Both the position numbers and the translations under genes were made by a program. This document shows positions 1 through 64,000 of a stretch of DNA of 64,000 nt, piece by piece. The notes beneath the pieces were generated by a model. That model saw only the letters and a list, made by a program, of their open reading frames with translations, had not been told where the DNA came from and made no database searches. Within the stretch, counting starts at the first letter, position 1. The number at the start of each line of letters is the position of its first letter. The DNA is from Sodalis-like secondary symbiont of Drepanosiphum platanoidis. GTDB lineage: Bacteria; Pseudomonadota; Gammaproteobacteria; Enterobacterales; Enterobacteriaceae. The DNA lies in NCBI RefSeq assembly GCF_964059955.1, contig NZ_OZ060924.1:186001-250000 (forward strand), in the 5' to 3' direction.

Positions 1-378
1 ATAATAATCTATTAAAATTATAATATTTTTAATTATTTATTATTTAAAATAAAATAAATTTTTTTAAAAATATAATTAATTTTATTTTTAAAAATTTTAA
101 AATATTTTATAAATTTATATATTATATATATTTTATTTATTAAATTAATTTTTTTTAAAATTTATATTTTTTAAATTATATCATAATACAATATATAATT
201 GTATAGTTAAGATACTTTTATTATATAAAATAATAATAATATATTTAATATATATAAAATATATATTTTTAATTATACAATTATTTTTTAAAAAATAATT
301 AATTTATTTTATATAAATATTTTAAAATTAAATATTATAATATTATTTATATTTAATATTTTATTTAAGGAAATAAAT
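1..378. other. AT-rich intergenic stretch upstream of kdsA
   Basis: No ORF with recognisable similarity and no GC-richer pocket that would suggest an RNA gene. A TTGTAT hexamer at 199-204 is followed after 17 bases by a TATATA-like hexamer (222-227), a possible sigma-70 promoter for kdsA, but AT richness makes the -10 uninformative. The arms 197-210 and 269-282 form an inverted repeat with one mismatch, about 58 bases apart. A good ribosome binding site, AAGG at 367-370, precedes kdsA. Confidence 0.5.
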
Positions 379-1230
379 ATGAAACAATTAGTAGTAAAAA
401 TAGGTAATATTAAAATTAGTAATTCATTACCATTTGTATTATTTGGAGGTATGAATGTATTAGAATCTTTAAATACATCTATGAAAATTTGTGAATATTA
501 TATTAATATAACTAAAAAACTTAATATTCCATATATTTTTAAAGCTTCTTTTGATAAAGCAAATAGATCATCTATTAAATCTTATAGAGGTCCAGGATTA
601 AAAAAAGGAATAAAAATATTTGAAAAACTTAAATCAGAATTTAATGTTAAAATAATGACAGATGTACATAATGAAGAACAAGCAAAAATTATATCTAATT
701 TTGTAGATGTTATTCAAATTCCAGCTTTTTTAGCAAGACAAACAGATTTAATAAAATCAGTTTCAAAAACAGGTTCTGTTATTAATATAAAAAAACCTCA
801 ATTTATGAATCCTACTCAAATAATAAATATTGTTGAAAAATGTAGAGCATTTGGTAATAATAAAATTATTTTATGTGAAAGAGGAAGTTCTTTTGGTTAT
901 GATAATTTAATAGTAGATATTTTAGGTCTTCATACAATGAGTGAATTATCTGGTGGATGTCCAATATTATTGGATGTAACACATTCCTTGCAAACAAGAG
1001 ATCCATTCGGAAAAGTTTCATATGGTAGAAGAGACAAAATATGTGATTTAGCTAGAGCTGGTATTGCTGTTATTATATCTGGTATTTTTATTGAATCACA
1101 TTTTAATCCTAATGAAGCAAAATGTGATGGTCCTTCAGCTTTACCAATAAAAAAATTAGAATCTTTTTTAAGTCAAATAAAATCTATTGATCAATTGGTA
1201 AAAAGTTTTATTAAAATTGATATTAAATAA
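379..1230 (+). CDS. kdsA: 3-deoxy-D-manno-octulosonate 8-phosphate synthase
   Basis: KdsA condenses phosphoenolpyruvate with arabinose 5-phosphate to Kdo-8-phosphate, the first committed step to the Kdo sugars of LPS in the cytosol. The 283 residues match the 284 of E. coli end to end. The N-terminal GGMNVLES segment carries Asn26, the residue that marks the metal-independent class (metal-dependent enzymes have Cys there). KANRSS (about 60-65), KKPQF (about 138-142) and CDGPSALP near the C-terminus are also kept. An AAGG ribosome binding site lies 8 bases before the ATG. With waaA, lpxA, lpxB and lpxD elsewhere in the window it shows that Kdo-lipid A is still made. It stands alone here, with no E. 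coli neighbours. Confidence 0.97.
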
Positions 1231-1479
1231 TATATTAAACTTTAATAAAATTAAATTTTTTTGAATTTTTTTTAAAATTTAAAAAATTATTAAATTTAAT
1301 AAATAATTATTTTAAAATAAAAATAAATATTTTTATTTTAAAAATAAAAATTATAATAAATAATTTTAAAATATATTTTTATTAAAAATAAATATTTTCA
1401 TATTTAAAATTTAATTTTATATATATATTATATATTATTTAATATAAATTTTTTAATTCTAATAATAGGAAATTGTTTT

Positions 1480-2640
1480 ATGAATTTAATTAAAATGACA
1501 GATTTAAATTTATTTAATAAACGTGTATTAATTAGATCAGATTTAAATGTACCTTTGAAAGATAAAAAAATTACATCTTTTATGAGAATTACATCATCTT
1601 TACCAGCAATTAAATTTGCAATAGAACAAAAAGCAACTGTTTTAATTGCTTCACATTTAGGTCGACCAATAGAAGGAGAATATAATTCAAACTTATCATT
1701 ATATCCAATAGCAAAATATTTAAAAAAAATATTAAATCATCCTATTCGTTTTGTAAAAGATTATATTAATGGATTTAAAATAAATTCAGGAGAAGTTGTA
1801 TTACTTGAAAATGTTAGATTTAATAAAGGTGAAAAAAAAAATGATGATAAACTAGGAAAAAAATATTCTAAATTATGTGATATTTTTGTAATGGATGCTT
1901 TTGGATCTTTACATAGATCACATGCTTCTACAAATTCTGTAGCAAAATTTTCTTCAATATCATGTGCTGGTCCTTTATTATGCAAAGAAATAAAAGAAAT
2001 AACAAAAGCACTTGATAATCCTAAAAGACCAATGGTTTCTGTAGTAGGTGGATCAAAAGTATCTACTAAATTAACTGTTTTAAATTCTTTAGCTAAAATG
2101 TCAGATATATTAATTGTAGGTGGTGGAATTGCTAATACATTACTTGCATCTCAAGGTTATAACATTGGAAATTCTCTTTATGAAGCTGATTTAATGTTAG
2201 AAGCTAAAAATTTATATAAATATGGAAATATACTTTTACCAAAAGATGTAAAAGTATCTACTGAATTTTCTGAAAATTCTTATGCAAAATTAAAATCTAT
2301 TGAAAATATTAAAGATAATGAACAAATATTAGATTTAGGAGATAAATCTTGTGAAGAATTTTCAAAAATTTTAATAAATGCTAAAACAATATTATGGAAT
2401 GGTCCAGTTGGAGTTTTTGAATTTTCTAATTTTAGAAAAGGAACAGAAACTATTGGATTTTCTATTGCAAAAAGTAAAGCTTTTTCTATTGCAGGAGGAG
2501 GAGATACAATTTCAGCTATAGATTTATTAAATATAAAAAAAGAAATTTCTTATATTTCTACTGGAGGTGGAGCTTTTATTGAATTTTTAGAAAAAAAAGA
2601 ATTACCTATATTATCAATTTTAAAAAATAAATTAAAATAA
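1480..2640 (+). CDS. pgk: Phosphoglycerate kinase
   Basis: Pgk transfers phosphate from 1,3-bisphosphoglycerate to ADP in lower glycolysis. The 386 residues are one fewer than in E. coli and collinear with it. Visible motifs are the N-terminal RSDLNVPL substrate loop (about 19-26), SHLGRP (about 59-64), and the C-terminal nucleotide-binding AGGGDT (about 338-343) and STGGGA (about 361-366). The start MNLIKMTDL matches E. coli MSVIKMTDL and has GGAAA upstream. fbaA follows after 85 bases, then mscS, which is the E. coli order pgk-fbaA-mscS; epd, normally upstream, is absent. An A10 run at 1832-1841 lies inside the frame. Confidence 0.98.
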
Positions 2641-2671
2641 TTACTAATAATATAAATTAGTAATTTTTTTT
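2641..2671 (+). terminator. Hairpin with T-tract directly after pgk
   Basis: An 8-bp perfect stem (2641-2648 with 2656-2663) encloses a 7-base loop and is followed by a run of T from 2664. It begins at the first base after the pgk stop codon. This has the form of an intrinsic terminator or an attenuator between pgk and fbaA. The stem is almost all A/U, so its strength is doubtful. Confidence 0.5.
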
Positions 2672-2725
2672 AAAAAAATAAAATAATAATTAATTATCTT
2701 TTAAATCTCATAAAGGAATGAGAAT

Positions 2726-3802
2726 ATGTGTAAAATTTTAAATTTAGTTAAACCAGGTGTAATTTCAGGAAATGATGTTCAAACAATATTTAATTTTGCA
2801 AAAAAAAATAAATTTGCTTTACCTGCAATTAATTGTATAGGTATTGATTCAATTAATGCTGTATTAGAAACAGCTAAAAAAATGCAATCTCCAGTTATTA
2901 TACAATTTTCATATGGAGGATCTTCATTTATTTCTGGTTTAGGTTTAAATAATAAACAACATAAATCATCTATATTAGGTGCTATTTCAGGAGCATTTCA
3001 TGTACATAATATAGCAAAATATTATGGAATACCAGTAATACTTCATACTGATCATTGTGATAAGAATATGCTTCCATGGATTGATTCATTAATTATTGAA
3101 GGTGAAAAACATTATTTTTCTACAGGAAAACCACTTTTTTCTTCTCATATGATAGATCTTTCTAAAGAAACAATTGAAAATAATATTAAAATTAGTGCAA
3201 AATATTTATCTCGTTTAAGTCAGATAGATATGACTTTAGAAATAGAATTAGGATGTACTGGAGGTGAAGAAGATGGAATTGATAATATAAATATTTCAAG
3301 ATCTTTACTTTATACTCACCCAAAAGATGTTGCTTATGCATATAAAAAATTAAATAATATTAGTTCAAATCTTATTATAGCTGCATCATTTGGTAATATA
3401 CATGGAGTATATAAACCAGGAAATGTTAAACTAACCCCTAAAATTTTAAAAAAATCTCAAAAATATATTTCTAAAAAATTTAATCTTCCAAATAATTCTC
3501 TTAATTTAGTTTTTCATGGAGGATCTGGTACAAAATTAAAAGAAATTCAAGAATCTTTAAAATATGGAATAATTAAAATAAATTTTGATACAGATATTCA
3601 ATGGGCTACTTTTAAAGGTGTTAAAAAATATTTTAAAAAAAATCATAAATTTTTAAAAAATCAATTAGGAAATCCTTTTGGAAATAATAATCCAAATAAA
3701 AAATATTATGATCCACGTGTATGGTTAAGAGAAGGTCAAATTTCATTAAAAAAATATTTAGAAAAAATATTTAAAAATCTTAATTCAATTAATGTTTTAT
3801 AA
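2726..3802 (+). CDS. fbaA: Class II fructose-bisphosphate aldolase
   Basis: FbaA cleaves fructose 1,6-bisphosphate (or makes it) with a zinc ion. The 358 residues match E. coli's 359. The HTDHCDKN segment places the catalytic Asp109 and zinc ligand His110 at E. coli numbering. Later zinc-ligand regions NIHGVY (about 225) and FHGGSGT (about 264) are present, as is NFDTDIQWA. The ATG has AAAGGAATG upstream and the N-terminus matches E. coli MSKIFDFVKPG. It lies second in the pgk-fbaA-mscS cluster. A glycolysis set with pgk, eno and PDH is present in this window. Confidence 0.98.
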   Translation: MCKILNLVKPGVISGNDVQTIFNFAKKNKFALPAINCIGIDSINAVLETAKKMQSPVIIQFSYGGSSFISGLGLNNKQHKSSILGAISGAFHVHNIAKYYGIPVILHTDHCDKNMLPWIDSLIIEGEKHYFSTGKPLFSSHMIDLSKETIENNIKISAKYLSRLSQIDMTLEIELGCTGGEEDGIDNINISRSLLYTHPKDVAYAYKKLNNISSNLIIAASFGNIHGVYKPGNVKLTPKILKKSQKYISKKFNLPNNSLNLVFHGGSGTKLKEIQESLKYGIIKINFDTDIQWATFKGVKKYFKKNHKFLKNQLGNPFGNNNPNKKYYDPRVWLREGQISLKKYLEKIFKNLNSINVL

Positions 3803-4075
3803 AAAAAATTTATTTTATTATTAAAAATAAATTTATTTTATATAAAAAAATATATATAATTAATTTTTTTTTAAAATTTTTATAAAAAATTTTAAAAAAT
3901 TAATTTATATAAAAATATATTTTAATTTTTAAAGATTATTTTTTTATGAAAATATTATAATAATTAAATATAAAATTTTTTATTTTAAAAAAATAAAAAT
4001 TTATTAAAATAATTTATATATAAAATAAAAAATTATTTTTATAAAAATATTATATATTTATAATTAAATAATTTA

Positions 4076-4939
4076 ATGAGTAAAATAAATGTGAAAAAAT
4101 TAAGTGTAATTAATGAAATTAATCATGTTAGTAATTGGCTTACAGGACATCAACAATTATTAATTCAATATGTTATAAATATGATTATTGCAATTATTAT
4201 ACTTTTTTCTGGAATATTTCTTTCAAAAATTATTTCAAGATCATTAAATAAAGTAATGAAATCAAGAAATATAGATATAACAGTTACAAATTTTATTTCT
4301 ACAATTTTTCATTATGGTAGTCTTATTTTTACTATTATTGCATTTTTAAATTGTTTAGGAGTTCAAACTTCTTCAATAATTGCAGTTATAGGAGCTGCTG
4401 GTTTAGCTGTAGGATTAGCATTACAAGGATCTTTATCAAATTTTGCTGCTGGTGTTTTACTTGTTACATTTCGTCATTTTCATGCTGGAGATTATGTTGA
4501 TTTTGGAGGTACATCTGGTACAGTAATGGTTGTACAATTATTTTCAACTACTTTAAGAACTTATGATGGAAAAATTATTATTGTTCCTAACAGTAAAATT
4601 ATTTCTGGTAATATTACAAATTTTTTTGCAGAACCTAATAGATTATTAGATATAACAATTAGTGTTAATTATAACACTGATTTTAATTTAATTAAAAAAG
4701 TAGTTAATAATCTTTTATTAAAAGATACAAGAATAATTAAAGAAATGGGAACCACAGTAAGATTAAGTGGATTAAGACCTACATCTATTGATTTTATAAT
4801 AAGAGCTTGGGTTCCTAGAAATGAATTACAAAATGCAAAATTTGATTTATTAGAAAATATTAAAATATCTTTAGATATTCATAAAATTGGTATTATATAT
4901 CCATCAATAAATATATCTCTTACAAAAGATTCTAAATAA
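4076..4939 (+). CDS. mscS: Small-conductance mechanosensitive channel
   Basis: MscS is a homoheptameric inner-membrane channel that opens under membrane tension and releases solutes on osmotic downshock. The 287 residues match E. coli's 286. Three membrane segments are seen at about 28-50, 68-90 and 96-127; the third carries the Gly/Ala-rich pore helix GAAGLAVGLALQGSLSN with the pore leucines. The beta domain (EYVD-like DYVDFGG, then RTYDGKIIIVPN) and the C-terminal alpha/beta domain follow. No Shine-Dalgarno sequence is visible. It keeps its E. coli place after fbaA. Retention suggests that the cell still meets osmotic stress, perhaps during transmission; that part is inference. Confidence 0.95.
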   Translation: MSKINVKKLSVINEINHVSNWLTGHQQLLIQYVINMIIAIIILFSGIFLSKIISRSLNKVMKSRNIDITVTNFISTIFHYGSLIFTIIAFLNCLGVQTSSIIAVIGAAGLAVGLALQGSLSNFAAGVLLVTFRHFHAGDYVDFGGTSGTVMVVQLFSTTLRTYDGKIIIVPNSKIISGNITNFFAEPNRLLDITISVNYNTDFNLIKKVVNNLLLKDTRIIKEMGTTVRLSGLRPTSIDFIIRAWVPRNELQNAKFDLLENIKISLDIHKIGIIYPSINISLTKDSK

Positions 4940-5056
4940 TTTTATTTATAAAATGTAAATTATTATGAATTTATTAATTTTATTAAAATATTAAAGAATT
5001 AAATATTTTTAATTAAAATTATATATAAAATGTAAATAATTAATTAATAAAATTTT

Positions 5057-6691
5057 ATGATAAATAAAAATAAAAAAATTTTAGTAACATGTGCTTTACC
5101 ATATGCTAATGGACCTATTCATTTAGGTCATATGCTTGAACATATTCAAGCAGATATATGGGTTAGATATCAGAGAATGCAAGGAAATATAGTATATTTT
5201 ATTTGTGCTGATGATGCACATGGAACACCTATTATGATTAAAGCAAAAAAATTAAAAATAAATATTGAATCTATGATTAAAAAAATAAATAAAGAACATA
5301 AAAAAGATTTTTTAAAATTTAATATTAGTTATAATAATTATTATTCAACTCATAGTAAAGAAAATCTTGTTTTATGTAATTTAATTTTTAATAGATTAAG
5401 AAAAAAAAAATTAATTAATATTAAAAATATTTCTCAATTATATGATAAAAAAATATCAATTTTTTTACCTGATAGATATGTTAAAGGAACTTGTCCTAAA
5501 TGTTTTTCTATTAATCAATATGGAGATAATTGTGAAATTTGTAGTGCTGTTTATGATTCAATTAATTTAATTAATCCAAAATCAATATTATCTAATTCAA
5601 TACCAATTATTAGAAATTCTAAACATTTCTTTTTTAATTTACCAAAAATGAAAAATTTTTTATATAAATGGATAAATTCTAATAATTTACAAAAAGAAGT
5701 AATTAATAAAATAAAAGAATGGTTTATTTCTGGATTAAAATCTTGGGATATCTCTAGAGATGATCCTTATTTTGGATTTGAAATACCAGGAACAATAAAA
5801 AAATATTTTTATGTATGGTTAGATGCACCAATTGGATATATGGGAACATTTAAAAATTTATGTAATAAAGAGAAAAATATTAAATTTAAAGATTTTTGGA
5901 ATAAAGATTCAAAAAATGAAATATATCATTTTATTGGAAAAGATATAATTTATTTTCATTGTTTATTTTGGCCTGCTTTATTAAAAGGAAGTAATTTTAA
6001 AACTCCAACAAATTTATTTGTTCATGGTTATTTAACAATAAATGGAAAAAAAATGTCTAAATCAAAAGGTACTTTTATAAAAGCAAGTACTTATTTAGTA
6101 CATTTAGATCCTGATTATTTAAGATATTATTTTGCATCAAAATTATCTTCAAAAATTAATGATATTGATTTTAATGTAAAAAATTTTGTTGAATGTATAA
6201 ATGTTCATATAATTAATAAAATTGTTAATCTTGCTTCAAGATGTTCTAAATTTATTGAAAAAGAATTTTCTTGTTATCTTTCAAATGAATTAAGTGATCC
6301 AATTTTATATGATTTTTTTATTAATTCATCATATGATGTAAAAAGATTATTTAATTCTAGAGAATTTAGTTCTGTAATAAAAAAAGTAATAGAATTATCA
6401 GATATTGCTAATAAATATATTGATGAAAAAAAACCATGGATATTAAAAAATAAAAAAAATAAAAAAAAATTACAAAATGTTTGTTCTATGGGTATTAATT
6501 TTTTTAAAGTTTTAATGATTTATTTAAAACCTATAGTTCCATCTTTATCAATACGAGTAGAAAAATTTTTAAATATAGAATTATCATGGAATAATATTAA
6601 AAATCCATTATTTAATCATAAAATTAAACCTTTTAAATTTTTAATGAATAGATTATCTATAAGTCAAGTTAATAAAATAATTAATAATTAA
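5057..6691 (+). CDS. metG: Methionyl-tRNA synthetase, C-terminally shortened
   Basis: MetG charges methionine to initiator and elongator tRNAs. The class I motifs are intact: HLGH at 22-25 and KMSKS near 333. A zinc knuckle with Cys146, Cys149, Cys159 and Cys162 is present. The protein is 544 residues against 677 in E. coli: the C-terminal OB-fold domain that dimerises the enzyme and binds tRNA is absent. The end falls almost exactly where the well-studied monomeric, active E. coli fragment (about 547-551 residues) ends, so a working monomer is likely. No Shine-Dalgarno sequence. An A10 run (5401-5410) lies in frame. It could not be a pseudogene on visible evidence, since no stop or frameshift interrupts the core. 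Confidence 0.95.
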   Translation: MINKNKKILVTCALPYANGPIHLGHMLEHIQADIWVRYQRMQGNIVYFICADDAHGTPIMIKAKKLKINIESMIKKINKEHKKDFLKFNISYNNYYSTHSKENLVLCNLIFNRLRKKKLINIKNISQLYDKKISIFLPDRYVKGTCPKCFSINQYGDNCEICSAVYDSINLINPKSILSNSIPIIRNSKHFFFNLPKMKNFLYKWINSNNLQKEVINKIKEWFISGLKSWDISRDDPYFGFEIPGTIKKYFYVWLDAPIGYMGTFKNLCNKEKNIKFKDFWNKDSKNEIYHFIGKDIIYFHCLFWPALLKGSNFKTPTNLFVHGYLTINGKKMSKSKGTFIKASTYLVHLDPDYLRYYFASKLSSKINDIDFNVKNFVECINVHIINKIVNLASRCSKFIEKEFSCYLSNELSDPILYDFFINSSYDVKRLFNSREFSSVIKKVIELSDIANKYIDEKKPWILKNKKNKKKLQNVCSMGINFFKVLMIYLKPIVPSLSIRVEKFLNIELSWNNIKNPLFNHKIKPFKFLMNRLSISQVNKIINN

Positions 6692-6855
6692 TTTTTTTAT
6701 TTTAATTTTTTTAATTAAATTTATAATATTTTAATATTTGTATAAATATATAAAATTTTTATAAAATAAAAAATCAAACAATAATTATATTAAAATTTAA
6801 AATAAATTATATTTATAATATATTAAAAATATAAAATAAAAATTTTTAATAAAAT

Positions 6856-6919
6856 TTATTTAATATATTATAATTAATAATAAATTGTTATTTATTATTA
6901 ATTATAATATATTAAATAA
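6856..6919. repeat. Perfect inverted repeat, 30-bp arms, 4-base loop
   Basis: The arm 6856-6885 is the exact reverse complement of 6890-6919, with the loop TGTT at 6886-6889. It sits between metG and rpsL. In RNA it would be a very long AU hairpin; in DNA it could extrude as a cruciform. There is no T-tract directly after it, and it overlaps the best rpsL promoter candidate, so a simple terminator role is not obvious. Confidence 0.85.
6885..6913 (+). promoter_or_regulatory. Candidate sigma-70 promoter of the rpsL-rpsG-fusA operon
   Basis: TTGTTA (6885-6890, four of six to TTGACA) is followed by a 17-base spacer and TATATT (6908-6913, five of six to TATAAT). Transcription would start about 45 bases before the rpsL ATG. 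The -35 lies on the hairpin loop of the 30-bp-arm inverted repeat and the -10 lies in its right arm. In such AT-rich DNA the -10 alone means little; the spacing and the TTG are the support. Confidence 0.4.
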
Positions 6920-6963
6920 TAATTAAATTAATTCATTTAAAAACATATAAGGATTTTCTTATT

Positions 6964-7338
6964 ATGACAACTGTAAATCAACTTGTAAGAAAACCTCGTA
7001 AAACAAAAATTATTAAAAGTAATGTATCAGCTTTAGGTAAATGTCCTCAAAAAAGAGGTGTTTGTATTAAAGTTTATACAACTACACCAAAAAAACCAAA
7101 CTCTGCTTTAAGAAAAGTTTGTCGTGTTCGTTTAACAAATGGATTTGAAGTAACATCTTATATTGGAGGAGAAGGACATAATTTACAAGAACATTCTGTT
7201 GTATTAATTAGAGGTGGTAGAGTTAAAGATTTACCAGGAGTTAGATATCATACAATTAGAGGTGCATTAGATTGTTCTGGAGTTAAAGATAGAAAAAATG
7301 GACGTTCTAAATATGGAGTTAAAAAACAAAAAACTTAA
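6964..7338 (+). CDS. rpsL: 30S ribosomal protein S12
   Basis: S12 lies at the decoding centre of the small subunit and helps control accuracy. The 124 residues equal the E. coli length. [13 protein letters not shown] keeps Lys at the position altered in streptomycin-resistant mutants, and [13 protein letters not shown] is also wild type, so no resistance change is seen. AAGGA lies 10-14 bases upstream of the ATG. It heads the str operon, followed by rpsG after 96 bases and fusA after 74 more. Confidence 0.98.
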
Positions 7339-7434
7339 TTTAAATTATTATTTAATAATATTAAGATTTTAATATATTAATTTTTTTTAAAATTAACATA
7401 TAATCATCTATATTTTAATAAATGGAGATTATAT

Positions 7435-7905
7435 ATGCCTAGACGTCGAATTATTAGTCAAAGAAAAATATTACCAGATCCAAAATTTGGTTCAGAGATT
7501 TTATCTAAATTTATTAATATTCTTATGATTAATGGAAAAAAATCTATTGCAGAATTTATTACATATAATGCATTAGATTTTCTTATTAAAAAATCTAAAA
7601 AAAATCATTTAGAATCTTTTGAAACTGCTCTTGAAAATGTTCGTCCAATAGTTGAAGTTAAATCTAGAAGAGTTGGAGGATCTACATATCAAGTACCAGT
7701 AGAAGTTAGATTAGTAAGAAGAAATGCTTTAGCTATGAGATGGATCATATATGCTGCTAGAAAAAGATCTGATAAATCAATGTCTCTTCGTCTTGCTAAT
7801 GAATTATATGATGCTATAAAAAATAAAGGATTGGCTGTTAAAAAAAGAGAAGATGTTCATAAAATGGCAGAAGCTAATAAAGCATTTGCACATTATAGAT
7901 GGTAA
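7435..7905 (+). CDS. rpsG: 30S ribosomal protein S7
   Basis: S7 nucleates assembly of the 30S head and touches the E site. The 156 residues equal the short (non-K-12) E. coli form. [10 protein letters not shown] at the start, the [19 protein letters not shown] core and the [11 protein letters not shown] segment are all present. GGAG lies 7 bases before the ATG. Second gene of the str operon. Confidence 0.98.
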
Positions 7906-7979
7906 CATATTTAAATTTATATATTTTATATATAAAAATTTAATATTTTTTTTGAATAAAATTTAAATAGAGGGTATAA

Positions 7980-10082
7980 ATGTCTCGAATCACACCTATT
8001 GTTCGATACCGAAATATTGGAATTAGTGCTCATATTGATGCTGGAAAAACAACTACTACAGAAAGAATTCTTTTTTATACTGGGGTAAATCATAAAATAG
8101 GTGAAGTTCATCATGGATTAGCTACTATGGATTGGATGGAACAAGAACAAGAACGTGGAATAACTATAACTTCTGCAGCTACTACTTGTTTTTGGTCTGG
8201 TATGTCAAATCAATTTAATAAATATAGAATTAATATTATTGATACTCCTGGACATGTAGATTTTACTATTGAAGTAGAAAGATCTATGTCTATATTAGAT
8301 GGTGTAGTTATGGTGTATTGTGCAGTAGGTGGAGTTCAACCTCAATCTGAAACTGTATGGAGACAAGCAAATAAATATAATATACCTAGAATTGCTTTTA
8401 TAAATAAAATGGATCGTATTGGAGCAAATTATTTTAATGTAATAAAACAATTAAAAAATCGTTTATTATCTAATCCTGTTGCAATTCAAATACCAATAGG
8501 TTCTGAAGATAAATTTGTAGGAATAATTGATTTAATCAAAATGAAAGCAATTTATTGGAATAAAAAAGATCAAGGACTTACATTTTCATATGATGAAATT
8601 CCAAATCATTTAATAAATTTATCTAAAAAATGGCATCAATATATAATTGAATCTGCAGCAGAATCATCAGAAAAATTAATGGATAAATATTTAAATAATG
8701 AAATTTTAACTGAAAAAGAAATAAAAAATGGATTAAGAAAACTTGTATTAAATAATAAAATTATTCTAGTAACTTGTGGTTCTGCTTTTAAAAATAAAGG
8801 AATTCAATCTATGCTTGACGCAGTTATTGAATATTTACCATCTCCAATAGATATACCTCCAATACAAGGAATATCTAAAGATAAAAAAACACCTATAAAA
8901 AGATTATCTGATGATAAAGAACCATTTTCTGCATTAGTATTTAAAATAGCATCAGATCCTTTCGTAGGAAATTTAACTTTTTTTCGTGTATATTCAGGTG
9001 TAATAAAATCTGGAGATAAAATTATTAATGCAATAAAAGAAAAAAAAGAAAGATTTGGTAGAATTGTACAAATGCATGCTAATAAAAGAGATGAAATAAA
9101 AGAAGTTAGAGCTGGAGATATTGCTGCTGCAATAGGATTAAAAGATGTTACTACTGGAGATACATTATGTGATCCTAATGCATATATTATATTAGAATCA
9201 ATGGATTTTCCAGAACCTGTTATATCTGTTTCTGTTGAACCAAAAACAAAAGTTGATCAAGAAAAAATGAGTTTATCTTTAAATAGATTAGCTCAAGAAG
9301 ATCCTTCATTTAAAGTTTGGACAGATATTGAATCTGGACAAACAATTATTGCTGGAATGGGAGAATTACATCTTGAAATATTAATTGATCGTATGAAAAG
9401 AGAATTTAATGTAGAAGCAAATGTAGGAAAACCACAAGTAGCTTATAGAGAAACAATAAGAAATTCAATTGAAAATGAAGGTAAATTTATTCGTCAATCT
9501 GGAGGTAGAGGACAATACGGACATATTTGGTTACGTATTGAACCAATAGAACCTGGTGGAAATGGATATGAATTTGTAAATAAAATTGTTGGAGGAGTAG
9601 TTCCTAAAGAATATATTCCAGCTATAGAAAAAGGAATAAAAGATCAACTTAAAAGTGGAGTTTTAGCTGGATATCCAATAGTTGATGTTAGAGTATCAGC
9701 TTTTGATGGATCTTATCATGAAGTAGATTCTTCAGAAATAGCATTTAAAATAGCTGCTTCTATAGCTTTTAGAGAAGGTTTTATGAAAGCAAATCCAGTT
9801 ATTTTAGAACCTATTATGAGTGTAGAAGTAGAAACCCCTGAACGTTATATGGGTGATGTTATCGGAGATTTAAATCGTAGAAGAGGAATTATTGATGGAA
9901 TGGAAGATATACCTACAGGAAAAAAAATTCGTTCTAAAGTTCCATTATCTGAAATGTTTGGATATGCAACAGATTTAAGATCTCAAACTCAAGGAAGAGC
10001 ATCTTATTCTATGGAATTTTTAAAGTATAATGAAGCACCTAAAAATATTTCACAAAATATTATAGATAATAAAAAAATATAA
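7980..10082 (+). CDS. fusA: Translation elongation factor G
   Basis: EF-G is the GTPase that drives translocation and, with RRF, recycles ribosomes. The 700 residues compare with 704 in E. coli. The GTPase motifs are G1 AHIDAGKT (17-24), G3 DTPGHVD and G4 NKMD; domain II, III, the domain IV segment [11 protein letters not shown] and the C-terminal domain follow without gaps. GAGGG at 7970-7974 is a strong ribosome binding site. tufA, next in the E. coli str operon, is missing: dnaN follows after 79 bases, a junction created by rearrangement or deletion. Confidence 0.98.
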
Positions 10083-10161
10083 ATAAAATTTTTTATTAAA
10101 ATTTAAATTTATATTTAAAATTTATTTTAATTTTTACTTATTAAGTTTTATATTAAATAAA

Positions 10162-11262
10162 ATGAAATTTATTATTCAAAGAGAATTAATATTAAAACCT
10201 TTACAAAAAATTAGTAATATTATATCAGGAAAAAATTTTCTTCCAATATTAAATAATGTTCTTATAAAAGTAAAAAAAAAATATATAAAATTAATAAGAA
10301 CAAATTTAGAAATAGAAATTATTATAAAAATAATTTCTTGTAAAATATATAAATCTGGAACAACTACAGTTCTTGCACGTAAATTTTTTGATATTTGTCG
10401 TAGTTTTCCAGAGTTATCAATAATTAATATTGAAATAAAAAATTTACGTTTAATTATTTCTTCTAATAAAACAAAATTTTATCTTTCTATAACATCAGAA
10501 AATAATTTTCCTAAATTAGAAATTTATACTTATGATTTACAATTTTTTATTCCTATAAATTTATTAAAAAATTTAATTAAATCCACTCAATTTTCAATGT
10601 CAAAAAATGATATACGATATTATTTAAATGGAATGTTATTTGAATTTTCTAAAAATAAAATAAAAAGTGTTACAACAGATGGTCATAGATTATCTATAAG
10701 TAATATGTTTATAGAAGGAATTAAATTTAATAAATCTATTATAATACCAAGAGATAGTATTAAAGAATTAATGAAATTTTTAGATAATAAAAAAGATTTT
10801 TTAAATATAAAGATTAGTAATAATAATATTTTTTTTAAAATAGGAAATTATAGTTTGATTTCTAAATTAATTGAAGGAATATATCCTGATTATAAAAATA
10901 TATGTTTAAAACAATATGATAATTTTTTACAAGCTGATTGTAATAAGTTATATGAAGCAATTTCAAGAGTATCACTTCTTTCTAATGAAAAATTCAAAGG
11001 AATTAGATTATATATAAGTAAAAATCAAATAAAAATTACTGCAAATAATTCTTCACATGAAGAAGCAGAAGAATTTTTAAATATTTTATATGAAGGAAAT
11101 AATATAGAAATTTGTTTTAATGCTATATATATTTTAGATGTTTTAAATATATTAAAATGTGATAAAATAAAGTTATTATTTAATAATAATTTTTCTGGTA
11201 TACAAATTGAAAATTTTTTAAATAAAGGTTCTATATATATTCTCATGCCTATGCATTTATAA
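10162..11262 (+). CDS. dnaN: DNA polymerase III beta sliding clamp
   Basis: The beta clamp is a homodimeric ring that tethers polymerase III to DNA. The 366 residues equal the E. coli length; three clamp domains can be followed, with VTTDGHRLS in the middle and the C-terminal LMPMHL matching the family ending VMPMRL. The sequence is more diverged and more Lys/Asn/Ile-rich than neighbours such as fusA. No Shine-Dalgarno sequence. In E. coli it lies between dnaA and recF; both are absent here, with fusA upstream and a 315-base gap then gyrB downstream. Confidence 0.95.
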   Translation: MKFIIQRELILKPLQKISNIISGKNFLPILNNVLIKVKKKYIKLIRTNLEIEIIIKIISCKIYKSGTTTVLARKFFDICRSFPELSIINIEIKNLRLIISSNKTKFYLSITSENNFPKLEIYTYDLQFFIPINLLKNLIKSTQFSMSKNDIRYYLNGMLFEFSKNKIKSVTTDGHRLSISNMFIEGIKFNKSIIIPRDSIKELMKFLDNKKDFLNIKISNNNIFFKIGNYSLISKLIEGIYPDYKNICLKQYDNFLQADCNKLYEAISRVSLLSNEKFKGIRLYISKNQIKITANNSSHEEAEEFLNILYEGNNIEICFNAIYILDVLNILKCDKIKLLFNNNFSGIQIENFLNKGSIYILMPMHL

Positions 11263-13992
<2,730 letters not shown>

Positions 13993-14119
13993 ATTTTTAA
14001 AAAATTTAATAAAAATTAATTATTTTATTTAGTTAAAAAATTTTTTAATAAATTATATTAAAAATTAATTTATAAATTATTAATTTTTATTTTTATTAAA
14101 ATTAAGTTAATATTTAAAA

Positions 14120-14157
14120 AATATCTGATTTTTAAAAAAAATCAGATATTTTTTTTA
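14120..14157. terminator. Bidirectional terminator between gyrB and gltX
   Basis: A 14-bp perfect stem (14120-14133 with 14137-14150) with an AAA loop contains the only clear G/C pairs in the junction (core ATCTGAT). T7 follows on the plus strand (14151-14157) and a T-rich tract follows on the minus strand, so it can end both convergent genes. The right arm and loop lie inside the last codons of gltX. Confidence 0.85.
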
Positions 14158-15538
14158 TTGAATATTTAATTCTAAAAAAAAATAAATCTCTTCCAATTAT
14201 ATAAATAATATCACTAATAGATGGTGTTTTTTCTATTCCTGTTATAATAATTCGTAATAACATATAAGATTCTTTTACATATGAATTAAATTTTTTTGTT
14301 ATATTGAATATTATATTTTTAATTGAATTAAGATCCCATTTTTTTAATATTTTTAATTTTTTATTAACTTTTTTAATAAAATTTAATGATGAAGTATTTA
14401 AATATTTTTTTATTAAAAAAATATTAAATTTTAAAGATTTTTTATAAAAATAATTAAAATGTATTATCATATCATTTAAAGTATTACATCGTTTTTTTAA
14501 AATTTTTATTACATTTTTTAATTTAGGACCATTATTAATATTAATTTTATTTTTTTTAATATGCCATTTTAAATAAAAAATAATATTTTTTATAGGAAGT
14601 TTGTTGATATATATATGATTTAACCATAATAATTTTTTATAATTAAATATACTAGGAGATTTATTTATTGATTTTAAATTAAATAATTTTTTCATTTGAT
14701 AAATATCAAAAATTTCTTGATTACCATAAGACCATCCTAATCTTACTAAATAATTTAATAATGCTTCTGGAAGAAATCCATAATCACGATATTTCATTAC
14801 TCCAATAACTTCATTTCTTTTAGATAGCTTTTTTTTATCTTCTCCTAAGATCATTGATAAATGAGCATATTCTGGTATTGGGGCATTAATTGCTTTTAAA
14901 ATATTTATTTGTCTAGGTGTATTATTTATATGATCTGATCCTCTTATAACATGTGTTATATTCATATCATAATCATCTATAACTACAGCAAAATTATATG
15001 TAGGAATTTTATTTTTTCTTTGAATAATTAAATCATCTAATTCTTCGTTATTAAATTTAATTGTTCCATGAATATGATCGTCAAATGATACAATTCCATT
15101 AATTGGATTACATAAACGAATTGTATAAGATTTTTTATATTTTTTAAAAGAATTAATATATCTACAATGTCTATCATATTTTGGTTTTATATTATTTTTT
15201 ATTTGATATTCTTTTAATTCTTTTAATCTTTTTTTTGAACAATAACATTTATAAGCAGTTTTATTTAAAAGCATTTTTTTAATAAAAAATTTATATCTAT
15301 TTAATCTATCTGTTTGAAAAATAGGTCCATGATCCCAATCAATATTTAACCATTTCATACTTTTTATTATTTGATTAATTGATTTTTTTGTAGATCTTTC
15401 ATAATCAGTATTTTCTATTCTTAAAAAAAATTCTCCTTTGTAATGTCTAGCAAAAAGCCATGAATAAAGAGCAGTTCTAATACTTCCAATATGTAAAGAT
15501 CCAGTTGGACTAGGAGCAAATCTAGTTTTAATTTTCAT
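14132..15538 (-). CDS. gltX: Glutamyl-tRNA synthetase
   Basis: GltX charges glutamate to tRNA-Glu. The 468 residues compare with 471 in E. coli. Class I motifs are HIGS (16-19) and KLSKR near 237. The zinc site pattern C-Y-C (about 98-100) and a later YDRHCR matches the E. coli zinc-binding insertion. The C-terminal anticodon-binding half is Lys/Asn/Ile-rich and weakly conserved. The last residues are encoded in the terminator stem shared with gyrB. As in E. coli, a tRNA-Val/tRNA-Lys cluster lies divergently upstream. Confidence 0.96.
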   Translation of the reverse strand: MKIKTRFAPSPTGSLHIGSIRTALYSWLFARHYKGEFFLRIENTDYERSTKKSINQIIKSMKWLNIDWDHGPIFQTDRLNRYKFFIKKMLLNKTAYKCYCSKKRLKELKEYQIKNNIKPKYDRHCRYINSFKKYKKSYTIRLCNPINGIVSFDDHIHGTIKFNNEELDDLIIQRKNKIPTYNFAVVIDDYDMNITHVIRGSDHINNTPRQINILKAINAPIPEYAHLSMILGEDKKKLSKRNEVIGVMKYRDYGFLPEALLNYLVRLGWSYGNQEIFDIYQMKKLFNLKSINKSPSIFNYKKLLWLNHIYINKLPIKNIIFYLKWHIKKNKININNGPKLKNVIKILKKRCNTLNDMIIHFNYFYKKSLKFNIFLIKKYLNTSSLNFIKKVNKKLKILKKWDLNSIKNIIFNITKKFNSYVKESYMLLRIIITGIEKTPSISDIIYIIGRDLFFFRIKYSIKKISDFF

Positions 15539-15628
15539 AAAAATATTTACCTATTTTATAATAATATTTTTTATTATATATAATTTTTATTTTTTATAAA
15601 ATAAAAATTTTAATTTTAATAAAAATGA

Positions 15629-15657
15629 TTGACTCAATCTATTACTTATTTTAATAT
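15629..15657 (+). promoter_or_regulatory. Promoter of the tRNA-Val-tRNA-Lys unit
   Basis: TTGACT (15629-15634, five of six) is followed by a 17-base spacer and TAATAT (15652-15657, four of six). The end of the -10 is 19 bases before the mature 5' end of tRNA-Val, leaving room for a short leader. The -35 match stands out in this base composition. Confidence 0.65.
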
Positions 15658-15676
15658 AGTAATAATAAAAATTAAA

Positions 15677-15749
15677 AGGTGATTAGCTCAGAAGGTAGAG
15701 TGCCTCTTTTACAAGGAGGAAGTCGGCGGTTCGATTCCGTCATCACCTA
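15677..15749 (+). tRNA. tRNA-Val (anticodon UAC)
   Basis: A full cloverleaf can be drawn: acceptor 15677-15683/15742-15748, D arm from 15686, anticodon stem 15703-15707/15715-15719 with TAC at 15710-15712, T loop TTCGATT at 15730-15736, discriminator A at 15749. It matches E. coli tRNA-Val(UAC) closely except that pair 1-72 is A-U rather than G-C. No CCA is encoded. Cotranscribed with tRNA-Lys nine bases downstream, as in the E. coli valUXY-lysV cluster beside gltX. Confidence 0.97.
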
Positions 15750-15758
15750 AAAATTTCT

Positions 15759-15831
15759 GGGTCGTTAGCTCAGTCGGTAGAGCAGTTGACTTTTAATCAA
15801 TTGGTCGCAGGTTCAATTCCTGCACGACCCA
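15759..15831 (+). tRNA. tRNA-Lys (anticodon UUU)
   Basis: Cloverleaf with acceptor GGGTCGT/ACGACCC, anticodon TTT at 15792-15794, T loop TTCAATT and discriminator A. It is nearly identical to E. coli tRNA-Lys. CCA is not encoded. It lies nine bases after tRNA-Val with no promoter between, so the two are one transcript. Confidence 0.98.
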
Positions 15832-16025
15832 AATAATTTTAAAAAAATTAAAATATAAAAACTTTATATAAATCTTAATTTTTTAAATTTCTGTAATATA
15901 TAATCCTAAATATAATTTTATTATTAAAATAATAATTAATTTTAATATTTAAATATTATTTTATTATTTATATATATTTTTTTAAAAAATTTTAATTAAT
16001 TTTTATAAAAAAGGAAATTATTTTA

Positions 16026-17159
16026 ATGATATTAAAACAAAATAAATCTTCTAAAAAAATTTTAAAAAAAAAATATATTAATAATAAAATAAAAAAAATT
16101 AATTTTTTAAATATGAATAGAGAAAAATTATATATTTTTTTTAAAAAAATAGGAGAAAAATCTTTTAGAGTTCATCAATTAATGAAATTTATATATAATA
16201 ATTTTTATGATAATTTTGATTATATGACAAATTTTAATAAAAATTTAATATATAAATTAAAAAAATATGCAGTAATAAAATATCCTTCTATTATAGATCA
16301 AAAAATATCTTATGATGGTACAATTAAATGGATTTTAAAAATAAAAAATCAAAATATAGAAATGGTTTATATTCCTGAAAAAAATCGTGCTACTTTATGT
16401 ATATCATCTCAAATAGGATGTTTTTTAAATTGTAGTTTTTGTTATACAGCTAAACAAGGATTTAATCGTAATTTAAAAGTATTTGAAATAATAGGACAAT
16501 TATGGACTGCTTCTAAATTTATTTTTTTAAATAAATCATTAAAATTAAATAAAATTACTAATGTAGTTATGATGGGTATGGGAGAACCTCTTTTAAATTT
16601 ATCTAATTTAATTCCATCTATAAATATTATGTTAGATAATTTAGGATTTAATTTATCTAAAAGACGTATTACAATTTCTACTGTAGGAATAGTTCCAGGA
16701 ATAGATAAACTAAAAAATATGGTAGATGTTTCATTAGCAATATCCCTTCATGCTCCAAATGATTATATAAGAAATAAAATAATACCAATAAATTATAAAT
16801 ATAATATTAAGAATTTATTAAATTCAGTAAAAAATTATTTATTTAAATCTAAAGCTAATAAAAATGGAGTAACTATAGAATATGTTATGTTAAATAACAT
16901 AAATGATAAAATAAAACATGCACATCAATTAGCAAATTTATTAAAAAATATACCTTGTATAATTAATATCATACCATGGAATAAATTTCCAGGAACAAAT
17001 TATAAATGTTCTTCTAATGAAAAAATTAATAAATTTATTAAAATATTAAAAAATTATAAAATTATTGTTTTTATTAGAAAAACTAGAGGAGATGATATAA
17101 ATGCTGCATGTGGACAATTATCTGGAAATATCCATAATAAATTTTTATTTAAAAAATAA
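16026..17159 (+). CDS. rlmN: 23S rRNA/tRNA adenine-C2 methyltransferase
   Basis: RlmN is a radical SAM enzyme that methylates C2 of A2503 in 23S rRNA and A37 of some tRNAs. The iron-sulfur cluster cysteines are C132, C136 and C139 in CFLNCSFC. The two mechanistic cysteines are present: C125 in RATLCISS and C362 in AACGQL. The 377 residues compare with 384 in E. coli. AAGGAAA lies upstream of the ATG. It opens the E. coli-like series rlmN-hisS-bamB-der; rodZ, ispG and yfgM, normally interspersed, are gone. Confidence 0.97.
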   Translation: MILKQNKSSKKILKKKYINNKIKKINFLNMNREKLYIFFKKIGEKSFRVHQLMKFIYNNFYDNFDYMTNFNKNLIYKLKKYAVIKYPSIIDQKISYDGTIKWILKIKNQNIEMVYIPEKNRATLCISSQIGCFLNCSFCYTAKQGFNRNLKVFEIIGQLWTASKFIFLNKSLKLNKITNVVMMGMGEPLLNLSNLIPSINIMLDNLGFNLSKRRITISTVGIVPGIDKLKNMVDVSLAISLHAPNDYIRNKIIPINYKYNIKNLLNSVKNYLFKSKANKNGVTIEYVMLNNINDKIKHAHQLANLLKNIPCIINIIPWNKFPGTNYKCSSNEKINKFIKILKNYKIIVFIRKTRGDDINAACGQLSGNIHNKFLFKK

Positions 17160-17287
17160 AAAATTTGTTTATTTTAAAAATATTAATTTAATTAAAAATT
17201 TGTATAAAAATAAAAATATTTAAAATAAATTATAAATAAAATATACAAATTATTTAAATAATAAATAAAAAAATTAGAGAAAAAATA

Positions 17288-18595
17288 TTGAAAAAAATAC
17301 AATCTATTAGAGGAATGAATGATTTTTTACCAAAAGAAACATACTTATTTAAAATAATTGAAAATTATTTAATAAATATTTTAGAAAATTATGGATATAA
17401 AGAAATTAGATTTCCAATTATTGAATATACTTCTTTGTTTAAAAGAACTGCAGGTGAAATGACAGATGTTATTCAAAAAGAAATGTATAGTTTTAAAGAT
17501 AAAAATGGAGATTGTTTATCTTTAAGACCTGAAGGAACAGCTGGTTGTGTAAGAGCATGTATTGAAAATGGATTATTTTATAATAATAAAAATCAAAGAT
17601 TATGGTATATAGGTCCTATGTTTCGTCATGAAAGACCTCAAAAAGGTAGATATAGACAATTTCATCAATTAGGAATTGAAAGATTTGGTAAAAATAACCC
17701 AGAAACTGATGCTGAATTAATTATATTAATTTATAGGTTTTGGAAAAAACTTAATATTGATAAATATATTTTATTAGAAATAAATTCACTAGGATCAATT
17801 AAAACACGTTTAAATTTTATAAAACAATTAACAATATTTTTTTCATTTTATAAAAAAAAAATAGATAAAAAATATCAAAAAAATATATATATTAATCCAA
17901 TAAGATTATTAGATAGTAAAAATAAATATATAAAACATTTATTACAAAAAAAAAATTTTCCTAAGAAAATTTTAGATAAAGATTCTTATGATCATTTTTC
18001 TAAATTATGTTATTTTTTAAAAAAAGCAAAAGTACCATTTATAATAAATAAAAAATTAGTTAGAGGATTAGATTATTATAATAAAACAGTTTTTGAATGG
18101 ATATCTAATATAACCGAAATGAAAAAAACTATATGTGGTGGTGGTAGATATGATAATTTAGTTAATATAATAAACAAAAAATATAAAGTTCCAGCAGTAG
18201 GTTGTGCTATTGGTTTAGATAGATTATTTATATTAATTCAAAATATTAATTCTAAATATATTAAAAATAATTATATATATAATATAAATAATATAAATAT
18301 ATATTTTATATATCTTGGTAAAGAATCAAAAAAATCTTTTATAATTTTATCTGAAAAAATTAGAGATTTTTTTCCTAAAATTTGTTTAATAACAGATTTA
18401 GTTAATTATAATTTAAAAAAATTTTTAAAAAAAATAAATAAATATAATATTAAAATATTATTAATATTAAATGATGAAGATAATAAAAATAAATTAATAA
18501 AAATAAAAAATTTTATTAAAGGAACACAAGAAGTTATTAAACAATCTTATTTAATAAATAAATTAAAAAAAACTTTTAATGAAAATTTTAAATAA
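17288..18595 (+). CDS. hisS: Histidyl-tRNA synthetase
   Basis: HisS is a class II synthetase that charges tRNA-His. The 435 residues compare with 424 in E. coli. Motif 2 is RHERPQKGRYRQFHQ; the histidine-specific signatures are LVRGLDYYN and CGGGRYD, and motif 3 is GCAIGLDRL. The start is a TTG: the next residues KKIQSIRGMNDFLP line up with E. coli AKNIQAIRGMNDYLP one residue shorter, and the next in-frame ATG would remove the conserved start. GAGA lies upstream. An A10 run (17946-17955) lies in frame. Confidence 0.95.
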   Translation: MKKIQSIRGMNDFLPKETYLFKIIENYLINILENYGYKEIRFPIIEYTSLFKRTAGEMTDVIQKEMYSFKDKNGDCLSLRPEGTAGCVRACIENGLFYNNKNQRLWYIGPMFRHERPQKGRYRQFHQLGIERFGKNNPETDAELIILIYRFWKKLNIDKYILLEINSLGSIKTRLNFIKQLTIFFSFYKKKIDKKYQKNIYINPIRLLDSKNKYIKHLLQKKNFPKKILDKDSYDHFSKLCYFLKKAKVPFIINKKLVRGLDYYNKTVFEWISNITEMKKTICGGGRYDNLVNIINKKYKVPAVGCAIGLDRLFILIQNINSKYIKNNYIYNINNINIYFIYLGKESKKSFIILSEKIRDFFPKICLITDLVNYNLKKFLKKINKYNIKILLILNDEDNKNKLIKIKNFIKGTQEVIKQSYLINKLKKTFNENFK

Positions 18596-18717
18596 ATTTT
18601 TATATATTTAAAATTTTTTATTAAAAATTTAATAAAAATTAAATTTTATTTATTTATAAATATATGTTTAAATTTATATATAATTAATATATACCTTATA
18701 TAATAAGAGAAAGTTAT

Positions 18718-19896
18718 ATGAAATTTAATAATTTAATTATTTTATTATTTTTATCATTTATTATGATGATTTCTGGATGTTCTTTATTAAATTTAAATAA
18801 AATTAATAATTTTAATAAATCTTTATATGAAAAAAATAATAAATTTTATTTATTTAAAATATGGGATTTTAAATTAAAAAAAAATAAAAATATTTTTAAT
18901 ATAAATCCTATAATTGATAAATCTATAATTTTTATAGCTTCTAAAAATGGAAAAGTTTATGCATTAAATATTAATAATGGAAAAAAAATTTGGAAAAGAG
19001 ATTTATCTATTTATAGTAATATTTTTTTAAAAAATATTGAACATTTATCTGGAGGATTATCAAAAAATAAAAATAAAATTTATATAGGAAGTGAAAATGC
19101 AAATTTATATTCATTAAATTCACAAAATGGAAGTATTATATGGAGTTCTTCAGTATCTGGAGAAGTATTATCTACTCCTATAATAAAAAATGGTTTTATA
19201 TTTGTTCATACTGGAAATGGTATGATTCAATCATTATATGAATATAATGGATTAATTAAATGGACTTTAAATTTAGATAATTCTTTATTTTCTTTGAGAA
19301 AAGATTGTGACCCTGTAATTTATAATAAAAATATTATTGTTGGAGATAATGAAGGAAATTTAAATTCTATAAATATTAAAACTGGAAAAATTATTTGGAA
19401 AAAGAAAATAAATATAAAAAATAATGAAAAAGAAAATAATTTATATTTACAAGGTATAAAATCTAAACCAATTATATATGATAATATTATATATACAACA
19501 TCATGTAATGGAAATATATTTGCATTAGATGCAAAATCTGGAAAAACAATATGGCATAAAAATATTGGATCTTTAATTAATATGTTATTAGATAATTTTT
19601 GTTTATATTTAGTAGATAAAAATGATAATATTATTTCTATAAATATAAATAATGGATCTATTATATGGAAACAAAATATATTAATTAATAAAAATATTAC
19701 GTCTCCTATTTTATATAAAAATTATTTATTATTTGGTGACAAAAAAGGATATATTTATTGGATAAATAAAAAAAATGGAAATTTATTTATAAAACAAAAA
19801 ATAGATAATAATAAAATTTTAAATATTATAAATAATAAAGATAATCAAATTATTATTCAATCAGAAAAAGGATATATAAGTTCTTTTACTATATAA
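18718..19896 (+). CDS. bamB: Outer-membrane assembly lipoprotein BamB
   Basis: BamB is the beta-propeller lipoprotein of the BAM complex that folds outer-membrane proteins. The 392 residues equal the E. coli length. The signal peptide ends in a lipobox ISGC with Cys21. Repeated blades with a pattern of ALNINNGKKIW type (for example about 80-90, 136-146, 273-283) match PQQ-like propeller repeats. GAGAAAG lies upstream of the ATG. It sits between hisS and der as in E. coli, with yfgM lost. With bamA in the window it shows at least two BAM components are kept. Confidence 0.95.
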   Translation: MKFNNLIILLFLSFIMMISGCSLLNLNKINNFNKSLYEKNNKFYLFKIWDFKLKKNKNIFNINPIIDKSIIFIASKNGKVYALNINNGKKIWKRDLSIYSNIFLKNIEHLSGGLSKNKNKIYIGSENANLYSLNSQNGSIIWSSSVSGEVLSTPIIKNGFIFVHTGNGMIQSLYEYNGLIKWTLNLDNSLFSLRKDCDPVIYNKNIIVGDNEGNLNSINIKTGKIIWKKKINIKNNEKENNLYLQGIKSKPIIYDNIIYTTSCNGNIFALDAKSGKTIWHKNIGSLINMLLDNFCLYLVDKNDNIISININNGSIIWKQNILINKNITSPILYKNYLLFGDKKGYIYWINKKNGNLFIKQKIDNNKILNIINNKDNQIIIQSEKGYISSFTI

Positions 19897-19974
19897 TTTT
19901 AAAAACAAATTTTAATTATTAATTAAAAATTAAATTTAAAATATTTTATATAAAAATTAAAGGTTATAAAAATC

Positions 19975-21354
19975 ATGTGTTCTACTGTTATTTCTTTAAT
20001 TGGTCATCAAAATGTAGGAAAATCTACTTTATTTAATAAATTAACTAATAGTAATGATGCATTAACAGCAAATTTTCCAGGATTAACTAGAGATAGAAGA
20101 TATTCTAATATAGAAATTAAAAAAAAATCTTTTACTATTATTGATACTGGTGGAATTTGTTATACATCTAAATCTGAGAATATTCAAAAAAAAATAATAT
20201 ATCAATCAATAATAGCTATTAAAGAATCAGATATAGTTTTATGTATTCTTGATGCACAAACTGGAATTATTAAAGATGATTATGAAATAATTGAATTAAT
20301 TAGAAATAAAAATAAATATTTTATAGTTATTGTTAATAAAATTGATGGAATTAATTTAAATTATCTTAATGAATTTTATTCTTTAAAAGTAAATAAAATT
20401 ATTTTTATTTCAGCAATAAATAATATAGGAATAAAATATCTTATAAAAAATATTTTAAAACTAAAAAATAAAATAAATAAAAATTATAATAATATAATTA
20501 ATAAAAATTATATAAATAAAAAAAATAAAAATATTTATATAAAAATTTCTATTATAGGAATGCCTAACTCTGGAAAATCTACTTTATTAAATTGTTTTTT
20601 TAAAAAAAATAGAACAATAGTTTCTAAAGAACCTTTTACTACAAGAGATAGTATATATGTTCCTTTAAAATTTAAAAATAAAAATTATTTATTTATAGAT
20701 ACTGCTGGTATAAGAAAAAAAAATAAAATTAAATTAATTGAAGAAAAATTTTCAGTTGATCAAACAATTAATTCTATAAAAGATTCTAATATAGTTCTTT
20801 TAATAATTGATGCAAATAAAGGATTATCAAATCAAGATATAATCTTGTGTCATATTATAATTAATAAAGGAAAATCTTTAATAATTATAATTAATAAATG
20901 GGATTTAATATCAATATATAAAAAAAAAATAATAAAATCTTTTTTAAAAAAAAATTTATATATTTTTAATTTTTTTCGTATACATTTTATTTCTGCATTA
21001 TATAATAAAAAAATTTCTAATATATTTAATTCAATAAATGAAGCATATTCAAATTCCAAAAATAATATAAATACTTCATTAATTACAAATATAATGAAAG
21101 AAGCTATTAAAAAACATAAACCTCCTTTAGTAGGAAAAAAAAAAATTAATTTTAAATATTCTCATATGATTGAAAATAATCCATTTATATTAAAAATATA
21201 TGGTAAGAGAGTAAGTTTAATTCCTAATTTTTATAAAAGATATTTAATAAATTATTTTCATAAATCATTAAAAATCATAGGAACTCCTATTAATATTCAA
21301 TTTCAAGAAATTTTTAATAAAAATAAAAGAATTAAAATATATAATAATTTTTAA
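19975..21354 (+). CDS. der: Ribosome-assembly GTPase Der (EngA)
   Basis: Der has two GTPase domains followed by a KH-like domain and is needed for 50S assembly. G domain 1 has GHQNVGKS (10-17), DTGG and NKID; G domain 2 has GMPNSGKS, DTAG and NKWD. The 459 residues compare with 490 in E. coli, the difference being mainly the linker between the domains and the C-terminus. An A11 run at 21135-21145 is in frame. AAAGG lies upstream. It ends at a long hairpin shared with the convergent lpd. Confidence 0.96.
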   Translation: MCSTVISLIGHQNVGKSTLFNKLTNSNDALTANFPGLTRDRRYSNIEIKKKSFTIIDTGGICYTSKSENIQKKIIYQSIIAIKESDIVLCILDAQTGIIKDDYEIIELIRNKNKYFIVIVNKIDGINLNYLNEFYSLKVNKIIFISAINNIGIKYLIKNILKLKNKINKNYNNIINKNYINKKNKNIYIKISIIGMPNSGKSTLLNCFFKKNRTIVSKEPFTTRDSIYVPLKFKNKNYLFIDTAGIRKKNKIKLIEEKFSVDQTINSIKDSNIVLLIIDANKGLSNQDIILCHIIINKGKSLIIIINKWDLISIYKKKIIKSFLKKNLYIFNFFRIHFISALYNKKISNIFNSINEAYSNSKNNINTSLITNIMKEAIKKHKPPLVGKKKINFKYSHMIENNPFILKIYGKRVSLIPNFYKRYLINYFHKSLKIIGTPINIQFQEIFNKNKRIKIYNNF

Positions 21355-21382
21355 TTATTAATTTTAAATTAAATGTTTATAT

Positions 21383-21447
21383 ATAAAAAAATAAAAAATT
21401 ATTATATATTTTATATAAAATATTTAATAATTTTTTTATTTTTTTAT
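21383..21447. terminator. Long AT hairpin between convergent der and lpd
   Basis: The 65-base segment is nearly a perfect palindrome: its outer arms (about 21383-21404 and 21425-21447) pair with one bulged base, one T:T mismatch follows, and the centre is itself an 18-base perfect palindrome. It holds T7 runs on both strands and is flanked by T-rich DNA. Its position between the two stop codons suggests a bidirectional terminator. Confidence 0.6.
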
Positions 21448-21459
21448 AAAAATTTTTTA

Positions 21460-22905
21460 TTAATTTTTAAAAATTTTTTTATTAATTTTATTATTAATTA
21501 AATCAGTAATTGATCCTGTATATATTTCTGAAGATAATCCTATAGATTCATATAAAGTTGGATGAGCATGTATAGTAAGAGATATATCTTCTGCTTCACA
21601 TCCCATTTCAATTGCTAATCCAATCTCACCAAGAATTTCACCACCATTAATTCCAACAACAGATCCTCCCACAATTCTATTTGTTTTTTTATTAAAAATA
21701 AGTTTAGTTATTCCATTTGTTGCACCTGAAGATATAGCTCTTCCAGATGCAGACCAAGGAAATTTTGTAATCTCAAATTTATTTTTTTCATTATCTTTAA
21801 TATTTTTTTCGGTTAAACCAACCCATGCTATTTCAGGATCAGTATATGCTATATAAGGTATAATTTTAGGATTAAAAATATATTTTTTTCCAGAAATTAT
21901 TTCAGCAACAATATGACCTTCTTTCATACCTTTATGAGCAAGCATTGGTTGTCCTATAACATCTCCTATTGCATAAATATTTTTTATATTGGTTTGAAGA
22001 TTATTATTTACTTTTATAAAATTTTGTGAATTTAATTTAATTCCTAATTTATTAATTCCTATATTTTTACTATTTGGATATCTTCCTATTGCAATTATAA
22101 CAGCATCATATTCTTCTTCATAAATATATAAATTTTTGTCTTCCATTTTAACTAAAATTTTATTTTTATTATTACTTATAGAAATAACTTTAGTTTTTAA
22201 TATAAATTTAAATTTATTATTTAATATTTTTATAAAAATATTAATTATATCTTTATCTGCTAAAGGAATAATTTGATCAGATATTTCTACAATATCAATT
22301 TTTGATCCTAAAGAATGATATATAGTAGCCATTTCTAAACTAATAATTCCCCCACCAATTATTAATAATTTATTAGGAATAAATTTTAAATTTAATGCAT
22401 CTGTAGAATTCCATATATTTTTATTTTCTTTATTTAATAAAAATGGAAAATTAATTGGATAAGATCCAGTAGCAATAATTGCATATTCAAATTCTATAAA
22501 TATTTTATTTTTTGAATTTTCTACTTGAATTAAATTTTTATTTATAAATTTAGCATTTCCTTGAATAATTTCTATATTTCTAGATTGAAACATTTTGTTT
22601 AATCCAAAAGATAAATTTTCAATTATTTTTTTTTTCCAACTTTTTATTTTAAACAAATCAATTTCTATTTTATTTAAAAAAATATTTTTTTGCTTAAAAA
22701 AATTATATTCATTAATAATTTTAGAAATATGTAATAAAGTTTTAGACGGAATACATCCTACATTTAAACATACTCCTCCTAAATTAATATGACGTTCAAT
22801 TAATATTGTTTTTAATCCTAAATCAGAACACCGAAAAGCAGCAGAATAACCACTTGGTCCTGATCCAATAACAACAACATGAGTTTTAATATTGTTTTTT
22901 ATCAT
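21460..22905 (-). CDS. lpd: Dihydrolipoyl dehydrogenase
   Basis: Lpd is the FAD-containing E3 that reoxidises dihydrolipoyl groups of pyruvate dehydrogenase. The 481 residues compare with 474 in E. coli. FAD-binding GSGPSGYSA is at about 14-22, the redox pair is C46/C51 in GGVCLNVGC, the NAD-binding GGGIISLE follows, and the catalytic dyad is H448/E453 in HAHPTLYE. AAAGGAATGT precedes the ATG. Last gene of aceE-aceF-lpd, 38 bases after aceF. Confidence 0.97.
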   Translation of the reverse strand: MIKNNIKTHVVVIGSGPSGYSAAFRCSDLGLKTILIERHINLGGVCLNVGCIPSKTLLHISKIINEYNFFKQKNIFLNKIEIDLFKIKSWKKKIIENLSFGLNKMFQSRNIEIIQGNAKFINKNLIQVENSKNKIFIEFEYAIIATGSYPINFPFLLNKENKNIWNSTDALNLKFIPNKLLIIGGGIISLEMATIYHSLGSKIDIVEISDQIIPLADKDIINIFIKILNNKFKFILKTKVISISNNKNKILVKMEDKNLYIYEEEYDAVIIAIGRYPNSKNIGINKLGIKLNSQNFIKVNNNLQTNIKNIYAIGDVIGQPMLAHKGMKEGHIVAEIISGKKYIFNPKIIPYIAYTDPEIAWVGLTEKNIKDNEKNKFEITKFPWSASGRAISSGATNGITKLIFNKKTNRIVGGSVVGINGGEILGEIGLAIEMGCEAEDISLTIHAHPTLYESIGLSSEIYTGSITDLINNKINKKIFKN

Positions 22906-22943
22906 ACATTCCTTTTTATTTTAAAATTATTTTATATAAAATA

Positions 22944-24461
22944 TTACATTAATAATAAACGAATATCTGATGATATTTCTTTAATAAAATTAATAAATCT
23001 TACACCATCAGATCCATCTATAACTTGATGATCATATGATAATGAAAGTGGTAACATTAATCTAGGAACAAATTTATCTTTAATCCAAATTGGTTTTATT
23101 ATTGATTTAGATAAACCAAGAATTGCAACTTCAGGAGAATTAATAATTGGAGTAAAAAATAATCCACCAATACCACCTAAATTAGAAATAGTAAAACATC
23201 CACCTTGCATATCATTATATTTAATAGTTCCAGATCTAGCTTTATTATATAAAAAAATTAATTCATGATATATATCAATAATATTTTTTTTATCTACATC
23301 TTTTAATACAGGAACTAATAAACCTTTTTCTGTTTCTACAGCTATACCAATATTAAAATATTTTTTTAAAATTAATTTTTTTTTATTACATGATAATGAA
23401 CTATTAAAGCGTTTAAATTTTTTTAATGCTTTAAAAATTATTTTTACTAAAAAAGGTAAAATAGTAATTTTAATATTTTTATTTAAATTTTTAAATTCAT
23501 CGTTTTTATGTTTTCTAAATATTTCTAATTCTGTAATATCTGCATAATCAAATTGAGTAACATGAGGAATATTTCTCCAATTTTTTTTTAAATTCATTCC
23601 AGAAATTTTTTGAATATTATTTAATTTAATAACTTTAATTTTTCCAAATTTTTCAAAATTTATTTTTTTTAAAATTTTATTATCATTAATATTTGAATTA
23701 GATATATCTTTATTTTTTTTTAAAATATTTTTTATATAATTTGTAATATCTTCACGAATAATTCTTTTTTTTCTTCCAGTTCCATTAATTTTTTTTAAAT
23801 TAATATTAAATTCATATGCAAGTCTACGAATTATTGGAGTTGCATAAGGTTTTAAATTATTGTTATTTTTATTAATTAACAAATCATTTTTATTAATTAA
23901 TAAATTATTTTTATTATCAAATAATTCTTTATTTTTTTTAAATATAGAATTTTTATTTTTAATTAATTCTATAACAGCTATAATTGAATTAGAATTAATA
24001 ACATCATTAATTTTTATTTTTATTAATTTTATTAAACATTTAAATGGAGATATTATATTAGTTATATGAGAATTTTCTTCAACAGAAATTAAACAAGAAT
24101 TTTTATTAATTATATCTCCAATTTTTATCATAATATTTTTGACTATTACAGATTTTTTATAAAATTTATTTGAAATATAAATTTTTTTATCTTTTTCATA
24201 AAAAAAATCAAATGAATTTATAATTTTTTCATTATTTTTAAATAACATAATAGTTTTATTTGTATAAATTTTATCACCTATTTTAATTAATATTTTTTTT
24301 ATAAATCCATTTTTTGGAGATGGTATTTCTATAGAAGTTTTATCTCCTTCTATAACAATCAAAGATTCTTCTTTTTTAACTTCATCTCCTATTTTTTTTA
24401 AAATCTCAATAACTTCAAATTCATCTGAACCAATATCTGGAACTTTAATTTTAGTATACAT
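22944..24461 (-). CDS. aceF: Dihydrolipoyl acetyltransferase (PDH E2), one intact and one degenerate lipoyl domain
   Basis: AceF is the core of pyruvate dehydrogenase and transfers acetyl groups to CoA. It has 505 residues against 630 in E. coli, which has three lipoyl domains. Domain 1 (about 1-75) carries lipoyl Lys41 in EGDKTSIE. A second lipoyl-like stretch (about 100-167) aligns well, but the EGDKAS motif reads EENSHI, with Ser131 where the lipoylated Lys should be. A Lys/Asn/Leu linker with short repeats (about 170-203) follows, then the subunit-binding domain (about 205-242) and the catalytic domain with DHQVIDG (His478, Asp482). AAGGA lies upstream. The gene follows aceE by 24 bases. 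Confidence 0.95.
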   Translation of the reverse strand: MYTKIKVPDIGSDEFEVIEILKKIGDEVKKEESLIVIEGDKTSIEIPSPKNGFIKKILIKIGDKIYTNKTIMLFKNNEKIINSFDFFYEKDKKIYISNKFYKKSVIVKNIMIKIGDIINKNSCLISVEENSHITNIISPFKCLIKLIKIKINDVINSNSIIAVIELIKNKNSIFKKNKELFDNKNNLLINKNDLLINKNNNNLKPYATPIIRRLAYEFNINLKKINGTGRKKRIIREDITNYIKNILKKNKDISNSNINDNKILKKINFEKFGKIKVIKLNNIQKISGMNLKKNWRNIPHVTQFDYADITELEIFRKHKNDEFKNLNKNIKITILPFLVKIIFKALKKFKRFNSSLSCNKKKLILKKYFNIGIAVETEKGLLVPVLKDVDKKNIIDIYHELIFLYNKARSGTIKYNDMQGGCFTISNLGGIGGLFFTPIINSPEVAILGLSKSIIKPIWIKDKFVPRLMLPLSLSYDHQVIDGSDGVRFINFIKEISSDIRLLLM

Positions 24462-24485
24462 TATATAATGTATCCTTATTTTAAT

Positions 24486-27149
24486 TCATACAAGTTGAGG
24501 ATTAATTTTATTAATATCAATAGAATATTTTATAATAGCTTTTTCTACTAAATCAATACTAACCATTTTATTCTTAGATAAAACATATAAAGAAGAAACA
24601 ACAATATAATTTGTATTTATTTCAAAATAAGATCTAAGATTTTCTCTACTATCAGATAATCCAAATCCATCAGTACCTAAAACAAAAAAATCATTATTAG
24701 ATACAAAATTACGTATTTGTTCAGCAAATAATCTCATATAATCTGTAGAAATAACTATAGGAGAATTATTTAATATTTTTGCAATATAAGGTATTTTAGG
24801 TTTTTTACTAGGATTTAACATATTCCATCTAATACAATTATGACCATCTCTTGCAAGTTCAGTAAATGAAGTAGCACTATATACATCAGATCCTATATTA
24901 TATTCTGAACTTAAAATTTTTGATGCAGCTATAACATCTAATAAAATAGATCCAGATCCAATTAATTGAATATGTCCATTATTACCTAATAAATTTTTTA
25001 TTTTATATATACCTTTACAAATACCATTTTCAGAATTTTTAGGCATACTTGGCATATGATATTTTTCATTTAATGTTGTTATATAATAATATATATTTTC
25101 TTGTTTTTTTCCATACATTCTTTCTAAACCATTTTGAATAATAACAGCTATTTCATATGCATATGTTGGATTGTAAGAAATACAACTCGGAATAGTTAAA
25201 GATTGAATATGACTATGTCCATCAGCATGCTGTAATCCTTCACCATTTAAAGTTGTACGACCAGATGTAGCTCCAATTAAAAATCCTTTAGCTTGTTGAT
25301 CTCCTGCAGACCAATATAAATCTCCTGTTCTTTGAAAACCAAACATAGAATAATAAATATAAAATGGAATCATAGGTAAATTATTTGTACTGTATGATGT
25401 AGCAGCAGCTATCCATGAAGAAACTGATCCTAATTCATTTATTCCTTCTTGTAATATTTGTCCTGATTTATTTTCTTTATAAAAAGATATTTTTTTATAA
25501 TCTTCTGGAATATATTTTTGTCCTTCTGAATTATAAATTCCTATTGTTCTAAATAATCCTTCCATTCCAAATGTTCTTGCTTCATCAGGAATTATTGGTA
25601 CTATATAATTTTTAATTTTATCTTTTTTTAATAAAATATTTAATATTCTAAGAAAAGCAATTGTAGTAGATATATTTTTTTTTTGTTTTATTAAAATATT
25701 TTGAAAATTTTTTAAAGATGGAATTTTTATATAATTTTTAAATTTATTGTTTCTTTTTGGAACATATCCATAAAGTTTTTTTCTATTTTTATGTAAATAA
25801 TTATATTCTTCAGAATTTTTTTTAAATTTAATATATGGAAGATATGAAATTTTTTCATCAGTAATATTTGATAAATTAAATCTATTTCTAAAATATTTTA
25901 AACTTTCTATATCTATTTTTTTTACTTGATGAGCAATATTCATACCTTCAGCAGATGTACCCATTCCATATCCTTTTACTGTATGAAATAAAATAACTAC
26001 AGGTTTTCCAATTATTTCTTTTGCTCTTTTTATAGCAGAATAAATTTTTTTAGAATCATGACCACCACGATTTAATTCTAAAATTTCTTCATCTTTCATA
26101 TCTTTTATAAGATTTTTTGTTTCAATGTATTTACCAAAAAAGTTTTTTCTTATATATTCTGCATTTTTTGAAGTATAATTTTGAAAATCTCCATCTACTG
26201 TTTCATTAATAAGTTTTATTAATTTTCCACTTTTATCTTTTTTAAATAAATTATCCCATTTGCTATTCCAAATAACTTTAATTACTTCCCATCCAGAACC
26301 ATAAAATATATTTTCTAATTCATTAATAATTTTTCCATTACCAAATACAGGACCATCTAATCTTTGTAAATTACAATTTATAAGAAAAATTAAATTATCT
26401 AATTTATTTCTTCCTGCAACAGATAATGCTCCTTTTGATTCTGGTTCATCCATTTCACCATCCCCTAAAAAAGCATATATTGTTTGTGAAGAAGTATCTT
26501 TAATAGATCTATTATGTAAATATTTTAAAAATTTAGCTTGATAAATAGCATTAATAGGTCCTAAACCCATAGATACAGTAGGAAATTGCCAAAATTCTGG
26601 CATCATTCTTGGATGAGGATAAGAAGATAATCCTTTTTTATTAACCTCTTGTCTAAAATTGTCTAATTGTTCTTCATTTAATCTTCCTTCTAAAAAAGCT
26701 CTAGAATAAATACCTGGAGAAATATGTCCTTGAAAATATATTATATCTCCATTATCTTTTGAATTTTTAGCTCGAAAAAAATGATTAAAACATACTTCAT
26801 ATATTGTTGCAGCAGATTGAAAAGAAGCTATATGTCCTCCAAGTTCTAAATTTTTTCTTGAAGCTCTAAGAACTATCATAAGAGCGTTCCAACGTATAAC
26901 AGAACGAATTCTATATTCTATATCTAAGTCACCAGGATATTTTTCTTCTTCTTCTACTGATATAGTATTAATATAATCTTTACAAAAAGAATTATATAAA
27001 AAATATTTTTTTATAGATGTTTTTTTTATAATATTTTTAATTAAAAATTTTGCTCTTTTTTTTCCTTCATTTTTTATAACTGATTCAATTGAATCTATCC
27101 ATTCTTTTGTTTCTATAGGATCTATATCATGATATAAATCTTTTGACAT
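24486..27149 (-). CDS. aceE: Pyruvate dehydrogenase E1 component
   Basis: AceE is the thiamine-diphosphate-dependent, homodimeric E1 that decarboxylates pyruvate and acetylates the lipoyl group of AceF. The 887 residues equal the E. coli length. The ThDP-binding segment GDGEMDEPE lies near 230, with NLQRLDGPV after it; IVPDEARTFGMEG (as IIPDEARTFGMEG) and the GEGLQHADGHSH region are also kept. AAAGGAATAA precedes the ATG. pdhR, the usual upstream regulator gene, is absent. The enzyme itself needs thiamine diphosphate, linking it to the thiamine-related genes in this window. Confidence 0.98.
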   Translation of the reverse strand: MSKDLYHDIDPIETKEWIDSIESVIKNEGKKRAKFLIKNIIKKTSIKKYFLYNSFCKDYINTISVEEEEKYPGDLDIEYRIRSVIRWNALMIVLRASRKNLELGGHIASFQSAATIYEVCFNHFFRAKNSKDNGDIIYFQGHISPGIYSRAFLEGRLNEEQLDNFRQEVNKKGLSSYPHPRMMPEFWQFPTVSMGLGPINAIYQAKFLKYLHNRSIKDTSSQTIYAFLGDGEMDEPESKGALSVAGRNKLDNLIFLINCNLQRLDGPVFGNGKIINELENIFYGSGWEVIKVIWNSKWDNLFKKDKSGKLIKLINETVDGDFQNYTSKNAEYIRKNFFGKYIETKNLIKDMKDEEILELNRGGHDSKKIYSAIKRAKEIIGKPVVILFHTVKGYGMGTSAEGMNIAHQVKKIDIESLKYFRNRFNLSNITDEKISYLPYIKFKKNSEEYNYLHKNRKKLYGYVPKRNNKFKNYIKIPSLKNFQNILIKQKKNISTTIAFLRILNILLKKDKIKNYIVPIIPDEARTFGMEGLFRTIGIYNSEGQKYIPEDYKKISFYKENKSGQILQEGINELGSVSSWIAAATSYSTNNLPMIPFYIYYSMFGFQRTGDLYWSAGDQQAKGFLIGATSGRTTLNGEGLQHADGHSHIQSLTIPSCISYNPTYAYEIAVIIQNGLERMYGKKQENIYYYITTLNEKYHMPSMPKNSENGICKGIYKIKNLLGNNGHIQLIGSGSILLDVIAASKILSSEYNIGSDVYSATSFTELARDGHNCIRWNMLNPSKKPKIPYIAKILNNSPIVISTDYMRLFAEQIRNFVSNNDFFVLGTDGFGLSDSRENLRSYFEINTNYIVVSSLYVLSKNKMVSIDLVEKAIIKYSIDINKINPQLV

Positions 27150-27389
27150 AATTTTATTCCTTTTAAATATAATTAAAAAATAATATTTATTATATATTTA
27201 CATAAATTTTTTAAATAAATTTAATATAAATATTTATAATATTTTATTAAATTTTTTATATTTTTAATAAATATTAAATTAATTTATTAATTAATAATAA
27301 ATTATAATTTTTAATTAATTTTTTTTAAAATTTTTAAAAAATATAAAAATATTTTTTAATAAAAATTACTTTAATAAATTAAATATAAT

Positions 27390-29150
27390 TTACCAATTAA
27401 TTCCAATTTCTTTACTAATTAAATAATTAATCATTTTTAAATTTTCTTTTACTTGAAAAAAAAAATAAATTTTATTAGAGACATTTATACCAACATTTTT
27501 AATAGAATTTAAAGAATAAATATCTGCATTAATTAATAAATTTATTTTTTTATAATGATAAGCGATATTATGAGATATAGTTATACCTACTTTTGGTATT
27601 CCTAATGAATAAATAAATCTTGGAAAAGTAGTATTTTTAGATGTTTTCAAAGATTTTAATAATTTTTTAGCTAATTTAATATTAATTCTATTAATTTTTA
27701 ATAAAGATAATAAATTAATTTTAAACAATTCAATTGGATTTTTTGCTATATTTTTATCAACCAATTCATTTATAATTTTTTTACCAAATCCTTTAATATT
27801 CATAGCATTTTTTGATACAAAATGTTTTAATTTTTCTTTAGATTGAGCAATACAATTTATAGAATTTAAACAATATAAATTAATATCTTCATTTAATCTT
27901 TTAATAATAGAATTACATATTGGACAATAATTAGGAATATTAATTTTTTTTGCATTTTTAGGTCTAAATTTTTTAATAACATTTATAATTTTAGGTATTA
28001 CATCTCCAGATCTACTAACAGTAACTGTATCTCCAATCATAATTTTTAATCTATTAATTTCATTAAAATTATAAAGATTTACATTACTAATTTTTATTCC
28101 TGATATATATATAGGTTTTAATCTAGCAACAGGTGTTAATATTCCAGTTCTACTTACTTGAAAATCTACATTTTTAATTTTTGTAATTCCTTTTTTAGAA
28201 GGAAATTTATATGCTATAGCCCATCTTGGATAACTAGAAGAATATCCTATTTTTTTTTGTAAAATTTTATCATCTACTTTTATAACAATTCCATCTATTT
28301 CAAAATTTAATTTTTTTCTAATATTTAAAATATATTTATAATAATTAAAAATTTCTTTAATATTTTTACATTGTTTTATATTTTCATTTATTGGAATATT
28401 TAATTTTTTTAAAAATTTTAAAGAGTTAAAATGACTTTTTGGAAAATATTCTTTGTTTGACCAATTAATTACATAACAAAAAAAATTTAATTTATTTTTT
28501 AAAAAATTTGAAGAATTAATTCTTCTAAGACTTCCAGATGCTGCATTTCTTAAACTATTAAATATTTTCTTATTTTGTTCTTTTAATTTTTTATTAATTT
28601 TTATAAAATTTTTTTTTAACATAAAAACTTCTCCCCTTAATTCAAAAAGGGAAGGAATATTATTATATTTTTTTAAATTAATAGGAAGATTTTTAATCAT
28701 ATTAATATTTTTGGTAACATCTTCTCCTATATTTCCATCTCCTCTAGTAGAAATTTTAAATAATTTACTATCTTTATAAATTACACTAACTGCTAATCCA
28801 TCTATTTTTAATTCACAACAATATAATATATTTTTTATATTATTATTTTTTTTTAATATTTTTTTTATAAAATGTTTAATTTGTTTTTTTTCATATGCAT
28901 TATTTAAAGATAACATAGGAGTTTTATGTTTAATTTTTTTAAATTTTTTTTTAATAAAACCAGAAACAGATTGTGTTGGAGAATTTTTAGTGATAAAATT
29001 AGTTTGTTTTTTTTCTAAAATTTTTAATTTTTTTATATAATAATCATATTGTTCATTAGATATATTTTGAGTATTTTTTCCAAAATATAATAAATTATGT
29101 TTATGTATTTTTTTTAATAATTTTTTTATTTTTTTTTTTATTTTATCCAT
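27390..29150 (-). CDS. ligA: NAD-dependent DNA ligase lacking the BRCT domain
   Basis: LigA seals nicks during replication and repair. The N-terminal Ia and nucleotidyltransferase domains are present with the adenylated Lys115 in ELKIDG. The OB fold follows, then a four-cysteine zinc finger (CPIC ... CLNSINC, about 400-427) and helix-hairpin-helix repeats. The protein stops at residue 586 (E. coli 671), at the GVHW-like GINW that precedes the BRCT domain in E. coli, so that domain is cleanly missing. GAGAAA precedes the ATG. T11 on the plus strand (29129-29139) is an A11 run in the first codons. No BRCT remnant is visible in the 240 bases downstream. Confidence 0.95.
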   Translation of the reverse strand: MDKIKKKIKKLLKKIHKHNLLYFGKNTQNISNEQYDYYIKKLKILEKKQTNFITKNSPTQSVSGFIKKKFKKIKHKTPMLSLNNAYEKKQIKHFIKKILKKNNNIKNILYCCELKIDGLAVSVIYKDSKLFKISTRGDGNIGEDVTKNINMIKNLPINLKKYNNIPSLFELRGEVFMLKKNFIKINKKLKEQNKKIFNSLRNAASGSLRRINSSNFLKNKLNFFCYVINWSNKEYFPKSHFNSLKFLKKLNIPINENIKQCKNIKEIFNYYKYILNIRKKLNFEIDGIVIKVDDKILQKKIGYSSSYPRWAIAYKFPSKKGITKIKNVDFQVSRTGILTPVARLKPIYISGIKISNVNLYNFNEINRLKIMIGDTVTVSRSGDVIPKIINVIKKFRPKNAKKINIPNYCPICNSIIKRLNEDINLYCLNSINCIAQSKEKLKHFVSKNAMNIKGFGKKIINELVDKNIAKNPIELFKINLLSLLKINRINIKLAKKLLKSLKTSKNTTFPRFIYSLGIPKVGITISHNIAYHYKKINLLINADIYSLNSIKNVGINVSNKIYFFFQVKENLKMINYLISKEIGINW

Positions 29151-29392
29151 AAAATTTCTCTAAAGTAATTTATTTATATATTTTTTATATATAAAAATAA
29201 ATTTATATTATATTAATAATTTTATTTATTAATTTTAAATATAAATTTAAAATTAATAAATTTTATAATATATATTATAATATATATTTTTAATTAAATT
29301 AAAAAAATAATTAATATTTTATATAAAATTTTTTATTTATTTTTTTTATATTTAAATAATTTAATTATATAAATATTTTTTTAATTAAAGTA

Positions 29393-29420
29393 TTGTTTAA
29401 TTTTTAAAATATTTTATAAT
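29393..29420 (+). promoter_or_regulatory. Promoter of tRNA-Gly
   Basis: TTGTTT (29393-29398) and a consensus TATAAT (29415-29420) are separated by 16 bases. The mature tRNA begins 18 bases after the -10. Confidence 0.6.
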
Positions 29421-29437
29421 ATGTATTATATACAATT

Positions 29438-29509
29438 GCGGGAATAGCTCAGAGGTAGAGCATAACCTTGCCAAGGTTGGAGTCGCGAGTTCGAATCTCG
29501 TTTCCCGCT
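29438..29509 (+). tRNA. tRNA-Gly (anticodon GCC)
   Basis: Cloverleaf with acceptor GCGGGAA/TTCCCGC, D arm at 29447-29461, anticodon stem 29463-29467/29475-29479 with GCC at 29470-29472, T loop TTCGAAT and discriminator T at 29509. It matches E. coli tRNA-Gly(GCC) except for small D-loop and anticodon-stem changes. CCA is not encoded. It stands alone between ligA and eno. Confidence 0.98.
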
Positions 29510-29714
29510 TAAAATTATAAATTTTAAAAAAAATTTTATATAAAAAATTTTATATTTAAATTTAAATAAATTAATTTATATAAAAATATAAATATTTTAT
29601 TTAATTTAAATTAATTATGTATATTTATATATAAAAATTATTTTTATATTTTTTAAAAAAAATTAATTATAAATATTTGTATTATTTATTAATTAATAAA
29701 TATTAATTATATAT

Positions 29715-31016
29715 TTATATTTGATTTTTTATTTCTTTTGATCCATAAAAATTTACTTTATTTCCTAAATTTTCTTCAATACGAATTAATTGATTATATT
29801 TAGCTATTCTTTCTGATCTACTCATAGATCCAGTTTTAATTTGTCCAGCTGATGTTCCTACAGATAAATCAGCTATTGATACATCTTCTGTTTCTCCTGA
29901 ACGATGAGAAATAATTACAGAATATCCTGATTTTTTTGCCATTTTAATAGCAGATAATGTTTCTGTTAAGGATCCTATTTGATTTAATTTAATTAAAATA
30001 GAATTTGCTGCTCCTAATTTTATTCCTTTTTTTAAAAGATTAGTATTTGTAACAAATAAATCATCTCCAACTATTTGTATTCTTTTACCTAAAATTTTTG
30101 TTTGATATATAAAACCTTCCCAATCAGATTGATTTAATCCATCTTCAATAGAAAGAATAGAATATTTTTCAGTTAGTTCTTCTAAATAATGAGTAAATTC
30201 CTTAGAAGAAAAAATTTTATTTTCATTTTTTAAAATATATTTTTTTAAAGAACTATCATATAATTCAGAAGCAGCACAATCTATTGCCAATGTTACATCT
30301 TTTCCTAAAATATAATTTGATTTTTGAATTGCTTTTTGAATTATATCTAAAACTTCTTCATTTGAAGACATATTTGGGGAATATCCTCCTTCATCACCAA
30401 CAGATGTACTCATTCCTTTATTTTTTAAAATTAAACCTAAATTATGAAATATTTCTGATCCAATTCTTATAGATTCTTTAAAACTTTTTGCTCCAATTGG
30501 TTGAATCATAAATTCTTGAATATCTATATTATTATTAGAATGTTTTCCACCATTAATAATATTAATCATTGGTAATGGCATAGAAAATATATTAGGAGTT
30601 TCATTTAATTCAGCAATATATTCATATAAATTAATTCCTTTAGATTTAGAAAAAGCTTTAGCAATAGAAAGAGATAAAGCTAAAATAGAATTAGCTCCAA
30701 ATTTTGATTTATTTATAGTTCCATCAAGATTAATCATAAGATTATCTAAAAAAGATTGATTACTAGAACATTTTCCTATTAATGCATTTGCTAATGGACC
30801 ATTTATTGCTTTAACAGCTTTTGTTACACCTTTACCCATATAATAATTATTATTATTATCTCTAAGCTCTAAAGCTTCTCTTTTACCAACAGATGCACCA
30901 GAAGGAACAGAGGATACTCCAATTGATCCATCTTCTAAATAAACATCAGCTTCTACAGTTGGATATCCTCTAGAATCAAGAATTTCTCTTCCAATAATTT
31001 TTACAATTTTTGACAT
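29715..31016 (-). CDS. eno: Enolase
   Basis: Enolase converts 2-phosphoglycerate to phosphoenolpyruvate. The 433 residues match the E. coli length (432). [14 protein letters not shown] opens the protein; [10 protein letters not shown], the magnesium ligand regions SIEDGL and VGDDLFVTN, and the C-terminal SHRSGETED segment are intact. AAAGGAAA precedes the ATG. pyrG, the E. coli upstream partner, is absent. PEP from this step also feeds KdsA. Confidence 0.98.
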
Positions 31017-31349
31017 AAAATTTCCTTTTAATAAAATATAAATAAGTAAAATTATTTTATAAATTAACTTTTTATTAATTAAATTTAATTAAATTTAATT
31101 AATAAAAAATAATATATTTTATATATATAAAATTATTTATATTAAATTAATTTTTTATATAAAATTTATTATTAATTTTATAAATTTATTATTAATTTTA
31201 TATATATTTTTATTATTAAATAATTAAATTTAAATATTTTATTAAAATTTTATATTATTTATATTTTTAATATAAAATATTATATATTTTATATATTCAT
31301 ATAAATAAAATTAAATTTTTAATTTAATTAAAATATTTTATTTAAATAA
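31017..31349. other. eno-waaA gap with a small tandem repeat
   Basis: No gene is visible. The stretch is nearly pure A/T. A 20-base unit is repeated twice in tandem at 31162-31181 and 31182-31201. Confidence 0.5.
31162..31201. repeat. Tandem repeat, two copies of a 20-base unit
   Basis: The two 20-base units differ by at most the flanking base. Two copies in AT-rich non-coding DNA are a likely replication-slippage product and no function is suggested. Confidence 0.6.
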
Positions 31350-32645
31350 TTATTTAATATATTTATTTAATAATTTTAATAAATTTAATAAAGGTAATGA
31401 ATTTTTATAAAAAATTTTATATCCATTTTTTCCTTGGGTTAATCTATAATTATTATTTTTTAATAAATTAGATATATTTTTAACTAAATCAATTATATTT
31501 TTAACTATTATTAAACCATTTAATTTTTTTAATTTATAACATATATCTAAAAAATTTTTTGTATAAGGACCTATAAGTATAGGAATTGAATTTATTGCTG
31601 CTTCAAGTGGATTATGTCCATAATATTTATTTATTAAACTTCCTCCTATAAAAGCTATATCAGATATTCTATATAAAAGCAAAAGTTCACCAATAGTATC
31701 AACGATAATAATATTTGTATTAATAGAAGGATTTTTTCCACTACTTTTATATATATATTTTAAATTATGATTTATAATTATTTTTTCTATTGAAAAACAT
31801 CTATTAATATGACGTGGTACAATAATTAAAAGTAAATTTGGAAATATTTTTAAAAGTTTTTTATGTGCTTTTATAATAATTTTTTCTTCACCTTTATGAG
31901 TACTACCAGCAATCCATATATAACGATTATGAGCCCATTTTTTTTTAAGTTTTATTGCATTTAATTTTAATTTAGAATTAATGGAAATATTAAATTTAAT
32001 ATTTCCAGTAACTTTAATTTTATTATTTTTTATTCCTATATCTAAAAATGACATTTTATCTTTATTACTTTGAGCAGCAATTAATGTAATTTTCTTTAAA
32101 ATTGATAACATAAAAAAATTAATTTTTTTATAAAAAATAACTGATTTATTTGATAATCTTGCATTTGCTATAATTAAAGGAATTTTTTTTGAAAAAGCTA
32201 AATAAATAAAATTAGGCCATAATTCTCTTTCCATAAGAATAATTATTCTAGGAGAAATTTTATTTAAAAATCTATTTACAGAAAAAAATAAATCATATGG
32301 AAAATAAAGATGAAATATATTTTTATTATATTTTAAATTAATTAATTTTGATCCACTAATTGTTGTTGTAGTAAATATTATAGGAATTTTAGGATATTTT
32401 TTTTTTAATAATTTTATTAATGGAATAGAAGATAATATTTCTCCAACAGATACTGCATGAATTAATATTCCATTAGATTTTATTTTTTTATTAAAAAATC
32501 CATATCTTTCAAAAAATCTTTTATCTTTTAAAAATATATTTTTTTTTTTAAAAAAAAATCTAATCCATATATATGGTTGTATTAAAAACATAATTATATT
32601 ATATATATATAAATATATTTTTATTTTTTTTTTTAAAAATTTCAA
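31350..32645 (-). CDS. waaA: Kdo transferase
   Basis: WaaA (KdtA) transfers Kdo residues from CMP-Kdo to lipid IVA at the inner membrane. The 431 residues compare with 425 in E. coli. An N-terminal membrane anchor is followed by IQPYIWIR, ERYGFF, and HAVSVGEI with the catalytic Glu; the C-terminal GT-B half has GSTHKGEE, VPRHI, and GGSLINKYYGHNPLE. The frame opens with TTG, which has GGAA seven bases upstream and adds about nine residues compared with E. coli; the only nearby ATG (codon 19) would cut into the anchor. It sits beside rpmBG as in E. coli; coaD and mutM are lost. Confidence 0.94.
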   Translation of the reverse strand: MKFLKKKIKIYLYIYNIIMFLIQPYIWIRFFFKKKNIFLKDKRFFERYGFFNKKIKSNGILIHAVSVGEILSSIPLIKLLKKKYPKIPIIFTTTTISGSKLINLKYNKNIFHLYFPYDLFFSVNRFLNKISPRIIILMERELWPNFIYLAFSKKIPLIIANARLSNKSVIFYKKINFFMLSILKKITLIAAQSNKDKMSFLDIGIKNNKIKVTGNIKFNISINSKLKLNAIKLKKKWAHNRYIWIAGSTHKGEEKIIIKAHKKLLKIFPNLLLIIVPRHINRCFSIEKIIINHNLKYIYKSSGKNPSINTNIIIVDTIGELLLLYRISDIAFIGGSLINKYYGHNPLEAAINSIPILIGPYTKNFLDICYKLKKLNGLIIVKNIIDLVKNISNLLKNNNYRLTQGKNGYKIFYKNSLPLLNLLKLLNKYIK

Positions 32646-32732
32646 AATTATTCCAAATTTATATTTAATATTATTTTATTTTAAATATTATTAATTTTTT
32701 AAAAAATAATTTTTTTAAAGTTTATAAAAATA

Positions 32733-32900
32733 TTATTTTAATTTAGTTTCTATATATATAACATGTTTTCTTATAATTGGATCAAATTTCTTTATTTCTA
32801 ATTTTTTTGTTTGATTTCTTTTATTCTTAGTTGTAGTATAAAAATGTTTTGTTCCAGAAGAAGATATTAATTTTATTTTTTCTCTAACTTTACTAGCCAT
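32733..32900 (-). CDS. rpmG: 50S ribosomal protein L33
   Basis: A 55-codon gene. It begins [17 protein letters not shown] and ends [10 protein letters not shown], and aligns throughout with E. coli L33 (55 residues), including [10 protein letters not shown] and LEIKKFDP. L33 binds near the E site of the large subunit. It follows rpmB by 12 bases on the same strand, the E. coli rpmB-rpmG operon. Confidence 0.97.
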
Positions 32901-32912
32901 AATATATACCTA

Positions 32913-33137
32913 TTATTTTAATTTAATTTTTTTAATAATTTTTTCAATACCTTTTTTATCAATCATTCGTATTCCTTTTGTAGAAACTTTTAAAGAAATA
33001 TATTTTTTTTTACTTGAAATCCAAAATTTATGATTATGTAAATTAGGAAAAAATTTTCTTTTAGTTGCATTCATTGCATGAGATCTATTATTTCCAACTA
33101 ATGTTTTTTTTTTAGTTATTTGACAAATTCTAGACAT
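32913..33137 (-). CDS. rpmB: 50S ribosomal protein L28
   Basis: The 74 residues compare with 78 in E. coli; only the C-terminal tail is shorter. [19 protein letters not shown] and [14 protein letters not shown] are diagnostic. First gene of rpmB-rpmG. A TATAAT lies upstream (reverse complement at 33168-33173), but no convincing -35 accompanies it. Confidence 0.97.
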
Positions 33138-33568
33138 ATTATTTTATACCTTTTATTTAAAATAATTATTATAACTAAATTTAAAAATATTATTAATATA
33201 TTTATATTAAAATTTAATACTTATTAAATTAAAATATTAAAATATAAAAATAGTTTTATATTTTAAATATTTTAATTTATTCATATAAATATGATATAAT
33301 TTTTATAAAGATTTTTATATAAAAATAATTTAATTAAATTTTTTATTTAATAATAAATATATTAATATAATATTTATATATAGTATATATAAAATTAAAT
33401 ATATATTTTTTATAAAAATTTTAATAAAAATTATTAAAAATAAATAATTTTAAATAATTTAAATTAATATTTAATGTTTTTTTAAAAAATGTATTAAATT
33501 TATTTTAAAAAAAAATTATTATTATTAAATTTTTAAAAAATATTTTATATATTTAAAAAAAATATCAT
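33138..33568. other. Divergent gap between rpmB and rsmC
   Basis: No gene is visible in 431 bases. On the plus strand an extended -10, TG-A-TATAAT (33292-33300), could serve rsmC although it lies about 270 bases upstream and has no good -35. The upstream signals of rpmBG must also lie here. The rest is A/T without clear structure. Confidence 0.45.
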
Positions 33569-34582
33569 ATGTATACAAAAAATAATTTTAATAAAATATT
33601 TAAACGTCACATAAATAAATTTAATAATAAAAATATAATTTTTTCTGGTGATATTATTAATTTTTTTCCAAAAGAAATAAATTTAAAAAATTTTAAATTT
33701 CATACTTTTTGGTTTCATCACAAAAAAAAATTATTAAAAAATAAAAATAATAAAATATTTTTTGGATTATTTAAAAATAATTCTTTTACAAAAGAATGTA
33801 ATTTTCTAATTTATTTTTGGCAAAAAAATAAATTAGAAAATTTATTTCAAATATTAAATATTTTTTCTTTTTTAAATAAAAATTGTGAAATTTTTATTAT
33901 TGGATATAAAAAATATGGTGTTAAAAGTGTTTTTAATTTACTTAAAAAATGGTGTTTTTTAAGTAAAATTGATAATATAGGACATTGTATATTATTTTAT
34001 GGAAAATTAATTAATATTCCTTCTTTTAATATAAATTTTTTTTTAAAAAAATATAATATAAATTCAATTATTATTAAAACTTTACCTGGAGTTTTTGATT
34101 ATAAAAAATTAGATAATGGAAGTAAATTTCTTTTATCTACATTAAATGAACCTTTTGAAGGAAAAATTATTGACATTGGTTGTGGATCTGGAATAATATC
34201 TGCATTTTTAGCTAATTATAATAAAAATATAGATATTACTCTTATTGATTCATATTATAGTGCAATTTTATCAAGTAAATTAACTTTTAAAAAAAATAAT
34301 TTAAATTGTAATATAATTTCTAGTGATGTATATTCTAATGTTTGTGGTAAATTTGATATGATTATAACTAATCCTCCATTTCATGATAAAAAAAATATTA
34401 ATTTTAAAATAGCTAAAAAAATAATATATAGATCTAAAAAATATCTTAATATTGGTGGTAAAATAAGAATTGTTGCAAATAATTTTTTACCTTATTCTTT
34501 TATGTTAGAAAAAACTTTTGGAACATATAAAATTTTATTAAAAAATAATTTTTTTAAAGTTTATGAAGCAATTAATTATTAA
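33569..34582 (+). CDS. rsmC: 16S rRNA guanine-N2 methyltransferase (G1207)
   Basis: RsmC methylates G1207 of 16S rRNA. The 337 residues compare with 343 in E. coli. The N-terminal half is a degenerate methyltransferase-like domain; the C-terminal half has the SAM-binding DIGCGSGIIS (about 210-219) and the catalytic NPPFHD. The N-terminal half is strongly Lys/Asn/Phe-rich. No Shine-Dalgarno sequence. It is isolated, convergent with tsaD. Confidence 0.92.
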   Translation: MYTKNNFNKIFKRHINKFNNKNIIFSGDIINFFPKEINLKNFKFHTFWFHHKKKLLKNKNNKIFFGLFKNNSFTKECNFLIYFWQKNKLENLFQILNIFSFLNKNCEIFIIGYKKYGVKSVFNLLKKWCFLSKIDNIGHCILFYGKLINIPSFNINFFLKKYNINSIIIKTLPGVFDYKKLDNGSKFLLSTLNEPFEGKIIDIGCGSGIISAFLANYNKNIDITLIDSYYSAILSSKLTFKKNNLNCNIISSDVYSNVCGKFDMIITNPPFHDKKNINFKIAKKIIYRSKKYLNIGGKIRIVANNFLPYSFMLEKTFGTYKILLKNNFFKVYEAINY

Positions 34583-34635
34583 TAATAATTTCAATTATTA
34601 AAAAATAAATATAAAAAATATTTTTATAAATTTAT

Positions 34636-35646
34636 TTAAAATTCCTCTTCTAATGACCATTTTTTATTAACTTTAATTATAAGATCTTTATTATTTAAAT
34701 TATTTTTTAATTTCATTAATCCAACATAAGCAATCATAGCTGCATTGTCTGTACAAAATTCTTTTTTAGGATAAAATAATTTTACTTTTCTTTTTTTCAT
34801 ATTTTTTGAAAATCTTTTTCTTAAAATAGAATTAGCACTTACTCCTCCAGCAATAACTAAATTTTTTAATCCAGTAAAATCTAAAGCTCTATTACATTTT
34901 ATTAATAAAGTGTCAATTAAAGCATCTTCAAATGCCATTGCTATATCTGATTTTATTTGTTTATTAATAATATTTTTTTTTATAATATTAGAAGCAAAAG
35001 TTTTTAATCCAGAAAAACTAAAATTTAATCCAGGTTTATTAATCATTGGTCTTGGAAATTTATAGTTATTTTTTTTACCATTTTTAGCTAAAAAAGATAT
35101 ATATTTACCTCCTGGATATTTTATTCCAAGTAATTTTGCAATTTTATCTGATGCTTCTCCTGCAGCATCATCTAAAGATTTTCCTAAAATTTTATAATTT
35201 CCAAAACTTATTGCTTTTATAATTTCAGTATGTTTTCCAGAAACTAATAAAGATAAAAATGGAAATTTAAGTAAATTATTTTTTATCATAGGAGATAATA
35301 AATGACCTTCCATATGATTTATAGGAACAGATGGAATATTTAATGCATATGATAATGATCTTCCAATAGTAGCTCCAACAATTAAAGATCCTATTAATCC
35401 TGGACCAGCTGTATATGCAATTCCATTAATATCATTAATTTTTAATTTATTTTTTTTTAAAATTTTTTTAATTAATAAAATTGTATATTTGATATGTTTT
35501 CTAGAAGCTATTTCAGGAACAATACCACCATAATTCATATGAGATTTTATTTGACTATGTACAATATGACATTGAAGTCCATATATATCATCATATAATG
35601 CTATTCCTGTTTCATCACATGATGTTTCAATTCCTAATATTTTCAT
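34636..35646 (-). CDS. tsaD: tRNA threonylcarbamoyladenosine synthase subunit TsaD
   Basis: TsaD transfers the threonylcarbamoyl group to A37 of ANN-decoding tRNAs, acting with TsaB, TsaC and TsaE. The 336 residues match E. coli's 337. The metal ligands His111 and His115 are in HMEGH; GIETSCDET at the start and the SFSGLKT and AGGVSANS motifs are intact. Its partners are not in the window. The gene is alone; in E. coli it is divergent from rpsU-dnaG-rpoD, which are not here. Confidence 0.97.
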   Translation of the reverse strand: MKILGIETSCDETGIALYDDIYGLQCHIVHSQIKSHMNYGGIVPEIASRKHIKYTILLIKKILKKNKLKINDINGIAYTAGPGLIGSLIVGATIGRSLSYALNIPSVPINHMEGHLLSPMIKNNLLKFPFLSLLVSGKHTEIIKAISFGNYKILGKSLDDAAGEASDKIAKLLGIKYPGGKYISFLAKNGKKNNYKFPRPMINKPGLNFSFSGLKTFASNIIKKNIINKQIKSDIAMAFEDALIDTLLIKCNRALDFTGLKNLVIAGGVSANSILRKRFSKNMKKRKVKLFYPKKEFCTDNAAMIAYVGLMKLKNNLNNKDLIIKVNKKWSLEEEF

Positions 35647-36086
35647 AAAAAAACCATTTAAAATATTTTTTATTTTTTAACAAAATTAAATTTATTTAAT
35701 TAAATTATTAAATAATAAAACGTATTATTTTTATAAAAAATTTTATAAATTTTATTTTATAAATTATTTATTAATAAATAAATATAATTATTATACAAAA
35801 TAATAAATATTTTTTATAAAATTTTTTTATATTAATATAATTAATTATTAATTTTTTTTAAATTTTTTATTTAAAAAAATAATTTTATTAAATAAAGATT
35901 TATTTATAAATTTTAATTATTAATAAAAAATTATTAAAAATAAATTATATAATATAATTATTTATAAAAAAATATTTTTTTATAAATAATTATAATTAAT
36001 TTAAATTTATATAAAAATTTTAAATTAATATAATAAAATTCAATATACATTAAATATTTATAAAAATATTTTTTAATATAAATTTT
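35647..36086. other. ftsY-tsaD gap with a long palindrome
   Basis: No reading frame or RNA gene is visible in 440 bases. The only notable structure is the 42-bp palindrome at 35953-35994, about 90 bases past the ftsY stop. Confidence 0.5.
35953..35994. repeat. Perfect 42-bp palindrome downstream of ftsY
   Basis: Bases 35953-35973 are the exact reverse complement of 35974-35994, with no central spacer. As RNA it would form a hairpin of about 19 A-U pairs including A7/T7 runs, so it might end ftsY transcription; as DNA it is a potential cruciform. Confidence 0.8.
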
Positions 36087-37262
36087 TTATTTATCTATAT
36101 ATAAAATAGCTTCAATAAAATCTTTAGAATTAAAAATTCTTAAATCTTGAATTTTTTCTCCTATTCCAATAAATCTAATAGGTATATTAAATTTATCATA
36201 AATTGAAAAAATTATACCTCCTTTAGCTGTTCCATCTAATTTTGTAATTGTAATTCCAGTAATATTTATATTTTTATTAAAAATATTTGTCTGATTAATT
36301 GCATTTTGACCAGTAGATGCATCAAGTATTAACATAATTTCATATGGAGCTTCATTAATTATTTTTTTAATTACTTTAACAATTTTTTTTAATTCATTCA
36401 TAAAATTTATTTTATTATGTAGTCTACCAGCTGTATCAATAATTAAAATATCAATATTTTTAGATTTAGCAATATTAATTGAATTAAAAATTATTGATGC
36501 AGAATCTTTTTTATTTTTATCATAAATAACAGAAACATCATTATATATTCCAAATATTTTTAATTGATCTATAGCAGCAGCACGAAATGTATCACCTGCA
36601 ACTAACATAACTTTTTTATTTTGTTTTTTATAAAAATAAGCTAATTTTCCTATAGTTGTTGTTTTTCCAACTCCATTAACTCCTACAACAAGTATAATAA
36701 ATGGTTTATATGAATTAATTTTTAAAGAAACATCAGAATTACGAATAATAGAAAATAATTCTTTTTTTATTTCTGAATAAATAATATTAGAATTATTAAT
36801 ATTTTTATAATCAATATTTTTAATTAAATTTTTAATAATTTTTTTAGAGGTTTTTATACCAATATCTGATATTATCAATTTTTCTTCTATTTTTTCAAAT
36901 AATTTTTTATCTATTTTTTTTTTATTTAATAATTTAAAAAAATTATTTCCTATTTGTTTTCTAGTTTTATATAAACTATTTTTTAAATTATTAAAAAATT
37001 TTTTTGAAGAAATTTTACATTTTTCTTTAAATGAAATATTTTTTTTTATATTTAAATTATTTAATAAAGATTTTTTTTTTAAAATTTTTGTATCATTTAT
37101 TTGTGATAATATATTTACATTAGATTTTATTTTTTTTTTATTTTTTTTTATTTTTTTTATATAAGAAATTTTATTAAATTTATTAAAAATATTATTTTTA
37201 TTTTTTTTAATATTTTTAATATTAAACCAAGATAAAAAACTTTTTTTATTATTTTTATTCAT
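36087..37262 (-). CDS. ftsY: Signal recognition particle receptor FtsY
   Basis: FtsY docks SRP-ribosome complexes at the inner membrane. The NG domain is complete: P-loop GVNGVGKTT (about 194-202), DTFRAAAIDQL, DTAGRLHNK and TKLDGTAKGG. The 391 residues compare with 497 in E. coli; the difference is the N-terminal A domain, here only about 80 residues. That domain is acidic in E. coli but here is rich in Lys and Asn. It begins KKSFLSWFN, recalling the membrane-targeting KKGFFSWLGF of E. coli. AAAGG precedes the ATG. rsmD is divergent, as in E. coli; ftsEX are absent. T10 at 37071-37080 is an A10 run in the frame. Confidence 0.95.
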   Translation of the reverse strand: MNKNNKKSFLSWFNIKNIKKNKNNIFNKFNKISYIKKIKKNKKKIKSNVNILSQINDTKILKKKSLLNNLNIKKNISFKEKCKISSKKFFNNLKNSLYKTRKQIGNNFFKLLNKKKIDKKLFEKIEEKLIISDIGIKTSKKIIKNLIKNIDYKNINNSNIIYSEIKKELFSIIRNSDVSLKINSYKPFIILVVGVNGVGKTTTIGKLAYFYKKQNKKVMLVAGDTFRAAAIDQLKIFGIYNDVSVIYDKNKKDSASIIFNSINIAKSKNIDILIIDTAGRLHNKINFMNELKKIVKVIKKIINEAPYEIMLILDASTGQNAINQTNIFNKNINITGITITKLDGTAKGGIIFSIYDKFNIPIRFIGIGEKIQDLRIFNSKDFIEAILYIDK

Positions 37263-37426
37263 TTATATATTACCTTTTAAAAATTTTTAAAAAAATATAT
37301 ATTTAAATATATAAAATAATATATATATATTTAATTAATTTTTTATATAAAATATCTTTTAAAAAATTATATTAGTATTTTACTAAAAATTTAGTATAAC
37401 TTAATTATTATATGTAATAAATATTT

Positions 37427-37999
37427 ATGATTAATAAAAAATTTAAAAAAAATATTAAAAAAATTAGAATTATTTCAGGAAAATTAAAAAATAGTAAATT
37501 AATTATTAAAAATAATTTAATTATTAGATCAACAACAAATTTAAGAAGAGAAATGATTTTTAATTGGTTATCATATAAAATATATGATTCTTATTGTTTA
37601 GATTGTTTTGCAGGAACTGGTGCTTTAGGAATAGAGTCTATTTCACGTTACGCATCATATGCAACATTAATTGAAAAAAATTATAAAATATATAATTTTT
37701 TATTAAAAAATGTTAATTTATTAAAATTAATTAATATAAAAGTTATTAAAAGTAATTTTTTTGTATGGATAAAAAATACAAAAAAAAAATTTAATATTAT
37801 TTTTATAGATCCTCCATTTTATAAAAATTTAGTAAATAAAACTATATCTTCTTTAGAAGATAATAATATTTTAATGAAAAATTCTTTTATTTATATAGAA
37901 ATAGAAAATAATAATATTATAATAAATATTCCAAAAAGTTGGATTTTATATAAAAAAAAAATATTTAAAAATGTTATATGTTTTCTTTATAAGAAATAA
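37427..37999 (+). CDS. rsmD: 16S rRNA guanine-N2 methyltransferase (G966)
   Basis: RsmD methylates G966 of 16S rRNA. The 190 residues compare with 198 in E. coli. Early IISGKLKNSKL and RSTTNLRREMIFNWL match GGQWRGRKL and RPTTDRVRETLFNWL; the SAM site is DCFAGTGALGIES and the catalytic motif DPPF is present. No Shine-Dalgarno sequence. An A10 run (37780-37789) lies in frame. Divergent from ftsY as in E. coli. Confidence 0.95.
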   Translation: MINKKFKKNIKKIRIISGKLKNSKLIIKNNLIIRSTTNLRREMIFNWLSYKIYDSYCLDCFAGTGALGIESISRYASYATLIEKNYKIYNFLLKNVNLLKLINIKVIKSNFFVWIKNTKKKFNIIFIDPPFYKNLVNKTISSLEDNNILMKNSFIYIEIENNNIIINIPKSWILYKKKIFKNVICFLYKK

Positions 38000-38029
38000 T
38001 ATAAATATATTTATATATATTTTATATAA

Positions 38030-38071
38030 ATATTTAAACAAATTTTTTTACAAAAAAATTTGTTTAAATAT
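38030..38071. repeat. Inverted repeat, 20-bp arms, 2-base loop
   Basis: Bases 38030-38049 pair perfectly with 38052-38071 around the dinucleotide AC. The structure lies 30 bases after the rsmD stop and could terminate it, although no T-tract follows. It overlaps a 65-codon low-complexity frame that I do not accept as a gene. Confidence 0.75.
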
Positions 38072-38196
38072 AAAAATATATTATATTTATAATAATTTTT
38101 TATTTAAATTTATATATAAAATATTTTTTTATAAAAAAAATTATGATTTATTTTTATATATAAATTAAATAAAATAATTTTAATATGGAGTTTTAT

Positions 38197-38541
38197 ATGA
38201 AAAAAAAAACAAAAAATTTATTAAATTGTACAAATTCAGCAATTTTAAGAATTAAACAACTTATTTTTTTAAAAAAAAAATCAAATCTTAATTTAAGAAT
38301 ATATATTACTGGAGGTGGATGTAATGGATTTAAATATAAATTTTTATTAGATAAAGAAATAAAAAAAAATGATTTATTTTTTAATTATATGGGAGCAAGA
38401 TTTATAATTGATCCAATAAGTATTCAATATATAAAAGGTGGATTTCTTGATTATAAAGAAGAGTTAAAAGGATCTCGTTTTATTTTAATAAATCCAAAAG
38501 CTAAAAATACTTGTAGTTGTGGATCTTCTTTTAACATTTAA
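38197..38541 (+). CDS. erpA: Iron-sulfur cluster carrier ErpA
   Basis: ErpA is an A-type carrier that delivers Fe-S clusters to target proteins. Starting at 38197 gives 114 residues, the E. coli length, with cluster ligands Cys42 (GGGC), Cys106 and Cys108 (CSCGSS) at E. coli positions. A longer frame opens at 38185, but its ATG overlaps GGAG (38187-38190), which is well placed as ribosome binding site for 38197. RlmN here is a client type (radical SAM Fe-S). An A10 run lies at 38271-38280. Confidence 0.95.
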   Translation: MKKKTKNLLNCTNSAILRIKQLIFLKKKSNLNLRIYITGGGCNGFKYKFLLDKEIKKNDLFFNYMGARFIIDPISIQYIKGGFLDYKEELKGSRFILINPKAKNTCSCGSSFNI

Positions 38542-38689
38542 AAAATTTTAATATATATAATTTTTATATAAAATGTTTAAAAAATAAAAAAATTATATTT
38601 ATATAAATACATAAAAATATAATTATTAATTTTTAAATATTTTATTTTTAAATTTTTTAAATAACTAATAAAATAAAATATTAAATTAT

Positions 38690-40336
38690 ATGAATATTTA
38701 TAATAATTTTATTATTAATATAATAAAAAAAGAATTAAAAAAAAATAAAAATAAAAAAATATGTACAAGATTTCCTCCTGAACCAAATGGTTATTTACAT
38801 ATTGGACATGCAAAATCAATTTATTTAAATTTTAATATTGCAAAAAAATTTAATGGTAAATGTAATTTACGTTTTGATGATACAAATCCAGTAAATGAAA
38901 CAAAAAATTTTATTAATTCTATTAAAAAAGATATAAAATGGTTAGGTTTTAAATGGAATGGATCTATAAAATATTCTTCAAATTATTTTGATTTATTATA
39001 TAAATATGCTATTTTTTTAATTAAAAAAAATTTTGCTTATGTTGATGAATTATCTTCTAAACAAATTAAAAAATATAAAGGAACATTAAATACTCCTGGA
39101 ATTAATAGTCCTTATCGTAATAGAACTATAGAAGAAAATATAAAATTATTTAATAATATGAAAAATGGAAAATATATTGAAGGAAAATTATGTTTAAGAG
39201 CAAAAATTGATATGAAATCTCCAAGAATAATAATGAGAGATCCAGTATTATATAGAATTAAATATTTTCCACATCATCAAACAGGTAATAAATGGTGTAT
39301 TTATCCAACATATGATTTTAGTCATTGTATATCAGATTATATAGAAGGAATAACTCATTCATTATGTACACTTGAATTTCAAGATAATAGAGAATTATAT
39401 AATTGGATTCTTAATAAAATTTTTACAAAAAAATATCCTAAACAGTATGAATTTTCAAGATTAAATATTCAATTTACTGTTTTATCTAAAAGAAAATTAA
39501 AAAAATTAGTAGAAAAAAAAATTGTTTCAGGATGGGATGATCCTAGAATGCCAACAATATCTGGATTAAAAAAAAGAGGATATACTTCTAAATCAATTAA
39601 AAATTTTTGTAAAAAAATAGGTATTACTAAACAAAATAATTTAATAGAATTTTCATTATTAGAATCTTGTATTAGAGAAGAATTAAATATATCTGCTCCT
39701 CGTATAATGGCTGTAATAAATCCATTAAAAATAATATTTATTAATTTACCTAAAAATTATAAAGAAAAAATTTTAATGAAAAATCATCCTTTTAAATCTA
39801 AAATGGGTACACGTAAAGTATATTTTAATAAAGAAATTTATATTGATAATTCAGATTTTCTTGAAAATGCAACAAAAAAATATAAAAGACTTGTTCTAGG
39901 AAAAGAAGTTCGTTTAAGATATTCTTATGTTATTAAAGCAGAAAAAATTAAAAAAGATAAAAATGGAATAATAAATGTTGTATATTGTTCATGTGATTTA
40001 AAAACTTTAAATAAAAAACCAAATAATAGAAAAGTTAAAGGTATTATTCATTGGGTATCTGCTATAAAAAATTTACCAGCAAAGTTTTATTTATATGAAA
40101 ATTTATTTTTAGATAAAAATCCAAATAATTCAGATGATTTTTTAAAAAAAATTAATAAAAATTCTTTATCTATAAAACATGGATTTATAGAAAAAATAAA
40201 TATAAAAAATAAATTAAAAAAATATTTTCAATTTGAAAGAGAAGGATATTTTTATTTAGATAATAAAATTAATTCTAAAAAATTACGATTTAATCGTATT
40301 GTAAAATTAAAAAATTCTTATATAAATAAAAAATAA
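38690..40336 (+). CDS. glnS: Glutaminyl-tRNA synthetase
   Basis: GlnS charges glutamine to tRNA-Gln. The 548 residues compare with 554 in E. coli. Class I motifs are HIGH at 37-40 (in [15 protein letters not shown]) and VLSKRKL near 268. The catalytic core through [10 protein letters not shown] is well conserved; the anticodon-binding beta-barrel half is more Lys/Asn-rich. No Shine-Dalgarno sequence. Convergent with dxs, only 50 bases apart. Confidence 0.97.
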
Positions 40337-40386
40337 TAATTAATAATTTTTATAAAAAAATTAATCTTTATTAAAAAAATATATAA

Positions 40387-42210
40387 TTATATATTATATT
40401 TAATAAATAATTTTTTTATTTTTTCTTTAATACTAAAATAATTTAAACCTAATAATGAATAAATTTCATTTTTATTTCCTTGAGGTATAAAGTAGTCTGG
40501 AAATCCTATATTTAATATAGGAATATTAATATGATTTTTTATTAAACATTCATTTACCGCACTACCAGCTCCACCTATTAATGAATTTTCTTCTAAAGTA
40601 AGAAAAGATTTATGATTTTTAGATAATTCAATAATTAATTTTTTATCTAAAGGTTTTATAAATCTCATATCTACTAATGTTAAATTTAATTTATTAGAAA
40701 TTTTTTTAGCTTCATTAAATAAAGATCCAAAATTAAGTATAGCCATTTTATTATTTCCTATTTTATGAATAATACCTTTACCAATAGGAATTTTTTTTAA
40801 AATTTTTAATTTTTTATTATTACAATATTTTTTTGGATATCTAACAATACTTGGACCATTTATAAAATTATAACTAGTATGTAACATAAATCTTAATTCA
40901 TTTTTATTACTAGGAGTCATAATGGTTAAATTAGGAATACATCTTAAAAAAGTTAAATCAAATGCTCCTTGATGAGTTTCTCCATCTTCTCCAACAACTC
41001 CTCCTCTATCAATTGCAAACAATATTTTTAAATTTTGTATGGCAACATCATGTATAATTTGATCATAAGCACGTTGTAAAAAAGTAGAATAAATAGAAAC
41101 TACTGGTTTATATCCACTAATAGATAAACCAGCCGCAAAAGTTACTGCATGTTGTTCAGCTATTGCAACATCAAAATATTGATTTGAAAATTTTTTTGAA
41201 AATTTTGATAATCCAGATCCTTCACACATTGCTGGAGTAATAACCATTAATTTTTTATCATTTTTAGCAATACTACATAACCACTCTCCAAAAATATCAG
41301 AATAACTAAATTTTATTTTAGATTTTTCATAAAAAGAATTATTTTTTATATTAAAGGAAGGAACAGAATGCCATTTTATTGGATTTTTTTCTGCAGGTTT
41401 ATATCCATGTCCTTTTTGTGTTATTATATGAAGTATTTTTGGACCTTTTTTATTTTTTATTTTATATAAAATATTAATTAAATCATTTATTTTATGTCCA
41501 TTAATTGGACCAAAATAATTAAATCCTAAATTTTCAAAAAATTTTTTTGGTGTTAAATTTTTTTTTATATTTTTTTTTAAAAAAAAATTATTATTAATAA
41601 TATTTTTATAATTTAAATGTAAAAATTTATCATTTAATGCACCAACATTATTTGAAATAGACATTTTATTATCATTTAATATAATTAAAATATTATTTTT
41701 TATACTACCAGCATGATTCATAGCTTCAAAAGCCATTCCTCCAGTTAAAGCTCCATCACCAATAATAGATATTATTTTTCTTTGTAAATTTTCATTTTCT
41801 GCTGCTACAGACATTCCTAAACCTGCACTAATAGATGTTGATGAATGTCCAACAGAAAATGAATCATATTTACTTTCTTTTATAGAAGGAAATGAATGTA
41901 AACCATTATATTTACGTATACTAAAAATTTTATCTCTACGATTAGTAAGTATTTTATGAGGATAAGCTTGATGTCCAATATCCCATATAATTTTATCAAA
42001 TGAAGTATTATATACATAATGTAAAGAAATTGTTAATTCTATTACTCCTAAACCTGAAGCTAAATGTCCACTAGAAATACTTACACTTTTTAATAAAAAT
42101 TTTCTTAATTCTTTACTTAAAGTTAAAAGATTTTTTTTAGATAATAAACGAAGTTTTACTGGATCTTTTGCTAAATATAAAATTGGATATTTTTTAAAAT
42201 TAAAATTCAT
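40387..42210 (-). CDS. dxs: 1-deoxy-D-xylulose-5-phosphate synthase
   Basis: DXS condenses pyruvate with glyceraldehyde 3-phosphate, using ThDP, to DXP. DXP feeds isoprenoids (through Dxr), thiamine thiazole and pyridoxal phosphate. The 607 residues compare with 620 in E. coli. [10 protein letters not shown] (catalytic His), [15 protein letters not shown] (ThDP), and the second-half [12 protein letters not shown] and [15 protein letters not shown] motifs are intact. As in E. coli it is divergent from thiI, but xseB and ispA between them are gone, and dxr and ispG are missing from their own E. coli positions in this window. That makes a vitamin role for DXP worth considering. Confidence 0.97.
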
Positions 42211-42523
42211 TTTATTTTCTTACATAAATATATTATTTTTATAAAATTTTTAATATATTATTTATTATTTAAATATATACATTTATTTAAATATTATTTA
42301 GTAATATATTTTAAATTTAAATTTATTAATTTAAATTTATTTTTATTTAAAATATAAAAAAATATGTTATTATTTATTAAATAATAAATTAAAAATATTT
42401 TTATAAAAATAAATATAATTATTAATTTAAAATATTTTTATAAAATTAATAATTTATTATATTATAAATATAATATATTTATAAATAAAAAAATAAATTT
42501 AAATTAATAAATTTTAAAAAATT
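42211..42523. other. dxs-thiI divergent gap, former xseB-ispA position
   Basis: In E. coli xseB and ispA lie here. The 313 bases hold no frame resembling either. Short AT inverted repeats are present (for example 12-bp arms at 42312-42323/42328-42339) and no clear promoter can be picked out. Confidence 0.5.
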
Positions 42524-42835
42524 ATGAAAAAAAATTTAAAAAATATTAAATTTTTATATAAAAAAGAAAATAATAAAATAAAAATAACAAATAAAATTTT
42601 ATCAAATAGTATTGTTTTAGATATAAGAACTGAAAAAGAACGAATTAAAAATCCTTTAAATTTAAATAAAAATATAATTAAATATTATTCTTTATATGAA
42701 ATTTCTAATAAATTTCATTTATTAAATCAAAATAAAAATTATCTTTTATATTGTACTTATGGATTAATAAGTAAATTACAAGCAATAATTTTATATGAAA
42801 AAGGTTATAAAAATATTAAAATATATAGACCTTGA
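42524..42835 (+). CDS. thiI: Stand-alone rhodanese domain of ThiI
   Basis: The 103 residues match only the C-terminal rhodanese domain of E. coli ThiI (482 residues): VLDIRT, LNQNKNYLLYC, SKLQAIILYEKGY and the exact C-terminus IKIYRP correspond to VLDIRS, LDQNKTWLL-C, SRLQALYL-EQG and VKVYRP. Cys77 lines up with the persulfide-carrying Cys456. The THUMP and PP-loop domains needed for tRNA 4-thiouridine are absent. The location, divergent from dxs, is that of E. coli thiI, so it is a 5'-truncated thiI. In Salmonella the rhodanese domain alone supports thiamine thiazole synthesis, so this may be a sulfur carrier for thiamine. An ATG is present, without Shine-Dalgarno. A decaying remnant cannot be excluded, but the frame is open and the catalytic Cys kept. 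Confidence 0.85.
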   Translation: MKKNLKNIKFLYKKENNKIKITNKILSNSIVLDIRTEKERIKNPLNLNKNIIKYYSLYEISNKFHLLNQNKNYLLYCTYGLISKLQAIILYEKGYKNIKIYRP

Positions 42836-42915
42836 TAGATAAAATTTTATTTTAAAAAATTTAAAATTAGTATTATTATATTATTTTTAAATTTAATTTA
42901 AATATTTATTTATAA

Positions 42916-43941
<1,026 letters not shown>

Positions 43942-44045
43942 TTAATTTTTTAAAAATATATTTATTATATATATAATATATTAATATATTTATTATGAAT
44001 TTTTATAAAAAATATTTATAAGATTTTAAAAATAATTATTATTAT

Positions 44046-44303
44046 TTATTTAGGAATAACATTTACTATTTTTTTATTATTATATTTTTTAAATTTAAAT
44101 TTTACTTTTCCTTTTATTAAAGAATATAAAGTATAATCTTTACCACATCCTACATTTATTCCAGCATGAAATTTAGTTCCACGTTGTCTAACAATAATAT
44201 TACCTGCTTTTACTATTTCTCCACCAAAATGTTTTATTCCTAATCTTTTTCCTTTTGAATCTCTTCCATTTCTTGTAGATCCACCAGCTTTTTTATGTGC
44301 CAA
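44046..44303 (-). CDS. rpmA: 50S ribosomal protein L27
   Basis: L27 reaches the peptidyl transferase centre with its N-terminus. The 85 residues equal the E. coli length. The frame opens with TTG followed by [15 protein letters not shown], exactly the E. coli N-terminus, so the TTG is the real start; AAGGAA lies upstream. Between rplU (43 bases) and obgE (119 bases). Confidence 0.97.
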
Positions 44304-44346
44304 AATATAATTCCTTAATATTTTAATAAAATTTAATTTTAATTAT

Positions 44347-44655
44347 TTATATAATATCTAATATTTTTACATCAGTAAACCATTGTCTATGACCTTGTTT
44401 TTTTTTAAAATGTTTTCTTCTTTTAAATTTATATATAATTATTTTTTTATAACGATCATGTTTAATAATTTCCATTAATATTTTTTTATTTAAACAAAAT
44501 GGATTTCCAAAATATATTTTTTTATTATTAACTAACATTAATATTTTTTTAGATTCAATTATTTTACCTATTTTTAAATTAATTTTTTCTAATCTTATAA
44601 TTTGACCTTTATTAACTTTATGTTGCTTTCCACCACTTTCAAAAATAGCATACAT
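44347..44655 (-). CDS. rplU: 50S ribosomal protein L21
   Basis: The 102 residues compare with 103 in E. coli. MYAIFESGGKQHKV opens the protein and HRQWFTDVKI closes it, both diagnostic. First gene of rplU-rpmA-obgE, with a strong promoter 75-103 bases upstream. Confidence 0.97.
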   Translation of the reverse strand: MYAIFESGGKQHKVNKGQIIRLEKINLKIGKIIESKKILMLVNNKKIYFGNPFCLNKKILMEIIKHDRYKKIIIYKFKRRKHFKKKQGHRQWFTDVKILDII

Positions 44656-45155
44656 AAAAACTCCATTATTTATTTTAGATATAATTTTTTAAAAAAATTT
44701 TTTTAAAAAATTAAATATATATAAACATAATTATATCAGTTAGTTTTTATACTAGCAATAAAATGATATAATCTATATATTTTTATTATTAAATATTTTA
44801 TATAATTATATATTTTTAAAAAATAATAATAATTTATTATATATAATTTTTTTATAAAAAAATATATTTTATTAAAAATAATTAATCATTATATTTTTTA
44901 TATATAATTATAAATTTACTTATAAATAAATATATATAATATTTTATTATTATGTAATATAAAAATATTTTAAATAAATTATTTTTATATAATTTTATTT
45001 TAAATAAATTTAAAAATTTAATAAAAATAATTAATTTAATTTATATAAAATTTTTTATTTTTAATATTTTTTTAAAAAAGTAAAAAAAATAAATAAAATT
45101 TTAAATATTATATATTTTATTTTAATTTAAATTAAAAAATATATTTGTTATTATA
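44656..45155. other. rplU-accA gap
   Basis: In E. coli ispB is divergent from rplU; here no such gene is visible in the 500 bases. The rplU promoter lies at 44730-44758. The remainder is almost pure A/T without a convincing frame or RNA. Confidence 0.5.
44730..44758 (-). promoter_or_regulatory. Sigma-70 promoter of rplU-rpmA-obgE
   Basis: Read on the minus strand, TTGCTA (44753-44758, four of six) and a perfect TATAAT (44730-44735) are separated by exactly 17 bases. The spacer contains several G/C bases, unusual for this DNA. The ATG of rplU is 75 bases downstream of the -10. Confidence 0.75.
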
Positions 45156-46115
45156 TTAACAATATCCATAATTCATTATTTTAATATATCTTTTTTTTAA
45201 TCTTTCATTTGCATTAATAGAATCTAATTCATATAAATCAGAAATTATTTGTTTTTTAATTGAACATGAAATTGATAAAAAATCTCTATGTGCTCCACCT
45301 AATGGTTCAAGAATAATTTTATCAATTAAATTTAATTTTTTTAAACGAAATGAAGTTATACCCATTTGTTCAGCTGCTAAAAATGCTTTAGAAGAATTTT
45401 TCCATAAAATAGAAGCACATCCTTCTGGAGATATAACTGAAAAAGTACTATACTGTAACATATTAATTTTATCACCAACTCCTATAGCTAAAGCTCCTCC
45501 AGATCCACCTTCTCCGATAATAATACAAATTATTGGAATTTTTAACTTTGACATTTCACGAAGATTTTTAGCTATAGCTTCTGATTGTCCTCTTTCTTCA
45601 GCACCAATACCAGGATATGCACCTGGAGTATCAATAAATGTTATTAAAGGCATTTTAAATCTATTAGCCATTTTCATTAAACGTAAAGATTTTCTGTAAC
45701 CCTCTGGTGCTGGCATACCAAAATTACATTTTATTTTTTCTTTAATTTCTCTTCCTTTTTGATGTCCAATAATCATTACTGGTCTAGAATCTAAATTAGC
45801 TATTCCTCCTATAATAGCTTTATCGTCAGAATATAATCTATCTCCAGATAATTCATGAAATTCAGTAAAGATATTATTTATATAATCTAAAGTATATGGT
45901 CTATATGGATGTCTAGATAATTGTACTATTTGCCATACTTTTAAATTTGAAAAAATTTTTTTAATTAATTTTAAATGTTTTTTTCTTAAAAAATCTATTT
46001 TTTTATTAATATTAATATTTATTTTTTTATCTATATTTATAATTTCTATAAGAGAATTTATTTTTTCTTCTAAATCTTCAATTGGTTTTTCAAAATCAAG
46101 AAAATTTATTTTCAT
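45156..46115 (-). CDS. accA: Acetyl-CoA carboxylase, carboxyltransferase alpha
   Basis: AccA with AccD transfers carboxyl from biotin to acetyl-CoA, making malonyl-CoA. The 319 residues equal the E. coli length. [19 protein letters not shown] matches the E. coli start; [15 protein letters not shown] and [13 protein letters not shown] form the CoA/carboxybiotin site. It lies 13 bases after dnaE, as in E. coli. AccB, AccC and AccD are not in the window. With PDH and FabZ it supports local fatty acid synthesis for lipid A. Confidence 0.98.
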
Positions 46116-46128
46116 ATAATTATACCTT

Positions 46129-49100
46129 TTAATAAAATTTTAATTTAACCTTTTCATTACCTATAATTGATCTTAAATTATTTAATAAATAATTGGTTGG
46201 TTTAATTTTAAAATTATTATAAGAATATAATTTATAATAAGATTTTTTATTTTTAAAATTTATAAAAACAGAAGTATTTCCATATTCATGTGATTTTAAA
46301 AGATATTTAATTTTTAAAAAAATATCTTTATTAATTTTAGAATCATCTATTGATATAATTAATTTACGTATATATTTTATATTTGCTTTTTCAATATTTA
46401 TTAATTTATAAACAATTAATTTAAAATTATTTTGAGAAGTATTAAAATTTATTTTACCTTTTATTAATAAAATATTATCTTTTTTTATTAATTTTTTATA
46501 TTTATTTAAAATATCTGAAAAAAGTATTGTTTCTAAATATAAAGAACTATCATCTAATGTACAAATTCCAATTATATTTTTATTTTTTGTAGTAAATATA
46601 CGAAAAGAAATAACTAATCCAATTATTGTAATAACTTTATTATTATAATTTAAATTTATATTATTAAAATATATTCCTTTTGAATAATATTGTCTTTCTT
46701 CTTTAAATTGATCAATAGGATGTTGAGTTAAATAAAAACCTAAAGTATCTTTTTCTTTTTTTAATAATTTTTGATAAGTCCATTTATTATTATTTTTAAT
46801 AAAATTATTATTTATATTTTTTTCAAAAATACCAAACATATCTTTTTGTCCTGATATTTTATTTTTTAAATATTGATTAGAAGATTGTAAAATATTTTTT
46901 AAAGAATTCATTAAAAAAACTCTATTAGAATTAAAAGAATCTAGAGAACCAGACATAATTAATTTTTCTAAAATTTTTTTATTAATTTTTTTAAAGTTTG
47001 TACGTATACATAAGTTTAATAAATTTAAAAAAGGTCCATTTATATTTCTTTCTTTAATCAGAATATTAATTGTTTCTTTTCCTAATCCTTTTATTGCTCC
47101 CATCCCATAAATTATTTCATTATTTTTATGAACATAAAAAAAATATTGTCCTAAATTAATATTTGGAGGACATATTTTTAATTTCATTTTTTTACATTCA
47201 TTAATTAAACTAATAATTTTTTCAATATTATCTATATCTGCTGTCATAACAGAAGCCATAAATTCAGCAGGAAAATTTGATTTTAACCATAAAGTTTGAT
47301 AAGATATTAAAGCATAAGCAGTAGAATGAGATTTATTAAAACCATATCCAGAAAATTTTTCTACTAAATTAAATATTTTTGTAGCTAATTTATCATTAAT
47401 TCCATTTTTTTTAGCTCCATTTTCAAATAAATATTTTTGTTTTTTCATTTCTAACGATTGTTTTTTTCCCATTACACGACGTAAAATATCTGCATCTTCT
47501 AATGTATATCCAGATAATATTTGAGCTATTTTCATAACTTGTTCTTGATATAAAATAATTCCGTATGTAGAATTTAAAATAGGTTTAAGAGATTTATGTT
47601 GCCATTTTTTATCTGGATAAGATATAATTTCTTTTCCATGTTTACGATTAATAAAATTTTCTACCATACCTGATTGTAATGGACCTGGTCTAAAAAGAGC
47701 AACAAGAGCAATAATATCTTCAAATGAATCTGGAATTAATCTTTTTATTAAATCCCTCATTCCATGAGATTCTAATTGAAATACTGCTATAGTTTCTGAT
47801 TTTTTTAAAGTTTTAAAACTTTTTTTATCTTTATAAGATATATTAGATATATTAATTTTAGGAAGATTTTTTGTTTTTAAATTTTTATTAATCATTTTTA
47901 CTGATTTATCAATAATAGTAAGAGTTTTTAATCCAAGAAAATCAAATTTTACTAAACCAATATATTCTATATCATTTTTATCAAATTGAGTCATTGGATT
48001 TTTTCCATCACTATCAAAATAAAGTGGAGAAAAATTTGTTATTTTACTTGGTGATATAACAACTCCACCAGCATGTTTTCCTACATTTCTAATTGTTCCT
48101 TCTAATTTTTTTGATATATCAATTAATCTTTTAACTTCTTTATCATGTTTATAAGAAATTTTTAATTGATTTTCCATATTTAAAGCTTTTTTTAAAGTCA
48201 TTCCTGGATCAAATGGTATAAGTTTAGCAATTCTATCTACAAATCCATATGAATATCCTAATACTCTTCCAACATCTCTTATAACAGCTTTAGCTGTCAT
48301 TGTACCAAATGTAATAATTTGTGATACATGTTTAGATCCATAAATTTTAGAAACATGATTAATAACTAAATCTCTTTTTTCCATACAAAAATCTATATCA
48401 AAATCAGGCATAGATATTCTTTCTGGATTTAAAAATCTTTCAAAAAGTAAATCAAAATTTAATGGATTAATATCTGTTATATTAAGAGAATATGCAACAA
48501 GAGATCCAGCTCCTGATCCTCTACCAGGACCTACTGGAATATTATTTTTTTTTGCCCATTGTATAAATTCCATAACTATTAAAAAATATCCTGGAAATTT
48601 CATTTTATTAATAATTTTTAATTCTGAATCAAGCCTATTAAAATATATTTCTTTTTTTTTTAAAAATTCATTATGGTTGGGAAATATTTTATATAATCTT
48701 TTTTTTAATCCTTTATATGATTTTTTTATTAAAAATTTAGAAGAAGAAATATTACCTGTAGGAAATTTTGGTAAAAAATATTTTTTTCTAAAATTAATAG
48801 TAACATTACATCTACGAGATATTTCTACACTATTTATAAGAGCTTCTGGTATATCAGAAAAAAGATCACACATTTCTTTTTCTGTTCTTAAATACTGTTG
48901 TGGACTATAATATTTAGGTCTTTTAGAATTTTCTAAAGTAAATCTATTATTTATAGAAACACGAATTTCATGAGCATAAAAATCTTCATATTTAATAAAT
49001 CTTACATCATTTGTTGCAACTACTGGTAAATTTTTTTTACTTGCTAATTCTATTGCATAACAAATATATTTTTCTTCATTTTCACGACCAGTACGTATTA

Positions 49101-49614
49101 ATTCTATATAAAATCTATTATAAAAATATTTTTGATAAAATTCTAAACTTTTTTCTAATTTATAAAAATTTTTATTTATTAAATTTTTTCCAATATTTCC
49201 ATTTTTTCCTCCAGAAAGTAATATTAATCCTTCATTATATTTAGCAAGGTCAATTTCATTTATAAATGGTCTATTTTTTTTATATCCTTGTTTATAAGAC
49301 TTAGAAATTAATAATATTAAATTATTATATCCAATATTATTGGATGCAAGAATTGTTAATTCACATAATTCATTTTCTAACATTTTTGTTTTAATTAAAA
49401 CATCTGAACCAATAATTGGTTTAATTCCATTAGAACATGATGATTTATAAAAATTAATTAATCCAAAAAGATTATTAAAATCTGTTAAAGCTATTGATGG
49501 CATTTTATATTTTAATATTTTTTTTATTAATTTATTTATTTTAATTAAACCATCAATCATGGAATAATCACTATGTACTCTTAAATGAATAAATTTTGGA
49601 GAAAAAATTTTCAT
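46129..49614 (-). CDS. dnaE: DNA polymerase III alpha subunit
   Basis: DnaE is the replicative polymerase. The 1161 residues match E. coli's 1160. An N-terminal PHP domain ([13 protein letters not shown]) is followed by the polymerase core with [14 protein letters not shown] and the catalytic aspartates in PDFDIDFC (about 400), the HhH and OB-fold regions and a less conserved C-terminal end. The T10 at 48652-48661 is an A10 run in frame. rnhB, between lpxB and dnaE in E. coli, is missing; 254 A/T-rich bases remain. Confidence 0.97.
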
Positions 49615-49868
49615 ATTATATATTATTAAAATTATAAAATAAATTAAAATTTTTTAAAAAAATATTTTTTATATTTTTATATAAAAATTTTTAAAAAAAA
49701 TTATATTAATTTTAAATAAATTATTTAAATTAATAAAAATTTAATAAATATTTTATTAAAATTTTAATTAATTAATATATTTTTTTTAAATTTTAAATAT
49801 TTTTTATAAAAATAAAATAATAAATTTAAAAATTATTTAAAATATTTAAAATATTAAAACGTTTATAT

Positions 49869-51014
49869 TTATTTAGAATAAATAAGATCTATTACAGCAC
49901 GAGTTGCTTTTTTATTAGCATTACAACGAATTTTTTTATGTAATAAATAAAAATTTTTTAATAAAATTTTATTATTATTTTTATTTATAAGTAATTTATA
50001 TAATTCTTTGGATAAATTTTTAGGATTACATTCTTTTTGTAAAAATTCTTTAACAAGTTTTTTATTAGCAATAATATTTGGAAGAGATATCCATGGAATT
50101 TTAATTAAAATTTTAGCTATAAGAAAAGTAAAAAAATTTACTTTATAACCTACAACCATTGGACATTTTGCTAACATACATTCTAAAGTTGAAGTACCAG
50201 AAGCTACTAATGCAACATCAGATGCAATCATTACTGTATGTGATTGATTAAAATATTTTTTTATTTTTATTTCAGGAGTATATTTATAATATATTTTATT
50301 AAAAATATATTCACAATCTTTATTTATAAAAGGAATTAAAATTTTTAATTTAGGTAATAAATTTTTTAAAATTTTTGCACTATATAAAAATGTTTTAGTA
50401 AGATTTTTAATTTCATTAAATCTACTTCCAGGTAAAATTGCTAAACAAATAGATTTAGAAGAAATATTAAGTTTTTTTCTTGCTTTTTTTTTATTTGGTT
50501 TTAATGGAATATTATCTGCTAATATATGACCAATAAATTTACAAGGAATATTAAATTTATCATATATTTTTTTTTCAAAAGGTAAAAAAGATAATATTTG
50601 ATCAACAGAATTTTTTATTTTAAATATACGATTTTTTCTCCATGCCCAAATTGAAGGGCTTATATAATGAATTACTTTTATTCCTGATTTTTTTAATTTT
50701 TTTTCTAAAAAAATATTAAAATCTGGACTATCAATACCAATAAAAACATTTATATTTAATTTAATAAAACGTTTTATTAAATTATTTCGTATAAATAAAA
50801 TTCTTGGTATTTTTTTTATAATTTCAGTTAATCCTATTATAGATAATTCATCAATATTATACCAAGATTCCATTCCCTCTTTTTTCATACAAGGTCCAGA
50901 TATTCCAAAAAAATTTATATTAGGAATATATTTTTTTAATGAATTCATTAAATTAGCACCTAATATATCTCCAGATGATTCTCCAGCTACTAAACCAATA
51001 TTTATTTTATTCAT
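49869..51014 (-). CDS. lpxB: Lipid-A-disaccharide synthase
   Basis: LpxB joins UDP-diacylglucosamine and lipid X to the lipid A disaccharide at the inner membrane. The 381 residues match E. coli's 382. AGESSGDILGA near the N-terminus, GIDSPDFN, YISPSIWAWR and LPGSRFNEI are diagnostic. It starts nine bases after the lpxA stop, so the two are probably translated together. Confidence 0.97.
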   Translation of the reverse strand: MNKINIGLVAGESSGDILGANLMNSLKKYIPNINFFGISGPCMKKEGMESWYNIDELSIIGLTEIIKKIPRILFIRNNLIKRFIKLNINVFIGIDSPDFNIFLEKKLKKSGIKVIHYISPSIWAWRKNRIFKIKNSVDQILSFLPFEKKIYDKFNIPCKFIGHILADNIPLKPNKKKARKKLNISSKSICLAILPGSRFNEIKNLTKTFLYSAKILKNLLPKLKILIPFINKDCEYIFNKIYYKYTPEIKIKKYFNQSHTVMIASDVALVASGTSTLECMLAKCPMVVGYKVNFFTFLIAKILIKIPWISLPNIIANKKLVKEFLQKECNPKNLSKELYKLLINKNNNKILLKNFYLLHKKIRCNANKKATRAVIDLIYSK

Positions 51015-51023
51015 AACAATTGT

Positions 51024-51812
51024 TTATCTTATAATTCCTCTACGTGATCTAGATAAAAAACTTATAAAATTATTTATAATAAAATATTTTTTAGAAAGTT
51101 CTTTTAATTTATATTTTACTTCTTTTAAAGTTTTTCCTTTTTTATAAATAATTTTATAAGCAATTTTTATTGCATAAATATCAGATTTTTTAAATTTATT
51201 TCTTTTAAGACCTATTTTATTTAAACCAAATGGAGATGCACGATTACCTTGAGCAATAATGAAAGGAGGAACATCTTGAACTACACCTGAAAAACCGCCA
51301 ATAATAACATGCATACCAATAATACAAAATTGATGTATAGCTGTCATACCACCAATTATTACATAATCATCTAATATAACATGTCCTCCTAAAGTTGCAT
51401 TATTAGCTATAACACAATTATTTCCTATAATACAATCATGTGCTATATGTGTATTAACCATTAAAAGATTATCATTTCCTATTTTTGTTAATAAACCTCC
51501 TTGTATTGTCCCACGATGTATTGTTACACTTTCTCTTATTTGATTTCTATCACCAATTTTTACTTTAGTTGGTTCTCCAAAATATTTTAAATCTTGATTA
51601 ATTTCTCCAATAGATGAAAATTGATATATTTTATTTTCTTTTCCTATTTTAGTAATTCCATTTATTATTACATGAGATTTAATAATAGTATTTTTACCAA
51701 TATAAACATTTGATCCAATATAACAAAATGGACCAATATAAACCCCAGATTTTATAATTGCACCTTTTTTTATAATAGTACTAGGATGTATAAAAATAGA
51801 TTTATTATTCAC
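51024..51812 (-). CDS. lpxA: UDP-N-acetylglucosamine acyltransferase
   Basis: LpxA adds the 3-hydroxyacyl chain from ACP to UDP-GlcNAc, the first lipid A step. The 262 residues equal the E. coli length. Hexapeptide repeats form a left-handed beta helix; the catalytic His125 is at its E. coli position in NTHIAHD. The start is GTG, followed by residues that match E. coli IDKSAFVHP. Five bases separate it from fabZ upstream. Confidence 0.97.
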
Positions 51813-51817
51813 TTATC

Positions 51818-52270
51818 TTAAATCTCCATACGTCTAGCGCACATTATAGATGCTTCACAAACTATATAATTATTTACTTTAACAATTCCTTTAAATCTTG
51901 CAATTTTATTACGTTCTTTAATAAAATATACTTTAATAATCATTTGATCTCCTGGTTGTACTGGTCGTTTAAATCGTGCTTTATTAATAGTAGCAAAATA
52001 ATATAATTCACCTGTTTTTAATTCTCCTGTACTTTTAAATGCTAAAATTCCAGTAGCTTGAGCCATTGATTCTAAAATTAATACTCCTGGAAAAATTGGT
52101 TTTCCTGGAAAATGTCCTTGAAAACAAGGTTCATTAAAAGAAACATTTTTTATTGCTATTAAAAATTTTCCTTTTTTAAAATTAAGTACTTTATCTATAA
52201 GTAAAAATGGAAATCTATGAGGTAAAAGTTTTAGAATTTCTTGAATATACAGAGTATGATCATTAGACAT
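51818..52270 (-). CDS. fabZ: 3-hydroxyacyl-ACP dehydratase FabZ
   Basis: FabZ dehydrates 3-hydroxyacyl-ACP in fatty acid elongation and competes with LpxA and LpxD for substrate. The 150 residues match E. coli's 151. The hot-dog active site is His53 ([11 protein letters not shown]) and Glu67 (LILESMAQ). AGGAAGAG-like bases precede the ATG. It keeps its E. coli place between lpxD and lpxA, although 128 bases now separate it from lpxD. Confidence 0.97.
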
Positions 52271-52398
52271 TAAAATACTCTTCCTATTTAATAAAACGTT
52301 ATATTATAAAAATAAGCTATATTAATTAAATATTTTTAATATTCAACAAATTTTAATAAAATTTTTATATAAAATATTTAACATTTACTATATATAAA

Positions 52399-53424
52399 TT
52401 ATTTTTTTAAAAATTTTTCAATTTTTTTAATTCTTTTTCTTATATCATTTATTTTCATTAAAATAACTGCTGTTTTTTTCCATTTAGTATTAGATTGTAA
52501 TGGCATTCCAGAAGAATAAGTTCCTGATTTATTTATTGAACGAATTACCATACTCATACCTGTTATAATAACATTATCACAAATTTTTATATGTCCATTA
52601 ATTACACTAGCTCCACCAATCATACAATGTTTTCCTATAGAAGTACTTCCTGCTATTATAACTCCTCCAGCAATAGCTGTATTATTTTTTATAATAACAT
52701 TATGTGCAATGTGACATTGATTATCAATAATTACTCCATTTCCAATGATAGTATCATCTAAAGTTCCTTTATCAATAGTTGTACATGATCCAATTTCTAC
52801 TTTATTACCAATTTTTACTCTACCAATATGAGGTATCTTAATCCATTTATTTTTATTATTAATATAACCAAATCCATCTGATCCAATAACTGTTCCAGAT
52901 TGAATAAAACAATTAGATCCAATTTTTACATTATTATGAATAATAACATTAGCTAATAATTTAGTACCAAATTTAATTTTAATATTATTACCAATAAAAC
53001 ATCCAGGACCTATAAAAACATTATTTTCTATTTTTGTACCTGATAAAATAATACTATTAGCTCCAATAATTGTATTATTTCCAATAATTACATTTTTATC
53101 TATCACAGCTGTATCACTAATATTTTTAGATATTTTTATTTCTTTTAAAAAACCCATAATTTTTATTATATGTATATAAGATAAATATGGATTTTTTACA
53201 ACAATTGCATTAATATTACAATAAGGTAAAGCATCAGCAGATATAATTATTGCTGATGCTTTACAAAAAGAAAGTTTTTTTCTAAAACGAATATTTGATA
53301 AAAAAGTTATGTCTCCAGTCTTTGCATTTTCTATAGAAGAAATTCCTTTAATAATAACATTTTTATCACCATATAATTGTGCATCCAACTTCTGTGATAA
53401 ATCAGATAGTCGAATTGAAATCAT
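52399..53424 (-). CDS. lpxD: UDP-3-O-(3-hydroxyacyl)glucosamine N-acyltransferase
   Basis: LpxD adds the second acyl chain in lipid A synthesis. The 341 residues equal the E. coli length. An N-terminal uridine-binding domain (about 1-100) is followed by hexapeptide repeats with GSDGFGY and the catalytic-His region HIAHNV. It begins one base after the skp stop, suggesting translational coupling, as in the E. coli skp-lpxD pair. Confidence 0.97.
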   Translation of the reverse strand: MISIRLSDLSQKLDAQLYGDKNVIIKGISSIENAKTGDITFLSNIRFRKKLSFCKASAIIISADALPYCNINAIVVKNPYLSYIHIIKIMGFLKEIKISKNISDTAVIDKNVIIGNNTIIGANSIILSGTKIENNVFIGPGCFIGNNIKIKFGTKLLANVIIHNNVKIGSNCFIQSGTVIGSDGFGYINNKNKWIKIPHIGRVKIGNKVEIGSCTTIDKGTLDDTIIGNGVIIDNQCHIAHNVIIKNNTAIAGGVIIAGSTSIGKHCMIGGASVINGHIKICDNVIITGMSMVIRSINKSGTYSSGMPLQSNTKWKKTAVILMKINDIRKRIKKIEKFLKK

Positions 53425-53425
53425 A

Positions 53426-53923
53426 TTATTTTACCTGATTTAATACATCAATTGTAATATCTTTTGCATTAAGAGCATATACAATAGAATTTGAATCAAT
53501 AACTAATTCATATTTTCTTTTTCTAGAAATATGTTTTACAATATTTTCTATATAATTTATTATTTTTTTTCTTTCTTCTATTTGTCTTCTATGATTTTCT
53601 TGTTCAAATATTTGAGCTTTATTTGTAAAAATTTCACGTTCTTCTAAAATAGATTTTTCTATTTTATTTCTTTCACTAGGCCTCATAGTAGCACGATTTT
53701 TTTTAAAATCTTGTATTTTTTCATATAACTTATTTTCAAGAAATTGTAATTCTGAAGCTCGTCCTTTAAATTCATTTTCAATTTTTTTAGAAGCTATAAT
53801 TCTTTTTGAAGATTGATTAAATATTTTAGACATATTTACTACAGCAATTTTATCACAAGATTGAGCATTAATTGAAGATGTTATTATTATTAATAATAAT
53901 ATAGAACATAAAAATTTTTTCAT
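53426..53923 (-). CDS. skp: Periplasmic chaperone Skp (OmpH)
   Basis: Skp is a trimeric chaperone that carries unfolded outer-membrane proteins across the periplasm. The 165 residues compare with 161 in E. coli. A signal peptide (MKKFLCSILLL) with likely cleavage after Ala20 precedes a short beta segment and long charged helices (about 45-135) that form the tentacles. AGGAG precedes the ATG, one of the best ribosome binding sites in the window. It lies between bamA and lpxD as in E. coli. Confidence 0.94.
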   Translation of the reverse strand: MKKFLCSILLLIIITSSINAQSCDKIAVVNMSKIFNQSSKRIIASKKIENEFKGRASELQFLENKLYEKIQDFKKNRATMRPSERNKIEKSILEEREIFTNKAQIFEQENHRRQIEERKKIINYIENIVKHISRKRKYELVIDSNSIVYALNAKDITIDVLNQVK

Positions 53924-54031
53924 TTTAACTCCTAATTAATGAATATATAATATTTTTTTAAAAAACATATTATTATAAATAAAAAATATTTTAAATAAAA
54001 TTTAAATTAAAATATTTAATATATTTTTAAA

Positions 54032-56443
54032 TTACCAAATTTTTCCAATATTAAATTGAAATTTTTCGATTATATCTTTTTTATATTTTTTAATAGGTTG
54101 AGCATAAGAAAATGATAATGGACCAATTGGTGAAATCCATTGAAAAGAAATTCCATATGACATACGAATTTTTTTAAAATCACCATAATCTAAAATATTA
54201 AATTTTTTTGTAATATTATTATTTTCCCAATTACTATCTATAATAGTACCAATATCAATAAAAAATAAAGATCTTATTAATTTATAATTATTTTTATAAT
54301 TTAAAAATAATGGTATAACAAGTTCAAAATTAGCTATTCCAATAACATTTCCACCTATAGATATATTAGATTCTTTTAAAATAGATTTATTATATTTCAT
54401 ATTATATTTATTATATTTATAATAAATTGCTTTTGGACCAATTGTATTATTACTAAATCCTCTAATAATATTTTTATTATTAGAAAAAAAATTTTCAAAA
54501 AATGGTGGTTCTTTTTTATTTATTCCTGATAAGTATCCTAATTGTAATCTAGTTATAAAAATCCAATTTTTATTTTTATTTAAAGGAAAATAATATTTAT
54601 ATTTTGAATATATTTTATAATATTTATTATAAGAACCAGGAAGAGTAACTATACCAGAAAATTTAAAATATGTTCCATATTTTGGAAAATAAAAATCATT
54701 TAGTGTATTAATTTTACATTGTAAATTAAATAAAAAATCATTAGCATTAATTTTTAAATTATCATTTCTTTTATAAGAATAAATATTAAAAGATTCTAAA
54801 TATCTACATATAGATATTTGTTGTTTAATATTATTAATTTTTTTATGAGTATAATTTAATCCTATTCCTAAAAAATGTTTCTTTTTTAAAGGAAAATTTA
54901 AAATCATTTCTGAACCATAACTATGAATATTATAGTCCAACATATTTTCATTACTAGAACTTATATCATCATAAAAAAATTTAGTATTTAAACCAATTCC
55001 TTTATAAGTAATATATGGATTTTTTATATTTAAAATAGTTGTATCTTGAAAAGAATTTTTTGTTGAATGAAATGAAAAGGAATTACCTGTTCCTAACCAA
55101 TTATATTGATTTATATTAATTTGAAAATTTATTCCATTTTTAGAACTAAATCCTAATCCTGCATTAATATTTCCAGTATTTATTTCTTTTACATTATATA
55201 AAACATCTACTTGATTTTTTTTATTAAAAACTGGTATTATATTAAAATTTACTTTTTCAAAAAAATTTAAATTATTTAAATTTTCTTTTCCTTTTTTTAT
55301 AAAATCCATATTTATTATATTTTGTTCCATTTGTATTAATTGTCTTCTAAGAACTATATCTTTATTTATAAAATTTCCTGAAAAAATAATATATCTAACA
55401 TAATAACGATTTCCATAAAAAATATTAAATAATAATTTAATTTTTTTATTTTTTTCATCTAAATTAGATTTTATATCTATTTTTGAAAAAATATATCCAT
55501 TTTGTAATAAAATATTTTTAATATCATTTTTTATTTTTAATAAAAAAATACCATCATATAATTTTCCTATTTTAATTTTATTAATTATTTTTTTAATTTT
55601 ATTTATTTTTTTATTTATATTACATTTAAAATCTACATAAGAAATTTTATATTGAGATCCTTCTGTAAGATATAAAGTAATATAAATATATTTTTTATTT
55701 TTTTCTAAATTTATTTTAATAGAATTAATGTTAAAATTTGCATAACCTTGTCTATAATAAAAATTATAAATATCTTTTAAGTCTTTCATAAGTATAATTT
55801 TATCATATTTTCTATTTTTAAAAAAATTCCACCATGAAATTTTATCATGTAAATGTAATAAAGATATTAAAGTTTTATGAGAAAATTTTTTATTTCCTAT
55901 AATATTAATTTTTTTAATTTTAAAATATTTTCCTTCATTAATTTTAAAATTTAAAATAACTCTATTTTTTGAAAAATATTTTATATTAATTTTTACAGAA
56001 ATATTAAATTTTCCTTTATTATAATAAAAATCTTTTATATTTTTTTTTATATGAAAAAGTAAATTTTTATTTAAAAATTTTCCTTCTTTTATTCCTTGAT
56101 TTTTAATGTTTTTTATAAGAATATCATTTTTTATTTTTAAATTACCTATTAAATTAATTTTTTCTATTATAGGTCTTTCTTTTAAATAAAAAATTAAACA
56201 TTTTTTATTTAAAGTAGCTTTAACATTTTCAAAATATCCTGTAGAAAATAAATAATTTATTGCAAATTTTATATTTCTTTTTGTAATATTTTTAATATTT
56301 ATTGGAATTTTAGATAAAATTTCATTTTTATTAATTCTTTGTAATCCTTTATATAATATTTTTTCTATTTTTAATTCATTAAAAGAATATACATGAAAAC
56401 TAGTTAATAATAGTATTATTGCAAATAATTTTTTTATCTTCAT
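54032..56443 (-). CDS. bamA: Outer-membrane protein assembly factor BamA
   Basis: BamA is the Omp85 barrel that inserts outer-membrane proteins. The 803 residues compare with 810 in E. coli. A signal peptide of about 20 residues is followed by five POTRA domains (about 21-420), very Lys/Asn/Ile-rich, and a C-terminal barrel with GIGLNYTHKK, RGFSNNTIGP (matching the RGFQSNTIGP lid-lock RGF motif) and a C-terminal strand ending QFNIGKIW. It lies between rseP and skp, the E. coli order. BamB is also present; the other BAM lipoproteins are not in the window. Confidence 0.96.
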   Translation of the reverse strand: MKIKKLFAIILLLTSFHVYSFNELKIEKILYKGLQRINKNEILSKIPINIKNITKRNIKFAINYLFSTGYFENVKATLNKKCLIFYLKERPIIEKINLIGNLKIKNDILIKNIKNQGIKEGKFLNKNLLFHIKKNIKDFYYNKGKFNISVKINIKYFSKNRVILNFKINEGKYFKIKKINIIGNKKFSHKTLISLLHLHDKISWWNFFKNRKYDKIILMKDLKDIYNFYYRQGYANFNINSIKINLEKNKKYIYITLYLTEGSQYKISYVDFKCNINKKINKIKKIINKIKIGKLYDGIFLLKIKNDIKNILLQNGYIFSKIDIKSNLDEKNKKIKLLFNIFYGNRYYVRYIIFSGNFINKDIVLRRQLIQMEQNIINMDFIKKGKENLNNLNFFEKVNFNIIPVFNKKNQVDVLYNVKEINTGNINAGLGFSSKNGINFQININQYNWLGTGNSFSFHSTKNSFQDTTILNIKNPYITYKGIGLNTKFFYDDISSSNENMLDYNIHSYGSEMILNFPLKKKHFLGIGLNYTHKKINNIKQQISICRYLESFNIYSYKRNDNLKINANDFLFNLQCKINTLNDFYFPKYGTYFKFSGIVTLPGSYNKYYKIYSKYKYYFPLNKNKNWIFITRLQLGYLSGINKKEPPFFENFFSNNKNIIRGFSNNTIGPKAIYYKYNKYNMKYNKSILKESNISIGGNVIGIANFELVIPLFLNYKNNYKLIRSLFFIDIGTIIDSNWENNNITKKFNILDYGDFKKIRMSYGISFQWISPIGPLSFSYAQPIKKYKKDIIEKFQFNIGKIW

Positions 56444-56476
56444 ATTTTTGTTTATTTTCCATAAAATTATATAATT

Positions 56477-57832
56477 TTATATTTTAGATAAATCATTAAA
56501 AATAGCTATACTATTAAAAATTATTAAAATAATTGTACTTAATTTATAAATTAAATTTTGAATTTTTTTAGATATAGGTTTTTTTATAATTTTTTCTATT
56601 ATTAATAATAATATATGTCCTCCATCTAATATAGGTAAAGGAAAAAGATTTATTACTCCTAAATTAATACTTATTAATGCTAAAAATTCTAAATAATATA
56701 TTAATCCATATTGTACTGAAATTTTTGCAATTTTTGCTATATAAATTGGACCATTTAATTCACTAATTTTAATATTTCCTATAAGCATTTTTTTTAAAAT
56801 ATTTATAGTAAACATAATTAAATTATATGTTTTTTTTATAGATTCTATAAAAGATTTTAATATATTAAATTTATATATAATTTTATCTTTATATTTATAT
56901 GAATTTTTTTTTATTTTAATTCCTAATAATCCTATTTTTTTATTATTTTTTAAAATTTTAATATCAGGTTTTAAAAAAATATTTAAATTTATTTTTTTTC
57001 TTTTAATAGAAATTTTATGTATTTTATATGGATTATTATAAATATATTTTTTAAAATTTTTTAAATTAATTAATTTAATATTATTTAATTTAATAAGTTT
57101 ATCACCAATTTTTAAACCTGATTTTTCTGCTGATGATTTTTTATTTATTTTAGATATAATAAATCTATTTTTTGGATTTTGTTTTATAATACCAAGAAAA
57201 TATATTGGATCTTTTTCTATATTTTTAATATTTATTTTTTTTAAATTTAATATTTTTTTTTCTGTAATATTTTTTAAAAAATCATATACTTCAATACATA
57301 TATTTTTTTTGTCTATTTCTTTTATTAATTGAATTTTTACTGAATTCCAATCAATAGTTTTTACTCCATTAATTGATTTAATTTCCATATTTGAATTAAT
57401 TCCAGAATTTTTAGCAATAGAATTATTTAAAGTATTATAAATTATTGGTCTATAATTTATAATTCCAATTGAAAATATTATCCAATATAAAAATATTGCA
57501 AAAATAAAATTAAATATTGGACCAGATAAAATTATTATAAAACGTTTCCAAATTTTTATATAATTAAAATTTTCTTTTTTTTTTAATGAAATTAAATTAG
57601 ATAATGGTTCACCAAACATTTTAACATATCCACCTAACGGAATAGATGATATTGAATATTCAGTATTATTTTTATCATACCAACTATATAATTTTTTTCC
57701 AAAACCTATAGAAAAACAACTTACTTTAATTCCAAAAAATTTTGCAAATAAAAAATGTCCTAATTCATGAATTGCAACTAAAATAATTATTGAAATAATA
57801 AATAACAAAAAACAAAAAATAAATTGTATCAT
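56477..57832 (-). CDS. rseP: Site-2 zinc metalloprotease RseP
   Basis: RseP is an inner-membrane protease that cuts RseA in the sigma-E response and clears signal peptides. Starting at the ATG at 57832 gives 451 residues (E. coli 450) and puts the zinc motif at His22-Glu23-His26, exactly as in E. coli; a longer frame opens with TTG four codons earlier. GAGA lies about eight bases before the chosen ATG. Two PDZ domains occupy the periplasmic middle, and the third zinc ligand is in PILDGGH (about 400). It keeps its E. coli place before bamA; cdsA, normally just upstream, is lost. Confidence 0.94.
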   Translation of the reverse strand: MIQFIFCFLLFIISIIILVAIHELGHFLFAKFFGIKVSCFSIGFGKKLYSWYDKNNTEYSISSIPLGGYVKMFGEPLSNLISLKKKENFNYIKIWKRFIIILSGPIFNFIFAIFLYWIIFSIGIINYRPIIYNTLNNSIAKNSGINSNMEIKSINGVKTIDWNSVKIQLIKEIDKKNICIEVYDFLKNITEKKILNLKKINIKNIEKDPIYFLGIIKQNPKNRFIISKINKKSSAEKSGLKIGDKLIKLNNIKLINLKNFKKYIYNNPYKIHKISIKRKKINLNIFLKPDIKILKNNKKIGLLGIKIKKNSYKYKDKIIYKFNILKSFIESIKKTYNLIMFTINILKKMLIGNIKISELNGPIYIAKIAKISVQYGLIYYLEFLALISINLGVINLFPLPILDGGHILLLIIEKIIKKPISKKIQNLIYKLSTIILIIFNSIAIFNDLSKI

Positions 57833-58561
57833 GATAAATCTCAAATTTTTTTAATACATTAAAACATATATTTAAAATTATATTTAATATTTATATATTT
57901 TTAAATTTATTTTAAATTAAATTTAATAAAATTAAAAAAATATATTATTAATTAATAATAAATATAAATTTTTAAATATAAAATTTAAAAAAATAATTTT
58001 ATTTAAAATATAAAAATATATTTTAAAAATAAAAAAATAATAAAATTTTTTTTAAATTTTTTTAAATAAAATATTTATAAATATTTTATTTTTTTTCTAA
58101 AATATTTTTAAAATAAATATAATAAAAAATCCAAAATAGATATAAAAATTATTTAAATAATAAATATTTATATAAAAAATTTAATATTTTTATATTAATA
58201 TTTATATAAGTAAATTAATATAAAAAAATAAAAAATATTAATTATATAAAATATAAATAAATATTATATTTTTTTAAAAATTTAATTATAAAAATAAAAA
58301 AATAATATATATAAAATAAATATAATATAAAAAGTATTTTTTCTATAAAAATAAAAAAATTAATTTTTATTTAAAATATTTAATTTTATAAATTTAATAT
58401 ATTATATTATATTAATAATATAAATAATTTTATTAAAATATATAAATAAATTTATATATAAATAAAATAATAATAAAATTTTAATAAAAATTAAAATTAT
58501 ATAAATAAAAATTATTTTTATTTTTAATAAAAAAATTTTATTTAATAATTAATAATTAGTT
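57833..58561. other. rseP-uppS gap at the former cdsA position
   Basis: This is the longest gene-free stretch in the window. In E. coli cdsA (about 850 bases) lies here. No CdsA-like frame or motif remains on either strand. A 28-bp palindrome sits at 58064-58091, followed by T6. The rest is A/T runs. Confidence 0.6.
58064..58091. repeat. Perfect 28-bp palindrome in the cdsA gap
   Basis: Bases 58064-58077 are the exact reverse complement of 58078-58091. A T run follows on the plus strand, where no gene is transcribed toward it, so a terminator role is not supported by the gene layout. Confidence 0.7.
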
Positions 58562-59278
58562 TTATGAGCTTTTTCCAAATCTTCTTTTTCTTTTAGAAAA
58601 ATCATAAATAGCTTTTTTAAAATGAAAATTTTTAAAATCTGGCCATAATATATCAGTAAAAAAAAATTCAGAATAAGCAATTTGCCAAAGTAAAAAATTA
58701 CTTATTCTTAATTCTCCACCTGTTCTTATAAGAAGATCTATTGGTTTTTGTTTATTAAGACAAATATACTTATTAAAAATATTTTCATTAATATTTTTTA
58801 ATTTAATATTTTTATCAATAATTTTTTTATAAAATTTTTTTATTCCCTCTATAATATCCCAACGTCCTCCATAATTTATTGCAATATTTAAAATTAAACC
58901 AGTATTATTATATGTAAGTTTTTCAGATAATTTAATATTTTTTTGAAATTTTTTATTAAACATTAAAATATTACCAATTATATGAATTTTAACATTATAT
59001 TTATTTAAAATTTTTGATTTTTCATATATTTTTTTAGTAAAAAGATTAATTAATTCTGATAATTCTTGAGGAGATCTATTCCAATTTTCACTACTAAATG
59101 CAAATAATGTTAATGATTTTAAATTACTTTTTATGGAAAAAAATATAATTTCTAACATAGATTTAATTCCAGCTTTATGTCCAAATATAGGTAATTTATT
59201 TAATTTTTTTGCCCATCTACTATTTCCATCCATAATTATAGCTATATGATTAGGAATATTTGAAATTAATTTTTTCAT
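58562..59278 (-). CDS. uppS: Undecaprenyl diphosphate synthase
   Basis: UppS extends farnesyl diphosphate with eight cis isoprene units to make the lipid carrier for cell wall and LPS precursors. The 238 residues compare with 253 in E. coli. MDGNSRWAKK carries catalytic Asp17; ENWNRSPQE, INYGGRWDI and the C-terminal LLIRTGGELRISNFLLWQ are conserved. dxr upstream and cdsA downstream are both missing. Its substrate must come from an isoprenoid pathway whose other genes are not visible here, apart from dxs. Confidence 0.96.
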   Translation of the reverse strand: MKKLISNIPNHIAIIMDGNSRWAKKLNKLPIFGHKAGIKSMLEIIFFSIKSNLKSLTLFAFSSENWNRSPQELSELINLFTKKIYEKSKILNKYNVKIHIIGNILMFNKKFQKNIKLSEKLTYNNTGLILNIAINYGGRWDIIEGIKKFYKKIIDKNIKLKNINENIFNKYICLNKQKPIDLLIRTGGELRISNFLLWQIAYSEFFFTDILWPDFKNFHFKKAIYDFSKRKRRFGKSS

Positions 59279-59564
59279 TTATAAAATATTTAATTTTTAT
59301 TTATTAATTTTATTTTAAATTTTATAATATTTTTATTAAAAATTTTAATTATTTATATATTATTTTATATATATAATATATATATTATCTTAATTATTTG
59401 AACTTAATAAAATTAAATTTAAATAATTAAATAATAAATAATTTTAAAAAATTATATAAAAAATTTTTATTAATAATAAAACTATATACTTTTAAAAAAT
59501 TTAATTAAAATATTTTAATAAATTAATAATATATATTATATAAATATATAAATTTTTATAAAAA

Positions 59565-60122
59565 TTATTTAAAAATATCTTTTTCTTTTTCTAAAAATAT
59601 TTTATCTAAATTTTTAATTGAATAATCTGTTAATTTATTTATTTGATTTTGCATATTATATTCTTGATCTTTATTAATTATTTTTTTCTTTAAATTTTTT
59701 TTTATTATATTATTAGATTCTCTTCTTATATTTCTAATAGAAACTTTACTATTTTCAACATAAGATTTTATTATTTTTAATAATTCTTTTCTTCTTTCTT
59801 CAGAAATTTGTGGAAAAGATAAATATATTATAGATCCATTAGAAAATGGATTAACTCCTAAATTTGAAATTAAAATTGTTTTTTTTATAATAGAAACAAA
59901 TTTTTTATCAAATACTGTAATACTTAAAGTATTAGAATTTTTTAAAGTAATGTTAGAAATTTTCTTTAATAAAACATAACAATTTTTATCATATGGAATT
60001 TTTATTCCATCAAGAATATTTGTAGAAATTTTTCCTATTCTAAAATTATTAATAGATGATATAAATGTATTTATACATTTTTTCATTTTTAATTCAGTAT
60101 CTTGATAAAATTTTTTAATCAA
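59565..60122 (-). CDS. frr: Ribosome recycling factor
   Basis: RRF splits post-termination ribosomes together with EF-G. The 185 residues equal the E. coli length. The start is a TTG: residues 2 onward (IKKFYQDTELKMKKC) line up without a gap with E. coli ISDIRKDAEVRMDKC, and AAGG lies about nine bases upstream. SEERRKELLKIIKSYVE and VSIRNIRRESN are the conserved helix segments. pyrH, between tsf and frr in E. coli, is absent. Confidence 0.96.
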   Translation of the reverse strand: MIKKFYQDTELKMKKCINTFISSINNFRIGKISTNILDGIKIPYDKNCYVLLKKISNITLKNSNTLSITVFDKKFVSIIKKTILISNLGVNPFSNGSIIYLSFPQISEERRKELLKIIKSYVENSKVSIRNIRRESNNIIKKNLKKKIINKDQEYNMQNQINKLTDYSIKNLDKIFLEKEKDIFK

Positions 60123-60148
60123 AATTATTTACCTTATAAATTTTATAT

Positions 60149-60172
60149 TTTTAATAAAAATTTTTATTAAAA
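60149..60172. repeat. Perfect 24-bp palindrome in the pyrH gap
   Basis: Bases 60149-60160 are the exact reverse complement of 60161-60172. It lies just upstream of frr in the 280 bases where pyrH would be in E. coli. Composition is A/T only. Confidence 0.6.
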
Positions 60173-60402
60173 TTAATTTTTAAATTAAATAAATAAAATT
60201 ATATATATTTAATTATTAAATATTTTATAAAAATATTTAAATTATATTTATAAATATATGTTTTATATAAAATAAAAAAATTTCTTATTTTATAAAAAAT
60301 TTATTTTAATAAATTAAAAAATTAATATTTTTTAAAATTTTATTAAAAAAAATAAAAAAAATTAAAATATAATTAATTATATAATGTATTTTATTATATT
60401 TT

Positions 60403-61203
60403 TTAATTATTTTGATTTACTTTCATATAAATAAATTTTTTTATAAAAATATCATTTTCTTTTAAAATTTCTTTAACAATTATTTTAGGATTAAAAATAA
60501 AATGTTGATTTACTAAAGAAATATTTTCAGAAAATTTTTTCATTCTTCCTGTAACAATTTTTTTAGATATTTCCTTTGATTTTCCTGATTTTATTGCAAT
60601 TTCTAATTGAATATTATATTCATGTTTTAAAACTTTATTAGGTATATCTTTTATATCTATATATTTTGGAAAACTTGCAGCTATATGCATGGCAATTTTT
60701 TTTAAAATATTATGATATTTATTTGCACACAATAATACTCCTATTTTTTCATTATGAATATAAGAACATATATAATTTCCTTTTAAAAAATTAAAACGAT
60801 TAATTTTAATATTTTCTCCTAATTTATTTATTATATCTTTATTTTTATATTTTAAAATATCTCTTATACTTTTTATATTATCTATTTTTTTAGATAAAGA
60901 AGTGTTAATTATTTCATAACAAAAATTTTTAAAATATTTATTTTTTGCAACAAAATCAGTTTCACAATTTAATTCAATAATTATACCATATTTATTATTT
61001 CTAGATATACCTGAAATTATAATTCCTTCTTTAGAATCTTTTTTAGTTATTTTTAAAAAATTTTTAATTCCAGTTTTTCTTAAATAATCAATTGCTAATT
61101 CTATATCTCCTTTAGATTTTATTAAAGCATTTTTACATTCTATAATTCCTAATCCAGTACGATATCTTAATATTTTTACTAAATTTATTGTAATATTTGT
61201 CAT
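60403..61203 (-). CDS. tsf: Elongation factor Ts
   Basis: EF-Ts recycles EF-Tu-GDP. The 266 residues compare with 283 in E. coli. The N-terminal UBA-like helix module (VKILRYRTGLGIIECKNAL) and the TDFVAKN motif near 80 that contacts EF-Tu are present; the later part is shortened and Lys/Ile/Asn-rich. It follows rpsB by 119 bases as in E. coli. Confidence 0.96.
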   Translation of the reverse strand: MTNITINLVKILRYRTGLGIIECKNALIKSKGDIELAIDYLRKTGIKNFLKITKKDSKEGIIISGISRNNKYGIIIELNCETDFVAKNKYFKNFCYEIINTSLSKKIDNIKSIRDILKYKNKDIINKLGENIKINRFNFLKGNYICSYIHNEKIGVLLCANKYHNILKKIAMHIAASFPKYIDIKDIPNKVLKHEYNIQLEIAIKSGKSKEISKKIVTGRMKKFSENISLVNQHFIFNPKIIVKEILKENDIFIKKFIYMKVNQNN

Positions 61204-61322
61204 AGATTTCCTATATGTTATTAATATAATTAATTTTTATTTTTTAATAAATTATTTAAAATATAATATATAAAATTTTTTTTAATAAAATTTAATTATT
61301 CAATATATAAAAATAATTAAAT

Positions 61323-62051
61323 TTATATTTTATTTAAATTATCAAATTTTTTATTAAAATTTTCAGATTTTTTTATTAAACCTTTTTTAATATAATTAAC
61401 TACATCTTTTAAATAAAGATTTATAGAACGTATTGAATCATCATTTCCTGGAATAATATAATCTATTTTATCTGGATTAGTATTTGTATCAACTATTGAA
61501 AAAATAGGAATTCCTAAATTACTTGCTTCTTTTATTGCAATATTTTCATGATGTGCATCTATAACAAATAAAGCATCTGGTAAACCACCCATATCTTTTA
61601 TTCCACCAAGACTTTTTTCTAATTTTTTTAATGAACGCATACGTAATAAAGCTTCTTTTTTAGTTAATTTATTAAAAGTTCCATCTTTTGATTGTAATTC
61701 AAGATCTTTCAATCTTTTAATTGATTGTCTAACAGTTTTCCAATTAGTAAGCATCCCACCTAACCATCTATGATTTACAAAAAATTGATTACATTTTTTT
61801 GCAGCATATTTTATAGATTTACTAGCAACTTTTTTTGTTGCAACAAAAAGAATTTTTCCTCTATTAAAAGATATTTTTTTAATTTCATTAAGAGCATATT
61901 TATACATTGGTATTGTTTGCTCTAAATTTATAATATGAATTTTATTTCTTGAACCAAAAATAAATGGTTTCATTTTTGGATTCCAATAACGAGTTTGATG
62001 ACCAAAATGTACACCAGCTTTTAACATTGCACGCATAGAAATATCTTCCAT
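61323..62051 (-). CDS. rpsB: 30S ribosomal protein S2
   Basis: The 242 residues match E. coli's 241. [35 protein letters not shown] and [18 protein letters not shown] are diagnostic. AGAGG precedes the ATG. First gene of the minus-strand block that runs to accA; it is divergent from dnaB. Confidence 0.98.
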
Positions 62052-62622
62052 ACAAAACCTCTATTATAAAATATTTGTTTTTTAAAAAGTTAAAATATAG
62101 ATATATTTATGTTTTAATTTTTTAAAAAAGATAATTTTTAGTATAAAAATACTTTTATATTAAAAATATTTTATACTATAAAAAATTTTTTTCATATAGT
62201 TAATAACTTATAAATTTAATTAAATTAATTAAAATTAATATTTTTAAAAAATTTATATTTATTAAATAATAATTTATTAATTTTAAATTAAAAATTTATA
62301 TTTATATATGAACATATCATATTTATTTAATAAATAAATAATTTTTAAAAAATTTTTTAAAAAATTTTTAGTAATACTATTTTTAGTGTAAAATATATAT
62401 TTTTAATAAAATTTTTTATTAAAAAATATATTATATAAATAATAAATATTAATAAAAAATTTATAAAAAAATTATTAAATTTTAAATTAATTTTTTATTT
62501 TTAAAAAATACTTATTAAATAATTTTAATTTATATAAATTTTATATAAATTTGTATAAATAAAAAATATATTTATATTTTATATAAAAAATAATTTTTTT
62601 TATAAGGAAAAAAAATAATTTT
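62052..62622. other. Divergent gap between rpsB and dnaB
   Basis: This 571-base stretch must hold the start signals for rpsB-tsf and for dnaB. An inverted repeat (62140-62150 with 62168-62177) carries AGTATA and TATACT, -10-like hexamers on opposite strands, but I find no -35 partner good enough to call a promoter. AAGGAA at 62604-62609 is the dnaB ribosome binding site. No gene is visible. Confidence 0.45.
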
Positions 62623-64000
62623 ATGATAAAAAATAATTTTATAAATAAAAGAAATTTTTTATTTAAATCAAGAACAAAAAATATTAAAATTCCTCCATAC
62701 TCGTTAGAAGCAGAACAATCAATTTTAGGAGGATTAATGTTAGATAATAATAAATGGGATGAAGTAATTGAAAGAATTAAATCTAATGATTTTTTTAATC
62801 GTCCTCATCAAATTATTTTTAATGAAATGAAAATATTACTTGAAATTAATCAACCTATAGATTTAATTACATTATCCGAATCTTTAGAACAAAAAGGAAT
62901 ATTAAATCCAGTAGGAGGATTTGCATATTTAGCTGAACTTTCAAAAAATATTCCTAGTTCTGCTAATATTTCTGCTTATACTGAAATTGTTAGAGAAAGA
63001 GCAATTGTTAGAGAAATAATTACAGTTGCTAATGAAATTTCTTCTGCTGGATATAATCCTCAAGGAAGAAAAAGTGAAGATTTATTAGATTTTGCAGAAT
63101 CTAAAGTTTTTCAAATAGCTGAAACTCGTATGAAAAAAAATGATGGACCAAAAAATATTGATTTTTTTTTAGAAAAAACAGCAATTCAAATTGAAAAATT
63201 ATATAAAAAACCATACAACGGAGTAATTGGTCTTTCTAGTGGATATGAAGATTTAGATAAAAAAACTTCTGGATTACAAAAATCTGATCTTATTGTTATT
63301 GCTGCTCGTCCATCAATGGGAAAAACAACATTTGCTATGAATTTATGTGAAAATGTAGCTATAACAGAAAAAAAACCAGTTTTAATTTTTAGTTTAGAAA
63401 TGCCAGGAGAACAAATAATGATACGTATGTTGTCTTCTTTATCTAGAGTAGATCAAACTAAAATAAGAACAGGTCAATTAAGTGATGATGATTGGTCAAA
63501 AATTTCAAATACTATGGGTTTAATTCTAAAAAAAAGAAATGTATATATAGATGATTCTTCTAGTTTAACCCCTATGGAAATTAGAGCTAGATCTAGAAGA
63601 ATTTTCAAAGAAAACAATGGATTAAGTTTAATTATGGTTGATTATTTACAATTAATGAAAGTTCCTTCATTTTCTGAAAATAGAACATTAGAAATTGCAG
63701 AAATATCTCGTGCTCTTAAATCTCTTGCAAAAGAATTAAGTGTACCAGTTATAGCTTTATCTCAACTTAATAGAAGCTTAGAACAAAGATCTGATAAAAG
63801 ACCAATTAATTCAGATTTAAGAGAATCTGGATCTATTGAACAAGATGCTGATTTAATCATCTTTATATATAGAGATGAAGTATATCATACAAATAGTGAT
63901 CTTAAAGGTATTGCTGAAATTATTATCGGAAAACAAAGAAATGGACCAATAGGAAATATTAAATTAACATTTAATGGAAAATTTTCTAGATTTGATAATT
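62623..64000 (+). CDS. dnaB: Replicative DNA helicase DnaB, 3' end outside window
   Basis: DnaB is the hexameric helicase that unwinds DNA at the fork. The frame runs open from ATG 62623 to the window edge: 459 codons of about 470 expected, ending at SRFDN, where E. coli has about nine more residues. The N-terminal domain (PPYSLEAEQSILGG), Walker A (ARPSMGKTTFA), Walker B-like MVDYLQLM and RESGSIEQDADLI are present. AAGGAA lies upstream of the ATG. Well conserved compared with the polymerase subunits. Confidence 0.97.
   Translation, partial: MIKNNFINKRNFLFKSRTKNIKIPPYSLEAEQSILGGLMLDNNKWDEVIERIKSNDFFNRPHQIIFNEMKILLEINQPIDLITLSESLEQKGILNPVGGFAYLAELSKNIPSSANISAYTEIVRERAIVREIITVANEISSAGYNPQGRKSEDLLDFAESKVFQIAETRMKKNDGPKNIDFFLEKTAIQIEKLYKKPYNGVIGLSSGYEDLDKKTSGLQKSDLIVIAARPSMGKTTFAMNLCENVAITEKKPVLIFSLEMPGEQIMIRMLSSLSRVDQTKIRTGQLSDDDWSKISNTMGLILKKRNVYIDDSSSLTPMEIRARSRRIFKENNGLSLIMVDYLQLMKVPSFSENRTLEIAEISRALKSLAKELSVPVIALSQLNRSLEQRSDKRPINSDLRESGSIEQDADLIIFIYRDEVYHTNSDLKGIAEIIIGKQRNGPIGNIKLTFNGKFSRFDN

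Follow-up and report, generated by a model that had tools for sequence, protein, structure and literature searches.

A ThiI protein reduced to its rhodanese domain in a Sodalis-like symbiont, and the distribution of this form among small genomes of the family

A stand-alone rhodanese domain beside dxs

We analyzed a window of 64,000 nucleotides (17.5% G+C) from the Sodalis-like secondary symbiont of Drepanosiphum platanoidis, whose genome of 472,091 bases is assembled as two contigs, the chromosome C1 (459,102 bases) and a small contig, C2 (12,989 bases). Between 42,524 and 42,835 bp (forward strand) of the window lies an uninterrupted open reading frame of 103 codons, which starts with ATG, ends with TGA, and encodes a stand-alone ThiI C-terminal rhodanese domain. 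The TIGR04271 model (ThiI_C_thiazole) matches the protein with an E-value of 1.3e-25 and 89.4 bits (cut-off 70), with residues 6-103 aligned to positions 4-101 of the 101 in the model; judged by this alignment, the domain is complete. The general Pfam rhodanese model (PF00581) matches as well (E 4.2e-5; 24.4 bits, cut-off 22.2). Cys77, which corresponds to the persulfide cysteine of E. coli ThiI (Cys456), is encoded by a TGT codon at 42,752-42,754 (forward strand); it is part of a YC-x-x-G motif inside YLLYCTYGLISKLQ, where full-length relatives have their active-site loop (e.g., LLYCDRGVMSRLQ), and the protein ends in KIYRP, an ending found in many full-length ThiI relatives. The divergent neighbor is dxs (40,387-42,210, reverse strand; TIGR00204, 796.5 bits). 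The product of Dxs is a substrate of thiazole synthesis, and Dxs is itself a TPP enzyme. On the other side lies obgE (42,916-43,926). A sequence-only reading of this DNA had described an intact frame that matches just the end of ThiI, stops at the ThiI C-terminus, keeps the persulfide cysteine, and diverges from dxs; all of this is borne out, and at the level of sequence comparison the reduction of ThiI to its rhodanese domain is confirmed.

The same reading held that the THUMP and PP-loop half of the protein is gone, and our searches agree. The intergenic region between dxs and the domain (42,211-42,523; 1.6% G+C) contains no listed ORF of at least 90 aa and no match to the front half of ThiI, and when the N-terminal portions of 21 ThiI proteins of full length served as tblastn queries (E 0.01), no front-half remnant came up between 38,001 and 47,000 of the window. 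A PF02568 search of the whole genome found no full-length or second ThiI; its sole match scores 25 bits and lies in a frame of 367 aa that resembles MnmA, as judged by reading of the sequence. We infer that s4U8 was lost in this organism.

Could the ORF be an unrelated single-domain rhodanese, of the GlpE or PspE type, that lies beside dxs by chance? The match to the general Pfam model would fit such a protein, but we regard this origin as extremely improbable: the TIGR04271 score is above the ThiI-specific cut-off, while the matches below that cut-off in our surveys, mostly to other rhodaneses, score just about 19-42 bits; the C-terminal end is ThiI-like; and a stand-alone domain is also found near dxs in three other genomes (G007, G018, and G029).

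An alternative of more weight, which we nevertheless consider unlikely, is that the ORF is a decaying relic, the last unbroken part of a dead thiI, with sulfur reaching ThiS directly from IscS or from another donor. Among the 44 listed ORFs of at least 90 aa in the window, this one indeed ranks lowest in G+C. Its codon-position signal is nonetheless strong: G+C amounts to 16% at the first codon position, 17% at the second, and 1% at the third (positions 1 and 2 versus 3, Fisher p 6e-6), which is the pattern of a gene under protein-level constraint and the only lineage-specific evidence of constraint on this ORF. An open run of 105 codons would arise by chance with p of about 3e-6 (an independent-codon estimate at the base composition of non-ORF DNA). 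A scan of genome contigs with the protein returned one remote locus (36% identity, in a Cellvibrionales MAG), and a single-sequence AlphaFold model (pLDDT 47.7) was too poor for use. On the sequence evidence, the ORF is a real and minimal ThiI that probably functions.

Thiazole genes on a small contig and the sulfur donor

Contig C2 contains thiC, thiE, thiF, thiS, thiG, thiH, panB, and panC, with thiD on the opposite strand, and also a plasmid RepA of the IncFII type; genes of two B-vitamin pathways (thiCEFSGH, panB, panC, and thiD; L044, which is C2, at 2,869-10,970) are found together on one small RepA replicon. ThiG was identified by Pfam. ThiF falls short of the curated cut-offs set for its equivalog models in NCBIfam; its closest relative of solved structure is E. 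coli ThiF (E 2.4e-67), which outscores MoeB, and the five cysteines of the inspected block are kept. ThiS passes its cut-off narrowly (41.9 versus 37.45 bits) and has the C-terminal Gly-Gly. In PLSDB, a near search with the small contig gave two Erwinia haradaeae records (coverage 9% and 2%), and a distant search with the thi operon gave 68 records of many organisms (60-80%). Other parts of C2 have features of their own: the contig starts with a repeated 48-base unit that can be read as a repeated 16-aa peptide (L044:1-318), and a small PLD-like protein (L044:1,305-1,838) lies beside a region (L044:1,923-2,649) in which a dimethylargininase-like frame (2,089-2,649; PF19420, E 3e-33) follows and overlaps an unmatched 68-aa frame, as if one gene had been split.

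The sulfur donor is in the same genome, with iscS on the chromosome (C1:115,499-116,641; L054) and the thi genes on C2. The sequence-only reading had called for a genome search for thiC, thiF, thiS, thiG, thiH, and iscS, and would have been contradicted by a lack of thiazole-pathway genes or by a full-length thiI elsewhere; all of these genes, and thiE and thiD in addition, are in the genome and no other ThiI was found, so neither point speaks against it. Neither thiL (by profile search) nor thiamine pyrophosphokinase was found in the genome, so the encoded pathway would end at thiamine monophosphate (TMP). The same thiL search exceeded its cut-off in 18 of the 21 other genomes given (including G307, where the match has two stop codons); the remaining three are G061 (broken pieces), G187, and G318. 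Counted over the 16 genomes with a stand-alone domain (see below), thiL is over the cut-off in 13, the exceptions being the window genome (G000), G061, and G318. One possibility is that a host kinase supplies the TPP for Dxs. The organism presumably lives as an insect symbiont, and its insect host may use the thiamine product.

We think it very likely that the ORF is the remnant of a full-length ThiI that lost its NFLD/THUMP/PP-loop half and kept its role in thiazole synthesis, with sulfur moving from IscS through Cys77 to ThiS. Cys77 would take a persulfide, most likely from IscS; the sulfur would pass from Cys77 to ThiS activated by ThiF; the ThiS thiocarboxylate would feed ThiG, working with ThiH; and ThiE would join the thiazole with the pyrimidine made by ThiC and ThiD into TMP. 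This order is that of the established thiamine synthesis of E. coli. Because the protein keeps both the domain and the cysteine, a path from IscS to Cys77, ThiS, and ThiG would be the simplest mechanism, and from the sequence we infer that the domain transfers sulfur to ThiS.

The IscS protein itself has diverged. It falls below the TIGR02006 cut-off (521.9 versus 643.2 bits); it matches E. coli IscS with an E-value of 9e-145 and keeps Cys328, Lys206, His104, and Trp45, with an alignment that ends at residue 379 of 404, the C-terminal tail being unalignable. In E. coli, Cys456 of the ThiI rhodanese domain accepts sulfur from IscS, and IscS without residues 374-404 was reported to have its IscU binding abolished (PMC2854127). 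The genes flanking iscS read as tldD and hldE, and no iscU was recognized by reading of the frames of at least 40 aa within 1.5 kb on either side. All residues given in PMC2854127 as strong for ThiI binding are changed (R220K, R237N, M239V, and R340K), as are the weaker ones F89L, R116K, R223K, and E311I; only W45 and A327 are kept among the ThiI-binding residues, and E49 and D52, which matter for TusA according to the same source, are changed too. These changes can be read as speaking against a working contact between IscS and ThiI, or as a sign that IscS was trimmed together with the half of ThiI that was lost. Separately, L054 has an Asn-rich stretch where E. coli IscS has the GGGHERGMRSGT loop.

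The changes at E49 and D52 also suggest that another carrier might be wanted, and the domain could then mainly carry persulfide in a general way, for other thiolations of a sulfur network that has been pruned, with thiazole supply secondary. The genome does have, in addition to IscS, the MnmA-like protein and a second, SufS-like frame between genes read as sufD and sufE (these names, apart from IscS, given by reading). We hold such a role to be highly improbable, given the tie of the domain to ThiG across lineages; among the small genomes without intact ThiG, the stand-alone domain occurs only in G318.

Stand-alone ThiI domains across the family

To place the ORF among its relatives, we drew on a survey base of 295 genomes of the family, taken evenly from a larger group, and examined 100 of them: every matched genome up to about 2.0 Mb in size (40 genomes; sizes rounded) and all 60 unmatched genomes of any size (20 listed, 40 inferred from the numbering). 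The 40 matched genomes comprise 16 with a stand-alone domain (open frames of 82-138 aa, in nine genera), 16 with full-length ThiI (487-510 aa), three with broken copies (G158, G173, and G279), and five with weak rhodanese matches only, which are probably unrelated. Intact ThiG, defined as a full-length match with E below 1e-80, is present in 15 of the 16 genomes with the stand-alone domain, in two of the 16 with full-length ThiI (G139 and G243), and in four of the 68 others; for stand-alone against full-length, Fisher's test gives p 7e-6, the genomes not being independent. The domain is also tied to thiazole synthesis by position, since in G061 its gene lies within the thi cluster, 55 bp after thiH and followed by thiD. 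That a stand-alone ThiI domain goes with ThiG is a testable rule with known exceptions.

The exceptions are of two kinds. G318 has a stand-alone domain but a broken ThiG, with thiG on a 7-kb contig, and it also lacks a thiL match over the cut-off. Conversely, G013, G073, G118, and G214 have intact ThiG and no TIGR04271 match was found in them; because of these four genomes the ThiI domain is not strictly required, and therefore another sulfur donor is expected there. Some of the surveyed genomes can be given names: we take G234 and G307 to be Wigglesworthia glossinidia, G198 is presumably Baumannia, and G118 presumably Pantoea carbekii.

The survey bears on the relic alternative from both sides. 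G318 keeps its frame despite the broken ThiG and with thiL not found, and the four genomes that manage with ThiG and no ThiI rhodanese match would also suit a dispensable leftover. A standard start codon for the whole domain is found in 14 of the 16 genomes, G133 and G029 being the two without. In addition, dN/dS of the window ORF is 0.98 against G018 and 0.50 against G007, values that neither support nor exclude constraint. Set against this are the retention of the domain in 16 genomes of nine genera, with the persulfide cysteine in its YC-x-x-G motif in 16 of 16, and the dN/dS values within genera. As no congener of the window genome was in the sets searched, the latter were obtained in four other genera (NG86, domain codons only): all ten within-genus pairs give 0.14-0.44 (0.19-0.50 for whole frames), with synonymous sites near saturation in several of the pairs. 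For genera other than that of the window genome, these values and the retained cysteine agree with two checks proposed in the sequence-only reading, purifying selection and the cysteine in related symbionts. A neutral frame would stay free of stops by chance with a probability of 0.005-0.10 per within-genus pair, which is weak evidence alone. In G133 (L097, about 3,982-4,020), an ATG lies upstream but out of frame, with a run of ten A in between, and transcript slippage might provide the start there.

Further evidence against a relic comes from G029, the one genome out of the 16 stand-alone loci searched in which a remnant of the front half was found. This front half (42% identity over a 234-column match) is interrupted by stops and in a frame that differs from that of the rhodanese ORF, which is open; the latter has a GGAGAGGAG run just before an in-frame ATT, without a standard start, and the genome has intact ThiG. 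G029 suggests an intermediate in which the front half was lost first. The broken ThiI copy of G158 also comes with a front-half remnant. The sequence-only reading had proposed that selection removed the tRNA-thiolation half and kept the sulfur-transfer half. The pattern of loss and retention agrees with that proposal; active removal, on the other hand, accounts for the data no better than relaxed selection, which explains the loss of the front half equally well.

We also placed the stand-alone state on phylogenies of rpoB, a single gene with long AT-rich branches here. The 59 rpoB rows gave a quick tree of 51 (eight free-living or other-family rows left out) and a careful tree of 49 genomes (LG+C20 PMSF), which was also built without the long rows G187 and G073. 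We took full-length ThiI for the ancestral state, as it is the form present in the free-living relatives that the surveys covered. The stand-alone state requires eight changes on the tree (six to eight over the bootstrap trees); at least six are forced by supported branches, and a single change is seen in 0% of the bootstrap trees. On supported branches there are five independent pairs of stand-alone and full-length genomes, and ThiG changes in the same direction in an average of 4.6 of them and in the opposite direction in 0; the median p of 0.0625 is the floor for five pairs, so with only five this test cannot reach p 0.05.

A more speculative reading, which we hold to be possible though rather doubtful, joins this convergence to the state of IscS: ThiI would have been cut repeatedly (at least six times in the family, by rpoB), and IscS of the window genome would have been trimmed to match, as its unaligned tail, its changed ThiI-binding residues, the retained Trp45, and the lack of a recognizable iscU within 1.5 kb could indicate. 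If true, this would be a minimal sulfur wire from IscS to rhodanese to ThiS, and it would suggest that the changed IscS residues had served the lost half of ThiI.

Comparison with known systems

Trimming of ThiI to its rhodanese domain is already in print for a few insect symbionts, according to PMC10654098, and so is not new in kind. For the Arsenophonus of Ornithoica turdi, that source describes a 288-bp thiI with only the rhodanese domain, and two further symbionts with a rhodanese-only ThiI are cited there; by its table, G007 is presumably this Arsenophonus, and G204 presumably the one of Ceratovacuna japonica. The window genome resembles the former in its rhodanese-only ThiI, reduced genome, and retained thiamine genes, and the interpretation given there is the same as ours; it shows the features of the thiamine-making symbionts with such a ThiI in PMC10654098, with a pathway to TMP only. 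The two differ in arrangement: in G007 the domain has an IspA-like gene and dxs next to it, and thiL at a distance of some 3.5 kb, whereas the window genome has dxs and obgE as neighbors of the domain, its thi operon on the small RepA contig, and no thiL that our search could find. Wigglesworthia glossinidia, whose thiI is cited in the same source, is presumably represented by G234 and G307, which have stand-alone domains (frames of 104 and 118 aa), intact ThiG, and the cysteine; it is a different lineage from the window genome, apart from it on the rpoB tree. For G118, presumably Pantoea carbekii, no TIGR04271 match was found, which disagrees with a citation in PMC10654098.

The location of the thi genes has parallels too. 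They are plasmid-borne in Ca. Erwinia haradaeae, as in the window genome, and thiamine genes are on a symbiont plasmid in Ca. Benitsuchiphilus tojoi (PMC7218078). The Benitsuchiphilus plasmid is described there as having only thiS, thiF, and thiG, without thiH, unlike the window genome with its thiCEFSGH, thiD, panB, and panC.

What is new here is the breadth, with a stand-alone domain in 16 of 100 genomes of the family, in nine genera; among the open papers listed by our searches we found no broader survey of stand-alone ThiI, and saw the rhodanese-only form described in PMC10654098 alone. With the survey, single reports become a testable rule, the exceptions to which are useful as pointers to other sulfur routes. 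It also carries a warning for annotation: no thiI should be called a pseudogene automatically for having just 90-110 codons. In Salmonella enterica, the rhodanese domain alone suffices for synthesis of the thiamine thiazole (Martinez-Gomez et al., 2011, as cited in PMC10654098). There the result came from experiments, and the genome has full ThiI, whereas in the window genome the domain alone is the natural state. Such genomes would amount to a natural experiment on an enzyme with two functions: as tRNA thiolation goes and thiazole synthesis stays, the protein shrinks to the very domain that is sufficient in Salmonella.
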